Source: Oscillospiraceae bacterium
GTDB lineage: Bacteria > Bacillota > Clostridia > Oscillospirales > Ruminococcaceae
Length of the DNA: 64,000 bases
NCBI GenBank assembly: GCA_022768245.1
Contig: JALEMR010000088.1
Location: 1 to 64,000, forward strand
Direction of reading: 5' to 3'
Part shown: piece after piece, positions 1 to 64,000 of the stretch
How the letters are laid out: each line of letters begins with the position of its first letter
Position numbering within the stretch: the first letter of the stretch is position 1
Made by a program: the position numbers and the translations under genes
Notes under the pieces: model-generated
Seen by the model: only the letters and a program-made list of their open reading frames with translations
The model's database searches: none
What the model was told of the DNA's origin: nothing

Positions 1-62
1 CTTCCTGTCAGTCTGCCTGCAAAACTTCCTGCACTGTTGCTAATCAGAAGTGCGAAAAGTAA
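1..62 (+). CDS. SCIFF ranthipeptide precursor, C-terminal part (5' truncated by window)
   Basis: Reading frame 3 from base 3 gives a 19-residue C-terminus, SCQSACKTSCTVANQKCEK, followed by TAA at 60-62. Four cysteines lie at regular spacing, and the sequence closely resembles the conserved tail of the SCIFF (six cysteines in forty-five residues) family. SCIFF precursors are ribosomally made peptides in which a radical-SAM/SPASM enzyme installs thioether links from cysteines. The maturase gene follows directly, which supports the call. The start codon and first cysteines lie outside the window. The biological role of SCIFF products is not well settled. Confidence 0.9.
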   Translation, partial: SCQSACKTSCTVANQKCEK

Positions 63-82
63 CTGCATAACCTTTGCAGCCG

Positions 83-120
83 AGGGGATTAAAGCTTGTT
101 TGCTTTTCCCCTTATTTTTT
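83..120 (+). terminator. Intercistronic terminator/attenuator between SCIFF peptide and maturase
   Basis: An 11-bp stem (83-95 with 102-112, with a two-base TT bulge at 89-90) has a six-base loop and is followed by a T-rich run at 112-120. It lies after the peptide stop and before the maturase SD. Partial read-through would give much peptide mRNA and little enzyme mRNA; that use is inference. Confidence 0.75.
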
Positions 121-125
121 ACCCG

Positions 126-160
126 AAAGGAGAGAGTCTGCTCGGCAGACAGTTTTCAAA
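126..160 (+). promoter_or_regulatory. Distant SD with intervening hairpin before the maturase start
   Basis: AAAGGAGAG lies at 126-134 and the ATG at 161, so GGAG is 28 nt from the start. Between them is a perfect 6-bp hairpin, GTCTGC-TCG-GCAGAC (136-150). If it folds, the effective gap shrinks to about 13 nt. The same layout occurs before uvrA (21559-21597). Confidence 0.6.
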
Positions 161-1537
161 ATGATTCACAAGTATAAATTAAACGGATATAATATCGTCC
201 TCGACGTCCACAGCGGCGGCGTTCATCTGGTGGACGAGCTTACATATGATATGCTGGATAACGTATGTCCTCCCTTTGACGAAAAATGTCCCGAAAGCGT
301 TATCGAAAAGCTTTCCCGCTTCTATGACCGCGAGGAGATAATTTCCTGCTACGACGAGGTCGTTGAGCTTTATAAGGAACAGACTCTCTTTACCGAGGAC
401 GATTACGAACAGTTCGCCAAAATGTCCGTGGCTGCTCCCGTTAAGGCAATGTGCCTGCTTATCTCCATGGACTGCAATCTCCGCTGTGAGTACTGCTTCG
501 CTTCTACGGGAGATTACGGTCTCGGCAGAAAGGTCATGGATTTCGATACGGGCAGACGTGCTCTCGATTTCCTTCTCGAAAACTCCGCAAACAGGGAAAA
601 TCTTGAGGTGGATTTCTTCGGCGGCGAGCCTCTTATGAACTTCGATACTGTGAAGAAGCTCGTGGAGTACGGCCGCTCCAAGGAAAAGGAGTACAACAAG
701 CACTTCCGCTTTACCATAACCACCAACGGTCTGCTCCTCGACGATGAAAAGATAGATTTCATCAACAAGGAAATGTCCAACGTGGTACTCTCCGTGGACG
801 GCAGAAGGGAAGTCAACGACCGTATGCGGAAAACTCCCAACGGCAAGGGCTCCTATGACCTGTTCATGGACAAGTACAAGCGTCTTGTTGAAAAGCGCGG
901 TCATGAGAATTATTACGTCCGCGGCACCTTTACCAAATATAATCCCGACTTCACAAACGATGTGCTCAGTCTCTATGAGCAGGGCTTCGACCAGATATCC
1001 GTGGAGCCTGTGGTAAGCGACCCGTGCGAAAAGTATGCTATCACCCAGAAGGAGCTGCCCGCCATATTCTCCGAGTATGAGCGCCTTGCACAGGTCATGC
1101 TCATCAACAAAAAAGAGGGCAGACATTTCAATTTCTTCCATTTTATGCTGGATCTCGATCAGGGCCCCTGCGCGATAAAGCGTCTCAGAGGCTGCGGCAG
1201 CGGCAACGAGTACGTGGCTATAACTCCCGACGGAGATATCTATCCCTGTCATCAGTTCGTGGGCTGCGACGGCTACAAAATGGGCAATATCATCGAGGGT
1301 ACCTTCAACCACGACATCAAAAAGGAATTCGCTGCGGCTCATATCTACACCAAGAACGACTGTAAGAACTGCTGGGCGAAATTCTACTGCAGCGGCGGCT
1401 GCAATGCCAATAACTACATCTACAACGGTGATATCCACTCCGCACACAAGCTCTCCTGCGAGCTGGAAAAGAAGCGCCTTGAATGCGCTATCATGATAAA
1501 GGCTGCCGAGGCCGCAGAGGCTATGGAGGACGAGTAA
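161..1537 (+). CDS. SCIFF peptide maturase (radical SAM/SPASM thioether-forming enzyme)
   Basis: A 458-residue protein. The N-terminus (MIHKYKLNGYNIVLDV...) matches the start of the SCIFF maturase family, so ATG 161 is preferred over the in-frame TTG at 74. The radical-SAM 4Fe-4S motif CNLRCEYC (CxxxCxxC) is at about residues 105-112. The C-terminal SPASM region contains CGSGN, YPCHQF and CKNCWAKFYCSGGC, which hold auxiliary clusters. The enzyme uses SAM to make a deoxyadenosyl radical and forms Cys-to-alpha-carbon thioethers on the peptide encoded just upstream. Translation probably depends on an SD separated from the start by a hairpin. Length is normal for the family. Confidence 0.93.
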   Translation: MIHKYKLNGYNIVLDVHSGGVHLVDELTYDMLDNVCPPFDEKCPESVIEKLSRFYDREEIISCYDEVVELYKEQTLFTEDDYEQFAKMSVAAPVKAMCLLISMDCNLRCEYCFASTGDYGLGRKVMDFDTGRRALDFLLENSANRENLEVDFFGGEPLMNFDTVKKLVEYGRSKEKEYNKHFRFTITTNGLLLDDEKIDFINKEMSNVVLSVDGRREVNDRMRKTPNGKGSYDLFMDKYKRLVEKRGHENYYVRGTFTKYNPDFTNDVLSLYEQGFDQISVEPVVSDPCEKYAITQKELPAIFSEYERLAQVMLINKKEGRHFNFFHFMLDLDQGPCAIKRLRGCGSGNEYVAITPDGDIYPCHQFVGCDGYKMGNIIEGTFNHDIKKEFAAAHIYTKNDCKNCWAKFYCSGGCNANNYIYNGDIHSAHKLSCELEKKRLECAIMIKAAEAAEAMEDE

Positions 1538-1635
1538 GCCGTCATCGGGATACCCTGTGACAGTTTCTGTTTGTGCAATATACATATTATTTTTGCGCAG
1601 GTTGCACAAATTTTTTGAATGACTTTATAAAGCTA

Positions 1636-1664
1636 TTGCTTTTTTGGACAGACTATGCTATAAT
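1636..1664 (+). promoter_or_regulatory. Sigma-A-type promoter for the chemoreceptor gene
   Basis: TTGCTT at 1636-1641, a 17-nt spacer and TATAAT at 1659-1664, preceded by TGC (extended -10). It lies 70 nt upstream of the ATG. Confidence 0.65.
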
Positions 1665-1733
1665 ATGTAATGTATTAATTGTATTTATCCGCTTTTCGTC
1701 CGTCGGAAAACGGTGTGATTGGGAGGCTTTATT

Positions 1734-3227
1734 ATGTTGGCTGAAAAGCTTAAGGCGAGAAAGGGCAGGGAGATCGAAAGGATAATTACAGTAGGAATGA
1801 CGATAGTCCTTTTTGTTGCAATGACAATTGTTCTGCTTCTTTCCGAATTTGTACACAGCACTGTTGTGACGGTGGTCGCAACTATTGCAGCGCTTGGTGG
1901 TTCTGTGTTTGCTATAAATCGTGTTGTACACGGTATGCTTCAGTCGCTTAGGGAATTCGGCGTCCGTCTGCTCGACCTTTCCGAAAAGGGCGATCTTACC
2001 TCCGAGGTCAAGAAGGATGACTACGGCACTGAGATCACTGCACTTTCCCATGTTCTTGAGGATTCTATCACCGATATCAGGAATATCACCTTCGAGATAG
2101 GAAACGGTCTGAAAAATATCGCTGCGGGCAATCTTTCCTATGAGCTTAAGGGCGAGTGGAAGGGCGATTTCGATTACATAAAAACTACCTACGACGAGGT
2201 CACTAAGGATTTCCGCGATATCTTCTCCGAGATAGCTTCCGCTTCCAGTCAGGTGAACAGCGGCTCTCAGCAGGTGGCAATGGGCGCGCAGACTCTCTCC
2301 GACGGCGCTACTCAGCAGGCTTCCTCAATTCAGGAGCTTTCCGCTCAGATAAGCGACATCTCCACAAAGGTCAAGAATAATTCCGACGCCGCAAAGAATA
2401 CCTCCGTTATCGTGGACAAGACCAAGGATCAGATCATGCTCTGCTACAAGGAAATGAACAACATGCTGGAGGCTATCGACGGCATAAACAAGTCCTCCGA
2501 GGAAATTTCCAAGATAATCAAGGTCATCGACGATATCGCGTTCCAGACCAATATCCTCGCACTCAACGCAGCTGTTGAGGCTGCAAGGGCAGGCAGCGCA
2601 GGAAAGGGCTTTGCTGTTGTTGCCGACGAGGTCCGCAATCTTGCTGCCAAGAGCACCGAGGCCGCAAGCCAGACTACCGCACTTATCGAAAGCTCCGTTG
2701 CAAGCGTTGAGCGCGGCTCCAAGATCGCAAAGCGCACCGCAGAGGTGCTGGACGGCATCGTCAAGTCTGCGGGCGAGATATCCGACGAGATCGAGAGCAT
2801 TTCGGCGGCTTCCGTTGTACAGTCCGACGCTATCATTCAGATAACAAGCGGCGTGGACAACATCTCCGCAGTAGTTCAGAGCAATACCGCCACCGCAGAG
2901 GAATCCGCGGCTGCCAGCGAAGAGCTGTCCGGTCAGTCCGCTATGCTCAACGAGATGATAGGACGCTTCAAGTTCGATCCCACAGCTTCCGAGGTCTCCT
3001 ATTCCGAGCCTGACTATGCTCCCATTCCCGATTATTCTCCCGAGCCGGAATATGTTCCCGAGCCTGTTCCCGAATATCATGCGGAAGAGCCCGCTCCGAA
3101 GCCCGTTATCTACGAAAGCGCCGATGACGAGCCCTTCAAGCCCATTGATTTTAAGGCGGTAAGCGTTCCCAAGAAGATAGTTCTTGACGACGATGAGGAC
3201 TTTGAAAACGTGGACAGCAAGTATTAA
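1734..3227 (+). CDS. Methyl-accepting chemotaxis protein without extracytoplasmic sensor
   Basis: A 497-residue receptor. ATG 1734 is chosen because GGGAGG at 1721-1726 lies 7 nt upstream; TTG 1719 is an unlikely start. Two membrane segments (about residues 17-39 and 43-64) are almost contiguous, so there is no periplasmic ligand domain. A HAMP-like region follows, then the long helical signalling domain with the hairpin tip that binds CheA/CheW ([18 protein letters not shown], about residues 267-285). The last 75 residues are acidic and proline-rich with YxPxP-type repeats and no CheR/CheB pentapeptide. It probably senses membrane or internal cues. No che or flagellar genes are adjacent. Confidence 0.9.
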
Positions 3228-3245
3228 ACAGTTAACAGTTTGATT
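3225..3245 (+). repeat. Heptamer tract at chemoreceptor stop codon
   Basis: Three 7-bp units starting with the stop codon: TAAACAG, TTAACAG, TTTGATT. A short member of the window-wide heptad family. Confidence 0.45.
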
Positions 3246-3260
3246 TGATAGGTTAAAATA

Positions 3261-3307
3261 AAGCAAGAGGTCAAAGCAGAATAGTTTTGCTTTTCCTCTT
3301 GCTTTTT
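3261..3307 (+). terminator. Rho-independent terminator after chemoreceptor
   Basis: Stem AAGCAAGAGG (3261-3270) with CCTCTTGCTT (3295-3304), extended by an inner AAAGCA/TGCTTT pairing, then TTTTT at 3303-3307. Confidence 0.9.
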
Positions 3308-3321
3308 CAGGTTTGGTGAAG

Positions 3322-6288
3322 ATGATAAGAACGAGATCTTTTTTCAGGATACTGATCTTTGCGGCTGCTGCCGCATTTCTTATTAATATGTGCGGGCTGC
3401 GGGTATTCTCCGAGGAAAACATGGGGATAACCGCCGCAGATATCGCAGGCTATTCCGCCGAGAGAAAGCTTGCCTTTCCCTCGCAGATGCGGGGCTTTTA
3501 TGCTGTTCCGTCGGTGGATTTCCTCGGCGGCAAGCCCGACGGCACCGGCTATACCGAGGAGGAGGTCTACTCCGATATCAATTCCATGCTCGACAGAGCG
3601 GCGTCGCTTTTCATGAACACCCTCATACTGGGCATGTCCTACGAGGATACCCTTTTCTACGACGGCGAGATGAACAGCACCGTGAACCGCACTGCCGTTG
3701 ACTATGCGGCGGAAACGGCGCTGTCACGGGGATTCTACCTCTATCTTGTATTTGATATCAACGCAGCCATGTCCCATATGGACGGGGATATGACCATGAA
3801 TGAGAAGATAGACCGCCTTGCGGTGGTGGTGCGGAATATTACCCTGAGATATTCTCCCGACGGCATTATCTTCGACGGCTATTACGGCGAAAAAACTCAT
3901 GAAAGCTTCTCCGATTACATGAAATACGGCTCGGGGATAGGCTACGAACAGTGGATATACGAGAGCAATGCCTATATATTCAAGACCGCCTCAAACGCGG
4001 TGAAGCGCACAAGCAATACCGCCGCTGTGGGTATCGCCGCAGACGGTGTGTGGGCGAACGGCTCCGAAATGACCGGCGGCTCCGATACTCACGCCGATAG
4101 GCAGACGCTCTTCGACGGTTATGCGGACAGTCTCGCATATGTGAAAAACGGCTGGACGGATTTTATCCTGCTTCGCACCGAAGAGGGGATATCCTCCGAA
4201 AATGTGCCCTTTGAAAATATCACTTCATGGTGGAACGACGCCGCAAAGGAAGCGGGGATAAGACTTTTCGTTCTCCATGAGAATGAAAACATCTGCTCGG
4301 GTGAAAACGGCTGGAATTATCCAGACGAGCTGGTAAAGCAGGTCATCTTAGCCGAGGGGCTTTCAAACTGCCGCGGAAGCGTGTTTTCCTCGCTGTCCGC
4401 ACTGGAGGAGAACCGCGAACAGTCCACCGAGGTGCTGACCAAGCATTACAGCGGCAGTCTCAACGCCGAGGGGCTGAACATCGACCTTGAAATGACTCTC
4501 CCCGAACAGACCGACTTCCGCACCGACGAATCCTCGGTCATATTTGCAGGCTCCTTCGACCCCAATTTCGAGGTCTATTTTCAGGGCGAGCCTATCGAGC
4601 TTAACGAGGCGGGGCGGTTCTACTTCAATATGGAGCTGAATGTGGGCGAGAACGAGTTCACCTTTGAAAACAAGGGACGTACTGTGACCTATCACATCAC
4701 CCGCACTGTCCGCGTGCTGAAGACCGCTCAGCCCAGAGGCGATGATATCTATGCCGAGGGCGGAACGGTGCTGTCCGTCACCGCCGAGGCTTACCGCGGG
4801 ACGAGTGTTATCGCTTATATCAATGACGAGATGATAGAGCTTTCTCCCTCGGAGGGTCTCTCCGAGGATACCGACCCCAATTCCAACTACACCCTCTACC
4901 GAGGGAGCTATACTCTCCCCGAGGGCTCGGAGAGTATGACCGACCTCGGCGATTTAAAGGTCTACGCGGCATATCCGCTGGGCGGACAGAAGATAATCGA
5001 GTGCATAACGGGCAGCCGTATCTATATCGTCCCAGAGGAAAAGCCCGAAAGCGGCAGCGTTACCGAGCTGCCCAACGTTCCCTATACTCCCGATAACGGC
5101 AGCGGCGGCGTTACGGGCGGAGATGCTTCCGTGGCGCAGCTGGTGCAGATAGCTTCCGACAACACCATGACATGGAGCGGCAGAAATACCCTTACCGAGC
5201 CTGTGCCCGACTGCACAAGACTTCCCGCAGGCACCAAGGACAGGCTGTCCCGCACCGTGACCTACGGCAGCACGTCCTACTACATCACCGAGAGCGGCAG
5301 ACGCATACGCACATCGGACGCGTCTCTCACTGATGATGTTATCGCGGAAAATATCACGCTGTCCCTGACAAGCGCAGAGATGTCCGAGGGCGATACCGTA
5401 CTTGTCCTCGGCACTATGGATAATATCCCATTTGAGATAAGCTTCGGCGGGTTCTCCTATTCGGACGGAAACAACGGCTATTTCTACGCCGCGGATTTCA
5501 GCGCGGACAAGGTCTATATCGACTTTGACTATGCAGCGGGCTTCTCCGAAAGCGATGTAGTGCTTCCCGAAGGCGGGCTGTTCAGCGGATATGAATGGAC
5601 AAATGCTCCCGATGGCAGAGTGCGGCTTGCGCTGACTCTTGCTTCAAGGGGGAAATACTTCGGCGTGAAGTTCCACTATGAGGGGAATACGCTGATAATG
5701 AGCTTCAACGGTGTGGCTTCGTCCCTTGAGGGCATGACCATAGTCATCGACCCGGGACACGGCTACGTGGGCGGAGGAAAATTCGACCCCGGAGCGGTAG
5801 GTCATATACAGGAGCAGAGCGCAAATCTGGCGATAGCAGTCAAGCTGGAGGAAAAGCTGAAGGCTGCGGGAGCTGATGTGATACGCTTACAGACGGAATC
5901 CCGGGACTATGTGACTGCACAGCGGGCAGACTATGCACGAAGATATTCTCCCGATATCTATGTGGCTATCCACTGCAACAGCGGCAGCAGCACTGCCACG
6001 GGCGGAGAAGCGTACTATTTCACGCCATATTCCCAGCCACTTGCAGATGAGATATCCGCCCAGCTTGGCAAGGTGCTGTCGGAGGTACACGGCGATGGCG
6101 GTAATTATGACCGCGGCGAAAAGTACAATTATTTCTATGTGACCCAGCAGCAGGAATTCCCGTCGGTGCTGACAGAGTGCGGCTTTGTCAGCAATTATAC
6201 CGAGGCAATGGCTCTGGCGGACGAGGGCTATCAGGACAAGTTTGCCCAGGCGATATATAACGGCATTCTGGGATACATTTCGGGATAA
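3322..6288 (+). CDS. Secreted cell-wall protein: GHL10-like N-domain plus N-acetylmuramoyl-L-alanine amidase
   Basis: A 988-residue exported protein. Residues 1-30 form a signal peptide or N-terminal anchor. Residues about 45-350 resemble the GHL10 (family-10 glycosyl-hydrolase-like) fold, as in the protein at 54057. A beta-rich Ig-like stretch and a Gly/Ser-rich linker near residue 590 follow. The C-terminal 180 residues are Amidase_3: the Zn ligand His in DPGHG, a Glu in QEQSANLA, and a second His in VAIHCN. This domain cleaves the amide between N-acetylmuramic acid and L-alanine in peptidoglycan. ATG 3322 is preferred over TTG 3313, although its SD is weak. It stands alone between two terminators. 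Role in remodelling, division or spore-coat formation is inference. Confidence 0.85.
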   Translation: MIRTRSFFRILIFAAAAAFLINMCGLRVFSEENMGITAADIAGYSAERKLAFPSQMRGFYAVPSVDFLGGKPDGTGYTEEEVYSDINSMLDRAASLFMNTLILGMSYEDTLFYDGEMNSTVNRTAVDYAAETALSRGFYLYLVFDINAAMSHMDGDMTMNEKIDRLAVVVRNITLRYSPDGIIFDGYYGEKTHESFSDYMKYGSGIGYEQWIYESNAYIFKTASNAVKRTSNTAAVGIAADGVWANGSEMTGGSDTHADRQTLFDGYADSLAYVKNGWTDFILLRTEEGISSENVPFENITSWWNDAAKEAGIRLFVLHENENICSGENGWNYPDELVKQVILAEGLSNCRGSVFSSLSALEENREQSTEVLTKHYSGSLNAEGLNIDLEMTLPEQTDFRTDESSVIFAGSFDPNFEVYFQGEPIELNEAGRFYFNMELNVGENEFTFENKGRTVTYHITRTVRVLKTAQPRGDDIYAEGGTVLSVTAEAYRGTSVIAYINDEMIELSPSEGLSEDTDPNSNYTLYRGSYTLPEGSESMTDLGDLKVYAAYPLGGQKIIECITGSRIYIVPEEKPESGSVTELPNVPYTPDNGSGGVTGGDASVAQLVQIASDNTMTWSGRNTLTEPVPDCTRLPAGTKDRLSRTVTYGSTSYYITESGRRIRTSDASLTDDVIAENITLSLTSAEMSEGDTVLVLGTMDNIPFEISFGGFSYSDGNNGYFYAADFSADKVYIDFDYAAGFSESDVVLPEGGLFSGYEWTNAPDGRVRLALTLASRGKYFGVKFHYEGNTLIMSFNGVASSLEGMTIVIDPGHGYVGGGKFDPGAVGHIQEQSANLAIAVKLEEKLKAAGADVIRLQTESRDYVTAQRADYARRYSPDIYVAIHCNSGSSTATGGEAYYFTPYSQPLADEISAQLGKVLSEVHGDGGNYDRGEKYNYFYVTQQQEFPSVLTECGFVSNYTEAMALADEGYQDKFAQAIYNGILGYISG

Positions 6289-6297
6289 CACAAAAAT

Positions 6298-6335
6298 AAA
6301 CGGATAATGCGAGTTCTGCGCATTATCCGTTTTTT
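6298..6335. terminator. Bidirectional terminator between amidase gene and sigG
   Basis: A perfect 11-bp stem (6301-6311 with 6319-6329) and 7-nt loop, followed by T6 on the plus strand and preceded by an A-rich run that serves the minus strand. Confidence 0.92.
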
Positions 6336-7105
6336 CAGATGTTTCCCTTTATTTTTTCGATGATGTTTTTCTCCAGACGGGACACCTGCGCCTGTGAGAT
6401 GCCTATCTCCTCGGCGACCTCTATCTGGGTCTTGCCGCAGTAGAACCGCTTGTAGAGGATATCCTTTTCACGTCCTTTGAGACCGCTTATGGCTTCCTTG
6501 ATGGACAGCTCGTCCAGCCATGCTTCGTCGCTGCTGCTGTCGCCCAGCTGGTCCAGGACATACAGCGTATCTCCCGAATCGGAATACACGGGATCGTACA
6601 GCGACACAGGGTCTGTGACGCTTTCCAGTGCCAGGACAACCTCGCTCTTTTTTATATCCATTGCCTTTGCTATCTCGTCCACGGTAGGCTCGCGGTCGTA
6701 CTCGGCGGTGAGCCGTTCCTTGGTCTGCATGGCTCGGTAGGCGAGATCGCGGGTGCTGCGGCTTACCCGAATGGGCGAGAAGTCGCGGAGATACCGCCGA
6801 AGCTCACCCGATATCATCGGCACCGCATAGGTGGAAAATTTCACGTTCAGCTCGGTATTGAAGTTGTCGATAGCCTTCATAAGTCCGATACAGCCCACCT
6901 GAAACAGATCGTCGGGATTTTCGCCCCGTCCCATGTACTTCTGGATAACGCTCAGCACCAGCCGCAGATTGCCGCTGATAAGCCTGTCCCGTGCCGACTT
7001 GTCGCCCTGCCTGTACCTTTCCAGCAGCTCCATTTTTTCGCTTTCCTTTAAGATCGGCAGTCTGGAGGTATCTACGCCGCATATCTCAACCTTATTGTAA
7101 TACAT
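6335..7105 (-). CDS. sigG: Sporulation sigma factor sigma-G (forespore)
   Basis: A 256-residue sigma-70 family protein. The N-terminal NKVEICGVDTSRLP motif is the sigma-G anti-sigma-sensing signature. Region 2 contains NLRLVLSVIQKY and DDLFQVGCIGLMKAIDNF with KFSTYAVPMI. Region 4 ends with a helix-turn-helix, TQIEVAEEIGISQAQVSRLE. Sigma-G directs late forespore transcription, so the host carries at least part of the endospore programme. The usual neighbours spoIIGA and sigE are not upstream. SD GGAGAA precedes the ATG. Confidence 0.95.
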   Translation of the reverse strand: MYYNKVEICGVDTSRLPILKESEKMELLERYRQGDKSARDRLISGNLRLVLSVIQKYMGRGENPDDLFQVGCIGLMKAIDNFNTELNVKFSTYAVPMISGELRRYLRDFSPIRVSRSTRDLAYRAMQTKERLTAEYDREPTVDEIAKAMDIKKSEVVLALESVTDPVSLYDPVYSDSGDTLYVLDQLGDSSSDEAWLDELSIKEAISGLKGREKDILYKRFYCGKTQIEVAEEIGISQAQVSRLEKNIIEKIKGNI

Positions 7106-7210
7106 CTTAATATTCTCCGTTTTTCCGTAGTGGAACTTTGCATATTAAGATTATTGGCATTTTAAGGCGGGGATATTCTTGTGAGCGGCATGTAAATTAT
7201 GGAATGAAGA

Positions 7211-8071
7211 TCATTCGGATAATATTCTTTTGAAGGTATCTAAATTTTTCGTATTGTCGGGAGTGCAGTAAACCGCAAAGACTATCTCGTCGAACATTCC
7301 CTCAAATTCGGGGAGCAGTTCCTTGTAAGCTCTTGCGACGATCTGTGGGTCATTTCGGAAGGCTCCGCAGCCGAATGCGCCAAGCACGAGGATATCGTCA
7401 CCGTTTTCGGTGGCAATGCCGAGGATATGTCTGCCCCGCTTTTTGTGGAGACTTAAAAGCTCGCTGTCGGTCATATTTACGGGCGCGCCCTTTCCGGGAT
7501 TCATGGAGTTGTAGGGCTCCGAGCGGAGATTTGGCGCAGCACAGGTGATGATATCCACGGAAAACCACTCGCTTTCGGGTATGAGCTCGGGAAATGCGGT
7601 ATCGGTCTTGAACACGGTGATGTCGGGGGTATATATGCAGGCGTCGGTGTAGCGGACATCATGCCGCTTTTTGTGCATGGAGTAGTATTCCTCAAAAAGC
7701 TTGTCTGTGTTCAGACAGGGATATAATGTGGAGCAGCGGCAGAGCGCTTCCTCCTGTGCGGAGCTGCCCCGTGTTACGCCGCCGCCGGGATTTGTCGCCG
7801 AAGCGAAATTATGGACGGCAATTCTTTTTTCGCCGCCGTATTTTTCGGTGAGTCTTTTTGCCGCCTGAAATGTGCGCTCGGCGGTGACGGATATTTTTGT
7901 GCTGCGGGTATTTCCGACGGAAGATATCTGCGGCTTATCATCGGGAGCGTAAAGCCTTGTGTTTGCTCTTGAATTATTTACACTCTCCGCAAGGCGGACA
8001 TTGCTTTTGCAGAGCTTCATGGTATCTTCGAAAACTGCTATTCTTTTTTCTCTTGGGTCGTTTGAATACAT
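7211..8071 (-). CDS. Microbial-type poly(ADP-ribose) glycohydrolase (TIGR02452 family)
   Basis: A 286-residue macrodomain-like protein. It carries the PARG signature, NPGGGVTRGSSAQEEALCR (GGG-x7-QEE), at about residues 94-112; the QEE glutamates are the catalytic residues in known bacterial PARGs. A helical N-terminus and a late GAFGCGAFRNDP loop match the family. Such enzymes remove ADP-ribose chains or related adducts. No ADP-ribosyltransferase or toxin partner is adjacent, so the substrate is unknown. SD GGAGG lies about 6 nt upstream of the start. It is divergent from mnmM. Confidence 0.85.
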   Translation of the reverse strand: MYSNDPREKRIAVFEDTMKLCKSNVRLAESVNNSRANTRLYAPDDKPQISSVGNTRSTKISVTAERTFQAAKRLTEKYGGEKRIAVHNFASATNPGGGVTRGSSAQEEALCRCSTLYPCLNTDKLFEEYYSMHKKRHDVRYTDACIYTPDITVFKTDTAFPELIPESEWFSVDIITCAAPNLRSEPYNSMNPGKGAPVNMTDSELLSLHKKRGRHILGIATENGDDILVLGAFGCGAFRNDPQIVARAYKELLPEFEGMFDEIVFAVYCTPDNTKNLDTFKRILSE

Positions 8072-8144
8072 ATCATCGCCTCCGATATAATTTTATCAGA
8101 TACGGCAGGATATGTCAATACGGGAAATGGGCTGAAAACGGGAC

Positions 8145-8173
8145 TTGAAAAGCTGCGCATGATGTGCTATAAT
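8145..8173 (+). promoter_or_regulatory. Promoter of mnmM
   Basis: TTGAAA at 8145-8150, a 17-nt spacer and TATAAT at 8168-8173 with an extended -10 (TGC). Confidence 0.8.
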
Positions 8174-8208
8174 TATCATAGCATATCATACAGAAACGAG
8201 GGATAACA

Positions 8209-8784
8209 GTGCCGAAGAGAAAATCATTCAGCGCGCTTGATATTATAAAACGGGCAATATCCGAAAACGTCCGCGAGGGGGATATATGCATAGACGCCAC
8301 TGCGGGACGGGGAAACGATACTCTGTTCATGGCTTCCCTTGTGGGGGACAGCGGTCATGTGACTGCGTTCGATATCCAGAGTGAAGCAGTGGAGAGCACA
8401 AGGGCTCTTCTTGAAAAGGAGGGGCTGTCTCACCGCGCAGATGTGAGACTGCAGAGCCATGCGGAAATGGACACGCTGTTTGAAGAGGGGACGGTAAGCT
8501 GTATCACCTTCAATTTCGGCTGGCTCCCCAAGGGGGACCACAGCATATCCACCAAAAAGGAAAGCTCCCTTGAAGCCATCGAAAAGGGACTTCGTCTGCT
8601 GAAAAAGGACGGTATCATGACCCTTATCATATACTACGGCAGGGACACGGGCTTTGAGGAAAAGGACGCGATACTTGAATATCTGCCCACGATTGACAGC
8701 GGAAAGTATACCGTGCTGGAAATGCCCTTTGTGAATCGTCCGAACTGTCCGCCTATACCGATAATTATTTTTCGGGACGAATAA
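8209..8784 (+). CDS. mnmM: tRNA 5-aminomethyl-2-thiouridine methyltransferase MnmM (YtqB family)
   Basis: A 191-residue class I SAM methyltransferase starting at GTG 8209 with a GAGGGA SD. The SAM-binding motif DATAGRGNDT is near residue 29, followed by the acidic strand end FDIQ and the family-typical FNFGWLPKGDHSI. The C-terminal FVNRPNCPPIPII also fits YtqB/MnmM. In Bacillus this family completes mnm5s2U34 in tRNA; older annotation calls it a putative rRNA methylase. It is monocistronic with its own promoter. Confidence 0.85.
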   Translation: MPKRKSFSALDIIKRAISENVREGDICIDATAGRGNDTLFMASLVGDSGHVTAFDIQSEAVESTRALLEKEGLSHRADVRLQSHAEMDTLFEEGTVSCITFNFGWLPKGDHSISTKKESSLEAIEKGLRLLKKDGIMTLIIYYGRDTGFEEKDAILEYLPTIDSGKYTVLEMPFVNRPNCPPIPIIIFRDE

Positions 8785-8813
8785 AATAATCCTCCCCAAT
8801 TTCATAAAAAATC

Positions 8814-8842
8814 TTGATTTTTTTGTTAAGATGTGGTATGAT
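8814..8842 (+). promoter_or_regulatory. Promoter of galE
   Basis: TTGATT at 8814-8819, a 17-nt spacer and TATGAT at 8837-8842. Confidence 0.6.
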
Positions 8843-8883
8843 AAAGGGAGAAATTATTTTTAAGTGAAAACGGAGGTATACAT

Positions 8884-9873
8884 ATGCGTATTCTGGTACT
8901 CGGAGGAGCAGGCTATATCGGCTCCCATACCGCGCTGGAGCTTGTACGCGCAGGGGAAGAGGTAATCATTGCCGATAATCTGGCGACAGGTCATGTTGAG
9001 GCTGTTCCCGAGGGAGCGGTCTTCTGTAAGGGAGATATCCACGACAGGGCTTTTCTTGACAAGCTTTTTGAGGAACATAAGATCGACGCTGTTATCCATT
9101 TCTGCGCTTATTCGCTGGTGGGCGAGAGCGTGACGAATCCTCTGAAATATTATAATAACAATCTCTGCGGCACAGAGGTGCTTCTGGAGTCCATGGTGGC
9201 TCACGGGATAGACAAGATAGTATTTTCGTCCACAGCCGCTACCTATGGCGAGCCTGAAAATATCCCCATTCTTGAGACCGACCGCACCTGCCCCACCAAT
9301 CCCTACGGCGAGACAAAGCTTGCTATGGAGAAGATGTTCCACTGGACAAGCCTTGCTCACGGCATGAGATACGTTTCGCTCCGCTACTTCAATGCCTGCG
9401 GCGCCGACGAAAGCGGCAATATCGGTGAGGACCACAATCCCGAAAGCCATCTTATCCCGCTTATCCTGCAGGTGCCCAACGGCAGGCGTGAGAGCGTGTC
9501 CATATTCGGCACCGACTACGATACCCCCGACGGCACATGTATCCGTGATTATATCCATGTCACCGACCTTGCACAGGCGCATATCCTCGCCGTTAAGTAT
9601 CTTGCGAAGGGTGGAGAGAGCAATATCTTCAATCTCGGAAACGGCATAGGCTATTCCGTCAGAGAAGTTATCGAGACCGCAAGAAAGGTGACGGGTCACC
9701 CCATTCCCGCTGTGGAGACTCCCCGCCGCGCAGGAGACCCTGCCCGTCTGGTAGCGTCCAGCGAAAAGGCGAAGTCCGTCCTCGGCTGGAAGCCCGAACA
9801 CGCAAGCTTGGAGGAGATCATCGCCAGCGCATGGAAGTGGCACGAGGGTCATCCCAACGGCTACAACGGTTAA
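8884..9873 (+). CDS. galE: UDP-glucose 4-epimerase
   Basis: A 329-residue extended short-chain dehydrogenase. The NAD-binding GGAGYIGSHT is at residues 7-16, the catalytic Thr/Ser region is SSTAATYG, and the YGETK motif supplies the catalytic Tyr and Lys near residue 144. It interconverts UDP-glucose and UDP-galactose for the Leloir pathway and for surface glycans. SD GGAGG at 8872-8876 gives the usual spacing to ATG 8884. No other gal gene is adjacent. Confidence 0.95.
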   Translation: MRILVLGGAGYIGSHTALELVRAGEEVIIADNLATGHVEAVPEGAVFCKGDIHDRAFLDKLFEEHKIDAVIHFCAYSLVGESVTNPLKYYNNNLCGTEVLLESMVAHGIDKIVFSSTAATYGEPENIPILETDRTCPTNPYGETKLAMEKMFHWTSLAHGMRYVSLRYFNACGADESGNIGEDHNPESHLIPLILQVPNGRRESVSIFGTDYDTPDGTCIRDYIHVTDLAQAHILAVKYLAKGGESNIFNLGNGIGYSVREVIETARKVTGHPIPAVETPRRAGDPARLVASSEKAKSVLGWKPEHASLEEIIASAWKWHEGHPNGYNG

Positions 9874-9932
9874 CAGTGATGTCATTTGATACGATGTTTC
9901 TTTATTACTGTTCACTGTCAGCTGTAAAACGG
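9871..9932 (+). repeat. Heptamer-like tract and small inverted repeat after galE
   Basis: The stop lies in TAACAGT. At 9905-9932 are TTACTGT, TCACTGT, CAGCTGT, AAAACGG in 7-bp phase. AACAGTGAT (9872-9880) can pair with ATTACTGTT (9904-9912). Confidence 0.45.
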
Positions 9933-9987
9933 AAAGCCGTAATTCTTGCTGAACAACTATAATTTTTGAGGGGAGGAATTGATTCTT

Positions 9988-10656
9988 TTGAAGATACGTA
10001 AAATATTAGCGCTGTTATGCACCGCTGTTATCGGAATGCTTTCGCTTACCGCCTGCGGCGATGAGGAAGAGGTCCCCGAGTCCGAATATGCGGGCGTTCT
10101 TACGAAGATACGCCTTGGAATGCCCCAGAGCAAGGTACTTGCGCTTAATAATCAGAACGAGGTCTATTACGAAAGCGACTCCGAGATATGGTGCATCAAC
10201 GCAGATACCGATATAATGGAAATGAAGGAGCTTATCCCGTCGGACAGCCAGTATTATTACTGCGACGATTCGGTCATCACCTACCGGTTTGATTTCGACG
10301 AGGCGAAAAACGATTATCTCCTTAACGGCTACACCGAGGAGGCAGTCTGCCTTATCGACAGGGAGACCGCAGAGGAATACTATGAGAAAAAGCTTGCCGA
10401 GCTGGCAAAGAAATACGGAGTTACCGATTATGTGACCACTCAGAAGGGCACCGAGAACGTGGATATGGTCTTAGAGCTTGAAACGCCCATGACCCTTTCC
10501 AGCTTTACCGTTACAACGACAATGACCTATACATACGATACCGTTGACGGCGTGGACGGCTACTACTGCACTCACTTCAAGATAGATATCGAAGAGCTTT
10601 CAAACAAGACTGCTGTTGCAGTGGGCGGAGTTACCGAGGCTGCGGCGGAGGAGTAA
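9988..10656 (+). CDS. Putative lipoprotein of unknown function
   Basis: About 222 residues from TTG 9988, chosen because GGGGAGG (9970-9976) then sits 11 nt upstream; TTG 9979 is too close. A hydrophobic signal ends in the lipobox LTAC, and an acidic linker follows. The body is a mixed alpha/beta domain containing LGMPQSKVLALN, which resembles repeats in SmpA/OmlA-like or other small secreted proteins, but I do not recognise a family with confidence. The C-terminus is Ala/Glu-rich. Probably cell-surface, transcribed alone, and ending at a strong shared terminator. Confidence 0.75.
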   Translation: MKIRKILALLCTAVIGMLSLTACGDEEEVPESEYAGVLTKIRLGMPQSKVLALNNQNEVYYESDSEIWCINADTDIMEMKELIPSDSQYYYCDDSVITYRFDFDEAKNDYLLNGYTEEAVCLIDRETAEEYYEKKLAELAKKYGVTDYVTTQKGTENVDMVLELETPMTLSSFTVTTTMTYTYDTVDGVDGYYCTHFKIDIEELSNKTAVAVGGVTEAAAEE

Positions 10657-10694
10657 TATTTCCCGCTGCCCGCATATCCGTCTTTGAACAGAAA

Positions 10695-10750
10695 AACAAA
10701 ATGTGCCCGACAAATACAGCTTCGTATTTGTCGGGCACATTTTGTTTTAT
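10695..10750. terminator. Very strong bidirectional terminator
   Basis: A 23-bp perfect stem (10695-10717 with 10724-10746) with the 6-nt loop AGCTTC, T-rich on both outer sides. It separates the lipoprotein gene from convergent clpB. Confidence 0.93.
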
Positions 10751-10751
10751 T

Positions 10752-13349
10752 TTAGCAGGTTACGGTCAGCTTTCCGTCAGCAGTGTCCACCTTAAGCGTG
10801 GTGAAGGGCTCCAGATCCTCGGCGATTATCTTCTTTGCAATGAGAGTTTCCAGCTTGCTCTGGATAAATCTCTTAAGAGGTCTTGCGCCATAGATGGGGT
10901 CGTAGCCGTTTTCGGCGATGTATTCCTTCGCCTCGTCGGTGACCTCAAGGTCAAGCTGCTTGCCCTTTAAGCGACCCTTTAGATCCTTCAGCATAAGGTC
11001 GATGATAGGATATATCTCCTTCTTGGACAGCGGCTTGTAGAACACTATCTCGTCTAAGCGGTTCAAAAATTCGGGACGGAACTTGCTCTTGAGCAGCTTC
11101 TGAACGTTTTCCCTTGCTTCCTCGGATATCTCGCCGTCTTCGCCGATTCCCTCAAGGATATAATCCGAGCCCAGATTCGATGTGAGAATGATTATGGTGT
11201 TCTTGAAATCCACGGTCCTGCCCTGGGAATCGGTGATGCGTCCGTCGTCCAGCACCTGCAGCAGCACGTTGAAGATATCGGGGTGAGCCTTTTCCACCGC
11301 GTCGAAAAGCACGACGGCATAGGGCTTGCGGCGCACTGCTTCGGTGAGCTGTCCGCCTTCCTCGTAGCCCACATATCCCGGAGGCGCTCCTATCAGACGG
11401 CTGACGGAGTGCTTTTCCATATACTCGGTCATATCTATGCGGACGATGTTCTTTTCATCGTCAAAAAGCGCCTGTGCAAGAGCCTTTGCAAGCTCTGTCT
11501 TGCCGACGCCCGTGGGTCCCATGAACAGGAACGAGCCCAGCGGACGGTTAGGATTCTGTATTCCCGCACGGCTGCGGAGGATAGACTCCGTGACCTTGGT
11601 AACGGCTTCGTCCTGACCGATAACTCTCTCGTGGAGGATATTCTCCAGCGACATGAGCTTTTCGCGTTCGCCCTCCATGAGCTTGGTAACGGGGATACCC
11701 GTCCATCTGCCCACGATACGGGCGATCTCCTCGTCGGTGACCTTGTCTCGGAGCAGACTGTTTCCCTTATTTTTCTCGGCGGCGTCCTCGGCTTCTTCAA
11801 GCTCCTTGCGCAGCTGGGGCAGCTTGCCGTATTTCAGCTCTGCCAGCTTGTCAAGGTCGTAGCCACGCTCTGCGGAGGCTATCTCGCCGTTGGTCTTTTC
11901 TATTTCCTCGCGGAGGGTCTGCACTCTTGCGATAGATGATTTCTCGGCTTCCCAGCCTGCCTTCATCTCATTGAATTCCGCCCGCAGGTCTGCAAGCTCC
12001 TTCTGAGTTTCCGCAAGGCTTTCCTTGGAGAGCTTGTCCTCCTCCTTTTTGAGAGCAGTCTCCTCTATCTCCTTCTGCATTATCCTGCGGGAGATATCGT
12101 CCAGCTCGGTGGGCATGGAGTTCATCTCGGTGCGTATCAGCGCGCAGGCCTCGTCCACCAGGTCGATAGCCTTATCGGGCAGGAAACGGTCGGAAATATA
12201 TCTGTTTGAAAGCACAGCCGCCGTGATGAGGGCGCTGTCCTGTATCTTTACTCCGTGGAACACCTCGTAGCGCTCTTTGAGTCCTCTTAGGATAGTGATG
12301 GTATCCTCGACGGTAGGCTCGGGGACGGTCACGGGCTGGAAACGTCTTTCAAGGGCAGGGTCCTTTTCGATATACAGATGATATTCGTTGAGGGTAGTCG
12401 CGCCGATACAGTGGAGCTCGCCGCGGGCAAGCATGGGCTTTAACAGATTTCCCGCGTCCATAGCGCCGTCGGTCTTGCCTGCACCGACGATAGTGTGGAG
12501 CTCGTCTATGAAGAGGATTATCTTTCCCTCGGACTTTTTGACCTCGTTGAGTACGGCTTTCAGACGCTCTTCAAATTCGCCTCTGAACTTTGCGCCCGAA
12601 ATGAGCGCGCCCATATCCAGCGAGAACAGCTTTCTGTCCTTAAGATTGTCGGGGACGTCTCCGCGGACTATACGCTGCGCCAGACCCTCGGCAATGGCAG
12701 TCTTTCCGACGCCCGGCTCACCGATGAGAACGGGGTTGTTCTTGGTCTTTCTGGAAAGTATGCGGATAACGTTTCGTATCTCGGTATCTCGTCCGATAAC
12801 GGGGTCAAGCTTGTTGTTCTTGGCAAGCGCCACAAGGTCCTGACCGTATTTCTTGAGAACGTCGTAGGTGTCCTCGGGGGAATCGTTGGTGACCCGCTGA
12901 TTTCCTCTGACCTCGGAAAGCGCCTTGAGGAACGCATTTTTATCTATGCCGTAGGACTTGAACAGCTTTTTGAGCTTGTCGCCGCCGTCGGAGAGTATCC
13001 CCATGAAAAGGTGCTCCACGGACACATACTCGTCGCCCATACGCTTTGCCTCCGCCTCTGCGGCGTTGAAGCAGCGCTCACAGTCGGTGGAGATGTATAC
13101 GGTGTTCATATCTCTTCCGCTGCCTGTAACGCGGGGAATTTCCTCGATAAGCTTTTCGGTCTGTGCCTTTACAGTGTCCGGCTCTGCGCCCAGCTTTGAA
13201 ATAAGCTGCGGGATAAGTCCGTTTTCCTGATCCACAAGTGCGTACAGCATGTGCTCGGGAGCGATATTCATATTCTGATATTCTATCGCCTTGCTCTGAG
13301 CCGCGTCCACAGCCTCCAGTGATTTTTTTGTAAGCTTCTGCATATTCAT
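10752..13349 (-). CDS. clpB: ATP-dependent disaggregase ClpB
   Basis: An 865-residue Hsp100 chaperone. The N-terminal Clp repeat domain spans about residues 1-150. AAA-1 has Walker [10 protein letters not shown], then comes the coiled-coil M domain (Glu/Lys-rich, about 400-525) typical of ClpB rather than ClpA/C, then AAA-2 with Walker [10 protein letters not shown]. In AAA-2 the Walker B acidic position reads [12 protein letters not shown] where most ClpBs have VVLLDEIEKAHP, so the canonical DE is DA. It should act with DnaK to thread aggregated proteins. ATG 13349 follows AAAGGAGG at 8 nt. No CIRCE element is visible; a 12-unit heptamer tract lies just upstream. Confidence 0.95.
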
Positions 13350-13371
13350 ATAGATGTCCTCCTTTTGTATG

Positions 13372-13455
13372 TTAGCTATTAGCGATTAGTGATTAGCTAT
13401 TAGCGTTGGCAGTCCGTAATCCATAGCTGATAGCTGTTTGCTAATTGCAATTAGC
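13372..13455. repeat. 12-unit heptamer tract upstream of clpB
   Basis: 84 bp in exact 7-bp phase: TTAGCTA, TTAGCGA, TTAGTGA, TTAGCTA, TTAGCGT, four degenerate or shifted units, then TGTTTGC, TAATTGC, AATTAGC. It lies in the clpB 5' region, directly before its SD. Confidence 0.75.
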
Positions 13456-13547
13456 TTCTTATTTGTCAACTATTATGATAACACAAATAATTGAAAGAAA
13501 AAGTACAGCATGGTAACAATTGATGAAATATTTGTGAAAACTATTTG

Positions 13548-13582
13548 AAACAGCTAACAGCTAATAGCTAATTGCTAATCGC
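13548..13582. repeat. 5-unit heptamer tract after the Gfo/Idh gene
   Basis: Units AAACAGC, TAACAGC, TAATAGC, TAATTGC, TAATCGC in exact phase, 9 nt beyond the stop codon of the minus-strand gene at 13591. Confidence 0.8.
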
Positions 13583-13590
13583 AAAGACGC

Positions 13591-14589
13591 TCACTCTTCC
13601 GGGTATGAAAATCCCCACTGCTCACGGCAGCTGTCCATTATCTTCATAACGGCTTCGGTGTCGCACTGCTTTACCAGCGGGCTTTCCGTGAGCCCCTCCG
13701 AAAGGCAGCGCATCGCTTCCCGTATCTCGTATTCGTAGCCGTTGATGTCGTTTTGGTATTCGAAGCGGTCCAGCTCAATGCCGTTCTTGTCATAGAGGGT
13801 CACTCCGCAGGACCATACAAATCCGCTGTCGAAGAGGATAAAGCCGTCGGTGCCGATGACAGAAGCGGAATTGTCCGAGCATATCTGCATGCTTGCCGTC
13901 ACCGACGCATGAGAGCCGTCCGCATAGGTCAGGTGGATAAGGTCGGTAAGGTCGATGCCCATATCGCCCATGACTGCGGAGCTTGTTATCTCGCAGGGAT
14001 AGTTTCCCAGAAAATCTGCCGCAAGGGTCAGCGGATATACCGCAAGGTCAAGCAGAGAGCCTCCGCCGCAGTCGAGTCTGAAAAGTCTGCTGTTCATATC
14101 CACGGGGACGGTGTTGCAGAAATCCGCCTTGACAGCCTTTGCTTTGCCTATCCTGCCCGACTGCACCCATTCCTTTGCCTTAAGGTAGGAGGGACGGCAT
14201 TTAAGCCACATCGCCTCCATGAAGAAAAGCCGCTTTTCTCGTGCAAGGGTGAGTATATCGTCCAGCTGCCACTGATTGAGGGTCACCGATTTTTCGCAGA
14301 GGACGTTCTTTCCGCGGCGCAGACAGAGCATCACATCATCGTAGTGGCTGCTCATGGGAGTGGCTATGTATACGATATCCACCTCGGGATCGGCGGCGAG
14401 GAGCTCATAGCTTCCGTACGCTTTTTTAAAGCCGTACTTTTCGGCAAAAGCTTTTGCCTTTTCCTCGCTGCGGGAGGAGATTACGCACAGCTCGGCATTC
14501 TCGCACTTTGACAGTGCGTCGGAGAAGGTGTGTGCTATCGCTCCCGTGCCGAAGATCCCCCAGCGTATTTTTTTCATATATCCGATCAT
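13591..14589 (-). CDS. Gfo/Idh/MocA-family NAD(P)-dependent oxidoreductase
   Basis: A 332-residue protein with an N-terminal Rossmann fold (GIFGTGAIAHTF, near residue 11) and a Gfo/Idh/MocA C-terminal domain. The usual EKP motif reads EKS (about residue 98). It resembles trans-dihydrobenzene-diol or sugar dehydrogenases of this family; substrate unknown. Start may be ATG 14589 or ATG 14577 (MKKIRWGIFG), which fits the family N-terminus better. It has its own promoter and is divergent from the GGDEF gene. Confidence 0.88.
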   Translation of the reverse strand: MIGYMKKIRWGIFGTGAIAHTFSDALSKCENAELCVISSRSEEKAKAFAEKYGFKKAYGSYELLAADPEVDIVYIATPMSSHYDDVMLCLRRGKNVLCEKSVTLNQWQLDDILTLAREKRLFFMEAMWLKCRPSYLKAKEWVQSGRIGKAKAVKADFCNTVPVDMNSRLFRLDCGGGSLLDLAVYPLTLAADFLGNYPCEITSSAVMGDMGIDLTDLIHLTYADGSHASVTASMQICSDNSASVIGTDGFILFDSGFVWSCGVTLYDKNGIELDRFEYQNDINGYEYEIREAMRCLSEGLTESPLVKQCDTEAVMKIMDSCREQWGFSYPEE

Positions 14590-14622
14590 TCCTTCCTTTT
14601 TCCGAATTAATGCTATACTTCT

Positions 14623-14650
14623 ATTATATCATTTTGATAAAATAAGTCAA
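14623..14650 (-). promoter_or_regulatory. Promoter of the Gfo/Idh gene
   Basis: On the minus strand, TTGACT (14650-14645), a 16-nt spacer and TATAAT (14628-14623). Confidence 0.7.
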
Positions 14651-14707
14651 TATTTTTTGTACGCGCTAACGAAAATTTTAAAATATGGATTTTTTAACGA
14701 CGGAAGC

Positions 14708-14736
14708 TTGAAATCTGCCGAAAAATATTGTATAAT
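14708..14736 (+). promoter_or_regulatory. Promoter of the GGDEF gene and hisA
   Basis: TTGAAA at 14708-14713, a 17-nt spacer and TATAAT at 14731-14736. Confidence 0.8.
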
Positions 14737-14799
14737 GTATACAAGTGAGTATTGCCCGACTTGTGTGAAAGAATTTCGGAAAAAGGAGCTGTATTATAA

Positions 14800-17094
14800 A
14801 TGGACAACAGACTTACGATCGGACTTATGATACATCATCTGGAAAACGACTACTCCAGACCGATAGTAAAGGGTGCGTCTGAAGCGGCAGAGGATCTTGA
14901 TGTCAATATTATCTTTTTCCCGGGCAGGTCTCTGGGAGGGGATTATTTTGACCGCAAGCATACGGTCTATGAATATCAGAACAATGTTCTGTATAATTAT
15001 GCAAGACCCGGCGTCCTTGACGGAGCTATCATTTCCGCCGCAACTATAGGACAGTTTATCTCCAATGAGGAATTCAAGGGCTTTGTGGATCAGTTTGAGG
15101 GAATGCCCGTACTCACTCTCGAAAACGAGGTCAGGGGATATCCCTGCCTGCGCTACGGCAGCGACGGCATCAAGCTGATAATCGATCATCTTGTGTCCGA
15201 GCACGACTGCAAAAATATAGCCTTCGTCAGCGGTCCCAAGAACAACAAGGACGCTCAGTCCAGATTACAGGCGTACCGCGAGGCAATGCTGGAAAACGAT
15301 CTCGAATACGACGAGTCTATGATAGCTTACGGCAACTTCTCCGAATACTCCGAACAGGCAGTGCTTGATCTTCTCGATAACTGCGGCAGAAGGCTTGACG
15401 CTATCTGCTTTGCCAACGACCAGATGTGCATCGGCGGCTATAAGGCTGTCCGCAGCAGAGGTCTTGAACCGGGAAGGGATATCATCATAACCGGCTACGA
15501 TGATTCCGAGGTGGCTATGAGCCTTATGCCCATGCTCACCACCGTCAGGGCGGACGCGGCTATACTGGGTTACGCCGCCGTTGAAAGGCTCGTGAAGTGG
15601 ATAAGGAGCGGCAAGGCGCCCGCCAGCGAGGAGCTGCAGTCGGGACTTGTGATAAGAAGCTCCTGCGGCTGCGGCATGATCACGGGCGACAGCTCAAGGC
15701 TAAGCGCTATCGTGAAGAATATGTCCACCGAAGAGACCGCCCGCACTATCGTCAATATCCTTGCGGGAACGGACGTAAGCGCCAAGGGAAAGCATGTCCG
15801 TGAGAAAATGTCCTCCTTCTTTGCCAAGGTGTTCACCGCTTCGGCAGGGGGCGGAGAGCTTCCCGAAGCAAAGCTTATCGGCGAGTTCAAGGAGGTTCTC
15901 GATGAAAATGTGAATATCCTCGGACATGATGTTATATTAAGTATGCTCGACGCGTCGGAGAGGATTTGCATGGGTCTGGTGGGGAATATCCACTCCAAGC
16001 AGATAAAGGTCATCCATCTTTTTGAACAGTTCAACCGCGCAGTCACCGACTTTATGCTGAGCTGGTTCTATGTCCGTCAGGCGGACGATTCGCTCTGTAC
16101 CTTCCTCATAAGCAATATCGCCAAGGATATGATAATGTTCATGGAGGACGAGGAACAGTGCTTCAATTCCATAACCAACAATCTTCACAGGATACATGTG
16201 CGCAGCTCGTACATCTACGTGTATGAGAAGCCTATCATAAATCCCCCCAACTCCCAGTGGGAGCAGCCCGAGAAGCTGTATCTCAAATCCTATCATGTGG
16301 GAGATATGCTCTATACGCTTAAGGGCGACGACCAGATAATACCCTGGAAGGAATACGCAAACAACAGATATTCTCCCGAAAATACACGGCGCACCCTGGT
16401 GCTTTCGCCGCTGTACAGCAACGAGGAGCAGTACGGTCTGATGCTCTGCGACCTTGACCCCGAGTATTTCCAGTTCGTGTATTCCACCGCGCCGCAGGTC
16501 TGCACGGCTATCAAGCTGACGGGACTTGTAAAGCGGCTGGAGGGCTCTATACAGCTTATCCAGAATAAGAATACCATGCTCAACAAGATATCCATGTCCG
16601 ACGAGCTCACGGGAGTATTCAACCGCCGCGGCTTCTACAAATACGCCGACGACGTTATCCATAACGAGGTCAACAAGGGCAGAGTGGGCGTGCTGATTTT
16701 CGGCGACCTTGACAATCTGAAAAAGATAAACGATACCTTCGGCCATGACGAGGGAGATTATGCTATCCGTACTTCGGCAGTTTATCTGAAAAAGGCTCTG
16801 CGGGATTCGGATATCGTGGCACGCATAGGCGGAGACGAATTTGCTGCATTTGCGGTTGTTACGCCCGAAATGGCGGGTATCATCAAGGATATCCCTCCGA
16901 GGATAAAGGCAATCGCCGCCGAGCATAACAAGCAGTCGGAAAAGCCATATAACGTCTGCATGAGCGTGGGCATATATACCTTCGAGTGCGGTGCGGACAT
17001 AAGCATACGCGATTACATGGATAAGGCGGATTCCGCGCTGTACAAGGACAAAAAGAACAAGGACCCCGACATTATGAAAAAAACGGAGAACTGA
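14800..17094 (+). CDS. Diguanylate cyclase with LacI/periplasmic-binding-like sensor domain
   Basis: A 764-residue soluble protein with no signal peptide or membrane segment. Residues 1-290 are a LacI-type ligand-binding fold without the HTH (TIGLMIHH... at the start, DAICFANDQMCIGGYKA, IIITGYDDSEVAMSLMPMLTTVR). A long helical middle region of unknown fold follows. The C-terminal GGDEF domain starts at DELTGVFNRRGF (about residue 602) and has an intact RIGGDEFAAF with an upstream RxxD I-site (RDSD). It should make c-di-GMP in response to a small cytoplasmic ligand, perhaps a sugar; the ligand is inference. hisA starts 2 nt after its stop, so the two are co-transcribed. Confidence 0.9.
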   Translation: MDNRLTIGLMIHHLENDYSRPIVKGASEAAEDLDVNIIFFPGRSLGGDYFDRKHTVYEYQNNVLYNYARPGVLDGAIISAATIGQFISNEEFKGFVDQFEGMPVLTLENEVRGYPCLRYGSDGIKLIIDHLVSEHDCKNIAFVSGPKNNKDAQSRLQAYREAMLENDLEYDESMIAYGNFSEYSEQAVLDLLDNCGRRLDAICFANDQMCIGGYKAVRSRGLEPGRDIIITGYDDSEVAMSLMPMLTTVRADAAILGYAAVERLVKWIRSGKAPASEELQSGLVIRSSCGCGMITGDSSRLSAIVKNMSTEETARTIVNILAGTDVSAKGKHVREKMSSFFAKVFTASAGGGELPEAKLIGEFKEVLDENVNILGHDVILSMLDASERICMGLVGNIHSKQIKVIHLFEQFNRAVTDFMLSWFYVRQADDSLCTFLISNIAKDMIMFMEDEEQCFNSITNNLHRIHVRSSYIYVYEKPIINPPNSQWEQPEKLYLKSYHVGDMLYTLKGDDQIIPWKEYANNRYSPENTRRTLVLSPLYSNEEQYGLMLCDLDPEYFQFVYSTAPQVCTAIKLTGLVKRLEGSIQLIQNKNTMLNKISMSDELTGVFNRRGFYKYADDVIHNEVNKGRVGVLIFGDLDNLKKINDTFGHDEGDYAIRTSAVYLKKALRDSDIVARIGGDEFAAFAVVTPEMAGIIKDIPPRIKAIAAEHNKQSEKPYNVCMSVGIYTFECGADISIRDYMDKADSALYKDKKNKDPDIMKKTEN

Positions 17095-17096
17095 AA

Positions 17097-17864
17097 ATGA
17101 GATTTCGTCCATGCATTGATATACATAACGGCAGAGTGAAGCAGATAGTCGGAGGAAGCCTTTCCGACAAGAACAGCTTTGCCGAGGAAAACTACGTTTC
17201 CGAATACGACGGCGGATATTATGCCCGCCTTTATAAAAGCAGAGGGCTTTCGGGAGGGCATATCATTATGCTGAATCCCGCAGGTTCGGAGTATTACGAG
17301 GCGGACAAAAAGCAGGCGTTTTCCGCGCTGTCCGAGTACAGAGGCGGCATGCAGATAGGCGGCGGGATAACTGCCGAAAATGCCGCGGAGTTTCTGGAAG
17401 CGGGAGCAAGCCATGTCATCGTCACGTCCTATGTTTTCAAGGACGGGGAGATATCCTTCGAGCGGCTGGAAAAGCTGAAAGCCGCGGCGGGAAGGGAGCA
17501 TCTTGTGCTGGACCTGTCCTGTCGGAAGCGGGACGGGGAGTATTATATCGTCACCGACCGCTGGCAGAAATTCACCGAGGTGACCGTCAATAAGGCTTCG
17601 CTGGAAATGCTGTCCTCCTGCTGCGATGAATTCCTTGTCCACGCCGTGGACGCGGAGGGCAAGGCTAAAGGTATCGAGGAAAACATAGCCGCCGTGCTGG
17701 GAGAGCTTACGGAGATACCCTCCACCTATGCAGGCGGTATCGGCTCCTATGAGGATATCGAGAAGCTGCGCATTCTCGGAAAGGGTCATGTGGACTTTAC
17801 CGTGGGACGCGCGCTGGATATATTCGGAGGAAGCCTGTCCTTTGAGCGGCTTTCGGCTTTATAA
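17097..17864 (+). CDS. hisA: Phosphoribosylformimino-5-aminoimidazole carboxamide ribotide isomerase, eukaryotic type (HIS6-like)
   Basis: A 255-residue TIM barrel. The sequence is of the fungal/plant branch, not the usual bacterial HisA: CIDIHNGRVKQIVGGSL near the start, YYARLYKSRGLSGGHII, QIGGGI, VIVTSYVFKDG, LVLDLSCRK, and the end VDFTVGRALDIFGG all match yeast His6 motifs. The enzyme opens the ribose of ProFAR to PRFAR in histidine synthesis. No other his gene is nearby; it sits 2 nt behind the GGDEF gene. The clade suggests ancient transfer, which a tree could test. Confidence 0.9.
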   Translation: MRFRPCIDIHNGRVKQIVGGSLSDKNSFAEENYVSEYDGGYYARLYKSRGLSGGHIIMLNPAGSEYYEADKKQAFSALSEYRGGMQIGGGITAENAAEFLEAGASHVIVTSYVFKDGEISFERLEKLKAAAGREHLVLDLSCRKRDGEYYIVTDRWQKFTEVTVNKASLEMLSSCCDEFLVHAVDAEGKAKGIEENIAAVLGELTEIPSTYAGGIGSYEDIEKLRILGKGHVDFTVGRALDIFGGSLSFERLSAL

Positions 17865-17877
17865 CTGTAAAAAACAT

Positions 17878-17912
17878 GCAGCGGCTGTCCTTCACAGGCA
17901 GCCGCTGCTTTA
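17878..17912. terminator. Bidirectional terminator between hisA and the S1-domain gene
   Basis: A 10-bp stem, GCAGCGGCTG (17878-17887) with CAGCCGCTGC (17899-17908). A T-rich run follows, and an A-run at 17868-17874 serves the opposite strand. Confidence 0.85.
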
Positions 17913-17915
17913 TCA

Positions 17916-18839
17916 TCAATTGAAGTAGGATTCTATGATTCGTTCCGCTCCGTCGGCGGAGTATTTCCAGTGGGAGATCTTCCCGCTTTCAATAAAATAG
18001 TTGATATTCCCCGGGACTCTTACACTGTCGAACACGTCTACAATAATCAGCTTGACCTTCATCTTTTCGGGTATCAGAGCCTTTATGTAAACTCCTGCCT
18101 GCTGTCCCGGACGAACTCCTGCCTTGGGCTCCGCAAGTCCCGCAAGATTGGGGGTGAGCTCCACGAAAATGCCGTAGCTTTCCACCGAGCGGATAACTCC
18201 CGAAACGGTCTCGCCTGCGGAAAACATGGCAGCGTTTTCCACCCATGTGCCGAGAAGCTCCTTGTGGGAGAGCCATACTCTGCCGTCGGAAAAGCCCTTT
18301 ACTATGACCTTGATATCCTCGCCGTTGTAGAATCTGTCCGACGGGTGAGATATCCTCGATACGGAAATGGCGTCGATAGGCACCAGTGAGGATATGCCGC
18401 AGCCGATATCCACAAATGCGCCGAACTGTTCTAAATGCGTTACTCTTGCGGGGATTATATCCCCGGGCGAAAGGCGGCTGATATAGCTTTCCATGCATTC
18501 CAGCTGAGCCGCCAGTCTTGAAAGATACGCCACAGGCTGACCGTTCTCATCGGCGGCAACGGACATGACCTTAAAGCACACAGGCTTGTTGACCTTGGTG
18601 ATAAGCGCAATATCGCGGGTAGAGCCGTCCGCTATGCCGATAGCTCCCTCCTCGCGGGGGATAATGCCCTTCATGCAGGGAAGCTCCACGATAAGGTCGT
18701 GATCGCCCGTGCATACGGAGACTCTCGCTTCAAGTATCCTTCCGCTTTTAGCCGCATCTTCGAGCTCCGCCGCGCTGCTCATGGCAAGCTTGTTTTCGGC
18801 GGTGCAGTATAGTATTCCCTCCGGCAGATATTTTTTCAT
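17916..18839 (-). CDS. S1 RNA-binding-domain protein
   Basis: A 307-residue protein with at least two S1 OB-folds in the middle: PGDIIPARVTHLEQFGAFVD (about residues 135-154) and GETVSGVIRSVESYGIFVEL (about 219-238). The N-terminal 120 residues hold an S1-like but diverged barrel. It resembles ribosomal protein S1 homologues of Clostridia, but with fewer repeats and no fused IspH domain. Probable role is RNA binding in translation or RNA turnover. It ends at a terminator shared with hisA. Confidence 0.8.
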   Translation of the reverse strand: MKKYLPEGILYCTAENKLAMSSAAELEDAAKSGRILEARVSVCTGDHDLIVELPCMKGIIPREEGAIGIADGSTRDIALITKVNKPVCFKVMSVAADENGQPVAYLSRLAAQLECMESYISRLSPGDIIPARVTHLEQFGAFVDIGCGISSLVPIDAISVSRISHPSDRFYNGEDIKVIVKGFSDGRVWLSHKELLGTWVENAAMFSAGETVSGVIRSVESYGIFVELTPNLAGLAEPKAGVRPGQQAGVYIKALIPEKMKVKLIIVDVFDSVRVPGNINYFIESGKISHWKYSADGAERIIESYFN

Positions 18840-18925
18840 TTTGTTACCTTTCCTTTCCGATATACATTGTTATTCAGAACATCTGATAGAATTATATGCT
18901 CCAAAAGGAAAGAATATTCTTTGGA

Positions 18926-18981
18926 ATCAGTGAATAGTGAATAGTTGACAGTTAATAGTCAACAGCTAATCGCTATTAGCT
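18926..18981. repeat. 8-unit heptamer tract running into the YitT coding end
   Basis: Plus-strand units: ATCAGTG, AATAGTG, AATAGTT, GACAGTT, AATAGTC, AACAGCT, AATCGCT, ATTAGCT. The last ones encode the final residues A-N-S-D and the TAG stop (18968-18966) of the minus-strand gene. Confidence 0.85.
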
Positions 18982-19856
18982 GAGAACACGTCCGCTACAT
19001 CGTTTATGGTTATGTAAGCCAGAGGGTCGGTGGTGTGGACCAGTTCCTTCAGGCGGCGTATCTGGAAGCGGTTTATCACTATGTACAGCATCTGCTTTTC
19101 GGTGTCTGAATAGAAGCCGTGAGCCTTCAGAATCGTTATGCCGCACTTGAATTCCTCGGAAAGCTCGGCGCAGATATCGCTGCCCTTTTCGGTGACGATA
19201 AAGGCAGCCTTTCCGCGGTCAAGACCCTCGACGATGAAGTCAACTACCTTTATCGCCGCTGCGTAGGTGACTATCGAATAGAGGGGAAGTATCCAGCTGC
19301 CGTTGACAACGCCGATGATAATGTACAGCAGGATATTATATCCCATGACAAAGGTGCCCACGGTTATGCCCAGCTTTTTTGCGAATATGACCGCAAGGAC
19401 TTCTATGCCGTCCATTGCTCCGCCGAAGCGTATGGCAAGACCGCTGCCGATACCCGAGATAACTCCGCCGAACAGCGCGCACAGGAACAGGTCGGTCTCC
19501 GCCAGCGGCGAGGCTGCCGATACGTCCACGGGCAGAACATCGGTTATCAGCCACGCGAAAAACGAGTAGCATATTACCGCAAAGCAGGCATATACCGTAA
19601 ATCCAAGTCCCTGCCGCTTGTAGCCTATGAGGAACAGCGGGATATTCAGTATCAGCAGAAAGAAGGACAGGGAAAAAGCTGCGGGAGTGAGCTGCTCTGC
19701 GAAGATAGACGTTCCCGATATGCCGCTGTCGTACAGTCCCACGGGCGAGATGAATACGGTGACGCCGAAAGCGTTGATAAGTCCCGCTATCGCAAGGAAA
19801 ATGAAGTTTTTCGGGTCAAGCTTTTTCAGCTCGGACAAAAAGTCTGTTTTTTTCAA
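18966..19856 (-). CDS. YitT-family membrane protein (DUF161 + DUF2179)
   Basis: A 296-residue integral membrane protein. Five to six hydrophobic segments span about residues 17-200, including the family motif FGGAMDGIEVLAV. A C-terminal cytoplasmic DUF2179 domain (AAFIVTEKGSDICAEL... to the end) follows; it is a ferredoxin-like fold thought to bind a small ligand. Transport substrate is unknown. The last four residues and stop codon come from a heptamer repeat tract, so the natural end may once have been elsewhere. Confidence 0.88.
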   Translation of the reverse strand: MKKTDFLSELKKLDPKNFIFLAIAGLINAFGVTVFISPVGLYDSGISGTSIFAEQLTPAAFSLSFFLLILNIPLFLIGYKRQGLGFTVYACFAVICYSFFAWLITDVLPVDVSAASPLAETDLFLCALFGGVISGIGSGLAIRFGGAMDGIEVLAVIFAKKLGITVGTFVMGYNILLYIIIGVVNGSWILPLYSIVTYAAAIKVVDFIVEGLDRGKAAFIVTEKGSDICAELSEEFKCGITILKAHGFYSDTEKQMLYIVINRFQIRRLKELVHTTDPLAYITINDVADVFSANSD

Positions 19857-19903
19857 ATTCGATTCCTCCTTTTTTACATGCAGCTTGTTCTTTTATTGTT
19901 CAT

Positions 19904-19932
19904 ATTATACCGCAAAATCGCACGTAAGTCAA
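19904..19932 (-). promoter_or_regulatory. Promoter of the YitT gene
   Basis: On the minus strand, TTGACT (19932-19927), a 17-nt spacer and TATAAT (19909-19904). Confidence 0.75.
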
Positions 19933-19950
19933 CATAAGAAGCAGCACAAA

Positions 19951-19990
19951 AAAATCACCCCTAAGCCCAAAAGCCGGGGGGTGAAAAAGC
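19951..19990 (-). terminator. Terminator of the Fn3/transglutaminase gene
   Basis: On the minus strand, a C/G-rich stem (TCACCCC.../GGGGTGA, about 19982-19964) is followed by a run of seven T. Confidence 0.8.
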
Positions 19991-19997
19991 AAAAACA

Positions 19998-20025
19998 ATT
20001 ATCGATCAATAACTGTAAACTGTCA
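19998..20025 (-). repeat. 4-unit heptamer tract starting at a stop codon
   Basis: Minus-strand units TGACAGT, TTACAGT, TATTGAT, CGATAAT. The first TGA is the stop codon of the gene ending at 20023. Confidence 0.7.
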
Positions 20026-21381
20026 AGCGGTCGGTGATTTATACAGCTCCTTGCCGTCCTTCATATACTTGTAGGAGCATTCATAGGGCACAAATACATT
20101 GTAAAGCCCGTCCTTTTTGTTGCCTGCGTCCATGATGTAGTATTTTCCGTCAAGGCATATCTCGCACCAGTAATGGCTCCACATATTGTCGGGGTCTGTT
20201 CCTCTGTGACCTGCAACCAGCCGCACATCGTAGCCCATATACGCCATAAATGCAGCAAATGCGCCGTTATACTGATAGCACTGTCCCTTGTGCTTGCTGA
20301 AAACAGCCTCAACGGGAGATAGACCCGACAGACTGTTGAAATCGTCACCGTATACATAGTCAACCTCGCTGTGTATGTATTCGGAAAGATATATTATCTT
20401 ATCAAAGGGAGTCATATCATCGGTGAAATGCTCCTTTGCGAACTTCTTCATTATTTTCTTGTCGTTTTCGGAGATGCTCATTTTCCATTCCTTTATATCA
20501 CTGCGGTAGGATACCACATCAAGGGAGCTTTTCTGCTTAGCGGGATAGCCGTTCACAAGAGCCACTGCGCTTGTGGAGGATACAATGTCGGAATAATCGC
20601 TGTATATCTTTTTGCCGTTTACAGTCTTGTAGCTTCTTACCTTGAAAACGTACTTATATCCCGGCTCCTTTTTTATGGAATAAGAGGTCTTTGTTGTCCT
20701 TTTAAGGGGCTTGAAGCTGTATTCCATATCCATTCCGAAATCGAAGGTGCTGCCTGCGCTGCTGTAGCTCATATAGACGGTGTCTGATTTTTTCAGCTTC
20801 TTCTTGGAGTAGTAGACCTCATAGCCGTCGGCAGCCTTGTCCTCCTTCCAGCTGACCCGCACCGACTTTGAGCCTGCGGCAGCGGATATGCCCACGGAGA
20901 GCAGCCCCGATCTTACCGTATAAGCTTCCGACGAGCGGCTGTATATCTTATCATTGCCGCTGTTCCGATAAGCGCGGACCTTGTAGCTGTATTCGGTGAG
21001 GGACTCCACATCGCTGTCATAGTAATAGTTCTGCCAATAGCCCTCTATATCCTCAAGGAGCACATATTTTTTCTTGGCGCTGTCGTATCTGTATATCCTG
21101 TAGCCGTCGGCGCCGTACATCTGGGTCCACTGAACGAAAACGCTTCCCGACTTTGTCTCTGCGGATATTTCGGGAGCGATATCCTCGGAAAAATCCGCAG
21201 TCGGGAAATAAGAGTCGGTAAAAAAGTTGTACTCATATACGGGCACTTCCTCTTCAACTTCAACTTCTTCCTCAAGGATCTCTTCAAAATCATTGTAGGC
21301 GTATGTGCACACCGAAAATGCGCAGGACGCGGCAGTGAGCAGTGCTATCGCCGCAGCAGCTGTCTTTTTAAGCAGTTTCAT
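20023..21381 (-). CDS. Secreted fibronectin-III / transglutaminase-like protein
   Basis: A 452-residue exported protein. Signal peptide is residues 1-29, followed by an acidic Glu/Val stretch. Two Fn3-type domains lie at about residues 65-155 and 160-270 (ADGYRIYRYD, YSYKVRAYR; ADGYEVYYSKKK, YKYVFKVRSYK). The C-terminal transglutaminase-core domain has a papain-like triad: Cys in HKGQCYQYNGAF, His in SHYWCEI, Asp in YYIMDAGN. Such domains can act as cysteine proteases, peptide cross-linkers or amidases on the surface; the activity here is unknown. It shares the catalytic core type with the cluster at 45336-51238. Confidence 0.85.
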   Translation of the reverse strand: MKLLKKTAAAAIALLTAASCAFSVCTYAYNDFEEILEEEVEVEEEVPVYEYNFFTDSYFPTADFSEDIAPEISAETKSGSVFVQWTQMYGADGYRIYRYDSAKKKYVLLEDIEGYWQNYYYDSDVESLTEYSYKVRAYRNSGNDKIYSRSSEAYTVRSGLLSVGISAAAGSKSVRVSWKEDKAADGYEVYYSKKKLKKSDTVYMSYSSAGSTFDFGMDMEYSFKPLKRTTKTSYSIKKEPGYKYVFKVRSYKTVNGKKIYSDYSDIVSSTSAVALVNGYPAKQKSSLDVVSYRSDIKEWKMSISENDKKIMKKFAKEHFTDDMTPFDKIIYLSEYIHSEVDYVYGDDFNSLSGLSPVEAVFSKHKGQCYQYNGAFAAFMAYMGYDVRLVAGHRGTDPDNMWSHYWCEICLDGKYYIMDAGNKKDGLYNVFVPYECSYKYMKDGKELYKSPTA

Positions 21382-21432
21382 TTTAATTCCTCCATAATTT
21401 CCGTATCATCGTCCCATACAAGAGACGATACC

Positions 21433-21461
21433 ATTATATCACACAGTGCGAAAAATGTCAA
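21433..21461 (-). promoter_or_regulatory. Promoter of the Fn3/transglutaminase gene
   Basis: On the minus strand, TTGACA (21461-21456), a 17-nt spacer and TATAAT (21438-21433): exact consensus. Confidence 0.85.
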
Positions 21462-21513
21462 TTATTTCATACGCAGCTTTCACGGTATTTCCGCAGATTT
21501 TTTCATGATTCTC

Positions 21514-21542
21514 TTGACATTATAAAACATATGTGCTATAAT
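21514..21542 (+). promoter_or_regulatory. Consensus promoter of uvrA
   Basis: TTGACA at 21514-21519, a 17-nt spacer and TATAAT at 21537-21542 with extended -10 TGC. Transcription should start near 21549, which rules out the in-frame ATG at 21531. Confidence 0.9.
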
Positions 21543-21558
21543 GAAACACAGAGTTGTG

Positions 21559-21596
21559 AAAGGAGTGCGCTTTTTCGGAAAGCGTTTTTGACTGAT
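21559..21596 (+). promoter_or_regulatory. uvrA SD separated from ATG by a hairpin
   Basis: AAAGGAG at 21559-21565. The hairpin CGCTTT-TTCGG-AAAGCG lies at 21568-21584, and the ATG at 21597. Without the hairpin the SD-start gap is about 31 nt; folded it is about 12. Confidence 0.65.
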
Positions 21597-24428
21597 ATGG
21601 ACAAGAAAAATAAGATCGTGATAAAGGGCGCAAGAGAGCATAATCTCAAAAATGTCAGCCTTGAGCTGCCCCGTGACAGCCTTATCGTGATGACGGGACT
21701 GTCAGGCTCGGGAAAGTCCTCCCTTGCATTTGATACTATCTTTGCCGACGGGCAGAGAAGATATATGGAAAGCCTTTCCTCCTATGCGAGAATGTTTATG
21801 GGACAGATGGAAAAGCCCGACGTGGACTCTATCGAGGGGCTTTCTCCCGCTATTTCCATCGACCAGAAAACAACGTCCCGAAATCCCCGCTCCACAGTGG
21901 GAACGGTCACCGAAATATATGACTATCTCCGTCTGCTGTACGCGCGGATAGGTATCCCTCACTGTCCCGTCTGCGGACGTGAGATAAAGCAGCAGTCGGT
22001 GGACCAGATAGTCGACCAAATAATGGAGCTGCCCGAAAGAACGAAGATACAGCTTTTGGCTCCCCTCGTCAGAGGAAAAAAGGGCGAGCATGTCAAGGTG
22101 CTGGAGCAGGCGAAAAAATCGGGCTATGTCCGTGTGCGCGCAGACGGGATAATTTACGATATCTCCGAGGAGATAAAGCTTGAAAAGAACAAAAAACACA
22201 GCATTGAAGCGGTAGTTGACCGTCTTTCCGTAAAGGACGGTATTCAGGGACGCCTTGCCGACAGTATCGAGACCGTGCTTGCACTGTCGGGCGGAGTGCT
22301 TATCGTGGACGTCGTTGACGGGGAGGAGATATTCTTCTCGCAGAACTACGCCTGCCCCGAGCATAACATATCCGTGGAGGAGCTTACCCCGAGAATGTTC
22401 TCCTTCAACAATCCCTTCGGAGCCTGCGAAAAATGTACGGGACTGGGTTCATTCTCACGGATAGACCCCGACCTTATCATTCCCAATAAGGAGCTTTCCT
22501 TAAAGCAGGGCGCAGTCAAGGCAATGGGCTGGCACACCACCGACGAGAATTCCTTTGCGATGATGTACTACCGCGGACTTGCCGAGTATTACAATACCTC
22601 CATAGACCTGCCTGTCAGCGAGCTTCCCGAGGGCTTCGTGGATTCGCTGATGTACGGTACGGGCGATGTGAAGCTCACTCTCCACCGTGCGGAGATGTAC
22701 GGCGGAGGAACGTTCACGCAGCCCTTTGAAGGCATAATCCACAATCTTGAAAGGCGCTTCAAGGAGACCAATTCTGAGTTCAGCCGAGCCGAGATACAGG
22801 ACGTGATGACCGAGGAGGAATGTCCCGACTGTCACGGAAAGCGTCTGAAAAAGGAAAGCCTTGCGGTGACCGTGGGCGGGATAAATATATCCGACCTGAC
22901 CGACAAGTCCGTGGCGGACTGCCTGGACTTCTTCGATAATTTACAGCTCACCGAGCGAGAAGCCCTCATCGGCGAGAGGATAATCAAGGAGATACGTTCC
23001 CGTCTTGGCTTCTTAAAGAGCGTGGGGCTGGAATATCTCACCCTGTCCAGAGCGGCGGGAACGCTAAGCGGCGGCGAAAGCCAGCGCATACGCCTTGCCA
23101 CGCAGATAGGCTCTTCGCTAATGGGCGTGCTGTACATTCTTGACGAGCCCTCTATCGGACTTCATCAGCGGGACAACGACAAGCTTATCGCCACCATGAA
23201 GCGGCTCCGCGATCTGGGGAATACCCTTATCGTGGTGGAGCACGACGAGGACACCATGCGCGCGGCGGACTATATCGTGGATATCGGACCCTATGCGGGA
23301 GTCCACGGCGGAGAAATAGTTGCGGCGGGAACTATCGACGATATCATGGCATGCGAGCGCTCCTTAACGGGACAATATCTCAGCGGAAAGCGGAGGATCC
23401 CCGTCCCCGAGGAAAGGCGTAAAGGAAACGGCAATTTCCTGCGTATCATCGGCGCTGCGGAGCATAATCTGAAAAACATCGATGTGGAGATACCCCTCGG
23501 GACGTTCACCTGCGTTACGGGCGTTTCGGGCTCGGGAAAATCCTCCCTTGTGAATGAGATACTCTATAAAAATCTTGCGGGAAAGCTGAACCGTGCGAAG
23601 GTGCGTCCCGGCAGCTTCAAGGCAATGGAGGGACTGGAATATCTGGACAAGGTCATAGATATCGACCAGTCGCCTATCGGACGGACTCCCAGGTCGAATC
23701 CTGCCACATATACGGGTGTGTTCAATGATATCCGCGATATCTTCGCCGAAACAAACGACGCGAAGATGAGGGGATATACCGGCGGAAGATTCTCCTTCAA
23801 TATCAAGGGCGGACGCTGTGAGTCCTGTCAAGGCGACGGCATCATCAAGATAGAGATGCACTTCCTGCCCGATGTGTACGTCCCCTGCGAGGTCTGCAAG
23901 GGACAGCGCTACAACCGCGAGACTCTCGAAGTGAAGTACAAGGGCAAGTCCGTCTATGACGTGCTGGAGATGACCGTTGACGAGGGCGTGGAGTTTTTCT
24001 CGGCGATACCGAAGATATCCCGCAAGCTGAAAACCCTGCAGGACGTGGGACTGGGCTACATCAAGATAGGACAGCCCGCCACCACTCTTTCGGGCGGCGA
24101 GGCGCAGAGAGTAAAGCTTGCTGCCGAGCTTGCAAAGCGGGGCACGGGCAGGACGATATACATTCTGGATGAGCCCACCACGGGACTTCATTCCTACGAT
24201 GTCCATAAGCTGACGGAGGTATTGCAGAAGCTGGTTGACAGCGGAAATACCGTTGTTGTCATCGAGCATAATCTGGACATCATCAAGACAGCGGACTATA
24301 TCATCGACTTAGGACCCGAGGGCGGAGAGCGGGGCGGACAGATAATGGTCTGCGGCACTCCCGAAGAGGTGGCGAAATGCGAAGCCTCCTACACGGGACA
24401 GTACCTGCGCAAGATGATTAGTGAATAG
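21597..24428 (+). CDS. uvrA: Excinuclease ABC subunit A
   Basis: A 943-residue nucleotide-excision-repair ATPase starting at [19 protein letters not shown]. Two ABC modules: Walker [10 protein letters not shown] (near residue 35) and GVSGSGKSS (near 645); signatures LSGGESQR and LSGGEAQR; Walker B ends LDEPS and LDEPT. Zinc-binding cysteines appear in CPVCG, CPECHGKR and CESCQGDG...CEVCKGQR. UvrA scans DNA for bulky lesions and loads UvrB. uvrB is not adjacent. The last residue codons and TAG stop already belong to a heptamer tract (ATT AGT GAA TAG). Confidence 0.97.
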
Positions 24429-24465
24429 CGATTAGCAATTAGCTTATTAGTGAATAGTGAATAGT
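24419..24465 (+). repeat. Heptamer tract starting inside the uvrA end
   Basis: TAG recurs at 24419, 24426 (the uvrA stop), 24433, 24440, 24448, 24455 and 24462: 7-bp spacing with a single 8-bp step. Confidence 0.85.
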
Positions 24466-24466
24466 T

Positions 24467-24504
24467 AAAGCAGCGGTTTCCTTTTTGGTAACCGCTGCTT
24501 TTGC
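24467..24504. terminator. First of four terminators between uvrA and GH74 gene
   Basis: AAAGCAGCGGTT (24467-24478) pairs with AACCGCTGCTTT, followed by T4. Equivalent hairpins stand at about 24542-24577, 24616-24652 and 24697-24733. A-rich starts allow use on the minus strand too. Confidence 0.85.
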
Positions 24505-24778
24505 TAATTGCTAATAGCTAATCACTAATGGCTGTTAATACAAGCAGTGGTCACCTTTTTGGTAACTGCTGCTTTTGCTAATTACTAATAGCTAATCACT
24601 AATGGCTGTTAATACAAGCAGCGGTCTCCTTTTTGGTAACCGCTGCTTTTGATAATTGCTAATCGCTAATGGCTAATCACTAATGGCTGTTAATAAAAGC
24701 AGCGGTCACCTTTTTGGTAACCGCTGCTTTTGCTATTTGCTGATCGCTATTCGCTAATTGCTGCTTATGCTAATCGCT
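24468..24778. repeat. Four tandem copies of a terminator-hairpin plus heptamer unit
   Basis: Units start at 24468, 24542, 24616 and 24697, giving lengths of 74, 74, 81 and about 82 bp. Each starts with AAGCAG(C/T)GGT, an 11-nt T-rich loop region and ACC/ACTGCTGCTT, forming a 10-14 bp hairpin with T4 after it. Each continues with GCTAATT-like heptamers. Units 2 and 3 differ by exactly 7 bp (one more heptamer). The block fills the convergent gap between uvrA and the GH74 gene. Confidence 0.92.
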
Positions 24779-27028
24779 TTATTTTTCAATCTTGTCGCAG
24801 TATACGATGCCCAGTCCTACGGTGCTCATGTAGCATCTTCCGTAGACGTTCATGTCGCCGCAGATGAAGTTGCCGTTGCCTGTGCCGCCGAATTCATGGT
24901 AATCGTCGTTGACTCTGGACCAGGTCGCGCCTGCGTCCTCGGACATGTAGATACCTGCTGTTTCCTGATCCTTGGGAGTTCCCCAGATGTAGATAACATA
25001 GGGGTCGCCGTCGTTCTTGGGCTTGCCGAGACCCATTGCCTCGCAGCGCTTGAGGGTGTCGAGCATTGTGAAGGTCTCGCCGTGGTCCTCGGTGTAGAAC
25101 AGAGTGCCGCCGGGAATGTAGAACGCGCCCTCCTTATCGGGGATAACGCAGAGACGGGAGAAGCTGGTGAGAGCCTCATACTTCTTGGAGAAGGACTTTC
25201 CGCCGTCCGAGCTTACGAATACCGAGCTGCTGGAGCATGCATATACATAATCGGAGTTTACGGGGTCGCCCATGATATACACGTTTGAGCCGATTATGCC
25301 GTCCACCTGATTCCATGTTTCGCCGCGGTCGGTGGTGTAGTATATATAGTTGCCGTTTTCGGGGCTCCATAAAATGGTGCTGCCGTCGGCGGTGAGGCCT
25401 ACCTTGCCCTTATACATGTTCTTGGAGGGGTCGGGCTTGTTTTCGATGTATTTCCATGTCTTGCCGCCGTCCTCGGTGTAGAGTATCTTCTGACCGTTTT
25501 CGTCGCCGCCTGTCTTGACCCATACGTCTCTGTTCTGAGCGGCAATTGCGATGCTTGTAACGGAGCCTACCTGTTCGGTGTGGCGCTGGGGAGCGGAGAA
25601 GATATCCTCATGAACGAAGCCGTCATAGTCGCCGATAGCCGAAACCAGGGGATAATCGGGGAGGGACACGATATCGAGAGCAACGACCTCTTCTATGCCC
25701 TTTGCATCGAAGTAGAACTCGGGAGTATCGTCCCAGATATTGTCGCAGGCGAAGATACCGTTGCCCGAGTTTACGAGTATCTTATTATCGTCGAAGGGAT
25801 CCATTGCAAGGGAGCTGCACCAGTGGATAGCGGCATTTTCTATCCAGTCCATGCCGTTGGTGGAGAAGGTCCAGCTTTCGCTTACGTCGTGCCATGTAGC
25901 GCCGCCGTCGGTGGAGGTGTAGAACTTATCGCCGAATGCGCCGTTAGGCTGCTGATCCCATACCTCGGAGGTTACGACCACCAGCTTGTTGTCGTCCTCG
26001 GGGCTGATCACGATATCGCCTAAGGAATTCGGAATGGGGAATTCTATCTTTTCCGCTGTGCCTGCGGAAACGTCGTATCTGTAGAGAGCGCCTGTCATAG
26101 CGTTCCAGGGACCCTCGTTGTTGGCGTATACAACATAGAGCCTGCCCTGAGAGTCAAGCTTCATTCTCTGAGGCATGTAGTCGGTGAAATTTTCAGCGAT
26201 AGGAGCCCAGCTTGCGCCGCCGTCCTCGGAGACGTAGATATTGGTCTCCTTCCTTTCGGAAACGGAAACGTAGATGCGCTGTGTAGCGCTGCCGTCCGAG
26301 CCTGTGGAGGGGTCGAACACGATACCGTTGATACCGTTGCCGTTAGTGGTGGCGGTCACGGGGAAGGACTCTACCTTTTCCCAGGTCATGCCGCCGTCGG
26401 CAGACTTGATAAGACCGCCCGTTCTGCCGCCGCAGAGGATGATATTCGTATCGTTGGGGTCAACGGCAATTCTCTCGCCGTTTCCTCTGCCCATGCCGTT
26501 GCCGTGAACGCGGATCTTGTCGGAGACTTCCACCTGAGTGAAATGGTCGCCGTAGTCGTTTGATACCATTATGCAGGTCTTGCCGCTGCTGAAATAGTCG
26601 GTGCCCGCAGCGAGGTATACCTTAGAGGGGTCCTTAGGGTCAACGGCAATACCGTCGATACCGAGCAGACCCACATCGTCAACGGTAGTATCGTAGCCGA
26701 GGGATATCCACTTCTTTTGGGAATCGTCCCAGCGGTACGCGCCGCCCACGTCTGTCCTTGCGTAGAACAGTCCCTGTTCGGAGGTGCTGATGATACCGGT
26801 GACAAATCCGCCGCCGCCTATCTCCACCTGACCGTACGTCCAGTCGGAGTTCACGAATTTAGAAGGGTCAGCGGAAAGCTCGGCAGCGTCTGTCTGAGCA
26901 GCAGCAGTGTCAGCCGCAGTGTCGTCGGTGCCGTCGGAGTTCTTGCCGCAGCCCGTCATAGCCGCAGAGGATAAGCACACCGTAAAAGCGGAGAGCAGAG
27001 CCAGCGCCTTAGATGATAACGATTTCAT
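24779..27028 (-). CDS. GH74 xyloglucanase, lipid-anchored
   Basis: A 749-residue lipoprotein. The signal ends in the lipobox-like MTGC near residue 26, followed by an Ala/Asp/Thr-rich linker. The rest is a double seven-bladed beta-propeller of GH74 type with many BNR/Asp-box turns (SxDGGxTW). Candidate catalytic aspartates are in ARTDVGGAYRW (near residue 94) and SAIGDYDGF (near residue 465), the positions of the conserved pair in GH74 enzymes. The expected reaction is hydrolysis of the beta-1,4-glucan backbone of xyloglucan at the cell surface. No dockerin or CBM is present, so it is cell-bound rather than cellulosomal. It has its own consensus promoter. Confidence 0.92.
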   Translation of the reverse strand: MKSLSSKALALLSAFTVCLSSAAMTGCGKNSDGTDDTAADTAAAQTDAAELSADPSKFVNSDWTYGQVEIGGGGFVTGIISTSEQGLFYARTDVGGAYRWDDSQKKWISLGYDTTVDDVGLLGIDGIAVDPKDPSKVYLAAGTDYFSSGKTCIMVSNDYGDHFTQVEVSDKIRVHGNGMGRGNGERIAVDPNDTNIILCGGRTGGLIKSADGGMTWEKVESFPVTATTNGNGINGIVFDPSTGSDGSATQRIYVSVSERKETNIYVSEDGGASWAPIAENFTDYMPQRMKLDSQGRLYVVYANNEGPWNAMTGALYRYDVSAGTAEKIEFPIPNSLGDIVISPEDDNKLVVVTSEVWDQQPNGAFGDKFYTSTDGGATWHDVSESWTFSTNGMDWIENAAIHWCSSLAMDPFDDNKILVNSGNGIFACDNIWDDTPEFYFDAKGIEEVVALDIVSLPDYPLVSAIGDYDGFVHEDIFSAPQRHTEQVGSVTSIAIAAQNRDVWVKTGGDENGQKILYTEDGGKTWKYIENKPDPSKNMYKGKVGLTADGSTILWSPENGNYIYYTTDRGETWNQVDGIIGSNVYIMGDPVNSDYVYACSSSSVFVSSDGGKSFSKKYEALTSFSRLCVIPDKEGAFYIPGGTLFYTEDHGETFTMLDTLKRCEAMGLGKPKNDGDPYVIYIWGTPKDQETAGIYMSEDAGATWSRVNDDYHEFGGTGNGNFICGDMNVYGRCYMSTVGLGIVYCDKIEK

Positions 27029-27071
27029 TTTTTTCGCTCCTTTATGTATTGGTTGAATGTTTGGTAATCAT

Positions 27072-27100
27072 ATTATATCACGAATAGTATGCTTTGTCAA
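27072..27100 (-). promoter_or_regulatory. Consensus promoter of the GH74 gene
   Basis: On the minus strand, TTGACA (27100-27095), a 17-nt spacer and TATAAT (27077-27072). Confidence 0.88.
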
Positions 27101-27119
27101 TTACTTTTGTAAAACTTGC

Positions 27120-27148
27120 ATTAAAAAGGACGGCATTTCCGCCGTCCT
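27120..27148 (-). terminator. Terminator after prfB
   Basis: On the minus strand, GGACGGC (27147-27141) pairs with GCCGTCC (27134-27128), then T5. Confidence 0.88.
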
Positions 27149-27169
27149 CGATACTTATTGTAAATATTA

Positions 27170-28300
27170 TCAGTTATTTATCTCGCCGTGAGACAGCGCT
27201 GTCAGATATGCATTGATAAAGCCGTCGATATCTCCGTCCATTACCGCGCCGATATTTCCGTTTTCGAAGTTGGTGCGGTGATCCTTGACGAGAGTGTAGG
27301 GCATGAACACGTAAGAACGTATCTGCGCGCCCCATGCGATCTCCTTCTGAACGCCCTTGATATCTTCTATCTTGTCGAGATGTTCGCGCTCCTTTATCTC
27401 CACCAGCTTTGAGATGAGCATTTTCATAGCGTAGTCCTTGTTCTGATACTGGCTTCTCTGGGTCTGGCAGGAGACTACGATGCCCGTAGGCTTGTGAGTA
27501 AGTCTTACCGCAGAGGATGTCTTGTTGACCTTCTGTCCGCCTGCGCCGCTGGCACGGTAGAAGTCTATCTCCAGGTCCTCGGGACGAATTTCGACGTTAA
27601 GGTCTGCGTCGCCCATTTCTGGCATAACTTCAAGGGAAGCAAAGCTCGTATGACGTCTGCCCGACGCGTCGAAGGGGGATATTCTTACAAGGCGGTGAAC
27701 GCCCGCTTCGGACTTAAGGAAGCCGTAAGCGTTGATTCCCTCAACGAGGAGAGACGCGGATTTGAGACCTGCTTCTTCGCCCTCAAGATAATCGAGAGTA
27801 GTGACCTTGTAATCGTGGCGTTCAGCCCAGTGATTGTACATTCTGAACAGCATTTCCGCCCAGTCCTGAGCCTCGGTGCCGCCTGCGCCCGCATGGAAGG
27901 TGAGAATGGCGTTTTTGCTGTCGTACTCGCCTGTGAGAAGAGTGGTGAGCTTGATAGTTTCCAGCTCGGACTTGAACTTCTCGGCTTCGCCGCGAATCTC
28001 GCTGACAGCCGCCTCGTCCTCGTCGTCGCCCGCTTCTATGGTGAGCTCTATCATGGTAAGGGTATCGTCCAGCAGAGTTTCCAGCTTCTTGTAGCTTGCG
28101 ACGGTAGCTTCGTTCTGTTTTATCCTCTGCATGGTCTTCTGGGAGTTTTCCAGATCGTCCCAGAAGCCGTCCTTGGCGGATTCCGCCTGCAGCTCCTCGA
28201 TCTCCTTATTGCACTTGTCGATGTCAAGGATATTGTAAAGCTCCTTCATGTCCTTGTGATAGCCTTCAAGCTCGATTCGTAATTCGTCAAGTAAAAGCAT
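27170..28300 (-). CDS. prfB: Peptide chain release factor 2, without programmed frameshift
   Basis: A 376-residue class I release factor. The stop-codon reading SPF tripeptide is in RISPFDASGRR and the peptidyl-tRNA hydrolysis motif GGQ in GAGGQKVNKTSS. It terminates at UGA and UAA. In many bacteria this gene has an in-frame UGA at about codon 25 read by +1 frameshift (CUU UGA C). Here the matching site reads ATC CTT GAC ATC in one open frame, so there is no shift. ATG 28300 is preferred over ATG 28306 because GGAGG then has a spacing of 9. It lies 21 nt after clc and probably shares its mRNA. Confidence 0.95.
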   Translation of the reverse strand: MLLLDELRIELEGYHKDMKELYNILDIDKCNKEIEELQAESAKDGFWDDLENSQKTMQRIKQNEATVASYKKLETLLDDTLTMIELTIEAGDDEDEAAVSEIRGEAEKFKSELETIKLTTLLTGEYDSKNAILTFHAGAGGTEAQDWAEMLFRMYNHWAERHDYKVTTLDYLEGEEAGLKSASLLVEGINAYGFLKSEAGVHRLVRISPFDASGRRHTSFASLEVMPEMGDADLNVEIRPEDLEIDFYRASGAGGQKVNKTSSAVRLTHKPTGIVVSCQTQRSQYQNKDYAMKMLISKLVEIKEREHLDKIEDIKGVQKEIAWGAQIRSYVFMPYTLVKDHRTNFENGNIGAVMDGDIDGFINAYLTALSHGEINN

Positions 28301-28321
28301 GATCATATTCCTCCGTAAAAA

Positions 28322-29701
28322 TTATTTCGTATGGTCTCTGACCGCCTTGTGGGACCATTCCAGGCGGCTCTTCGACAGATAGAAAACCTGTGCGCTGTAA
28401 AGTCCCTGATAGCCCGAAAGCATGTAGCTGACAGCAATTGCCGCCGCGTAGAACACCAGTCCCTGTGCGCCGAAAAGCTCTATGCCGAGGATAATGGTGG
28501 CAAGGGGGCAGTTGGTAACGCCGCAGAACACGGCAAGCAGTCCCACAGCCGCACCGAAGGAGGGGTCAAGTCCGATAAGGTGCGAAGCCGCGCAGCCGAG
28601 AGTAGCTCCCACGAAAAACGAGGGGACTATTTCTCCGCCCTTGAAGCCTGCGCCGAGAGTAAGGGCAGTCAGTAATATCTTGATAAGAAAAGCAAGTGGG
28701 AAGGCTTCTCCCGCAAATGCTCTTTCGATAACGTTCACGCCTGCGCCGTTGTAGTCGTAGGTGCCGAGGATAAGGGTCAGCAGCAGTACGATTGCCGAGC
28801 CCGCCAGCACGCGCAGATAGGGGTTTTTAATATATTTTTGGTAAAGCTTTCCCGCAATATGCATAGCCTCGCAGAAAAGAATGCTGACAAGTGCGCAGAG
28901 AATGCCCAGCAGCAGCACCTTAAGGAGAGTTACCGCTCCGTTTTCGGAGAAGGCGGGTACATTCAGCACATTAAATGCGGTAGGCGTTACGCCGAAGATA
29001 CCTGCGGTAATGGTCGCGGTTACCGCAGACAGGATACATGGCACAATAGCCGTATACTGCGCAGCGCCGACTATAGTGACCTCCATGGCAAAAACAGCCG
29101 CTGCGATCGGAGTGCCGAACAGTGCGGAAAATCCCGCAGCCATGCCGCACATAGCAAGCTCTGCGCTGTCCTTGGGGTCAAGCTTTAAGAGCTTTCTCAG
29201 CGGAGAAGCAAGGCTTGCGCCCATCTGCAAAGCGGCGCCCTCACGTCCTGCGGAGCCTCCGCATAGGTGGGTGAGGAAGGTCGCGGTAAATATCAGCGGA
29301 GCGAGCAGAATGGAAACGTTCTTGTTTCCTCTTGCTTCGAGGATAACGCTGTTGGTGCCCTTGTCGTCCTTCATGCCGCAGATGTTGTACAGAAAAACGA
29401 TGATAAGACCTGCCAGGGGAAGTCCCAGCATTATAATGGGGTGTTCGGTGCGAAATTCGGTGGCAAAGTCGAGTGCATGGTGAAACGCAGCGCCTGCGAT
29501 GCCGACGAATATCCCGACGATTATCGCAACAGCGAGCCATTTCACAAATTCCGCATAAATTGACTTATAAGCGGCAAGCCCCGTATCGAAGCTGTTTTCG
29601 GAGGAATGCTTTTCCTCCGTGACAGCAGTATCGGTTGTTTCGGCGGTTTCTGCGGATTCGGTGTTTACGGTTTCAATTATTTTCTCTTTTTCGGTAATCA
29701 C
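28322..29701 (-). CDS. CLC-family anion channel/antiporter
   Basis: A 459-residue membrane protein from a GTG start (29701-29699). A 45-residue acidic Thr/Glu N-terminus precedes about ten to twelve hydrophobic helices. Selectivity motifs are HLCGGSAGREGAALQMG (about residues 145-161) and GGEIVPSFFVGATLG. The canonical GSGIP is absent; the THLxGGSAGREG pattern is closer to the fluoride/proton CLC branch than to chloride channels, but the typical GGEVT is GGEIV here, so ion preference is open. It sits 24 nt after speB. No fluoride riboswitch is visible in the gap. Confidence 0.85.
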   Translation of the reverse strand: MITEKEKIIETVNTESAETAETTDTAVTEEKHSSENSFDTGLAAYKSIYAEFVKWLAVAIIVGIFVGIAGAAFHHALDFATEFRTEHPIIMLGLPLAGLIIVFLYNICGMKDDKGTNSVILEARGNKNVSILLAPLIFTATFLTHLCGGSAGREGAALQMGASLASPLRKLLKLDPKDSAELAMCGMAAGFSALFGTPIAAAVFAMEVTIVGAAQYTAIVPCILSAVTATITAGIFGVTPTAFNVLNVPAFSENGAVTLLKVLLLGILCALVSILFCEAMHIAGKLYQKYIKNPYLRVLAGSAIVLLLTLILGTYDYNGAGVNVIERAFAGEAFPLAFLIKILLTALTLGAGFKGGEIVPSFFVGATLGCAASHLIGLDPSFGAAVGLLAVFCGVTNCPLATIILGIELFGAQGLVFYAAAIAVSYMLSGYQGLYSAQVFYLSKSRLEWSHKAVRDHTK

Positions 29702-29725
29702 AGTTTTTATATTCCTTTCAAAGGA

Positions 29726-30574
29726 TCACTTCTGCAGCATAAGGAGCAGCTCACGCAGCAGCTTGCATGCGAGAGCGGTGGATCTGCCGCTCGGATCGTA
29801 ATGGGGAGAGAGTTCGTTGATATCTATTCCCGTTATGTTAAGTCCTTTGAGTGTAAAAAGTGCGTCAAGGAGTGTATTGTATGATACGCCGCCCGCCTCG
29901 GGAGTGCCTGTTCCCGGGAACTCGGAGGGGTCGATAACGTCCATGTCAATGGTGAGGTAGACGTTTTTCCCTGCGAGAGTATCGGCAAGCTTTTCCATTC
30001 CGTCAAGGGAGTGGGGGTTCATTATGGTGTGATCCTTTGCGAAGACAAATTCGTCCCTGTCGCCGCTTCTTATGCCGAACTGGAAGATATGACCGTCGCC
30101 CACAAGCTCGTGGCAGCGCCGCATAACGCAGGCGTGGGAGAGCTTCTGACCGAGATAATCGTCGCGGAGATCGGCATGAGCGTCCAGCTGGATGATGTAC
30201 AGGTCGTCATATTTTTTCTTGACAGCACGGACTGCGCCTAGAGTGACAAGATGTTCGCCGCCCAGCATAAAGGGAAGCTTTCCGTCGCGGAGGATCTCCG
30301 CAGCGCGTTCCTCGATGTCGTCGAGAGCACGCTCGGGGGAGCCGAAGCAAAGCTCAATATCGCCGCTGTCGAAGATATTGTAGTCGGTAAGGTCTTTGTC
30401 CTGTTTAAGGGAATAGGTCTCGATGCCGAAGCTTTCCCTGCGGATAGCGCTGCTGCCAAAGCGTGTTCCGGGACGGTATGATGTAGTGCTGTCAAAGGGT
30501 GCTCCGAATATGACGATACCTGCGCTGTCGTAATCGCTGTCGCAGCCTATGAATACATTCTTTTCGTTTTCCAT
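29726..30574 (-). CDS. speB: Agmatinase (ureohydrolase)
   Basis: A 282-residue arginase-superfamily enzyme. Mn ligands are visible: His in GGEHLVTLG, QLDAHADLRDD (D-x-H-x-D) and TIDMDVIDPSEFPGTGTPEAGG (D-x-D-x-x-D-P). It hydrolyses agmatine to putrescine and urea, following the decarboxylase at 31942. Its separation from speE by a 500-bp palindromic block is odd for this pathway. It is followed at 24 nt by clc. The context with speA/E/D makes agmatine the likely substrate. Confidence 0.92.
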   Translation of the reverse strand: MENEKNVFIGCDSDYDSAGIVIFGAPFDSTTSYRPGTRFGSSAIRRESFGIETYSLKQDKDLTDYNIFDSGDIELCFGSPERALDDIEERAAEILRDGKLPFMLGGEHLVTLGAVRAVKKKYDDLYIIQLDAHADLRDDYLGQKLSHACVMRRCHELVGDGHIFQFGIRSGDRDEFVFAKDHTIMNPHSLDGMEKLADTLAGKNVYLTIDMDVIDPSEFPGTGTPEAGGVSYNTLLDALFTLKGLNITGIDINELSPHYDPSGRSTALACKLLRELLLMLQK

Positions 30575-30599
30575 ATTACATGATCTATACCTTTCTTGG

Positions 30600-31021
30600 G
30601 GGTTGATTTATGTGCGGGAGGGTCGGATTTGTTCTGCCGTGTTCGTGAAATGGCTTTGAGATTTACCGATTATTCACGGTTCGTTTTCGGCGGAGCTCCG
30701 CTCCGCGCATTTGATTCGCTCCGCTGTCAAATGCTGCGCCGCCCGGATTTTTCTTACTTGTCGTATTTGTTTGCTGTTCGCTTGCAGCCTTCCGCGTTTT
30801 TCAGCGGGCGGCGCTTTATTGATGTTCGCCCTTTCGACTTTCGGAAACCTTTGCGGGCAGCTGTAACCTAAGCTGAAAACCCCAACCCGCGGGGTGTTTC
30901 GCCGCGTGCGCGCGGCGACCAAAGGACTCCGCCCTTTGGAAACTCGCAGCCTTGAAAGGCTGGCGAACTTTTTATTGCCGGGTTACTGCTTAGGCGCGGT
31001 TACTCTCAGCCTCGCACCTTC
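30600..31021. repeat. GC-rich mosaic of palindromes within the polyamine cluster
   Basis: About 420 bp with no credible gene but dense inverted repeats: GCATTTGA/TCAAATGC around 30708-30734; GCGCCGCCCG (30736-30745) with CGGGCGGCGC (30805-30814); CGCCGCG/CGCGGCG near 30901-30917; CCAAAGG (30919-30925) with CCTTTGG (30933-30939); AGCCTT/AAGGCT (30948-30961) followed by T5. It resembles multi-copy intergenic palindromic elements, but copy number cannot be seen here. A 91-codon open frame across it (30596-30871) looks spurious. Confidence 0.7.
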
Positions 31022-31084
31022 ATTGCTAATTGCTAATGGCTAATCGCTATTTGCTAAGTACTATTCACTTTTCACTCTTCACTA
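31022..31084 (-). repeat. 9-unit heptamer tract starting at the speE stop
   Basis: Nine exact 7-mers read on the minus strand from the TAG stop: TAGTGAA, GAGTGAA, AAGTGAA, TAGTACT, TAGCAAA, TAGCGAT, TAGCCAT, TAGCAAT, TAGCAAT. TAG occupies the same place in seven of nine. Confidence 0.9.
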
Positions 31085-31927
31085 ACTTTTCGCCAGCAGC
31101 TCTTTTACATAGTTCGGTATCGCAAAGCTTCCTCTATGAAGATCGGTATTATAGTACCTCGTCTTTATGCCCAGACTGTTCCAGCGCTCTGCGTCGAATT
31201 TCAGCGGGTCTACCGTCTTGGAAGCAAATCCGAACAGCCAGTGCCCCGACGGATATGTGGGAATGTGGAACTGATATACTCCGCAGATGGGGAAAAATTC
31301 TCTTATGCGCCTGTGGGCTCTCTGCATTGCCTTCGCGTCGTCCGCGTAGTACGGCGATTCGTGCTGATTGACCAGCACGCCGTTCTCGGTCAGCGCCTTG
31401 CAGCAGTTGCCGTAGAATTCACTGGTGAAAAGTCCCTCGCCGGGACCGAAGGGGTCGGTGCTGTCCACGATGATGAGGTCGTAGAAATTCTCCTTGCTGC
31501 GGACGTATTTCAGTCCGTCCTCAACATGGATATGCACTCTCGGGTCGTCCAGAGTACAGGTCGTGCTCGGGAAAAATTCCCTGCATACGTCGATGACCCG
31601 TCCGTCTATCTCCGCCATGTCGATGTGTTCAATGGTGTCGTAGCGGCAAAGCTCGCGGATAGTACCGCCGTCGCCCGCGCCGATAACGAGAACATTCTTC
31701 ACGTCGGGAGCTGCCGCCATGGGCACATGAACGATCATCTCATGATACATGAACTCGTCCTTTTCGGTGAGCATCATCAGCCCGTCAAGGGTGAGAAAGC
31801 GTCCGAACTCGGGGCTTTCGAACACGTCTATCCGCTGATATTCGCTCTGTTCGGAGTGGAGGTGCTTATCCACTCTTATGGACATTTTCGCGTCGTTGGA
31901 ATGAAATTCCGTAAACCATAATTCCAT
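31082..31927 (-). CDS. speE: Spermidine synthase (polyamine aminopropyltransferase)
   Basis: A 281-residue Rossmann-like aminopropyltransferase. The decarboxylated-SAM site GAGDGGT is near residue 80, with the acidic EIDGRV after the next strand and VDSTDPFGPGEGLFT near residue 154 carrying the catalytic Asp region. It transfers aminopropyl from decarboxylated SAM to putrescine. It follows speA at 14 nt, so it belongs to the speD-speA-speE operon. The end is bounded by a heptamer tract that supplies the TAG stop. Confidence 0.93.
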   Translation of the reverse strand: MELWFTEFHSNDAKMSIRVDKHLHSEQSEYQRIDVFESPEFGRFLTLDGLMMLTEKDEFMYHEMIVHVPMAAAPDVKNVLVIGAGDGGTIRELCRYDTIEHIDMAEIDGRVIDVCREFFPSTTCTLDDPRVHIHVEDGLKYVRSKENFYDLIIVDSTDPFGPGEGLFTSEFYGNCCKALTENGVLVNQHESPYYADDAKAMQRAHRRIREFFPICGVYQFHIPTYPSGHWLFGFASKTVDPLKFDAERWNSLGIKTRYYNTDLHRGSFAIPNYVKELLAKS

Positions 31928-31941
31928 ATGGGGTATCCTCC

Positions 31942-33390
31942 TTATTTTATCACACGAATGAAGTTAAGCTCCAGATCTTCCGTACCCGTCATAAAGCAGC
32001 CCTTTTCCTTGCAGTAGGAAATGTAGGCGATAATTTCGGGCGTGATAAGCTCGCCGGGGGCGATTATGGGGATACCCGGAGGATAGCACATCACCGATTC
32101 ACCGCTGATACGCCCTGCGCTGCCGCCGATAGGAACGGATTCCTGTTCGCTGTAGAATGCGTCGTGAGGGGATATCTTCACGGTGGGATTTATATATTCA
32201 TGGTCGAAAAGTCCCGCCTTGTCCTTAGAGAAGCGGCGCTTTATCTCGGAAAGCGCGGAAACAAGGCGTTCGATATCCTTCCACCTGTCGCCTGCGGTTA
32301 TTATGGCGAGGATATTTCCTATATCGCCGAATTCTATCTGGATATCGTAGCTGTCGCGGAGGATATCGTATACCTCGATGCCTGCAAGTCCGATATCGCG
32401 GGTATATATTGAAAGCTTGGTGCGGTCGAAGGCGTAGAAGTCGGGAGTATCTGCAAGCTCGTCCGCATAGGCGTAGTAGCCGCCTATCTTGTTTATCTCC
32501 TCGCGGGCGTACTCCACCGATTCCAGCATCTTGCGGCACATTTCCCTGCCTCTTGTGGCAAGATTCCGCCGCGAGATGTCAAGGGAAGCAAGGAGCAGAT
32601 AGGAAGCGCTTGTGGTCTGGGTGAGATTTATCACCGCGCGGACATGCCCCTCGGTGACAGCCGCATTTTGTCCCACAAGAAGAAAGGCGCTCTGCGTGAG
32701 GGAGCCGCCTGTCTTGTGCATAGATACCGCCGCAAAGTCGGCGCCTGCCGCCATTGCGTTTATGGGCATGTTTTCGCCGAAGTAGAGATGAGTCCCGTGA
32801 GCCTCGTCGGCAAGTACAGCCATGCCGTGGCTGTGAGCAAGCTCAACTATGCCCTTAAGATCGGCGCAAACACCGTAATAGGTGGGGTTATTCACCATAA
32901 CAGCCTTTGCTTCGGGATTTGCTTCGATAGCTTTTCTTACATTATCCACGCTCATTCCGAGAGGGATACCGAGCTTTGGATTAACGCCCGGGTCAACGTA
33001 AACGGGGACTATCCCGCTGACAACAAGAGCGTTGATAGCGCTCTTGTGGACGTTCCTGGGGAGGATTATCTTGTCGCCCTCCTTGCAGACTGACATTATC
33101 ATCGCCTGCACAGCGGAGGAGCCGCCGTTTATCATAAAGAAGCAGTGACGTGCGCCGAAGGCCTCCGCCGCCAGCATTTCCGCATCTCTGATGACGGAAA
33201 CGGGGTGGATAAGGTTATCGAGAGGCTTCATGGAGTTAACGTCCACCTCCATGCAGGTACGTCCGAGGAAAGCGGTCAGCTCGGGGTTGCCCTTGCCGTG
33301 CTTGTGGCCCGGAACGTCAAAGGGAACGATGCGCTCGTCCCGATACCGAAGAAGAGCCTCATATATAGGCGCGTCATTTTGGTCCATCAT
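31942..33390 (-). CDS. speA: Orn/Lys/Arg decarboxylase family, probably arginine decarboxylase
   Basis: A 482-residue fold-type-I PLP enzyme. The PLP lysine is in AVSMHKTGGSLTQ (SxHK), preceded by ADEAHGTHLYF; an N-terminal GHKHG motif is typical of the short Gram-positive (SpeA/YaaO) form. With agmatinase and spermidine synthase in the cluster, arginine to agmatine is the likely reaction; lysine or ornithine cannot be excluded by sequence alone. It is the middle gene of the speD-speA-speE run. Confidence 0.9.
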   Translation of the reverse strand: MMDQNDAPIYEALLRYRDERIVPFDVPGHKHGKGNPELTAFLGRTCMEVDVNSMKPLDNLIHPVSVIRDAEMLAAEAFGARHCFFMINGGSSAVQAMIMSVCKEGDKIILPRNVHKSAINALVVSGIVPVYVDPGVNPKLGIPLGMSVDNVRKAIEANPEAKAVMVNNPTYYGVCADLKGIVELAHSHGMAVLADEAHGTHLYFGENMPINAMAAGADFAAVSMHKTGGSLTQSAFLLVGQNAAVTEGHVRAVINLTQTTSASYLLLASLDISRRNLATRGREMCRKMLESVEYAREEINKIGGYYAYADELADTPDFYAFDRTKLSIYTRDIGLAGIEVYDILRDSYDIQIEFGDIGNILAIITAGDRWKDIERLVSALSEIKRRFSKDKAGLFDHEYINPTVKISPHDAFYSEQESVPIGGSAGRISGESVMCYPPGIPIIAPGELITPEIIAYISYCKEKGCFMTGTEDLELNFIRVIK

Positions 33391-33416
33391 AATAAAATCA
33401 CCATCCCGGAGGTTGA

Positions 33417-33451
33417 CAGTTAACTGTTCACTGTAAGCTTGAATGCTGTTA
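33417..33451 (-). repeat. 5-unit heptamer tract starting at the speD stop
   Basis: Minus-strand units TAACAGC, ATTCAAG, CTTACAG, TGAACAG, TTAACTG. The first TAA is the speD stop codon. It fills the gap before speA. Confidence 0.65.
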
Positions 33452-34288
33452 ATCCTTTCTGTCCAGGTCGTATATATTCTGTCCGTGGAAGATCTCCAGC
33501 ATTTCCCGTCTGATAAGGTCGTTTATTTCAAGTCTGCGCTTGGGCGCAAGCTCGTAGGTATCGGTGTTGAAGAGGTAATTCTGGAGAACTATCTCCTTGA
33601 TTATCATTTTGGTGTGGAAGATGTTGGATTGGTATACGTTGACGTCTATCGCGTCGTAGCGGTCTATGGTCTCCTTGGCGATGTAGTCCTGAATGGACGT
33701 GATATCGTGGTCGATGAAGAGCTTTTTGCCTGCCGCGTCGCGGGTGAAGCCTCTTACGCGGTAGTCGATGGTAATGATATCCGAGTCAAAGCTTCCGATA
33801 AGATAATCAAGGCATTTCAGCGGAGTTATCTGTCCGCAGGTGGAAACGTCGATGTCCACGCGGAAGGTAGTCACCGCATTGGAGGGGTGAAACTCGGGAT
33901 AGGTATGCACGGTCAGATGACTTTTATCCAGATGTCCCGCAATGCTCTGCTTGTCGATAACGGGCTTGGTGACCTCTTCATGAGCGGTGCGCATATTGCA
34001 GGACTCGTCGATGTCCTCCCTGTCGAGGTGCTCCTCGGAGATAAGGAGGGTTACGGAAGCGCCCTGGGGCTCGTAGTCCTGCTTTGAGATGTTCAGCACA
34101 TGAGCGCCTATCATCTCCGTAACGTCGCAGAGTATCTTAGTCAGACGTTCGGAGTTGTACTGTTCGTTGATATATTTAATATAGTCCTGCTGTTCGCGCT
34201 GACTCTTTGCATAGCATATATCATATATATTAAAGCTGAGAGTTTTGGTCAGGTTATTAAAACCATAAAGCCTGATCTTTTCGTTCAA
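33449..34288 (-). CDS. speD: S-adenosylmethionine decarboxylase proenzyme (E. coli type)
   Basis: About 279 residues. The self-cleavage site is [14 protein letters not shown]: the bond before Ser breaks and the Ser becomes the pyruvoyl cofactor. The long E. coli-type class shows in [20 protein letters not shown] at the N-terminus and [12 protein letters not shown]. It makes decarboxylated SAM for SpeE. TTG 34288 is chosen because it aligns with the E. coli start and sits 8 nt from a strong SD (GAGGTGAT); ATG 34297 and GTG 34300 overlap that SD. First gene of the polyamine operon, with its own promoter. Confidence 0.93.
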
Positions 34289-34358
34289 CCCTATCATCAC
34301 CTCATAGAAGTAAAAAATAATGAAGTATCATATTCCTATACATAAATACTCAATATAA

Positions 34359-34387
34359 ATAATACGACAATATTATCAAAAAGTCAA
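34359..34387 (-). promoter_or_regulatory. Promoter of the speD-speA-speE operon
   Basis: On the minus strand, TTGACT (34387-34382), a 17-nt spacer and TATTAT (34364-34359). Confidence 0.7.
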
Positions 34388-34452
34388 TAGCTTTGGGGGA
34401 ATTTCAGAAAAATTTACAACTTTTATTGTTAAGACAAGTTCTGAAAAAACTG

Positions 34453-34481
34453 TTGCAAAATACATATAATTATGGTATAAT
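34453..34481 (+). promoter_or_regulatory. Promoter of the polyphosphate:AMP phosphotransferase gene
   Basis: TTGCAA at 34453-34458, a 17-nt spacer and TATAAT at 34476-34481 with an extended -10 (TGG). Confidence 0.75.
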
Positions 34482-34529
34482 ATATAAAAAGGCGGAAAGG
34501 CGCTTCAAAATGAAAGGACGGTAAATGCC

Positions 34530-36008
34530 ATGCTGGAAAAAGCTATCTCCGATAACGGTTCCCGTATCGATTATAAGGATATGACCAAAAGCCTTCAGCA
34601 GAATCTGTCAAAGCTTCAGCTGAAAATGAAGGAAAAAAATCTCCCCGTAATAATAGTATTCGAGGGCTGGGGCGCTTCGGGAAAGGGCTCTCTTATCGCG
34701 GATATCATCAAGATGCTGGACCCGCGTTTCTTCAATGTCTATTCCACGCTGCCCGGCACCGAGACGGACAGGCGCTATCCGCTGATGAAGCGCTTCTGGG
34801 AGAATATCCCCGCCAAGGGCAAAATGGCGATAATGGACCGAAGCTGGTACCAGGAGCTTGCTATCGCAAGGCTTGAGGAGGGTATCTCCGAGGAGGAGTA
34901 TGACAGGCGCATCGAATCCGTAAATGTGTTTGAGCGTCAGCTCACCGACGACGGCTATCTTATCATCAAGCTGTTCCTGCATATCTCCCGCCAGGAGCAG
35001 AAGCGCCGCTTTATCAAGCTCCGCGAGGACAACTCCACCAAATGGCGCGTTACCGATACCGATAAAATGCGCAACAAGAACTACGATACCTATTATAAGC
35101 AGTTCGACGATATGCTCAAGCGCACCGATACCGAATACTGTCACTGGCGTGTCATCGACACCACCGACAAGCAGTTCACCCGCTTTCAGCTGTTCAATAT
35201 CCTGGTGAGCCAGATAACCAATGCAGTCAACTCCGAGCCTCACTATCCTATCCCTGCGGACGTGACCACCATGTTCCCCATGCAGAAGACTCCGCTTCTG
35301 TCGGAGGTGCCGCTGGAGAATAAGGTATTAAAGCCGTCGAAATATCCCGAAGAGCTGAAAAAATGTCAGAAGCAGCTTGCCAAGCTCCACGGCAAGATAT
35401 ATAAGAAAAAGATACCCGTAGTCATAGCCTTCGAGGGCTGGGACGCTGCGGGAAAGGGCGGCGCCATAAAGCGTCTGGGAGCGGCATTCGATCCCCGCGG
35501 CTATGAAGCTGTGCCCGTTGCGGCTCCCGAAAAGTATGAGCTGAACCGTCATTATCTGTGGCGGTTCTGGCGGAAGCTGCCCAAAACGGGACATATCACC
35601 ATATTCGACCGCACCTGGTACGGACGGGTCATGGTGGAGAAGCTGGAGGGACTTACTCCCGAAGCAAGATGTGCAATGGCGTACCGTGAGATAGACGAGT
35701 TTGAGCGTGAGCTGACCCGTTCGGGCGTTATCCTTATCAAATTCTGGATGCAGATAGACAAGGACGAGCAGCTGAAACGCTTCAACGAGCGCATGGAAAA
35801 CCCCGAGAAGCAGTGGAAGATAACCGACGAGGACTGGCGCAACCGCGAAAAGTGGGATCTGTACGAGACCGCAGTCAATGAAATGCTGGAAAAGACCTCT
35901 ACGGTGTATGCTCCGTGGACTATAGTGGAGAGCAACGATAAGCTCTATGCGCGTATCAAGGTGATGAATACGGTCATCGACCGTCTGGAAGAAGCTTTGA
36001 AAAAGTGA
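34530..36008 (+). CDS. pap: Polyphosphate:AMP phosphotransferase (two-domain PPK2)
   Basis: A 492-residue protein with two tandem PPK2 domains. Walker A motifs are EGWGASGKGS (about residue 46) and EGWDAAGKGG (about residue 305). The lid and Walker B regions are MDRSWYQELAI and FDRTWYGRVMVE. Two-domain (class II) enzymes use polyphosphate to phosphorylate AMP to ADP. The second Walker A (GWDAAGKGG) is the more canonical, as in other class II enzymes. Monocistronic. Its TGA stop lies inside a heptamer tract. Confidence 0.92.
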   Translation: MLEKAISDNGSRIDYKDMTKSLQQNLSKLQLKMKEKNLPVIIVFEGWGASGKGSLIADIIKMLDPRFFNVYSTLPGTETDRRYPLMKRFWENIPAKGKMAIMDRSWYQELAIARLEEGISEEEYDRRIESVNVFERQLTDDGYLIIKLFLHISRQEQKRRFIKLREDNSTKWRVTDTDKMRNKNYDTYYKQFDDMLKRTDTEYCHWRVIDTTDKQFTRFQLFNILVSQITNAVNSEPHYPIPADVTTMFPMQKTPLLSEVPLENKVLKPSKYPEELKKCQKQLAKLHGKIYKKKIPVVIAFEGWDAAGKGGAIKRLGAAFDPRGYEAVPVAAPEKYELNRHYLWRFWRKLPKTGHITIFDRTWYGRVMVEKLEGLTPEARCAMAYREIDEFERELTRSGVILIKFWMQIDKDEQLKRFNERMENPEKQWKITDEDWRNREKWDLYETAVNEMLEKTSTVYAPWTIVESNDKLYARIKVMNTVIDRLEEALKK

Positions 36009-36070
36009 ATAGTGAATAGTGAAGGGTCGTTCGGCTGACGGTCAGCTGTCAGCTGAACGACCGATAACTT
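36005..36070 (+). repeat. Heptamer units plus 14-bp hairpin after the PPK2 gene
   Basis: GTGAATA, GTGAATA, GTGAAGG from the stop codon, then an imperfect 14-bp inverted repeat, GGTCGTTCGGCTGA (36025-36038) with TCAGCTGAACGACC (36049-36062). There is no T-run, so it is only a possible terminator. Confidence 0.6.
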
Positions 36071-36104
36071 GTAAACAGTAATTCACTTAAAGGAAGAATG
36101 ATCG

Positions 36105-36365
36105 ATGCATCAATTATCTGCGAGTAAGGCAGCTTTGAAGGCTGCTTTTCCGCATACTCTGCCTATTATGGCAGGATTTTTATTTTTAGGCTTTACATAC
36201 GGGCTTTATATGCATTCGCTGGGGTTCGGGTTTTTGTATCCGACCCTTATGGCGCTGTGCATTTACGGCGGCTCGCTGGAATTTGTGGCGGCGTCCATGC
36301 TGCTGTCGATAGCGGGCGGGACTGTATTTTATATGATACTGCTGCGGGTGATACCCCTGCTCTGA
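36105..36365 (+). pseudogene. Truncated AzlC-type branched-chain amino acid exporter gene
   Basis: An 86-codon frame with a good start and SD. Residues 1-66 match the N-terminus of AzlC (ALKAAFPHTLPIMAGFLFLG..., YGGSLEFVAASMLL), a family of about 230 residues. The sequence then passes to AGGTVFYMILLRVIPLL and stops; that tail looks like the start of AzlD, the small partner subunit, rather than AzlC. The simplest reading is an internal deletion joining azlC to azlD. It should not make a working exporter. It lies 11 nt before cobD and may still carry the promoter or translation start for that operon. Confidence 0.7.
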
Positions 36366-36376
36366 AAGGCAAGGCT

Positions 36377-37417
36377 ATGAAACGTTACGAACACGGAGGA
36401 AATCATTCCCCCGATATCATATATGATTTTTCGGTGAATATCGCTCCCCTTGGAATGCCCGAGGGAGTAAAGCGTGCCCTTGCGGAGAATATTGATAAGT
36501 TTTCGGCATATCCCGACCCCGAATGCAGGGAATTGGTGGGAAAGCTCTCCGAAGCGGAGAATATCCCTGCGGAGAATATCGTCTGCGGAAACGGCGCGGC
36601 AGACCTGATATACCGTCTTGTCCATGCCGTGAAGCCGCGGCGTGCGCTGCTTATCTCGCCCACATTTTCCGAATACGAAAAGGCACTGACGGAAACAGGC
36701 TGTGAGATAGTATTCCATGAACTGCATGAAGAGGATAATTTCGCGGTAACGGAGCGTATCCTCGATAATATTTCCGAGGAAATCAGCATGCTTTTCCTGT
36801 GCAGTCCCAACAATCCCACGGGAGCGGTGATAAAGCCGCCTCTTATGGATAAGATATACGAAGAATGCCGCAGGAAGGATATCCTGCTCGTAATTGACGA
36901 GTGCTTTATGGGCTTTGTCTGCGGGGGCGGGGAATATTCCTTCAAGCCGAAAGCGGGAGCAATTGTGCTGAAAGCCTTCACCAAGCTGTATGCAATGGCA
37001 GGACTGCGGCTGGGGTATGTGCTCTGCGGAGATATATCCCTTGCCGAAAGGCTCCGCGAAACGGGGCAGTGCTGGAGCGTGTCCGTCCCTGCGCAGCTTG
37101 CGGGAGAAGCTGCGCTTTCGGAAAAGGGCTATGTTTCGGAGACGGTGCGGCTTGTCCGCATGGAAAGGGAATATCTGACCTGCTCCCTTGAAAATATGGG
37201 CTTTACGGTATATCCCTCCGAAGCGAATTTCATACTTTTTCGAAGCGCATTGCCGTTAGACAGGCTGCTGCTCGAAGAGGGCATAGCCGTCAGAAGCTGC
37301 GAGAATTTCCGCGGACTGGACGGGACATATTTCCGCACAGCGGTAAGGACTCATGAGGAAAACGCCGCGCTGATACGCGCAATAGGGAACATCATCGCGA
37401 GAACGCAAAAGGAGTAA
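36377..37417 (+). CDS. cobD: L-threonine-O-3-phosphate decarboxylase CobD (HisC-like fold)
   Basis: A 346-residue fold-type-I PLP enzyme starting at MKRYEHGGNH with AAAGG 7 nt upstream. PLP-contact motifs are GNGAADLIYRL, CSPNNPTG, VIDECFMGF and the lysine region LKAFTKLYAMAGLRLGY. Histidinol-phosphate aminotransferase is the main alternative; the HGG near the start and the following cobQ favour CobD, which makes aminopropanol phosphate for the cobalamin lower loop. cobQ begins 3 nt after its stop. Confidence 0.87.
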   Translation: MKRYEHGGNHSPDIIYDFSVNIAPLGMPEGVKRALAENIDKFSAYPDPECRELVGKLSEAENIPAENIVCGNGAADLIYRLVHAVKPRRALLISPTFSEYEKALTETGCEIVFHELHEEDNFAVTERILDNISEEISMLFLCSPNNPTGAVIKPPLMDKIYEECRRKDILLVIDECFMGFVCGGGEYSFKPKAGAIVLKAFTKLYAMAGLRLGYVLCGDISLAERLRETGQCWSVSVPAQLAGEAALSEKGYVSETVRLVRMEREYLTCSLENMGFTVYPSEANFILFRSALPLDRLLLEEGIAVRSCENFRGLDGTYFRTAVRTHEENAALIRAIGNIIARTQKE

Positions 37418-37420
37418 GCT

Positions 37421-38899
37421 ATGGCAAAGGCAATAATGCTGCAGGGGACCATGTCAAACGTGGGGAAAAGTCTGCTGTGCGCCGCGCTATGCCGCATTTT
37501 CAGACAGGACGGACTGCGGGCGGTGCCCTTTAAATCGCAGAATATGGCGCTTAATTCCTATATCACCCGCGAGGGGCTTGAAATGGGACGGGCACAGGCT
37601 ATGCAGGCGGAAGCTGCGGGCGTGGAGCCGTCGGCGCTGATGAATCCCGTGCTGTTAAAGCCCACGGGAGATACGGGCTCGCAGGTCATCGTGAACGGCG
37701 AGGTGCGGGGAAATATGCGCGCCGCCGAGTATTTCCGATACAGAAAGTCCCTCATTCCCGAGATAATGGCGGCTTATGACAAGCTGTCCGAGCAGGCGGA
37801 TATTATCGTGATAGAGGGCGCGGGAAGTCCTGCGGAGCTGAATCTGAAAAAGGACGACATCGTCAATATGGGCTTGGCGGAGCTGACAAATGCGTCCGTG
37901 CTGCTGGTGGGAGACATCGACCGAGGAGGCGTGTTTGCGCAGCTTATCGGAACTGTAAAGCTTCTTGAAGAGGAGGAGCGCAGACGGATAAAGGGACTTA
38001 TCGTCAACAAATTCCGCGGAGACCGCCGCCTTTTCGACAACGGTGTCAGGATACTGGAGGAAAAAAGCGGCTTGCCCGTTGTGGGAGTGGTGCCGTATAT
38101 AGAGTGCGATATCGACGACGAGGACAGCCTGTCCGACAAGCTCTGCCGCAGGACGGCAGACATTATCGACATCGCGGCGATAAAGCTCCCGAGGATATCG
38201 AACTTCACCGACCTTGACGCTCTTGCGCAGTATGAGGGAGTATCGGTCAGATATGCGGAAAGACCCTCGGAGCTGAGTGAGCCCGATATGATAGTAATTC
38301 CCGGGACGAAGAACACCATATCCGATATGAAGTGGCTGCGGGAAAGCGGCTTTGAAGGGCTGATAAAGAAGCGCAGTGCTGCGGGAACGCCTGTTTTCGG
38401 CATATGCGGGGGCTATCAGATGCTGGGCAAAAAAATATCCGACCCCGGGAATACCGAGGGCGGCGGGGAGATCCGCGGAATGGAGCTGCTTGACACCGAA
38501 ACGGTGTTCCGCACCGAAAAGACCCGCACCCGCATAACAGGCGTGATATCGGCGCAGTGCGAGGATTTCCCCGAGCTTCGGGGAGCTCATGCGGAGGGCT
38601 ATGAGATACACATGGGAGAGACATTTTCCAATGAAGCGCCGCTGATGAGATTATCCGATGGACGAGCGGACGGAGCCTATAAAAAAGGCATATACGGCAG
38701 CTATCTCCACGGGATATTTGACAGTGCAGAGGTGTCACATGCCGTAATAAGCGAGCTTTTCCGCCGCAAGGGCTTATCTGCGGGAGAGTATATCAGCCGC
38801 AGGGAATATAAGGAGCGGCAGTATGACATTCTTGCGGACGCTGTGCGGAAGAGCCTTGATATGGAAATGATACGGAAAATATATAAGGGGGAAATATAA
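37421..38899 (+). CDS. cobQ: Cobyric acid synthase (glutamine-hydrolysing)
   Basis: A 492-residue two-domain amidotransferase. The N-terminal ATPase-like domain starts MAKAIMLQGTMSNVGKS and contains FKSQNMALNSY, IEGAGSPAELNL and GDIDRGGVFA. The C-terminal type I GATase domain has the nucleophile Cys in GICGGYQMLG (about residue 328) and His in YLHGIFD (about 428). It amidates four carboxylates of adenosylcobyrinic diamide. SD AAAGGAG overlaps the cobD end. The stop codon overlaps the next ATG (TAATG), so the AraC gene is translationally coupled. Confidence 0.96.
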   Translation: MAKAIMLQGTMSNVGKSLLCAALCRIFRQDGLRAVPFKSQNMALNSYITREGLEMGRAQAMQAEAAGVEPSALMNPVLLKPTGDTGSQVIVNGEVRGNMRAAEYFRYRKSLIPEIMAAYDKLSEQADIIVIEGAGSPAELNLKKDDIVNMGLAELTNASVLLVGDIDRGGVFAQLIGTVKLLEEEERRRIKGLIVNKFRGDRRLFDNGVRILEEKSGLPVVGVVPYIECDIDDEDSLSDKLCRRTADIIDIAAIKLPRISNFTDLDALAQYEGVSVRYAERPSELSEPDMIVIPGTKNTISDMKWLRESGFEGLIKKRSAAGTPVFGICGGYQMLGKKISDPGNTEGGGEIRGMELLDTETVFRTEKTRTRITGVISAQCEDFPELRGAHAEGYEIHMGETFSNEAPLMRLSDGRADGAYKKGIYGSYLHGIFDSAEVSHAVISELFRRKGLSAGEYISRREYKERQYDILADAVRKSLDMEMIRKIYKGEI

Positions 38900-39780
38900 T
38901 GCCAAAGCTGTTTGAATACGGGGATATCCTCAATCACCCGTACTATGCGTTCTACTGTCTTTCGGACAGGGAGCCCTTTCCCATACGTCCTCACTGGCAT
39001 TATTATGCGGAGATAATGTACGTGCTGGAGGGCTCTGCGGATATCATCATTGACGGAAAGGAATATATCGCCCACGAAAACGACCTGATACTGTTTCATC
39101 CCGAAGCGGTACATTCGGTGGATAATGCGAACCCGACGGGGGCGCTGCTGAAATGCAGCGTGGTGCAGTTCGATATAAGCCGTCTTGTGATATCCAACAG
39201 CTACTCGCCGAAGCTGCGGACCATTTTCCGCGCCGCAAGGAACGACGAGCGGTGCGTATCGGTATTTCCTGCGGATACCTACGAGCATGAGCGCATACGC
39301 GGCATATTGTACCGTCTTATCTGGGAAATGGAGCATATGGGCTACGGCTACGACCTGATGATGCATTCCCATCTGTGCATACTAATGCTGGATATACTGC
39401 GATACTGGCAGAAGGCGGGCTTTTCCACCGACAATATCACCGAGGCGGAGACCGAGGACGAGCAGACGATACGCTCGGTCACGGAGTATATCGACGCTCA
39501 TTCGTCGGAGAGCCTTACTGTAGCACATCTTGCGGAGCTGTGCGGCATGAGCTATTCGAATTTCGCAAAGCAGTTCAAGATACTGTACGGTCAGTCCTGC
39601 CATGAGTACATAGAGCATATCCGCGTGTGCAAGGCGGAGGACCTGCTGCTGTTCACCAACCACGACTTAAATTATATCAGTCAGGAAACGGGCTTTTCCG
39701 ACTGCAGCCATATGATAAAGACCTTCCGCAGACTTAACGGCATTACTCCGAAGCAGTTCAGAATGAAGCACAGCAAATAA
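38899..39780 (+). CDS. AraC-family transcriptional regulator with cupin sensor
   Basis: A 293-residue regulator. The N-terminal cupin barrel (about residues 20-110) has PHWHYYAEIMYVLEGS and HENDLILFHPEAVHSV. The C-terminal double HTH (about residues 195-293) has LAELCGMSYSNFAKQFK and ISQETGFSDCSHMIKTFRRLNGITPKQFR. Ligand is probably a sugar or other small molecule. Its start overlaps the cobQ stop by one base, which is unusual for an AraC sugar regulator; whether it controls the cob genes is unknown. Confidence 0.9.
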   Translation: MPKLFEYGDILNHPYYAFYCLSDREPFPIRPHWHYYAEIMYVLEGSADIIIDGKEYIAHENDLILFHPEAVHSVDNANPTGALLKCSVVQFDISRLVISNSYSPKLRTIFRAARNDERCVSVFPADTYEHERIRGILYRLIWEMEHMGYGYDLMMHSHLCILMLDILRYWQKAGFSTDNITEAETEDEQTIRSVTEYIDAHSSESLTVAHLAELCGMSYSNFAKQFKILYGQSCHEYIEHIRVCKAEDLLLFTNHDLNYISQETGFSDCSHMIKTFRRLNGITPKQFRMKHSK

Positions 39781-39783
39781 AGT

Positions 39784-39827
39784 AAAAAAACCGCCGTCCC
39801 GAAAATATCGGGACGGCAGTATTTTTT
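39784..39827. terminator. Bidirectional terminator
   Basis: A perfect 10-bp stem GCCGTCCCGA (39793-39802) with TCGGGACGGC (39808-39817), flanked by A7 upstream and T6 downstream. Confidence 0.93.
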
Positions 39828-39834
39828 CGGGACA

Positions 39835-40617
39835 TCAGTCGCCTATAACAGTGACTTTTATTTTGATAACGGTTTTGCCGCTCTTAATGGTTATATATGC
39901 TGTTCCTGCCTTTTTAGCTTTTATCTTGCCGTTTGAGTCTACAGAAACGATACTCTTGTCCGAAGATGAGTAGGTGACCTTTGAACCGCTGCTTGCGGTC
40001 ACAGCTGTAAGCTTTAAGGTATCGCCCTCTTCGATGGCTGTGGAAAGATATAAGATATCTCCTGTTGTGCCGGAAACATCGGCAGTATCCTCTTGAACGG
40101 TTTCGCTGGGGAAGGTCGCTTTGAGGGTAAATTCTCCGCCATTGCTAAGATCCTGCCAGCCGGGGCAGATAACAAGATAATAGGTTTCCTTTTTAACTTT
40201 AAAGGTAAGCTGTGCGGAAAATTTTTTATTATCGGGATATGCAATTATATGATGTGTGCTTGTGTCATAAAGACTACCGTTGTAAACCGAAATATTAGTG
40301 CGGTTGACATAATCTCCATTTTTGTCAAGCAGATAGAGATTAGTGTTGTCACCCTTTGTGGTGTAGTCTATCTTGAGAGTTCCGCTTTTGCTTGGCGTTA
40401 TCTTATACCAGCTGAGAGCTGTCTGACCGGAATTACCCTTATATGTTTCTCCGCTTTTCATTTTTTTTGCGCCGGATTTGTCAAACACAGTTTGATCATT
40501 GCCGCCTACATCTACATATTCCTCCGCAGATGCAGCTATCGAAAACGCCGATAATACAGTAAGCGCCATTGCCAGCGTTACGATAAGGGATAATACTTTT
40601 TTGAGCGAATGTTTCAT
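39835..40617 (-). CDS. Secreted protein with C-terminal bacterial Ig-like (BIG2) domain
   Basis: 260 residues from ATG 40617, which has SD GGAGG at correct spacing; earlier in-frame starts lack one. The signal peptide MKHSLKKVLSLIVTLAMALTV... ends near ASA-EE. Residues about 35-180 form a beta-rich domain resembling pre-peptidase C-terminal or carbohydrate-binding jelly rolls (YKITPSKSGTLKIDYTT, YYLVICPG). The last 80 residues are a BIG2 fold (VTYSSSDKSIVSVDSNGKIKAKKAGTAYITI). Probably surface adhesion or glycan binding; no catalytic motif seen. Confidence 0.82.
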   Translation of the reverse strand: MKHSLKKVLSLIVTLAMALTVLSAFSIAASAEEYVDVGGNDQTVFDKSGAKKMKSGETYKGNSGQTALSWYKITPSKSGTLKIDYTTKGDNTNLYLLDKNGDYVNRTNISVYNGSLYDTSTHHIIAYPDNKKFSAQLTFKVKKETYYLVICPGWQDLSNGGEFTLKATFPSETVQEDTADVSGTTGDILYLSTAIEEGDTLKLTAVTASSGSKVTYSSSDKSIVSVDSNGKIKAKKAGTAYITIKSGKTVIKIKVTVIGD

Positions 40618-40667
40618 TTTTGTCCTCCATAAATAAAAAATCATGCGCTGTTTGAAACAGCAATAAC

Positions 40668-40696
40668 AGTGTAGCATAAAATGTCATGTTTTGCAA
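40668..40696 (-). promoter_or_regulatory. Promoter of the BIG2 gene
   Basis: On the minus strand, TTGCAA (40696-40691), a 17-nt spacer and TACACT (40673-40668) with an extended TGC. Confidence 0.55.
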
Positions 40697-40774
40697 TATG
40701 TTTACTGAAAATCTATATTTTATACAATATTGTGATAAAAATTTTGTCTGAAAATTCCAAACTTGACAATAAAA

Positions 40775-41935
40775 TCACAGCGCAAGCCTGTAAATCTCCT
40801 CCACATCTGCAGGGTCGAGATGCAGATAGCTGCCGAGATTATAATTCTTGCATGCGCATGCCTTGTCTGCCATTTCGGAGAATATCTCCGTCCCTATGCC
40901 AAGCTCCGTCAGCGTGGAGGGCATGCCAATGGACGCGTAAAACTCCCTCATATGGCGGATAAGCAGGCTTATCATAATGCTCTCGTCGGCGGCGGAGATG
41001 TCGAATACCCGTCTGCCGAACTGTATCAGCTTTGCGGGATTTTTTCTGCTGACGTACTCCATCCATGCGGGGAATATGACTGCAAGTCCTGCGCCGTGGG
41101 CGATGTCGTAGTAAGCGGAAAGCTGATGTTCTATCTGGTGACATGCCCAGTCGCCGCCTCTTCCTATGTCAAGGGAGCCGTTGTGGGCGATAGTCCCTGC
41201 CAGCAGTATTTCAGCCCGATAGTCGTAGTTATCGGGTTCTGCGATAGTCTTCGGAGCATATTTTATTATTGAGCGGGCAGTGCCCTCGATAAGCCTGTCG
41301 GTAACATCACAGCAGGCGGTGTTGACGAAATATCTCTCCATAAGATGAGCCAGCATATCCGAAGCGCCGCAGCCCAGCTGATATGCGGACAGTCCGTATG
41401 TATTCTCGGGATTTATCACCGAGAACACGGGATAGTGCATAGGCGTGGAGCAGCCACGCTTGTCGTTGGTATCCTCCTTGGTGATGACCGACGAGGGTGA
41501 GCTTTCCGAGCCTGCGGCGGGAATGGTCAGCACTGTTCCCACGGGAAGGTGCGCTGTGGGAGACGCTTTTTTCATGAAGAAGTCCCAGACATCGCCGTCA
41601 TAGAGAGCACCCGTAGAGGCTGCCTTTGCGGTGTCGATAACAGAGCCGCCGCCTACTGCAAGTATGAGCTTCACATCTTCACGGCGGATGATATCAATGC
41701 ATTTATACACGAAATCAAGGCGGGGATTGGGCTTTACGCCGCCTATCTCGGTGTATTCGCAGCCTGCGTCGGAGAGGGACTTCCTCACTCTCCCGAGCAG
41801 ACCCGACCGCTCCGCCGAGCCGCCGCCGTATACTATCAGGGTCTTTCCGTATTTTGCACATTCCGAGCCTATCTGCGGATCGGTGTTTTTTCCAAAGATT
41901 ATCTTAGTAGGATTTAAATAGGTAAAGTCGTTCAT
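40775..41935 (-). CDS. Iron-containing alcohol dehydrogenase (butanol dehydrogenase-like)
   Basis: A 386-residue group III alcohol dehydrogenase. NAD(P)-binding GGGSVIDTAKA is near residue 97. Fe-binding residues are in GASDMLAHLMERY (Asp, His) and in CHQIEHQLSAYYDIAHGAGLAV (two His). The N-terminal FTYLNPTKIIFGKNT matches the NADPH butanol dehydrogenase/YqhD group. It reduces aldehydes to alcohols in fermentation. SD GGAGGAATT is directly upstream. It lies 21 nt after mgtE on the same strand and is probably co-transcribed, with no obvious functional link. Confidence 0.92.
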   Translation of the reverse strand: MNDFTYLNPTKIIFGKNTDPQIGSECAKYGKTLIVYGGGSAERSGLLGRVRKSLSDAGCEYTEIGGVKPNPRLDFVYKCIDIIRREDVKLILAVGGGSVIDTAKAASTGALYDGDVWDFFMKKASPTAHLPVGTVLTIPAAGSESSPSSVITKEDTNDKRGCSTPMHYPVFSVINPENTYGLSAYQLGCGASDMLAHLMERYFVNTACCDVTDRLIEGTARSIIKYAPKTIAEPDNYDYRAEILLAGTIAHNGSLDIGRGGDWACHQIEHQLSAYYDIAHGAGLAVIFPAWMEYVSRKNPAKLIQFGRRVFDISAADESIMISLLIRHMREFYASIGMPSTLTELGIGTEIFSEMADKACACKNYNLGSYLHLDPADVEEIYRLAL

Positions 41936-41956
41936 AGTGAGAATTCCTCCGGGAAA

Positions 41957-43387
41957 TCAATAGCTTAGATCGAACACTCCGATAAGGAGCAGCCATGCCA
42001 GTCCGTAGTAGACGGTGACCGCCACCAGATCGTTGCAGGTGGTGATAAGCGGCCCCGAAGCCACTGCGGGGTCGAATTTTAGGCTTTTCAGGATAATGGG
42101 GATAGCCGTTCCCACGGCACCCGATATGAACATCGCAGCCATGAGGGAAAGCCCCACGCAGCCCGATATCAGGAACGAATCGGCGAAGGGGAGTCCCCGT
42201 GCGCAGAATATATACAGTCCGATAACGGCAGTGGAGGCAAGTCCCAGCACAAAGCCGTTTGTCAGACCTATGCGTGCCTCCTTGAATATGAGGGAAAGCT
42301 TTTCCTTAAGGGACATATCCTCCTCGCTGATAAGCACGCGGAGAGTAACTCCCAGGGACTGAGTGCCGACGTTTCCCGACATTCCGAGGATGACCGACTG
42401 GAAGCTGACTATTATGGTAAGTCCCGAAATGACCCGTTCAAAGGCTCCCACCACCGTGGAAACGATAAGCGAAAGTCCCAGAAGGATAATGAGCCAGGGG
42501 ATACGTTTTTTTGCGCCTGTTAGGACGGTCTCGTCGATATCCGTTTCCTCGGTCAGACCTGCCAGCATGGCGTAGTCCTCGCCCATCTGTGTGTCTACAA
42601 CTTCGACGATGTCCGTCGCAGTGATTACGCCGATAACATGGTTGTCGGAATCAAGTACGGGGATAGAGTCCTCGGAGTAGTCCTTAAGGTCTTCGATGCA
42701 TTCTTCTATCTCCTCGCCTGCGTACAGGAAGGGGTATGATGTGGCGATGATATCTTCAAGGGACATTCCCGCGCGGGCAACGATAAGGTCGCGCAGCTCA
42801 ATGGCTCCGCAGAAGGTGCCGTCGTCGTTTATGGCGTAGATAGTGGTGATGTTGTCGTTGTCGGCAGCCTGTCTTATGAGGGAGGTCATTGCCTGTTTTA
42901 TGGTCATGGAACGCCGCACGGTGACGAAATTGGTAGTCATGCGGCTACCGATGCAGTCGTCGCTGTAGGAGTCGATAAGGCGTATCTCACGCTTAGTCTC
43001 GTCATCGAGAAGAGCGGCAACGGCGGCACGCTTTTCGTCGGACAGCTCGTCGAGGACGCGGGTAGCCTCGTCGGCGTCCATTTTTCCGATTATCTTTGCG
43101 GCAAGCCCGTTATCCAGCTCGTCGATATAAATGTCAACATCGTCAACGTAGGTCAGGATATCGGAGATGCGGTCAATGCCGAGGATAGTGTAAAGACTTC
43201 GGCGTTTTTTGGGGGACAGCTCCTCGATCACGGACGCAATATCGTTATCGTGATAATCGTCCAGTCTGTCGCGTATTTCTTCGGGCGGAAGGTCGCTGTT
43301 CAGTATCTCGGCGATCTCGCCCTGATAGTCTCTTTTCTGAAATTCGATGTCCTCGTTTTCGGCAGCGGTATCCTTTTCGTTATTCAT
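41957..43387 (-). CDS. mgtE: Magnesium transporter MgtE
   Basis: A 476-residue protein with full MgtE architecture. Cytoplasmic N-domain of alpha-helical repeats (about 30-145, with ELSPKKRRSLYTIL and MDADEATRVLDEL), two CBS domains (about 150-275, MTTNFVTVRRSMTIKQAM and DSIPVLDSDNHVIGVITATDIVEVV), and five membrane helices to the end, including GNVGTQSLGV, the pore-lining motif. Mg2+ binding to the N/CBS region closes the channel in characterised homologues. Strong SD AGGGGG. Own promoter; divergent from the CNNM-type gene, which fits Mg2+ homeostasis. Confidence 0.95.
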   Translation of the reverse strand: MNNEKDTAAENEDIEFQKRDYQGEIAEILNSDLPPEEIRDRLDDYHDNDIASVIEELSPKKRRSLYTILGIDRISDILTYVDDVDIYIDELDNGLAAKIIGKMDADEATRVLDELSDEKRAAVAALLDDETKREIRLIDSYSDDCIGSRMTTNFVTVRRSMTIKQAMTSLIRQAADNDNITTIYAINDDGTFCGAIELRDLIVARAGMSLEDIIATSYPFLYAGEEIEECIEDLKDYSEDSIPVLDSDNHVIGVITATDIVEVVDTQMGEDYAMLAGLTEETDIDETVLTGAKKRIPWLIILLGLSLIVSTVVGAFERVISGLTIIVSFQSVILGMSGNVGTQSLGVTLRVLISEEDMSLKEKLSLIFKEARIGLTNGFVLGLASTAVIGLYIFCARGLPFADSFLISGCVGLSLMAAMFISGAVGTAIPIILKSLKFDPAVASGPLITTCNDLVAVTVYYGLAWLLLIGVFDLSY

Positions 43388-43419
43388 ATGCGTCTGACCC
43401 CCTATCGGAAGAGAATTGA

Positions 43420-43439
43420 GCGGAAACGGTCATTTCCGC
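43420..43439 (-). promoter_or_regulatory. Hairpin in the mgtE 5' UTR
   Basis: GCGGAAA and TTTCCGC pair across a 6-nt loop, 33 nt before the start. It is not a recognisable M-box. Confidence 0.4.
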
Positions 43440-43450
43440 AATACTATATT

Positions 43451-43479
43451 ATTATACATTATTTTTCCCTGTTTGACAA
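43451..43479 (-). promoter_or_regulatory. Promoter of mgtE
   Basis: On the minus strand, TTGTCA (43479-43474), a 17-nt spacer and TATAAT (43456-43451). Confidence 0.8.
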
Positions 43480-43533
43480 GTAAATTCGGTAAATTTTTTT
43501 ATGTAATTTTTGTATGGAACGAGTAATAATAAT

Positions 43534-43568
43534 AATTATCAATTATCAATTGTCAAATATGAATTAAG
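43534..43568. repeat. 5-unit heptamer tract between divergent mgtE and CNNM-type genes
   Basis: Units AATTATC, AATTATC, AATTGTC, AAATATG, AATTAAG. Here the tract lies between two 5' ends, unlike most others. Confidence 0.65.
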
Positions 43569-43629
43569 TATACGTCATATTCCACAATTTACGGGCCAAA
43601 TTACACTATTGTTTTGTCTTATTGATTTG

Positions 43630-43658
43630 TTGACAAAGCATTTCCGATAAGATATAAT
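43630..43658 (+). promoter_or_regulatory. Consensus promoter of the CNNM/CorC-type gene
   Basis: TTGACA at 43630-43635, a 17-nt spacer and TATAAT at 43653-43658. The 5' UTR then holds two hairpins (about 43681-43708 and 43734-43751). No terminator separates this gene from the lipoprotein cluster downstream, so this promoter may serve both. Confidence 0.85.
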
Positions 43659-43771
43659 TATAGTGTGTATTTATGTATTTCGGGCAGGAAAGCTTGCTTT
43701 AGCCTGTCCGTATAACAATATCAAATTCATATCAGCCGTGATATCGGCTGTATTCGGAAAGGAAGTCTTGT

Positions 43772-45121
43772 ATGGATTCCGACGGGAGTAGTATGCTCTT
43801 CGGAGTAATTTTGTTTCTGACAGTGGCATTTATCAGGTGCTGTTTCACGGTATGCGAAACGGCGCTTACCGAAATTTCGGACGCAAAGGTAAAAAGCTAT
43901 AAGAACAGCGGCGATAAAAAGGAACGGGTGGTTTACCGTCTGCTGAATAAGCCCCTGCGCATGATGACGGCGTTCTCCGCCATTCGTATACTTACGGCGG
44001 CGCTTTCGGCGTTTACGGCAGTGCTGTATTTTTATCCCCCCCTGCGGGACCTGCTCATCCGACAGACGGGAGCACAGTCCTTCTGGGCAGTGCTGGGGCT
44101 GAAGGCTCTGGCTGTGGTGATAGTATCGGTGCTTCTGGTGCTGTTCCTGACTGCGTTTACCGACGGCATCCCCCGCAGGATAACCGCTCTCGGCAAAAAC
44201 AAGGGCTCGGAAAAAACAGCCAAGAACTGCTCCGCCTTTATCCACGGCGCAGTTATCGCTCTGGCTCCTGTTACTCTCCTGTCCGAGAAGATAATAATCG
44301 GGGTGTCCTCCCTTTTCGGGATAGACCCCGCCGCGGAAAAGGAGCTCGTCACCGAAGAGGACATACTTATGATGGTGGACGCGGGAAACGAAAACGGCGT
44401 TATCGAGGAATCTCAAAAGGAAATGATAAACAACGTTTTCGAATTCGGAGACCTGCCGGTGTCGGACATTATGACTCACAGGACGGAGATCTCCGCTATA
44501 TCTGTAGATTCGGGCGTTTCGGAGCTGGTATATCTTGCCATGAATACGGGCTTTTCGAGAATACCCGTCTATAAGGATTCCATCGACCATATCGTGGGGA
44601 TAATCTGCGTAAAGGATCTGCTCTGCCTTGTCTGCGGCGACAGTGCGGATTCAATGCTTATCAAGGACTTTGTCAGGGACGCTATATTCTTCCCCGAGTC
44701 GGGAATGTGCGGGACTCTCTTCAAGCGCATGACAGCCGAGAAAAATCAGCTTGCCGTGATAGTGGACGAATACGGCGGAACGGCAGGCATCGTTTCGCTG
44801 GAGGATATCGTTGAGTCGGTCATGGGCAATATTCAGGACGAATACGACAACGAGACCGAGGATATCATCAAGATATCCGAAAATGAATACACCGTCAGCG
44901 GAACGGCAAATCCCGAGGAGATACTGGGAGAACTGGGCGTATCGGTCCCCGAGGACAGCGATTACGATACCATGAGCGGAATGTTCATCGACCTTTTAGG
45001 CTATATCCCCGAGGACGGAGAAATGCCGTCGGTAATGTATAAAAATATCAGACTTACGGCTCTTGTAACGGAGGATATGCGCATAGAACGTCTGAAAGCG
45101 GAAGTGGTACCTAGTACTTAG
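43772..45121 (+). CDS. CNNM/HlyC-CorC-type membrane protein with CBS pair
   Basis: A 449-residue protein. The N-terminal DUF21/CNNM membrane domain has about four hydrophobic segments (residues 8-30, 70-95, 108-135, 155-175), although the first is interrupted by charged and Cys residues. A CBS pair spans about 230-350 (VSDIMTHRTEISAIS, YGGTAGIVSLEDIVESVMGNIQDEYD), and a CorC_HlyC domain closes the protein. Homologues export Mg2+ or Co2+. The divergent mgtE supports a Mg2+ link. The last residues (PST) and the TAG stop lie within a 28-unit heptamer array. Confidence 0.88.
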   Translation: MDSDGSSMLFGVILFLTVAFIRCCFTVCETALTEISDAKVKSYKNSGDKKERVVYRLLNKPLRMMTAFSAIRILTAALSAFTAVLYFYPPLRDLLIRQTGAQSFWAVLGLKALAVVIVSVLLVLFLTAFTDGIPRRITALGKNKGSEKTAKNCSAFIHGAVIALAPVTLLSEKIIIGVSSLFGIDPAAEKELVTEEDILMMVDAGNENGVIEESQKEMINNVFEFGDLPVSDIMTHRTEISAISVDSGVSELVYLAMNTGFSRIPVYKDSIDHIVGIICVKDLLCLVCGDSADSMLIKDFVRDAIFFPESGMCGTLFKRMTAEKNQLAVIVDEYGGTAGIVSLEDIVESVMGNIQDEYDNETEDIIKISENEYTVSGTANPEEILGELGVSVPEDSDYDTMSGMFIDLLGYIPEDGEMPSVMYKNIRLTALVTEDMRIERLKAEVVPST

Positions 45122-45307
45122 TACTTAGTACCTAGTACATAGTACTTAGTACTAAGGATTTCAAACTAAGAACTATGAACTAAGAACTATGAACTAAGTA
45201 CTATGAACTAAGTACTAAGTACTAAGTACTATGAACTAAGTACTAGGTACTAAGTACTAAGAACTATGAACTAAGTACTAGGTACTAAGTACTAAGTACT
45301 AAGTACT
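45112..45307 (+). repeat. 28-unit perfect-phase heptamer array
   Basis: 196 bp, exactly 28 x 7, with no slip in phase. Six units are TAGTACT/C/A; two are irregular (AAGGATT, TCAAACT); twenty are AAGTACT, ATGAACT, AAGAACT or AGGTACT. Almost all units create TAG, TAA or TGA across their boundary on the plus strand, and the near-palindromic AGTACT core gives stops on the minus strand as well. It starts inside the CNNM-type gene and ends 28 nt before the first transglutaminase lipoprotein. Confidence 0.95.
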
Positions 45308-45335
45308 GTCAATACTGAGAAAGGATAGATATATA

Positions 45336-47048
45336 ATGGATAAAAGAAGACTGGGCAGGATAGCGGCGGTCGTTATCACTCTTACTGTTGCGGCGGGAGG
45401 CTGCAGCAATGTCAGCGAGGAACCTGTTGTATCGGAGACAAGCGAAAGCTTTGCGGCAGTTGCCGAAACAACGACGGTATCCTCCGAGACGGAGACGGAA
45501 ACTACAACTGCGGTCACTTCGGTCAGCGAAACGGAAACGTTTTCCGAAAGCTCCGAAAGCGAGACCGAGGAGTCGGAGACGGACACGGACACTTCCGATA
45601 TGAGCGATGAAAGCGATACCGATACCGAGCTCTCCGAGACCGAGGAAACGACCATATCCCGCAGCTGGTCCGAGACAAACAGCTCCGGTACCATGTATAT
45701 AGCCGTTGACTGCGTGGGCAGAGAGGCTGCGGACAATAACTCGACCATAATCACCAAGTATCAGCAGGGCGACAGAGTAGAGATAGCAGCCCTTACCGAT
45801 TCGGGCTTCTATAAGATAAAGGGCGGCGGATATATCCACAGCGAATATCTGACAGATAACCCCGTGTCCGAGACCACCGTCACAAGCGAAACAACTGCGG
45901 CAAAGACTACAAAAAATACGACCTCCAAGACTTCGGCAGAGGAGACCTCGGAGATATTCATAGATGACAATACCGGCTCGGACGAGAACAGCCCCGCTCC
46001 ATCGACGGCTAAGTCATATAAGGACAGATATTCCTATAAGCAGCTCAGCGCGGCAGAACAGCAGCTTTATGCCGATATCGTCAAGGCGGCGGATACCTTC
46101 GAAAATGCAGTCATGATACCCGAGGGTGTTTCCTCCAACGACGCAGTAAAGGTGTATAAGATCGTGTATAACGAGGAGCCGCAGCTTTTCTGGCTCGGCT
46201 CGAGCATTTCCGCTTCGGGCAGCGTTCTGACCGTGAATTACAAAGCAACAAGGTCCGAGACAGAAAAAATGCAGGCGGAGATCGACGCCAATGCGTCGCC
46301 TGTTGTTGCAAGGGTAAACGGAGCTTCCTCCGATTACGAAAAGTTCAAGATAATATATGAATACATCGTGCTGAACAGCACCTTCAGTCTTTCCTCCGAG
46401 GGCTATAACCCCACTATCTACAATGCATTTACAAAGAGCGGAGAGCTTCAGTGCGCAGGCTATGCGAAGGCTTTTCAGTATCTCTGCGACCTCTGCGGGC
46501 TGGAAAGCACCGTTGTGGTGGGCACCAATGAGGAGGGCGATTCTCACGCATGGAACGTGGTATATTGCGGCGACGGATATTACAATATCGATACTACATG
46601 GGGAGATCCTATCAACTCCTATGATGACAGGTATCTCAGACATACATACTTCCTCGTGCCCGACAGCCAGATACACAATATAAGCCATTTCAATGTCAAC
46701 TGCTACTTTGCCTCCAACGGAGCGAAGGTAAAGTGCTTCGATCCCCCGAAATGCACAAAGACTACCTATAACTATTTCGTGCAGGAGGGACTTTATTTCA
46801 AGGATCTCGACTCCGCAGACGCAGCTATCAAGGAGCTTATCAAGAAGGCTGTTGCCAATAAGGAAAACGTTATCCAGATAAGAGTCGCAAACGAGGAGCT
46901 CTTCGACCGGCTTACCACCGGCTCTGCTCCCGGCGCATACCAGAAGTATGCAAAGAGCCTGAGCTCGTCGGTAAAGGGTATCGGAAAGTATACTACCAAG
47001 TCTTATAAGGCAACGGGTGTTGTTACTATAGAGATAAACTATAATTGA
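45336..47048 (+). CDS. Transglutaminase-like lipoprotein 1 with SH3-like domain
   Basis: A 570-residue lipoprotein (lipobox AGGC, Cys23). Residues 25-115 are a Ser/Thr/Glu-rich stalk. An SH3-like domain lies at about 117-168 (MYIAVDCVGREAADNNSTII...GFYKIKGGGYIHSEYL). A second Thr-rich linker precedes the catalytic region. Papain-like triad: Cys373 (QCAGYAKAFQYLCDLCGL), His404 (SHAWNVV), Asp419 (NIDTTWGDP). The C-terminal 120 residues are shared by the cluster. It should act outside the membrane on wall or proteins; activity unknown. First of four paralogues, 10 nt from the next. It has no obvious promoter of its own, so it may be read from the CNNM-gene promoter through the heptamer array. 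Confidence 0.85.
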   Translation: MDKRRLGRIAAVVITLTVAAGGCSNVSEEPVVSETSESFAAVAETTTVSSETETETTTAVTSVSETETFSESSESETEESETDTDTSDMSDESDTDTELSETEETTISRSWSETNSSGTMYIAVDCVGREAADNNSTIITKYQQGDRVEIAALTDSGFYKIKGGGYIHSEYLTDNPVSETTVTSETTAAKTTKNTTSKTSAEETSEIFIDDNTGSDENSPAPSTAKSYKDRYSYKQLSAAEQQLYADIVKAADTFENAVMIPEGVSSNDAVKVYKIVYNEEPQLFWLGSSISASGSVLTVNYKATRSETEKMQAEIDANASPVVARVNGASSDYEKFKIIYEYIVLNSTFSLSSEGYNPTIYNAFTKSGELQCAGYAKAFQYLCDLCGLESTVVVGTNEEGDSHAWNVVYCGDGYYNIDTTWGDPINSYDDRYLRHTYFLVPDSQIHNISHFNVNCYFASNGAKVKCFDPPKCTKTTYNYFVQEGLYFKDLDSADAAIKELIKKAVANKENVIQIRVANEELFDRLTTGSAPGAYQKYAKSLSSSVKGIGKYTTKSYKATGVVTIEINYN

Positions 47049-47058
47049 TGATCTGTCT

Positions 47059-48258
47059 ATGAACAAATCTGCTAATAACCGCAGGAGGAGCAGCTCCGCT
47101 TTGGGGCGGCTCTCCATCGGGGCGGCGCTGATGATATCTGCGGCGCTGCTCTGCTCATGCACACAGATAGGCGGCGAGCCCGAGGATACGCCTCGGGATG
47201 CCGAGCTTACGGTCATAACCTATGCAACAACTGCGCCCGGATCCGTTTACGGCAGCGTGAATTATATTTACGAGCAGCTTTCCGACGAGGAAAAGTGTTG
47301 GTATGACGAGCTGAAGTCGGCGGCGGAGAGCTTTTCCGAACGGGTGGAGTATTCGGGCGATATAGATCAGGATACCGCAAAGAAGATATTTCTTGCGGTG
47401 TACGACCAGGAGCCCGGGCTTTTCTGGCTGGACAGCGTGTTCTATCCGCCGAGGGAGTCCTCCCAGCTGCTGAAATACCGCTTCGGCAGGGACGAGGCTG
47501 AACGCATGCAGGAGGAGCTGCGGCAGGTCACCGACAGGATAATGAACGAGACCGCCGGCTTTTCCGATTACGAAAAGATCCTTTATTTTCATGACTATCT
47601 TGTCAGAAACTGCGTGTTTTCGCTGGAAGGCGAAAACTATACGGTATACAGCGCCCTTTGCAGGGGATATGCCCAGTGCGAGGGGTACGCTTTTTCCTTT
47701 AAATATCTCTGCGGCCTGTCGGGGATAGACTGCATCACCGTAACGGGCACAAATGCGCAGGGGGATACTCATGCGTGGAACATAGTCTCCCTAAACGGGA
47801 TATGGTACAACGTTGACTGTACATGGGACGACCCCGTTCTTGAAAACGGCAGCGAGGATTTTCTCAGAAGATACTATCTGCTCGTGCCCGACAGCGATAT
47901 CCTCGGAGTTACCCATTTCCGCGACGATACGTATTTCACCTATCCGAAATGCTACGACGGCAGCAGGACCTACTTCGCACGGGAGGGCTTTTATGCGAAA
48001 AGCGCTTCCGAGGGCATTCATATGCTGGAGGAGTCGGCCGTTAAGGCTCTCTCCGAGGGACATAAGGACGCCGAGGTGCGTTTTGAATCCGAGTCGGATT
48101 ACAGGTCGGCTGTCCGCACGCTGTTCGATTTCGGAGATATAAAGCGGCTGGCGTCCGCCGCACTGGAAAGGGCAGGACTTGACGGCTCCGACGGGTTGTC
48201 GGGCATGGTCAGGTTCACTAACGACGAGCTTCATATCATTCATATAACCTTCGGATAA
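47059..48258 (+). CDS. Transglutaminase-like lipoprotein 2
   Basis: A 399-residue lipoprotein. The charged N-terminus and hydrophobic signal end at LLCSC (lipobox CSC). The linker is short, without the SH3-like domain of paralogue 1. Catalytic triad: Cys207 (QCEGYAFSFKYLCGLSG), His238 (THAWNIV), Asp253 (NVDCTWDDP). The spacing, 31 residues from Cys to His and 15 from His to Asp, is the same as in paralogue 1. A YYLLVPDSDI motif and the C-terminal domain with a final hydrophobic strand (ELHIIHITFG) are also shared. It starts 10 nt after paralogue 1. Confidence 0.85.
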   Translation: MNKSANNRRRSSSALGRLSIGAALMISAALLCSCTQIGGEPEDTPRDAELTVITYATTAPGSVYGSVNYIYEQLSDEEKCWYDELKSAAESFSERVEYSGDIDQDTAKKIFLAVYDQEPGLFWLDSVFYPPRESSQLLKYRFGRDEAERMQEELRQVTDRIMNETAGFSDYEKILYFHDYLVRNCVFSLEGENYTVYSALCRGYAQCEGYAFSFKYLCGLSGIDCITVTGTNAQGDTHAWNIVSLNGIWYNVDCTWDDPVLENGSEDFLRRYYLLVPDSDILGVTHFRDDTYFTYPKCYDGSRTYFAREGFYAKSASEGIHMLEESAVKALSEGHKDAEVRFESESDYRSAVRTLFDFGDIKRLASAALERAGLDGSDGLSGMVRFTNDELHIIHITFG

Positions 48259-48311
48259 ATCCTGCGATACTGCCGCAGATACGGCGCTTGCGCTCGGAAA
48301 GGAGTTTTAGT

Positions 48312-50000
48312 ATGGACTTCAAAAAGAATAAGGCTTCGGCGGTGACTGCTGTCCTTCTGGCGGCACAGCTGTCTCTTCTGACTGCCTGCGGCGATAAGAC
48401 GCCCGACGACAGCTTCGGGGATATGCCCTCCATGACTGTCTATCCCTCCTTCGATTATCTGGAGACCACCGCTCCGCCCACGCCGACCGAGTCGGAGACA
48501 AGGTCGGGTCAGACCTATCCCGATATGACGGGCACCGAGCTTGCCACCACCTATACCGATGAATTTGGGAACATATACGGGATAGCTCCCACCGAGACAT
48601 CTTCCGAGGAATATACGACCTCTTTTTCTTCCACCCGCGATGAGTACGGAGTAGATCTGTCGGATTTTCCCGATGTGGGCATCTCCGATTATTACCGCAA
48701 TACCGACCCTGCCAATACGCTGGTGTTTGACCCTGCGACCTCAACGGCAACAGAACGTCCCACAGAGACGACCACGTCGCCTTATTCCGTGTCCTCCGTG
48801 ACCACGGCTCCCACTGTTACGACATCGGAGACCACCACTACTTCTGTCACGACGACAACTGCGGAGACTACCTCAACGGTGACCGAGGCTTCCGCCGAGC
48901 GCACCAACAAGGAGCGTGCGGATTCAAGAAATGCGGTGATCCCCAGCAAATATACCAACAATAACGAGGCTATGCATACCTACAGCTATAATTCGCTGAC
49001 GGCTACCCAGCAGTATGTGTACGACGTTATCACGGCAGCATGTCTCGATTACGAGAACAAGATATCCTTTGAGCTTTCCGACAAGGTCACCTTCGACGAC
49101 CTGTTCATCGCTTATCAGACCCTCTATCTGGACGAGGTGCGGCTTTTCTACATCGACAAGAATATGAGCTATGTCACCGACAATTCCACGGGATATATCA
49201 TCTCCATGAATATCAGCTATGCATATTCCGAGTCTCAGGTGAATACCATGAAGCAGGAAATGGACGAAAAGACAAACGAGATACTCTCGGGCGTCACAAA
49301 GGATATGTCCGACTATGAAGTAGTCAAGTATATCCACGACAAGCTGATAACCCTCTGCGATTACACCACCACGGGCAGCTATGTCACTAACTCCTACGGC
49401 GCTGTCGTCAAGAACAAGGCGCAGTGTCAGGGCTATTCCAGAGCATTCTCCTACCTGTGCAATCTCTGCGGCATCGAGACTGATATCGTTCTCGGCGAGT
49501 CTCAGCAGCATATGTGGAATATGGTGAAAATAGACGGAAAATGGTATCATATCGACCTGACATGGGACGACCCCAATAAATCGGATTATCCCGCCGCCAT
49601 ATTCTACGATTATTTCTGCGTTTCCACCGACCGCATGCTTGAATTCCGCACCATCGACGGCAACAGCCACGAGCTTCCCGCCGCCGAGTCCGACGATCTG
49701 GAGTATTATAAGTACAACGATCTTGTGGTTTCGAGCGTAAGCGGAGCAAGAGAGCTTTTCGCAAAGGAAGCAGCAATGGCTGTGGAAGAGGGCAGACCTG
49801 TGGTGCAGTTCAGATGCACTACCTCGGAGGTCTACGAGGAGATAATCGACGCGTTCTTCTCAAACAATAAACAGAACAATATCCTTGACATGGTGGACAG
49901 TGTCAATGTGACTGTGGGAAATAAGATAAACTCCGATTCGGTATACCACTATACCAACTCGGATACGCTTATCATAAAAATATTCCTGAATTACAGCTGA
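48312..50000 (+). CDS. Transglutaminase-like lipoprotein 3 with long Thr-rich stalk
   Basis: 562 residues from ATG 48312, which follows AAAGGAG at suitable spacing (an earlier in-frame start at 48288 has none). The signal ends at LLTAC. Residues about 25-210 are a Thr/Ser/Pro/Glu-rich stalk that should extend through the wall. Triad: Cys372 (QCQGYSRAFSYLCNLCG), His400 (QHMWNMV), Asp415 (HIDLTWDDP). The C-terminus ends in a strand (TLIIKIFLNYS) like its paralogues. Third gene of the operon. Confidence 0.85.
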   Translation: MDFKKNKASAVTAVLLAAQLSLLTACGDKTPDDSFGDMPSMTVYPSFDYLETTAPPTPTESETRSGQTYPDMTGTELATTYTDEFGNIYGIAPTETSSEEYTTSFSSTRDEYGVDLSDFPDVGISDYYRNTDPANTLVFDPATSTATERPTETTTSPYSVSSVTTAPTVTTSETTTTSVTTTTAETTSTVTEASAERTNKERADSRNAVIPSKYTNNNEAMHTYSYNSLTATQQYVYDVITAACLDYENKISFELSDKVTFDDLFIAYQTLYLDEVRLFYIDKNMSYVTDNSTGYIISMNISYAYSESQVNTMKQEMDEKTNEILSGVTKDMSDYEVVKYIHDKLITLCDYTTTGSYVTNSYGAVVKNKAQCQGYSRAFSYLCNLCGIETDIVLGESQQHMWNMVKIDGKWYHIDLTWDDPNKSDYPAAIFYDYFCVSTDRMLEFRTIDGNSHELPAAESDDLEYYKYNDLVVSSVSGARELFAKEAAMAVEEGRPVVQFRCTTSEVYEEIIDAFFSNNKQNNILDMVDSVNVTVGNKINSDSVYHYTNSDTLIIKIFLNYS

Positions 50001-50041
50001 CGAGAGGAGTACCGGCGTATCAGATGAGCAAAGGAATAACA

Positions 50042-51238
50042 ATGCGGCTGCTCCCGTTCGTGACGGCGCTGGCAGTTCTGACGGGCTGCTCAGACAGCGG
50101 CGGTAATGCGGAGGAGTCTCAGGAGATACAATATAAGGTGATAACAGGCAGCGGAAATTCGGTCTATCCCATCGACGAGGGGAAATATTCCTCGCCCGTG
50201 GACACGGAGCATATATCCGTTCCCGAGGGAATGACCACCCGATACGGCTATGAGCAGCTGGACAAAAGCGGAAAGGATATCTATAACCTTATCCTGACGG
50301 CTATGAAAAACTGCGACGAGACAGCCGAGATACCCAATATAGACAGCTCGGGAAAGCTCTATAACCGCATACTTGAGCTGATACGGTTCGAAAATCCCGC
50401 CATGTTCCATATCGGGAGCCGCGAGATAGGCAGGATAAGCATTGCGGCGCAGAGCTTCGACATAAAATTTTCCTATAAATACTCCCCCGAAGAGGTCAAT
50501 ACCATGCTCCGCGAGACCGAAAAGGCTGCGGATAAGATAATGGTCAGGATAACCGCGGATATGGACGAATATGATATCGTCAAGCTGTTTCACGATTCCC
50601 TTATAACGGGCTGCAAAAACGACGAGAACGGACAGTACTGCAATACGGTCTACGGCGCGCTGGTGGACGGAAAGGCTCTCTGCGAGGGCTATGCCAAGGC
50701 GTTTTCCTATCTCTGCGGACGGGCAGGCATCGAGAATGTCATCGTCACGGGAAAGACCACCACCGACCATATGTGGAATATGGTGAAGCTGGACGGGAAC
50801 TGGTATCATGTGGATGTGACATGGGACCATCCCTCGGAAATAATTACCGACGCATTTCCCGACGCGGTGATGTACAACTATTTCCTTGTCAGCGACGCGG
50901 ACGCCGCGGAAAACCGCACTATCGACAATGATTACTTCGAGCCGCCCCGCGCCACGGGCAGCGTGATGAACTATTTCTATCACGAGGGAATGTACGCTGA
51001 CAGCTACGACGCAGCTCTCAACTGCATAAAGAACGGCTGCGAGGGAGCGGCAGCCGAGGAACGGCACAGCTATATGATAAAGCTTGCCTCGGACGAGCTG
51101 TATGAAACGGTCATAGAGAATCTGTCCTCGGGGACGGACCTGTCGGCAGTAATGTCCGAAGCGGGCTTCACGGGCAGGATAAGCTACACGAATATGTATT
51201 CCTCGGACAGGATAATCATGTTTATGCTGGAATATTGA
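50042..51238 (+). CDS. Transglutaminase-like lipoprotein 4
   Basis: 398 residues from ATG 50042, chosen because AAAGGA lies 6 nt upstream; ATG 50024 is possible. Lipobox LTGC near residue 13, then a short polar linker. Triad: Cys214 (LCEGYAKAFSYLCGRAG), His243 (DHMWNMV), Asp258 (HVDVTWDHP). Closest in its catalytic block to paralogue 3. Last gene of the four; a strong hairpin follows. Confidence 0.85.
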   Translation: MRLLPFVTALAVLTGCSDSGGNAEESQEIQYKVITGSGNSVYPIDEGKYSSPVDTEHISVPEGMTTRYGYEQLDKSGKDIYNLILTAMKNCDETAEIPNIDSSGKLYNRILELIRFENPAMFHIGSREIGRISIAAQSFDIKFSYKYSPEEVNTMLRETEKAADKIMVRITADMDEYDIVKLFHDSLITGCKNDENGQYCNTVYGALVDGKALCEGYAKAFSYLCGRAGIENVIVTGKTTTDHMWNMVKLDGNWYHVDVTWDHPSEIITDAFPDAVMYNYFLVSDADAAENRTIDNDYFEPPRATGSVMNYFYHEGMYADSYDAALNCIKNGCEGAAAEERHSYMIKLASDELYETVIENLSSGTDLSAVMSEAGFTGRISYTNMYSSDRIIMFMLEY

Positions 51239-51251
51239 TATGAATAGAAAA

Positions 51252-51294
51252 GCCGTCGGCTGAGATATCATCTCACAGCCGGCGGCGTATTTTT
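51252..51294. terminator. Terminator closing the lipoprotein cluster (also faces the EAL gene)
   Basis: GCCGTCGGCTGAGAT (51252-51266) pairs with ATCTCACAGCCGGCGGC (51270-51286) with one bulge, then GTATTTTTATT. On the minus strand a T4 run follows the mirror arm. Confidence 0.85.
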
Positions 51295-51296
51295 AT

Positions 51297-53702
51297 TCAG
51301 TTATGGATTGCGTCGGAGCTGCGGTTTTTCCGTTCCTCCGCAAGCTGCTTTTCGGTGATGATAAGCCTTGTGTTGTCGGGCTTGTACATGGTATCGTACA
51401 TCTTGACGAATTCCAGCGCAGATGCCTCGTCCATGGGCTTGCTCATCAGGAAGCCCTGAATGTAGTCACATTTCAGCTTGACTATGGAGTTATACTGCGC
51501 CAGTGTTTCGACGCCCTCCGCCACGGTCTTGATGTTCATGGAGTGCACCAGGTCGATGATGCTGTCGGTTATCTTGTAATCGGCACCGTTGCCTGCAATG
51601 TTGTCCACGAAGGACTTGTCCACCTTAAGGCAGGAAATGGGGAAGCTTTTCAGATAGTTCAGCGAAGAGTATCCCGTTCCGAAGTCGTCAAGGGCGATGC
51701 CGAAGCCCAGCTCATGCATTTCATTTATATAGCCTGTGCTCTTGTCGGCGAAATCCACCAGCGAGGTCTCGGTTATCTCTATCTGCACGTTTGCGGGGTC
51801 AACACTTGTTACCTGCAGCACGCGGCGGATATTATCCATGAAATCCCTGCTTTTCAGCTGAACGGGGGAGACGTTTATGGACATGATGATGTCCTTGTTG
51901 TAGGTGTTTATCTGTTTGAGGAAGCGGCAGCCCGTTTCGAAGACCCACATGCCGATATTGACGATCTCGCCCGTTTCCTCGGCTATCTCCACGAACCGGG
52001 AGGGCGGCACGAAGCCCAGATCCTCCGATTCCCAGCGGACCAGCACCTCAAAGCCGTGTATGCTTCTGTCGGAGGTGGAGATTATGGGCTGATAATTCAG
52101 GTAAAGCTCATTGTTGTCCAGAGCGTGGGTCAGCAGCTGAGATATGGCAGCCTTGTTGGTTATCTTCTTATGGAGGCTTCGGCTGTAGTAGCTGAGACGG
52201 TTCTTTCCGCGTTCCTTTGAGCGGGAGAGGGCTATTTCCGCGCTTTGGAGAAGAGCGGAGGGAGTCTGTCCGTCCTCGGGATAAATAGCCGCGCCCTCGG
52301 AGCAGCGGATATATAATTCCGAATCAAGTGCGGAAACGGGAGCTTCAAGATTAGCGTTCAGCTCGGCTATCTTAGCTTCAAGCTCGTCGGTGGAGCTGTT
52401 TACATCGTGGAGTATCACGAACATATCGGAGCTGAAGCGGTATACTCTTCCGAAAACGTTCTGAAGCCGCGAAGAAAATTCCTTCAGAACCATATCGCCG
52501 TACTTATGACCGAGAGTCTCGTTTATCCACCTGAAATTGTCGATGTCGATGAAAACGAGGGCAAATCTCGGACGTTCCTTGTCGCGGCTTATGATATAAT
52601 CGTCAATGGCTTCATGGAGCTTTACGCGGTTTTTCACGCCCGTAAGAGTGTCGAGGTTCATATATTCGTCGATGATAGCGTTCTTATGCTGAAGCTCCTC
52701 AGCGAGCTCGTCAACCGATTTTGCGATAAGACCTATCTCATTGTCGGAGGAAGCGTTTATGCGGAAGTTGTAGTTCCCGGCGGATATCTCGGCGATGGAG
52801 CGGGATATCTGCGGGATATTGCGGCACTCGTGACGGACAACGTTGAGGATAACGATTATCATTATCACAAGGAGACAGATGAGGAGCAGCATTTCCTCGC
52901 CGAAGGTCTTTTCGCGGAAGCCCTTCATGGAGCTGTACTCCGAAGCCGCGTAGATGCGCCAGCCCGTGTTGCTCTCAACGCAGAGCTTGACGCAGTAGTT
53001 TTCGGTATCGTTCAGTATCCCGAGAGCGGTGCTGTCGTCGAAGGGGGAGCATACCATGTTCCCGTTCTCGTCGGTGATGATAATGCTGTACATATCCGAA
53101 GAGGAAAAGCTTGTGAAATAGTCCGCCACCGAATCGAAGGACATCTCTTCGATAACGAAGCCCAGAATGCGGTCGTTTTCCTTGACGGGAACGATAACTG
53201 CCGCAGATTTTTCCGTATTTCCCACGCCGCTGTTAAGTATCATAAGACGAGCACCGCTGCTGTCCACGAGAAAGCTGTCGTGCCAGCTTTGTGCGTTCAG
53301 TCGGAGACAGCCTATGCTGTCGGAGGATATATACTCTCCGTCGTTTTCACGGATAAGCCATACCCTGTCTATCTCGGAGCCTGAGGAAATGCTTTTGCAG
53401 AGGGTGGAGAGCAGACTGTCGTCGGAGCTGTTTTCGCTGCCGCTTATCCATGCCCTGACGAGCTCGTCCTCGGAGACGCTGCGGGCGTCAGAGATGTGCG
53501 AGGATATGAAGTTTTCCGCGATGACAGCCGCGTTTTCGACTCCCGTTTCGGTGTATGAATTTACCAGATAATCCGCCGATATCTTGTTCATAAAGAATCT
53601 TACTCCTGCGAAAAGCAGCAGGGTAAGTATACTGAATATGATAAGCACCGCGGTAAGCTTAGCTGAAAAGTTTTGCTTGATTTTTTTCAGAAGATTTCCC
53701 AT
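51297..53702 (-). CDS. Membrane c-di-GMP phosphodiesterase (dCache-HAMP-degenerate GGDEF-EAL)
   Basis: About 801 residues from ATG 53702, which has AAAGGG upstream (ATG 53747 lacks a clear SD). Membrane helix at about 14-36, extracytoplasmic Cache-type sensor to about 270, second helix near 275-297, HAMP, then GGDEF and EAL domains. The GGDEF motif is SSDMF, so it should not synthesise c-di-GMP. The EAL domain reads EVL but keeps the catalytic set: FEVLVRW, SINVSPVQL, EITETSL, LDDFGTGYSS, CLKVDKSF, AEGVET, YIQGF. It should hydrolyse c-di-GMP to pGpG, perhaps modulated by GTP at the degenerate GGDEF domain. It opposes the cyclase at 14800. Confidence 0.92.
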   Translation of the reverse strand: MGNLLKKIKQNFSAKLTAVLIIFSILTLLLFAGVRFFMNKISADYLVNSYTETGVENAAVIAENFISSHISDARSVSEDELVRAWISGSENSSDDSLLSTLCKSISSGSEIDRVWLIRENDGEYISSDSIGCLRLNAQSWHDSFLVDSSGARLMILNSGVGNTEKSAAVIVPVKENDRILGFVIEEMSFDSVADYFTSFSSSDMYSIIITDENGNMVCSPFDDSTALGILNDTENYCVKLCVESNTGWRIYAASEYSSMKGFREKTFGEEMLLLICLLVIMIIVILNVVRHECRNIPQISRSIAEISAGNYNFRINASSDNEIGLIAKSVDELAEELQHKNAIIDEYMNLDTLTGVKNRVKLHEAIDDYIISRDKERPRFALVFIDIDNFRWINETLGHKYGDMVLKEFSSRLQNVFGRVYRFSSDMFVILHDVNSSTDELEAKIAELNANLEAPVSALDSELYIRCSEGAAIYPEDGQTPSALLQSAEIALSRSKERGKNRLSYYSRSLHKKITNKAAISQLLTHALDNNELYLNYQPIISTSDRSIHGFEVLVRWESEDLGFVPPSRFVEIAEETGEIVNIGMWVFETGCRFLKQINTYNKDIIMSINVSPVQLKSRDFMDNIRRVLQVTSVDPANVQIEITETSLVDFADKSTGYINEMHELGFGIALDDFGTGYSSLNYLKSFPISCLKVDKSFVDNIAGNGADYKITDSIIDLVHSMNIKTVAEGVETLAQYNSIVKLKCDYIQGFLMSKPMDEASALEFVKMYDTMYKPDNTRLIITEKQLAEERKNRSSDAIHN

Positions 53703-53762
53703 AATGACGCCCTTTCGGAACATACTGACATTAAGTCGTTTATGCATAGCTCATATAATTAT

Positions 53763-53791
53763 AGTATAACATTTTTATCGGAGCTTTTCAA
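53763..53791 (-). promoter_or_regulatory. Promoter of the EAL gene
   Basis: On the minus strand, TTGAAA (53791-53786), a 17-nt spacer and TATACT (53768-53763). Confidence 0.75.
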
Positions 53792-53986
53792 GTAAAATAT
53801 TACATTTTCTTGCGGGAATGTTAATTTTCTTTTCATTTGAATAAATCGGTATTGCAAATTTTTCAGAAATACGTGCATTTTTTACAGAATATTAATATTT
53901 GAAAAAATGCGTAGCAATGTCGGTAATTGTCGTATGCGGTCAGAAGAGCGCTGCTGATGTCAGCGACAGTATATCCTCTTTTTCGC
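53792..53986. other. AT-rich intergenic stretch with one hairpin, no gene
   Basis: No convincing reading frame. An imperfect inverted repeat around 53874-53913 has GCATTTTTT and AAAAAATGC arms about a central AATATTAATATT palindrome. A smaller CTGATGTCAG palindrome lies at 53954-53963. No function can be assigned. Confidence 0.4.
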
Positions 53987-54015
53987 TTGACAGTCCTGCG
54001 GGAAAAGTATATACT
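53987..54015 (+). promoter_or_regulatory. Promoter of the GHL10 lipoprotein gene
   Basis: TTGACA at 53987-53992, a 17-nt spacer and TATACT at 54010-54015. Confidence 0.8.
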
Positions 54016-54056
54016 GGTTGAGTAAGAAGAAAATCGCAGACAGGCAGGAGAAGAAC

Positions 54057-55529
54057 ATGAAGATCAAGCCTATCATTTTAATAATGTCCGCAGCGGGACT
54101 GTTGCTGTCGGGCTGCGGCGAGGATACCGAGCCCGAGCTGAATATGGTATTCAGAAAGGAATATACTGAAACGGAAACGTCTGCGGAGACGACCGTCCCG
54201 TCCGAGACGGGAGGGTCTGCTTACGGCACTGCGGAGGTATCGGGGGATATCATTGAAGAGACCGCGCCTTCGGGAGAACTGTCGGAGGTCAGCGGTACCG
54301 AGACTGCTTCCGGGACGGACAGCCCTTTCGGAGAAACAGTCACTGCGAAGAATCTCCTTTCCTCGGAGGGCGGAAACGTCATCGTCGATGAAAGCCTGCC
54401 CGTCACCGAAGAGCCCTCGCAGGCGGTCATATCCTCGTCGGCGTCCTATTATGCGCTGAATTACCCCACCCAGTGCGGCATGTGGTTTTCCTACTTAGAG
54501 TACGAGCGGATAATGAAAGGACAGTCCGAGGAAGTGTTTACGGGATATGTCCGCGAAGCCTTCGACAATATGCTGTCGATCGGCGTGAACACGGTGTATG
54601 TGCAGCTGCGCCCATTCGGGGACGCATATTATGAATCGGATATCTTCCCGAAGGGCAGCTGTTTTACGGGCAGCTACGACCCTCTTGAAATAATGGTGAA
54701 GGAAGCCCACAGCCGCGGACTTTCCGTTCACGGCTGGATAAATCCCATGCGCCTCATTACTTCCGAGCAGATGTCGGAGCTGTCCTCGTCCTATATCATA
54801 AAGCAGTGGTTCGACAGCGGCGTGAATATGTACGAATACGACGGCAGAATGTACCTCGACCCCTCAAAGGCGGAGGTGCGCAGTCTCATATGCGCGGGCG
54901 TGACGGAGATCCTGGAGAAATACGATGTGGACGGCATACAGATAGACGATTATTTCTACCCCACCGCCGATCCGGACTGGGACAGGGAAAGCTTTGCCGT
55001 GTGCGGGGAAAATATCACGCAGGAGGAATTCCGCCGTAACGCCGTAACGCAGATGGTGAGGGATATATATTCCGCCGTTCATCGGGCGAATGATTCGGCA
55101 GTGTTCGGGATATCGCCCTCGGGCAACGCCGAAGCGGACTATTTGCAGCTGTTTGCGGACGTGTATCTGTTCTGCGGCAGCGGGGACTGCTGCGACTACA
55201 TATGTCCCCAGATATACTACGGACTATCTCATGAGAGCCGTCCCTTTGAGGAAACGCTGCTGGAATGGAAGGCAATGTGCTGCGAGAGCGTGTCCCTTGT
55301 GGCGGGGATAGGTGCGTATAAGGCGGGCACCGAGGACGCATATGCAGGCACGGGCAGAAACGAATGGAAGGACAACACCGACATCATCTCAAAGGAGATG
55401 AAAATAGCCGCAGACAACGGCTGCGGCATGGCTTTATTCCGATATGATTCCCTGTTCAGCCCCGCTCCCGATGTCAGGGAAAGCGTTGAAAAGGAGCTGG
55501 AACTGATAACAGTGAATAGTGAACAGTGA
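54057..55529 (+). CDS. GHL10 (family-10 glycosyl-hydrolase-like) lipoprotein
   Basis: 490 residues from ATG 54057, with AGGAGA 6 nt upstream. Lipobox LSGC near residue 18, then an acidic Ser/Thr/Glu stalk to about 125. The catalytic-type barrel follows: CGMWFSYLEYERIM, VNTVYVQLRPFGDAYYESDIFP, HGWINPMRL, YDVDGIQIDDYFYP, AVFGISPSGN, YICPQIYYG. This is the GHL10/YddW fold, which in characterised members acts on peptidoglycan glycan strands lacking peptides. Substrate here is inferred. The last residues (T-V-N-S-E-Q) and TGA stop are encoded by heptamer repeats. Confidence 0.9.
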   Translation: MKIKPIILIMSAAGLLLSGCGEDTEPELNMVFRKEYTETETSAETTVPSETGGSAYGTAEVSGDIIEETAPSGELSEVSGTETASGTDSPFGETVTAKNLLSSEGGNVIVDESLPVTEEPSQAVISSSASYYALNYPTQCGMWFSYLEYERIMKGQSEEVFTGYVREAFDNMLSIGVNTVYVQLRPFGDAYYESDIFPKGSCFTGSYDPLEIMVKEAHSRGLSVHGWINPMRLITSEQMSELSSSYIIKQWFDSGVNMYEYDGRMYLDPSKAEVRSLICAGVTEILEKYDVDGIQIDDYFYPTADPDWDRESFAVCGENITQEEFRRNAVTQMVRDIYSAVHRANDSAVFGISPSGNAEADYLQLFADVYLFCGSGDCCDYICPQIYYGLSHESRPFEETLLEWKAMCCESVSLVAGIGAYKAGTEDAYAGTGRNEWKDNTDIISKEMKIAADNGCGMALFRYDSLFSPAPDVRESVEKELELITVNSEQ

Positions 55530-55563
55530 ATAGTGAACAGTTAGCAGTAAAGGGTTAACAATT
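55508..55563 (+). repeat. 8-unit heptamer tract starting inside the GHL10 gene
   Basis: Units AACAGTG, AATAGTG, AACAGTG, AATAGTG, AACAGTT, AGCAGTA, AAGGGTT, AACAATT. The tract codes for the last six residues and the stop (55527-55529). Confidence 0.9.
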
Positions 55564-55571
55564 CTAAAATA

Positions 55572-55592
55572 ACTCTTAACCGTAAACTGTCA
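55572..55592 (-). repeat. 3-unit heptamer tract starting at the ABC ATPase stop
   Basis: Minus-strand units TGACAGT, TTACGGT, TAAGAGT, beginning with the TGA stop. Nearly the same as the tract at 20025-19998. Confidence 0.6.
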
Positions 55593-56384
55593 GCTGATTA
55601 TCATGCTGTCGGAGAGGGTCTCGTTGTTGCTGCTGTAGAGGGACAGGAGCTTGTCGAGGGTCATTTCTTCCCGCTCCTTTCCAGACAGCGACAGCATAAG
55701 GCTGCCCTGACTTAACAGAATGGTCTTGTTGCCGTAGTGGAGGGCATTGTCTATGTTGTGGGTTATCATCAGAGTGGTGATGCAGTTTTCCTTGACTATC
55801 TTGTCGGTTATCTCCATGACCTTTTCGGCGGTCTTGGGGTCAAGAGCCGCAGTGTGCTCGTCGAGGAGCAGCAGCTTCGGCGTGACTATGGTCGCCATCA
55901 GCAGAGTTATCGCCTGACGCTGTCCGCCCGAAAGCAGTCCCACGGGAGTTTTCATTCTGTCCTCCAGACCTAGGTCAAGCTCTGCAAGACGCTCTCTGAA
56001 AAGCTCCACGTCCTTTTTGTTTATGCCTATGCTGAGGCTCCGCTTTTTGCCTCTGGAATAGGCAAGACCGAGGTTTTCCTCAATGGTCATTGAGGGTGCT
56101 GTTCCGCGGAGAGGGTCCTGAAAGAGCCGTCCTATCATGCGGGCGCGCTGATATTCCTTTAAGGGAGTGATATTCTTCCCGTCCAGGAAGATACGTCCTC
56201 TGTCCAGGGAGTAGCTGCCGCTTACAGCATTCATCAGCGTGGATTTTCCCGCGCCGTTGGAGCCGATGACTGTGACGAAATCTCCGCTGTCTATGGTGTA
56301 TGTGAAGTCACGGAGAGCCTTTCTCTCGTTGACCGTATTTTTATTGAAGGTAATCGAAGCGTGTTCGATCTTGAGCATTTCCAT
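55590..56384 (-). CDS. ABC transporter ATP-binding protein (TrpXYZ/COG1101 type)
   Basis: A 264-residue ATPase. Walker A GSNGAGKST (about residue 40), Q-loop LFQDPLRGT, signature LSGGQRQA, Walker B LLLLDEHTA, switch His in ITHNID. The LFQDPxxGTAPxMTIEENL block is characteristic of the ATPases paired with TrpX-type binding proteins for aromatic amino acids or other small substrates. It lies 30 nt after its permease, in one operon. A substrate-binding protein gene is missing from the neighbourhood. Confidence 0.9.
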   Translation of the reverse strand: MEMLKIEHASITFNKNTVNERKALRDFTYTIDSGDFVTVIGSNGAGKSTLMNAVSGSYSLDRGRIFLDGKNITPLKEYQRARMIGRLFQDPLRGTAPSMTIEENLGLAYSRGKKRSLSIGINKKDVELFRERLAELDLGLEDRMKTPVGLLSGGQRQAITLLMATIVTPKLLLLDEHTAALDPKTAEKVMEITDKIVKENCITTLMITHNIDNALHYGNKTILLSQGSLMLSLSGKEREEMTLDKLLSLYSSNNETLSDSMIIS

Positions 56385-56414
56385 AATTATGCCGTCCTTT
56401 CTGAATTTGCTGCC

Positions 56415-57305
56415 TTACTCGGCGCATTTGAGCGCCTTTCTTTTTTCGCCGTAATGCTTTATGGCGGGGATAGCCGTCGCCGCCGTTACGATAAGCGCCG
56501 AGAAAAGCTTAAGGTCGATGGATTCCATGCCCAGCTTCAGGGCAATAGTCAGCACGAAGCGGTAGAGTATGGCTCCCGCCACTGCGGACAGCATACCTCG
56601 GAGCACCGAGCGTCTGCCAAAGATAAGCTCGCCGATGATTATCGAAGCCAGTCCGATGACCAGCATTCCGATACCGCCGTTGGCGTCGCCGAAGCCCGAA
56701 TACTGTGCATATACGGCTCCCGACAGCGCTACGAGTGAGTTTGCCGCACCGAGACCGAGTATCTTCATTTTATCGGAGTCGATAGACGAGGCTCTGACCA
56801 TTGCTTCGTTGTCGCCCGTCGCGCGGAGGGACATTCCCAGCTGTGTGTTCAGGAACAGGTACAGCAGTCCGAACACTATCAGCGCGATGATCCCGCAGAC
56901 GATAAGATTCGCCGCATTCTTGTTCAGGGACGAGCGGATACCCGTGAATATGGTATCGGTGTCGAAAAGGGAGATGTTGGGCTTTTTGCCCATGACGTGC
57001 ATGTTTATGGAATACAGCGCGGTCATCACCAGTATTCCCGAAAGAATGGGCTGTATCTTCATTTTGGTGTGAAGAAGTCCCGTTGCCGTTCCTGCCAGAA
57101 AGCCTGCAAAGAACGAAAGTATTATCCCGATAAACGGGTGACCGTTCACGGTGAATATGGAGGACACCGCCACTCCGAGAGTAAAGGTGCCGTCAACGGT
57201 AAGGTCGGGAGTATCGAGGATACGGAAGGAAATATATATTCCCATTGCAAGTATCGCAAATATCAGTCCGAGCTCCACTGCGCCGCTGATAACTGTTATT
57301 GACAT
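56415..57305 (-). CDS. ABC transporter permease (TrpXYZ/COG4120 type)
   Basis: A 296-residue membrane protein of the branched-chain/ribose-type permease superfamily with about eight hydrophobic helices. Typical motifs are RILDTPDLTVDGTFTLG near residue 28, LRATGDNEAMVRAS in the cytoplasmic loop, and GGIGMLVIGLASIIIGE. It forms the channel with the ATPase downstream. In this transporter class the binding protein normally precedes the permease; here the promoter lies directly upstream, so the operon starts with the permease. Confidence 0.9.
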   Translation of the reverse strand: MSITVISGAVELGLIFAILAMGIYISFRILDTPDLTVDGTFTLGVAVSSIFTVNGHPFIGIILSFFAGFLAGTATGLLHTKMKIQPILSGILVMTALYSINMHVMGKKPNISLFDTDTIFTGIRSSLNKNAANLIVCGIIALIVFGLLYLFLNTQLGMSLRATGDNEAMVRASSIDSDKMKILGLGAANSLVALSGAVYAQYSGFGDANGGIGMLVIGLASIIIGELIFGRRSVLRGMLSAVAGAILYRFVLTIALKLGMESIDLKLFSALIVTAATAIPAIKHYGEKRKALKCAE

Positions 57306-57343
57306 ATCATATCACTCCTAAAAGGGAAAATCATATATATACC

Positions 57344-57372
57344 ATTATATCAGAATTTTCTGCGAAAAACAA
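57344..57372 (-). promoter_or_regulatory. Promoter of the ABC permease-ATPase operon
   Basis: On the minus strand, TTGTTT (57372-57367), a 17-nt spacer and TATAAT (57349-57344). No T-box or other riboswitch fits in the 40-nt leader. Confidence 0.65.
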
Positions 57373-57484
57373 TAGTAAATTAAACAATATCCCGATTTTT
57401 TATTTGTCAATAGACAAATTGTATACTTGTTACCCAAGCTCTTCGTCAAAATAAACAAAATGAATCACATTGCGGAAAATTTTG

Positions 57485-57513
57485 TTGACAAACAGATTAA
57501 AGTATAGTAAAAT
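57485..57513 (+). promoter_or_regulatory. Promoter of the PocR-chemoreceptor gene
   Basis: TTGACA at 57485-57490, a 17-nt spacer and TAAAAT at 57508-57513. Confidence 0.75.
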
Positions 57514-57576
57514 TAAGTAAAGTAATATATCGGCGTGAAATATCGCCATAAAATAAACTTTTCGGAGGTTATAGCT

Positions 57577-58566
57577 TTGAATATTAAACTTACCGATCTT
57601 ATTGATGTTAAAACCTTACAGGAGATCCAGGATGGATTTGCTGCCACAACCGGTATGGCGGCTCTTACTACAGATGAAAAGGGCAACGCTCTCACAAAGG
57701 GAAGCAATTTTACCGATTTCTGCATGAATCTTACGAGAAAGTCTCCCGCGGGCTGCAAGAGATGCGAACAGTGCGACGCTGACGGCGGAAAACAGGCTCT
57801 CCGTATGGGAAAGGCTGTTGCTTACCGCTGCCACGGCGGTCTCTATGACTTTGCCGCTCCAATTATGCTCAACGGCGAGATGATCGGCTCCTTTATCGGC
57901 GGACAGGTCCTGCCCGAAAAGCCCGACGAGAACGCCTTCCGCAAGATCGCCAAGGAGCTGGGCATAGACCCCGAATCCTATGTCCGCGCGGTGAGAAAGG
58001 TGCCCGTTCTTCCCAAGGAGCGTATCGACGCTGCCGCTTCCTTCCTGTACACTATCGCAAAGACTCTGTCAAACGCTGCCTATGCCGCATATGTGGCAAA
58101 GCAGAGCAATATTGACCTTTCCAGCGGAAATATGGAGCTCAGACGCAAGCTCTCCGAAACCGCCGAGGTCGTTCAGCAGAGCATCCAGAATATGCGCAGG
58201 CTGGACGAGAAGTTCGAGGAGCTTGAAACTGTCGCATCCTCTTCGGCAGCAGAAGTCAACGCTACAAGAGATACTATCAAGGTCATCAAGGATATCGCCA
58301 TGAATACACGTATCCTCGGCTTTAACGCCTCTATCGAGGCTTCCCGCGCAAAGGAAAGCGGAAAGGGATTCGGCGTTATCGCTCAGGAGGTCAGAGGTCT
58401 TGCCGAAACGTCTACCGTTTCCGCGGACAAGATCGAGGTCACTATGAAGTCTATCACCGATTCCACCAAGAAGATCGACGAGTGCGTTAAGGAGACCCGC
58501 AAGGTAGTTGAGGAAAATCTTCAGAATATGGCTGAATTTGAAAATCTTCTTAAAGATTTGAAGTGA
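57577..58566 (+). CDS. Soluble PocR-domain chemoreceptor
   Basis: 329 residues from TTG 57577, with CGGAGG 8 nt upstream; GTG 57535 has no SD. Residues about 5-165 are a PocR sensor (LTDLIDVKTLQEIQDGFA, SPAGCKRCEQCDADGG, YRCHGGLYDFAAPI, GSFIGGQVLP), a PAS-like fold seen in diol-utilisation regulators and chemotaxis proteins. A coiled coil leads to a short MCP signalling hairpin with the tip MNTRILGFNASIEASRAKESGKGFGVIAQEVRGLAE (given here only as a location, about residues 245-280). No membrane segments, so it is a cytoplasmic receptor. The motility gene with a sigma-D-like promoter downstream fits a chemotaxis role. Confidence 0.88.
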   Translation: MNIKLTDLIDVKTLQEIQDGFAATTGMAALTTDEKGNALTKGSNFTDFCMNLTRKSPAGCKRCEQCDADGGKQALRMGKAVAYRCHGGLYDFAAPIMLNGEMIGSFIGGQVLPEKPDENAFRKIAKELGIDPESYVRAVRKVPVLPKERIDAAASFLYTIAKTLSNAAYAAYVAKQSNIDLSSGNMELRRKLSETAEVVQQSIQNMRRLDEKFEELETVASSSAAEVNATRDTIKVIKDIAMNTRILGFNASIEASRAKESGKGFGVIAQEVRGLAETSTVSADKIEVTMKSITDSTKKIDECVKETRKVVEENLQNMAEFENLLKDLK

Positions 58567-58577
58567 TCAGCCGATAT
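58551..58577 (+). promoter_or_regulatory. Sigma-D (sigma-28, flagellar) type promoter for the YjfB gene
   Basis: TAAA at 58551-58554, a 15-nt spacer and GCCGATAT at 58570-58577, one base from the flagellar consensus TAAA-N15-GCCGATAA. It overlaps the end of the PocR gene and lies 64 nt before the YjfB start. Confidence 0.78.
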
Positions 58578-58640
58578 ATATTATATACATAATGCATATG
58601 CGATTTGCAAATACCGTTTGCAGGAAAGGATGGTTTGATC

Positions 58641-58829
58641 ATGGAAATGATGGAATCTATCGCCAATATGGCGATGAGTATGGCAAATACTCAGCTCCAG
58701 GCTCAGATGAGCACTTCTGTCCTTAAAAAAGCTATGGATACGCAGGCTGCCGCTGTGGAGACCCTGTTTGATTCCATGCCTCAGACATTCCCCGGAGATG
58801 TGGGCTACATGTTTGACGCAACAGCATGA
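58641..58829 (+). CDS. YjfB-family putative motility protein
   Basis: A 62-residue protein from ATG 58641 with AAAGGATGG upstream. The sequence MEMMESIANMAMSMANTQLQAQ and the block SVLKKAMDTQAAAVETLF match the small YjfB family of flagellated Firmicutes. The exact role is unknown; in Bacillus this class belongs to the sigma-D motility regulon, and the promoter just upstream agrees. Ends at a strong terminator. Confidence 0.85.
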   Translation: MEMMESIANMAMSMANTQLQAQMSTSVLKKAMDTQAAAVETLFDSMPQTFPGDVGYMFDATA

Positions 58830-58857
58830 GGACGGCTTAGGTTTTCAAATCGGATCA

Positions 58858-58906
58858 CAGGCGGATAAGGTATTGTTCGGACAGTGCCTTATCCGCCTGA
58901 TTTTTT
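58858..58906 (+). terminator. Terminator after the YjfB gene
   Basis: A perfect 13-bp stem, 58858-58870 with 58887-58899, followed by ATTTTTT. Confidence 0.93.
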
Positions 58907-58917
58907 GTAGAATTATT

Positions 58918-59049
58918 ATGGATATCAATAAAAGAGCGGAAGAGGCGGCGGGTCAGCTGCTGCGAGGACGTTATCTGGCTGCAAAAAGCTCCGATGTTCG
59001 ACCGATATCGGCTGAGGCTGTAACGGAATTGTATTCAAATATTAATTAA
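58918..59049 (+). CDS. Possible 43-residue small protein
   Basis: The frame starts MDINKRAEEAAGQLLRGRY and ends ELYSNIN, with an amphipathic helical look. Only 12 nt separate it from the preceding terminator, no SD is visible, and no promoter is obvious. It could be a chance frame, a remnant, or translated from read-through. Not recognised. Confidence 0.3.
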   Translation: MDINKRAEEAAGQLLRGRYLAAKSSDVRPISAEAVTELYSNIN

Positions 59050-59057
59050 CTTGTCCA

Positions 59058-59086
59058 TTGAAAAAAGCGCGCAGAAATAGTATAAT
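59058..59086 (+). promoter_or_regulatory. Promoter of the PP2C phosphatase gene
   Basis: TTGAAA at 59058-59063, a 17-nt spacer and TATAAT at 59081-59086. Confidence 0.75.
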
Positions 59087-59107
59087 AATAGAGTGATAAT
59101 GAGAGCC

Positions 59108-59191
59108 GACAGCGATTAGCCAATAGCTGTTAGCAGCGGAATGCGTACTATGTACTAAGTACTTCCGCTGCTCGCTGATTGCTGATTCTGA
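59108..59191. repeat. 12-unit heptamer tract in the PP2C leader
   Basis: 84 bp in 7-bp phase: GACAGCG, ATTAGCC, AATAGCT, GTTAGCA, GCGGAAT, GCGTACT, ATGTACT, AAGTACT, TCCGCTG, CTCGCTG, ATTGCTG, ATTCTGA. It contains an inverted repeat AGCAGCGGAA (59132-59141)/TTCCGCTGCT (59163-59172). It is between promoter and start codon, so it is transcribed as leader. Confidence 0.75.
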
Positions 59192-59224
59192 CAGCTCACA
59201 TACCAAGGGAGGGTTCCTATCAAC

Positions 59225-60004
59225 ATGTACTACTGCTGCGGAATGTCCGATACGGGAAGCGTCCGCGACCATAATGAGGACGCTTTTATGATAAATAAAA
59301 CTGTTATGAATACGTCACAGCTGGAAAGCAGCCTGCAGTATCCGTTCATTATTGCGGTGGCTGACGGAGTTGCGGGTGAGGCAAAGGGCGAGGTCGCTTC
59401 CAAAATGGCGCTGAAAATGCTGTCGGGAGTGAGACCCTCCGGCAAGACCGATTACCGCAAAAAGGTGCTGAATATCCACAGGAAGATACGCAAATACGGC
59501 ATCACTCACGAACGCTCCGAGAATATGCAGACTACCCTCTGCGCCCTTGCAGTGGACGAAAAGGGCGGACATTATGTGATAAATGTGGGGGATTCCAGAC
59601 TTTACCGCGTGCGCTGCGGAAGCATAAGACAGATATCTACCGATCAGTCGCTGGTGCAGATGCTTTACGGCGACAAGCACATCTCCTTTGAGGAAAAGCT
59701 CAAGCACAAGAACAGTCATGTGATACTGCCTGTGCTGGGGAATACCTCCGCTGACCCCGAGCCGCAGATAATCCCTATCGAGCCGCTGGAATACGGCGAT
59801 ATAATACTGATATGCTCCGACGGGCTTTCCGATTATCTTACCCGGGGCGAATTTGAGGAGATTTTAGCACTTCCTCTGAAGCTGCCGAAGAGGCTTTCCA
59901 TTCTCACACAGACGGCTATCAAAAACGGCAGCCCCGATAACATAACCGTTCTCGCAGTTTCGCTGTATGAGGACGTCTCCGAGCGACAGAGCTCGGTGGG
60001 CTGA
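59225..60004 (+). CDS. PP2C-family Ser/Thr protein phosphatase
   Basis: A 259-residue phosphatase with the PP2C metal motifs: RDHNEDAF (residues 14-21), VADGVAG (about 46), GDSRLYR (about 123), CSDGLSD (about 198) and SPDNITVLAV (about 238). Mn/Mg-dependent dephosphorylation of Ser/Thr-phosphoproteins in the cytoplasm. The usual partner PASTA kinase (prkC) is not adjacent. SD AAGGAGG. An 84-bp heptamer tract occupies most of its leader. Confidence 0.92.
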   Translation: MYYCCGMSDTGSVRDHNEDAFMINKTVMNTSQLESSLQYPFIIAVADGVAGEAKGEVASKMALKMLSGVRPSGKTDYRKKVLNIHRKIRKYGITHERSENMQTTLCALAVDEKGGHYVINVGDSRLYRVRCGSIRQISTDQSLVQMLYGDKHISFEEKLKHKNSHVILPVLGNTSADPEPQIIPIEPLEYGDIILICSDGLSDYLTRGEFEEILALPLKLPKRLSILTQTAIKNGSPDNITVLAVSLYEDVSERQSSVG

Positions 60005-60017
60005 TACTTATGATATC

Positions 60018-60068
60018 TCCGCCGACAAGGTGTATTTGTTTGCATGCGTCTTGTCGGCGGATTTTTTT
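60018..60068 (+). terminator. Terminator after the PP2C gene
   Basis: TCCGCCGACAAG (60018-60029) pairs with CTTGTCGGCGGA (60050-60061), then T7. Confidence 0.92.
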
Positions 60069-60138
60069 GCCTTTTTGTCAATATCTGCCGTGAAATGCAT
60101 AGACGTTTTGTAGGAATTGCCAAAAATATAATAACTAC

Positions 60139-60166
60139 TTGACAAATAGGAATTATATGCTATAAT
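60139..60166 (+). promoter_or_regulatory. Promoter of the leader ORF-metY unit
   Basis: TTGACA at 60139-60144, a 16-nt spacer and TATAAT at 60161-60166 with extended -10 TGC. Confidence 0.85.
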
Positions 60167-60196
60167 ATAATCATAAGCTTAAAGGAGATAACCGAT

Positions 60197-60253
60197 ATGA
60201 TAAGTAGGAATTTGTTCCGCTCGGACCGAATGTGCCGATGTCACCGCGGATAA
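60197..60253 (+). CDS. 18-codon Cys/Met leader peptide upstream of metY
   Basis: ATG 60197 has a near-perfect SD (AAAGGAGA, 60181-60188) at 8 nt and gives MISRNLFRSDRMCRCHRG before TAA 60251. The Met-Cys-Arg-Cys run just before the stop lies upstream of a sulfur-assimilation gene and suggests a leader that reports charged tRNA-Cys or Met. It overlaps a foldable region (TCCGC...GCGGA with inner TCGG/CCGA, about 60216-60249). No classical terminator lies between it and metY, so the mechanism is unclear. Confidence 0.6.
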   Translation: MISRNLFRSDRMCRCHRG

Positions 60254-60303
60254 CGCTCACACGAATAATGAAAACACACTAATTAATGAAAGAGGTATAT
60301 ATT

Positions 60304-61587
60304 ATGTCACAGGAATGGAAATTTGAAACTAAGGCACTTCATGTAGGTCAGGAGAACGCAGACCCCGTTACCGATTCGAGGGCGGTTCCCATTTATGCAA
60401 CGACTTCTTACGTATTCCACGATTTTCAGCACGCCGCAGACCGCTTCGGTCTTAAGGACAGCGGAAATATCTACGGCAGACTCACTAACCCCACTCAGGA
60501 TATCTTCGAACAGAGGATAGCTGCTCTTGAAGGCGGCGTGGCTGCTCTGGCTGTGGCTTCGGGCGCGGCGGCTGTTACTTACACTATCCAGACTCTCGCA
60601 AAGGCAGGAGACCACATCGTTGCTTCCAAGACTATTTACGGCGGTACATATAATCTGCTTGAACATACCCTCACCGATTACGGCATCAAGACCACCTTCG
60701 TTGACCCCGAGGAGGAGGGCTCCTTCGAGAAGGCTATCCTGCCCAACACAAAGGCTATCTATGTGGAGACTCTCGGCAACCCCAACTCCAATGTGGCGGA
60801 TATCGAGGCTCTCGCTAAGCTCGCTCATGCGCATGATATCCCCCTCGTGGTGGATTCCACCTTTGCTACTCCCTATCTTCTCCGTCCCATCGAGTACGGC
60901 GCAGATATCGTCGTTCACAGCGCAACCAAGTTCATCGGCGGTCACGGCACCGCTATCGGCGGCGTTATCGTCGACAGCGGAAAGTTCGACTGGATAAAGT
61001 CGGGCAAGTTCCCTCATCTTACCGAACCCAATCCCAGCTATCACGGCGTAAGCTTCGCAAAGGACGTGGGCGCTGCGGCATTCGTTACATACATCAGAGC
61101 TATCCTGCTCCGCGATACGGGCGCTACTCTTTCTCCCTTCCATGCGTTCATCTTCTTACAGGGTCTGGAGACTCTCGCACTTCGTGTTGAGCGCCATACC
61201 GAGAACACAAACAAGATCGTGAAGTATCTTGCTTCCCACCCCAAGGTAGCGGCTGTTCATCACCCGCTGCTGGAAAGCGAGCCTACTCATGAGCTGTACA
61301 AAAAGTATTTCCCCAACGGCGGCGGCTCTATCTTCACATTCGAAATAAAGGGCGGCATCGCCGAGGCGGAGAAGTTCATCAACAATCTGAAGATATTCTC
61401 TCTGCTGGCAAACGTTGCGGATTCCAAGTCGCTGGTCATCCACCCCGCGACCACAACTCATGCGCAGCTCAACGAAAAGGAGCTCGAGGAACAGGGCATC
61501 AAGCCCGGCACTATCCGCCTTTCTATCGGAACGGAAAATGCCGACGACCTTATCAATGCTCTTGAGGACGCTTTTGCAGCGGTGTGA
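60304..61587 (+). CDS. metY: O-acetylhomoserine sulfhydrylase (Cys/Met PLP enzyme)
   Basis: 427 residues from ATG 60304, with GAAAGAGG 8 nt upstream. Cys/Met-metabolism PLP family: YGRLTNPT near the start, VASGAAAVTYTIQTL, SKTIYGGTYNL, VETLGNPNS, the PLP lysine in HSATKFIGGHGTAIGG (about residue 210), and ADSKSLVIHPATTTH near the end. The GGHGTAIGGVIVDSG and overall length are typical of MetY, which makes homocysteine from O-acetylhomoserine and sulfide; cystathionine gamma-synthase is less likely. A Cys-containing leader ORF precedes it. Confidence 0.92.
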   Translation: MSQEWKFETKALHVGQENADPVTDSRAVPIYATTSYVFHDFQHAADRFGLKDSGNIYGRLTNPTQDIFEQRIAALEGGVAALAVASGAAAVTYTIQTLAKAGDHIVASKTIYGGTYNLLEHTLTDYGIKTTFVDPEEEGSFEKAILPNTKAIYVETLGNPNSNVADIEALAKLAHAHDIPLVVDSTFATPYLLRPIEYGADIVVHSATKFIGGHGTAIGGVIVDSGKFDWIKSGKFPHLTEPNPSYHGVSFAKDVGAAAFVTYIRAILLRDTGATLSPFHAFIFLQGLETLALRVERHTENTNKIVKYLASHPKVAAVHHPLLESEPTHELYKKYFPNGGGSIFTFEIKGGIAEAEKFINNLKIFSLLANVADSKSLVIHPATTTHAQLNEKELEEQGIKPGTIRLSIGTENADDLINALEDAFAAV

Positions 61588-61626
61588 ATCATTTGATAAT
61601 TGATAATGTATAATTGAATTATGACC
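61585..61626 (+). repeat. 6-unit heptamer tract starting at the metY stop
   Basis: Units TGAATCA, TTTGATA, ATTGATA, ATGTATA, ATTGAAT, TATGACC from the TGA stop codon. Confidence 0.7.
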
Positions 61627-61665
61627 GGCAGCGGCAGCTTTACAGCTTTCCGCTGCCGGTCTTTA
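61623..61665 (+). terminator. Terminator after metY
   Basis: A 12-bp perfect stem GACCGGCAGCGG (61623-61634) with CCGCTGCCGGTC (61650-61661), then TTTAATTATT. Confidence 0.88.
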
Positions 61666-61780
61666 ATTATTGACCGTCAATTCTCAATTAATTTACCTGT
61701 GCAGTATGGATAAAGAACAAAAAAATAGCTGACTAAATACTGTGCAATAGGTATATTTTTGCTTTTTCGGGGAAAAGGAC

Positions 61781-61809
61781 TTGACATTTGAAAAAATTAG
61801 GTGTATAAT
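61781..61809 (+). promoter_or_regulatory. Consensus promoter of rpoB
   Basis: TTGACA at 61781-61786, a 17-nt spacer and TATAAT at 61804-61809. It gives a leader of about 290 nt. Confidence 0.9.
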
Positions 61810-61906
61810 ATTACAATGTATCGAAATGTATGGTGTCGTTGTATGCTTAAAAAAATATACTTTTTTGGTGTATTTTATTTTTCTTCTGCGGCATAGCTTT
61901 TTCTCA

Positions 61907-62080
61907 AGGTCGCCTCTAAAAACCATAGTGCCTCAGATGCGCAGTCGGATTTTTCGTCAGATTGTATAGAAATTTCGCAGGCGGGCTGACGCCCGGTAAG
62001 AAATTTCTGTGCAATATGACGGAAAATCTGCAAGCAGATGAGGTGCTAAGGCGACAGATGCTGGTTTTTAGAGGTGACCT
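61907..62080 (+). repeat. Giant near-perfect inverted repeat in the rpoB leader (MITE or structured leader)
   Basis: Arms pair along most of their length: 61907-61925 with 62062-62080 (19 bp, one G-T), 61927-61935 with 62039-62047, 61948-61959 with 62017-62028, 61961-61976 with 62000-62015, and a terminal hairpin CGGGC-TGAC-GCCCG (61982-61995). The ends are GTCGCCTCTAAAAACCA and TGGTTTTTAGAGGTGAC, flanked by the direct repeat CTCAAG (61903-61908 and 62079-62084), as expected of a miniature inverted-repeat element with target duplication. It ends 10 nt before the rpoB SD. Confidence 0.85.
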
Positions 62081-62106
62081 CAAGTAATATAAGGAGGATT
62101 CCGCCT

Positions 62107-64000
62107 ATGGTGAATGTTAAGCCGGTGCAGCTCGGCAAAACCACTCGAATGAGCTTCGGTAAGATCAACGAGGTCATTCCGATGCCGAATCTTATCGAGG
62201 TGCAGAAAAATTCCTACAAATGGTTTGTTGAGGAGGGTCTTAAAGAGGTTTTCCGCGATGTGGCCACTATCTCGGACTACAACGGAAACTATGAGCTTAA
62301 TTTTATTGACTACCGTATCGAAGAAACGCCGAAATATACAGTCGCAGAATGCAAGGAGAGAGACGCCACATATGCGGCTCCTCTTAAGGTAAAGGCAAGA
62401 CTTGTCAACAAGGAAACGGGCGAACAGAAGGAAAATGAGGTCTATATGGGCGATCTGCCCCTTATGACCGAGAGCGGTACCTTCGTCATCAACGGCGCGG
62501 AGCGTGTTATCGTATCCCAGCTGGTGCGTTCCCCCGGCGTTTACTACGCTTCCGAAAAGGATAAGACCGGTAAGGATCTTTTCAGAACTACCGTTATCCC
62601 CAACAGAGGCGCTTGGCTTGAATATGAAATGGATTCCCAGGACGTGGTATACGTCCGCATCGATAAGAACAGAAAGATCCCTCTGACTACCTTTATCCGC
62701 GCTCTCGGAATAGGTACCGATCAGGAGATCGAGGATATGTTCGGCGTGGACGAGCGCCTTAACCAGACTATCCTTCAGAAGGATCCCGCCAAGAATACCG
62801 AAGAGGCTCTTATCGAAGTGTATAAGAAGCTCCGCCCCGGCGAGCCTCCTACGGTGGACAGCGCTCTGGCACATCTGAATATGCTCTTCTTCGATTCCAA
62901 GAGATACGATCTTGCGGATTTCGGAAGATATAAATACAACAAGAAGCTCGGCATTGCTTCCAGAATGGCGGGTCATACCCTTTCGCGCCCTGTTGCGGAT
63001 CCTATGACAGGCGAGATCATCGCCGACGAGGGCGAGTTCATCTCCTACGAGAGAGCCGTAAAGATCGAAAGAGCAGGCGTTGCCGAAGCATGGGTAAACG
63101 TTGAGCACAGGGAGAGCTATACCACTCCCACAGGCGAGACCCACAACAAGGTCGAGACAAGGGAGATAAAGCTCATCGGCAACGGTATGGTGGATATCAC
63201 CGATTTCTGCGATATCGACCCCGAACAGTTCGGCATCAATGAGCTTGTATCCTTCAAGGTATTAAGAGAGATCATCGAGACCGCCGCGGACAAGGACGAA
63301 ATGGAAGAGATGATAAGCAAGCGCAAGGACGAGCTTATCCCCAGACACATCATCCTTGACGATATCTACGCTTCTATCAGCTACTTTATCAACCTCTGCG
63401 AGGGCGTGGGCACCGTCGACGATATCGACCACCTGGGCAACAGACGTATTCGTTCCGTGGGCGAGCTGCTCCAGAATCAGTTCAAGATCGGCTTTACCAG
63501 AATGGAGCGCGTTATCAGAGAACGCATGAACACCACCAGCCAGGACATGACCAACATGACTCCTCAGGCGCTTATCAATATCCGTCCCATAACTGCGGCT
63601 ATCAAGGAGTTCTTCGGCTCCTCGCCTCTGTCCCAGTTCATGGACCAGAACAACCCTCTTGCAGAGCTTACTCACAAGAGACGTCTTTCCGCACTGGGCC
63701 CCGGCGGTCTTTCCAGAGACCGTGCGGGATTCGAGGTCCGCGACGTTCACTACTCCCACTACGGAAGAATGTGTCCTATCGAGACCCCTGAAGGTCCTAA
63801 CATCGGACTTATCTCCTATCTGGCTTCCTTTGCGAGGATCAACAAGTACGGCTTTATCGAGGCTCCGTACAGAAGAGTTGACAAGGAAACGGGAGTAGTT
63901 ACCGACGAGGTGGTTTACATGACCGCCGACGTGGAGGATAACTACATCGTTGCTCAGGCAAACGAGCCCCTTACTCCCGAGGGAAAATTTGCACGTCCCG
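62107..64000 (+). CDS. rpoB: RNA polymerase beta subunit, 5' part (3' truncated by window)
   Basis: 631 codons are visible from ATG 62107, behind AAGGAGG (62091-62097), open to the end of the window. N-terminal protrusion and lobe: [49 protein letters not shown]. The rifampicin-binding region is wild type at key sites: [31 protein letters not shown]. Usually rpoB follows rplK-rplA-rplJ-rplL, but here metY precedes it and it has its own promoter and long structured leader. rpoC should follow outside the window. Confidence 0.97.

Follow-up and report, generated by a model that had tools for sequence, protein, structure and literature searches.

The giant hairpin in the rpoB leader of this Oscillospiraceae bacterium is, with a probability of about 0.95, a miniature transposable element (MITE) that inserted there by IS5-type transposition. 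In the window, the 64,000-nt stretch of DNA analyzed here, rpoB occupies positions 62107-64000 of the forward strand and runs off the end, and both its ATG start codon at 62107 and an intact Shine-Dalgarno sequence (AAGGAGG, 62091-62097, forward strand) are conserved in relatives. Upstream, a putative forward-strand promoter (TTGACA-17-TATAAT, 61781-61809) matches the consensus at 12 of 12 positions and is conserved in same-genus leaders, which would place the element inside the transcribed leader. The initial annotation had remarked that rpoB lacks its usual L10-operon context; this looks family-wide rather than peculiar, since a crude, unvalidated scan of 1.5 kb upstream of rpoB per genome (0.9 kb in one) revealed an L10 or L7/L12 motif in none of 30 genomes.

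The 182 bases at 61903-62084 fold into one long stem with a minimum free energy of -100.6 kcal/mol, a value that none of 200 dinucleotide shuffles equaled (-48.7 +/- 4.4 kcal/mol; z = -11.85), confirming that the hairpin is real. Its exact limits are provided by the rpoB leader of the same-genus genome G003, TTTTTCTCAAGTAATATAAGGAGG, in which the insert is absent and a single TCAA remains as an exact empty site; residues 1-200 of the RpoB protein encoded in G003 are identical to those of the host. The comparison bounds a 172-bp element at 61908-62079 of the forward strand, flanked by target-site duplications TCAA at 61904-61907 and 62080-62083, and thereby narrows the initially annotated extent (61903-62084) while leaving the stem itself in place. 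The CTCAAG direct repeats first proposed as the duplication do contain it, but the single TCAA of G003 indicates that the true duplication is 4 bp rather than 6 bp, with the outer C and G being coincident bases contributed on each side by one flank base and one element-end base. The 17-bp terminal inverted repeats, GGTCGCCTCTAAAAACC (61908-61924) and GGTTTTTAGAGGTGACC (62063-62079), resemble ends found on IS5-family transposons and differ by one G/A mismatch, equivalent to G-U in RNA, so that they are not perfect as had been described; likewise, the element ends 11 nt, and not 10 nt, before the Shine-Dalgarno sequence. Within the element, a core shared with MITEs that have other ends spans 61940-62047 and encloses an apical domain, CGCAGG-CGGGC-TGAC-GCCCG-GTAAG, at 61976-62000, whose internal loop recurs in a second MITE family with unrelated ends. 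No open reading frame of 60 aa lies within the element, and none of the other congeneric genomes searched (G001, G002 and G003) has it upstream of rpoB. On this comparison, the rpoB insertion appears to be recent.

The rpoB element therefore presents the features of a MITE: a length of 172 bp (within the 50-1000 bp of the class), terminal inverted repeats without a transposase gene, a target duplication with its empty site, dispersed copies, and ends common to autonomous transposons. All the checks that the initial annotation set for a MITE (further copies, transposases with ends of this kind, an empty site) came out in its favor, the transposases being located in relatives. The arms recur in the genome, and a search of the host assembly (2.41 Mb in 102 contigs, here labeled C) with the element returned 44 local matches. 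Four of these, including the rpoB copy, are near full length at 90-100% (98% in C95, 90% in C97 and C13), and about ten extend only over query positions 33-155, corresponding to the core; the host total is approximately 14 long copies plus many derivatives of 33-95 bp. When the copies are aligned with their flanks, nearly all begin with GG and finish with CC, and every flank is different.

The alignment also reveals three sets of ends on one core in the host genome. The first, GGTYRCCTCTAAAAACC, is found at rpoB and in C95 and C97, with a variant, GGTCRCCTCGTTTAAACC, in C13, C4 and C10; the second, GGYAAYACCGCACAAAG, occurs in most host copies; and the third, GGRAWCACTGATTARATC, is present in C61 and in copy G002b of a sister genome. 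The rpoB element and the C42 copy are 93% identical across the core (element positions 33-140) and only 52% identical in their ends. These sequence comparisons suggest that a conserved core carries interchangeable ends, swapped between different IS5-type transposons. A short consensus, GGYMAYACCKCAC, occurs 32 times in forward and 31 times in reverse orientation in the host genome (2 and 1 times for the reversed-pattern control) and marks mini-elements of 33, 46, 74, 83, about 93-95 and 172 bp. Elements of 33-34 bp, some with target duplications, consist of little beyond two inverted 13-bp ends (C21:4037-4069 [L131], C24:23097-23129 [L132] and C51:18725-18757, as well as others on C41, C71, C72 and C97), and may represent the family's smallest mobile units.

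Beyond the host, 17 of 120 sampled genomes of the bacterial family match the element, and exact 172-bp copies occur in relatives. Pattern counts imply some 100 elements in G117 and some 50 in G112; among the G117 elements that were read, 30 are exactly 172 bp long, many of them alike in fold energy and flanked by perfect duplications, a picture suggestive of a recent burst. Among the G117 end matches listed, a run lies on one strand; the listing covers only some of the matches, and we draw no chromosomal orientation bias from it. Identical 4-bp flanks surround 10 of 15 elements with rpoB-type ends and 54 of 81 with GGCAA-type ends, against 1.6 and 16.7, respectively, expected by chance when flank partners are shuffled. 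The duplicated motifs (TTAA, TATA, TTTA, TAAA, TTAG, CTAA, TCAA) appear close to the YTAR target duplication reported for IS5 (PMC10359306): TTAA, TTAG and CTAA are common for GGCAA-type ends, and duplications of the rpoB type (TCAA, TATA, TAAA, ATAT) follow YTAR less closely. Matches to the ends alone, seen in G028 and G037, proved to be further MITEs of about 170 bp and not autonomous copies. Partial copies of the MITE core were also observed in five unannotated gut phage records (MT835572, MT835489, MT835885, MT836531 and MT835480), and a plasmid search with the element yielded no match. Taken together, these sequences define a large, widespread family of hairpin MITEs in Ruminococcaceae-type gut bacteria that is apparently undescribed, our literature search having found no paper on MITEs in these organisms.

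The initial annotation had called for a transposase gene with the same ends; transposases with ends of this kind exist in relatives, but profile searches (PF01609, PF13751, NF033581) identified no IS5 or DDE_Tnp_1 transposase in the host genome, and the candidate drivers are consequently drawn from relatives. In G112, an IS5-family transposase of 325 aa is encoded by a 1136-bp unit that is bounded by GGCAACACCGCA and GGCACCACCGCAC and flanked by a CATA duplication. Scanning of genome contigs recovered 80 related loci, of which about 30 have GGCAAYACCGCACA-type ends; some 20 of these, mainly in Oscillospirales, show identical 4-bp flanks in an automatic search, often TTAA or TTAG, and a transposon with GGCAA-type ends and one stop is present in the same-genus genome G002. 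For rpoB-type ends, an intact 1241-bp transposon was found in G045 (GGGGACCTCTAATAACC / GGGCATCTCTAAAAACC; TATA duplication; NF033581, 4e-81), and fragments of NF033581 transposases adjoin GGTAACCTCTAAAAACC in G074, GGACACCTCTAAAAACC in G112 (twice) and GGCAGCCTCTAAAAACC in G002. The rpoB-type ends share 13-15 of 17 bases with the transposon ends of G045, G361, G074, G112 and G002, and only 13-14 of 17 with the intact G045 transposon. The autonomous partners of 1.1-1.24 kb carry both kinds of ends, and their transposases score 320 and 272 bits on NF033581 (cut-off 140). Because both driver types were found and the G112 and G045 transposases are 29% identical, two IS5 sub-clades match the two MITE end sets around one core. 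The core itself has no detectable similarity to the 80 fetched IS loci, which argues that the element is not a simple internal deletion of those transposons. On C73, two ends separated by 1540 bp were rejected as an autonomous copy, since they belong to two separate mini-elements around an unrelated gene, and no transposon was found at single ends on C81, C95, C88 and viral contigs.

These data are consistent with a model in which an IS5-family DDE transposase, of the kind found in relatives, would have acted in trans on the 17-bp ends of the gene-less element and inserted it at TCAA in the rpoB leader, duplicating 4 bp, after the split from the close relative G003. The driver was presumably lost from the host or is missing from its assembly, which, at 102 contigs, could have dropped a multi-copy IS. 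In the transcript, the complementary arms would pair into a roughly 170-nt hairpin, a domain of its own lying 27 nt before the rpoB start, beside which the promoter, the Shine-Dalgarno sequence and the predicted native leader fold would stay in place. No terminator is predicted.

About a dozen further places in the host genome match only 37 nt of the element's apex. Those that were read are 161-bp hairpins (one of 179 bp) with GAACCTGTCTTCACAAG ends and, where seen, 3-bp duplications (TAA, TAT); members include L331:268-428, L335:295-455, L336:231-409, L034:1439-1599 and L254:512-672, and the family is also present in G003 and G005. The apical RNA domain, CGCAGG-N4-CTNNCG-N5-YAAG, occupies the same structural position as in the rpoB element and is the only part that the two have in common. 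Two or more MITE families thus contain this domain, although their ends are unrelated and their duplications differ in length (4 bp and 3 bp).

To characterize the fold across the family, we aligned 26 copies, related to one another, from 12 genomes. Pairing at the 66 consensus pairs holds in 96.3% of alignment cells, compared with 35-46% in slid-register controls, and 39 of the 66 show double (compensatory) changes, a level reached in none of 500 shuffles. The fixed bulges of the fold and a small side stem on its 3' arm largely persist even at 38% core identity by position (G030), and, just below the apex, a conserved internal loop, C[RCA]G / C[RA]G, accompanies the side stem in the candidate RNA fold. 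By eye, a similar internal loop is seen in divergent MITEs of G028, G037 and G115. Each of the 26 copies has its better fold on the strand shown and not on the complement (mean -92.3 versus -68.2 kcal/mol); in G037 the energies run the opposite way. At the DNA level, G-U and A-C oppositions are one type of mismatch read from opposite strands. When the two arms are aligned strand-symmetrically, G-U exceeds A-C by 150 to 66, and 24 of the 26 related copies favor G-U, the exceptions being C60 and G005b. Because DNA would treat both oppositions alike, this excess points to pairing kept in the RNA of the strand shown. Since the copies share descent and some G-U pairs are ancestral, strand-specific maintenance of the fold as RNA is suggested but not proved. 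Tentatively, and at less than even odds, the hairpin may be a mobile structured RNA of about 170 nt that is selected on one strand and borrows different IS5-type ends.

Other structured sequences were noted in the window, in which no Rfam family reached threshold and only weak sub-threshold matches were present. A weak Termite-leu match at 61620-61722 (27 bits versus a gathering score of 51) follows a metY-like gene and is probably only the terminator region of that gene. A perfect 25-bp inverted repeat with a 6-nt loop at 10693-10748 is terminator-like, and arrays of heptamer-like repeats (AGTACTT and ATTAGCG types) at 45107-45307, 24415-24758 and 13379-13585 form large imperfect palindromes.

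The position of the hairpin between a consensus promoter and the Shine-Dalgarno sequence, together with its strong covariation, would also suit a conserved cis-regulatory leader RNA of rpoB, such as an attenuator or autoregulatory site, as the initial annotation had alternatively proposed. The covariation, however, is a property of the mobile element family rather than of an rpoB leader; dozens of further copies are scattered over unrelated contexts in the genome, no Rfam match reaches threshold, and the element is precisely absent in G001, G002 and G003, the very observation that the proposal had named as refuting it. We consider such a leader RNA very improbable. An origin of the palindrome by local inverted duplication, or as an assembly artifact, is still less credible: near-perfect palindromes are classic products of template switching and of assembly, but the 98% identical copy on C95, the same boundaries across copies, the target duplication and the empty site all argue for transposition.

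A harder alternative to dismiss is a MITE with a sizeable or co-opted effect on rpoB, in which a stabilized mRNA 5' end or cutting by RNase III alters dose. RNase III is known to cut Correia elements in transcripts (PMC10969869), the hairpin would be transcribed if the promoter is used, and the copies on C13 and C76 are likewise found 25-30 nt ahead of a start codon. Against this, the hairpin falls outside the expected ribosome footprint, and the predicted leader fold is otherwise unchanged, its native pairs being kept whether the leader is folded with or without the element (-132.9 versus -32.3 kcal/mol). Furthermore, in a tally from crude gene calls, the copies show no orientation bias to neighboring genes (approximately 33 sense versus 35 antisense), so that a regulatory role specific to rpoB is not supported. 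We regard a sizeable effect as rather unlikely. With promoter, Shine-Dalgarno sequence and start codon intact, leader pairs kept and copy orientation balanced, we infer that the MITE insertion at rpoB is tolerated rather than regulatory, and that its effect on rpoB is predicted to be small; a modest effect on mRNA stability is possible.

The element is of a known kind, an IS5-derived MITE, examples of which are BrickBuilt and MITE293/700 of Porphyromonas gingivalis and ATR of Neisseria meningitidis (PMC4596501). Like these, it is non-coding and intergenic, with IS5-like terminal repeats and many copies (PMC4596501). Unlike BrickBuilt, which has a minisatellite inside, the rpoB-type element, strictly 172 bp long, consists almost entirely of a single covarying hairpin, and one core carries two or three alternative end sets. 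With the Correia or NEMIS elements of Neisseria it shares being a short palindromic MITE in transcribed leaders, where RNase III cutting is known (PMC10969869), but ends, host phylum and transposon family differ. It can also be likened, by description and not by sequence, to the small interspersed intergenic hairpins of RUP, BOX, ERIC and REP-type repeats. Correia, NEMIS, RUP and REP elements duplicate TA, whereas the rpoB-type element has IS5-type ends and a 4-bp duplication. Transposons of the NF033581 group (transpos_IS5_4) match the MITEs in their terminal GG...CC repeats and in their 4-bp duplications, most of them YTAR-like, and differ in that the MITE core bears no detectable similarity to the 80 loci. 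As far as the literature we found extends, novelty lies in the family, in the transposons that likely drive it in these bacteria, in the exchange of ends around a covarying core and in the apparently strand-specific pairing.

The tempting account of an rpoB leader RNA is thus replaced by a precisely bounded and apparently recent insertion. Unexpected were the conservation of the core alongside swapped ends and a pairing that is seemingly kept in an RNA- and strand-specific manner; the question of whether some bacterial MITEs are in fact mobile RNA genes thereby becomes open to test. The rpoB copy provides a natural experiment, in which an essential, dose-sensitive gene carries a 172-nt leader hairpin and a sister species retains the empty site.
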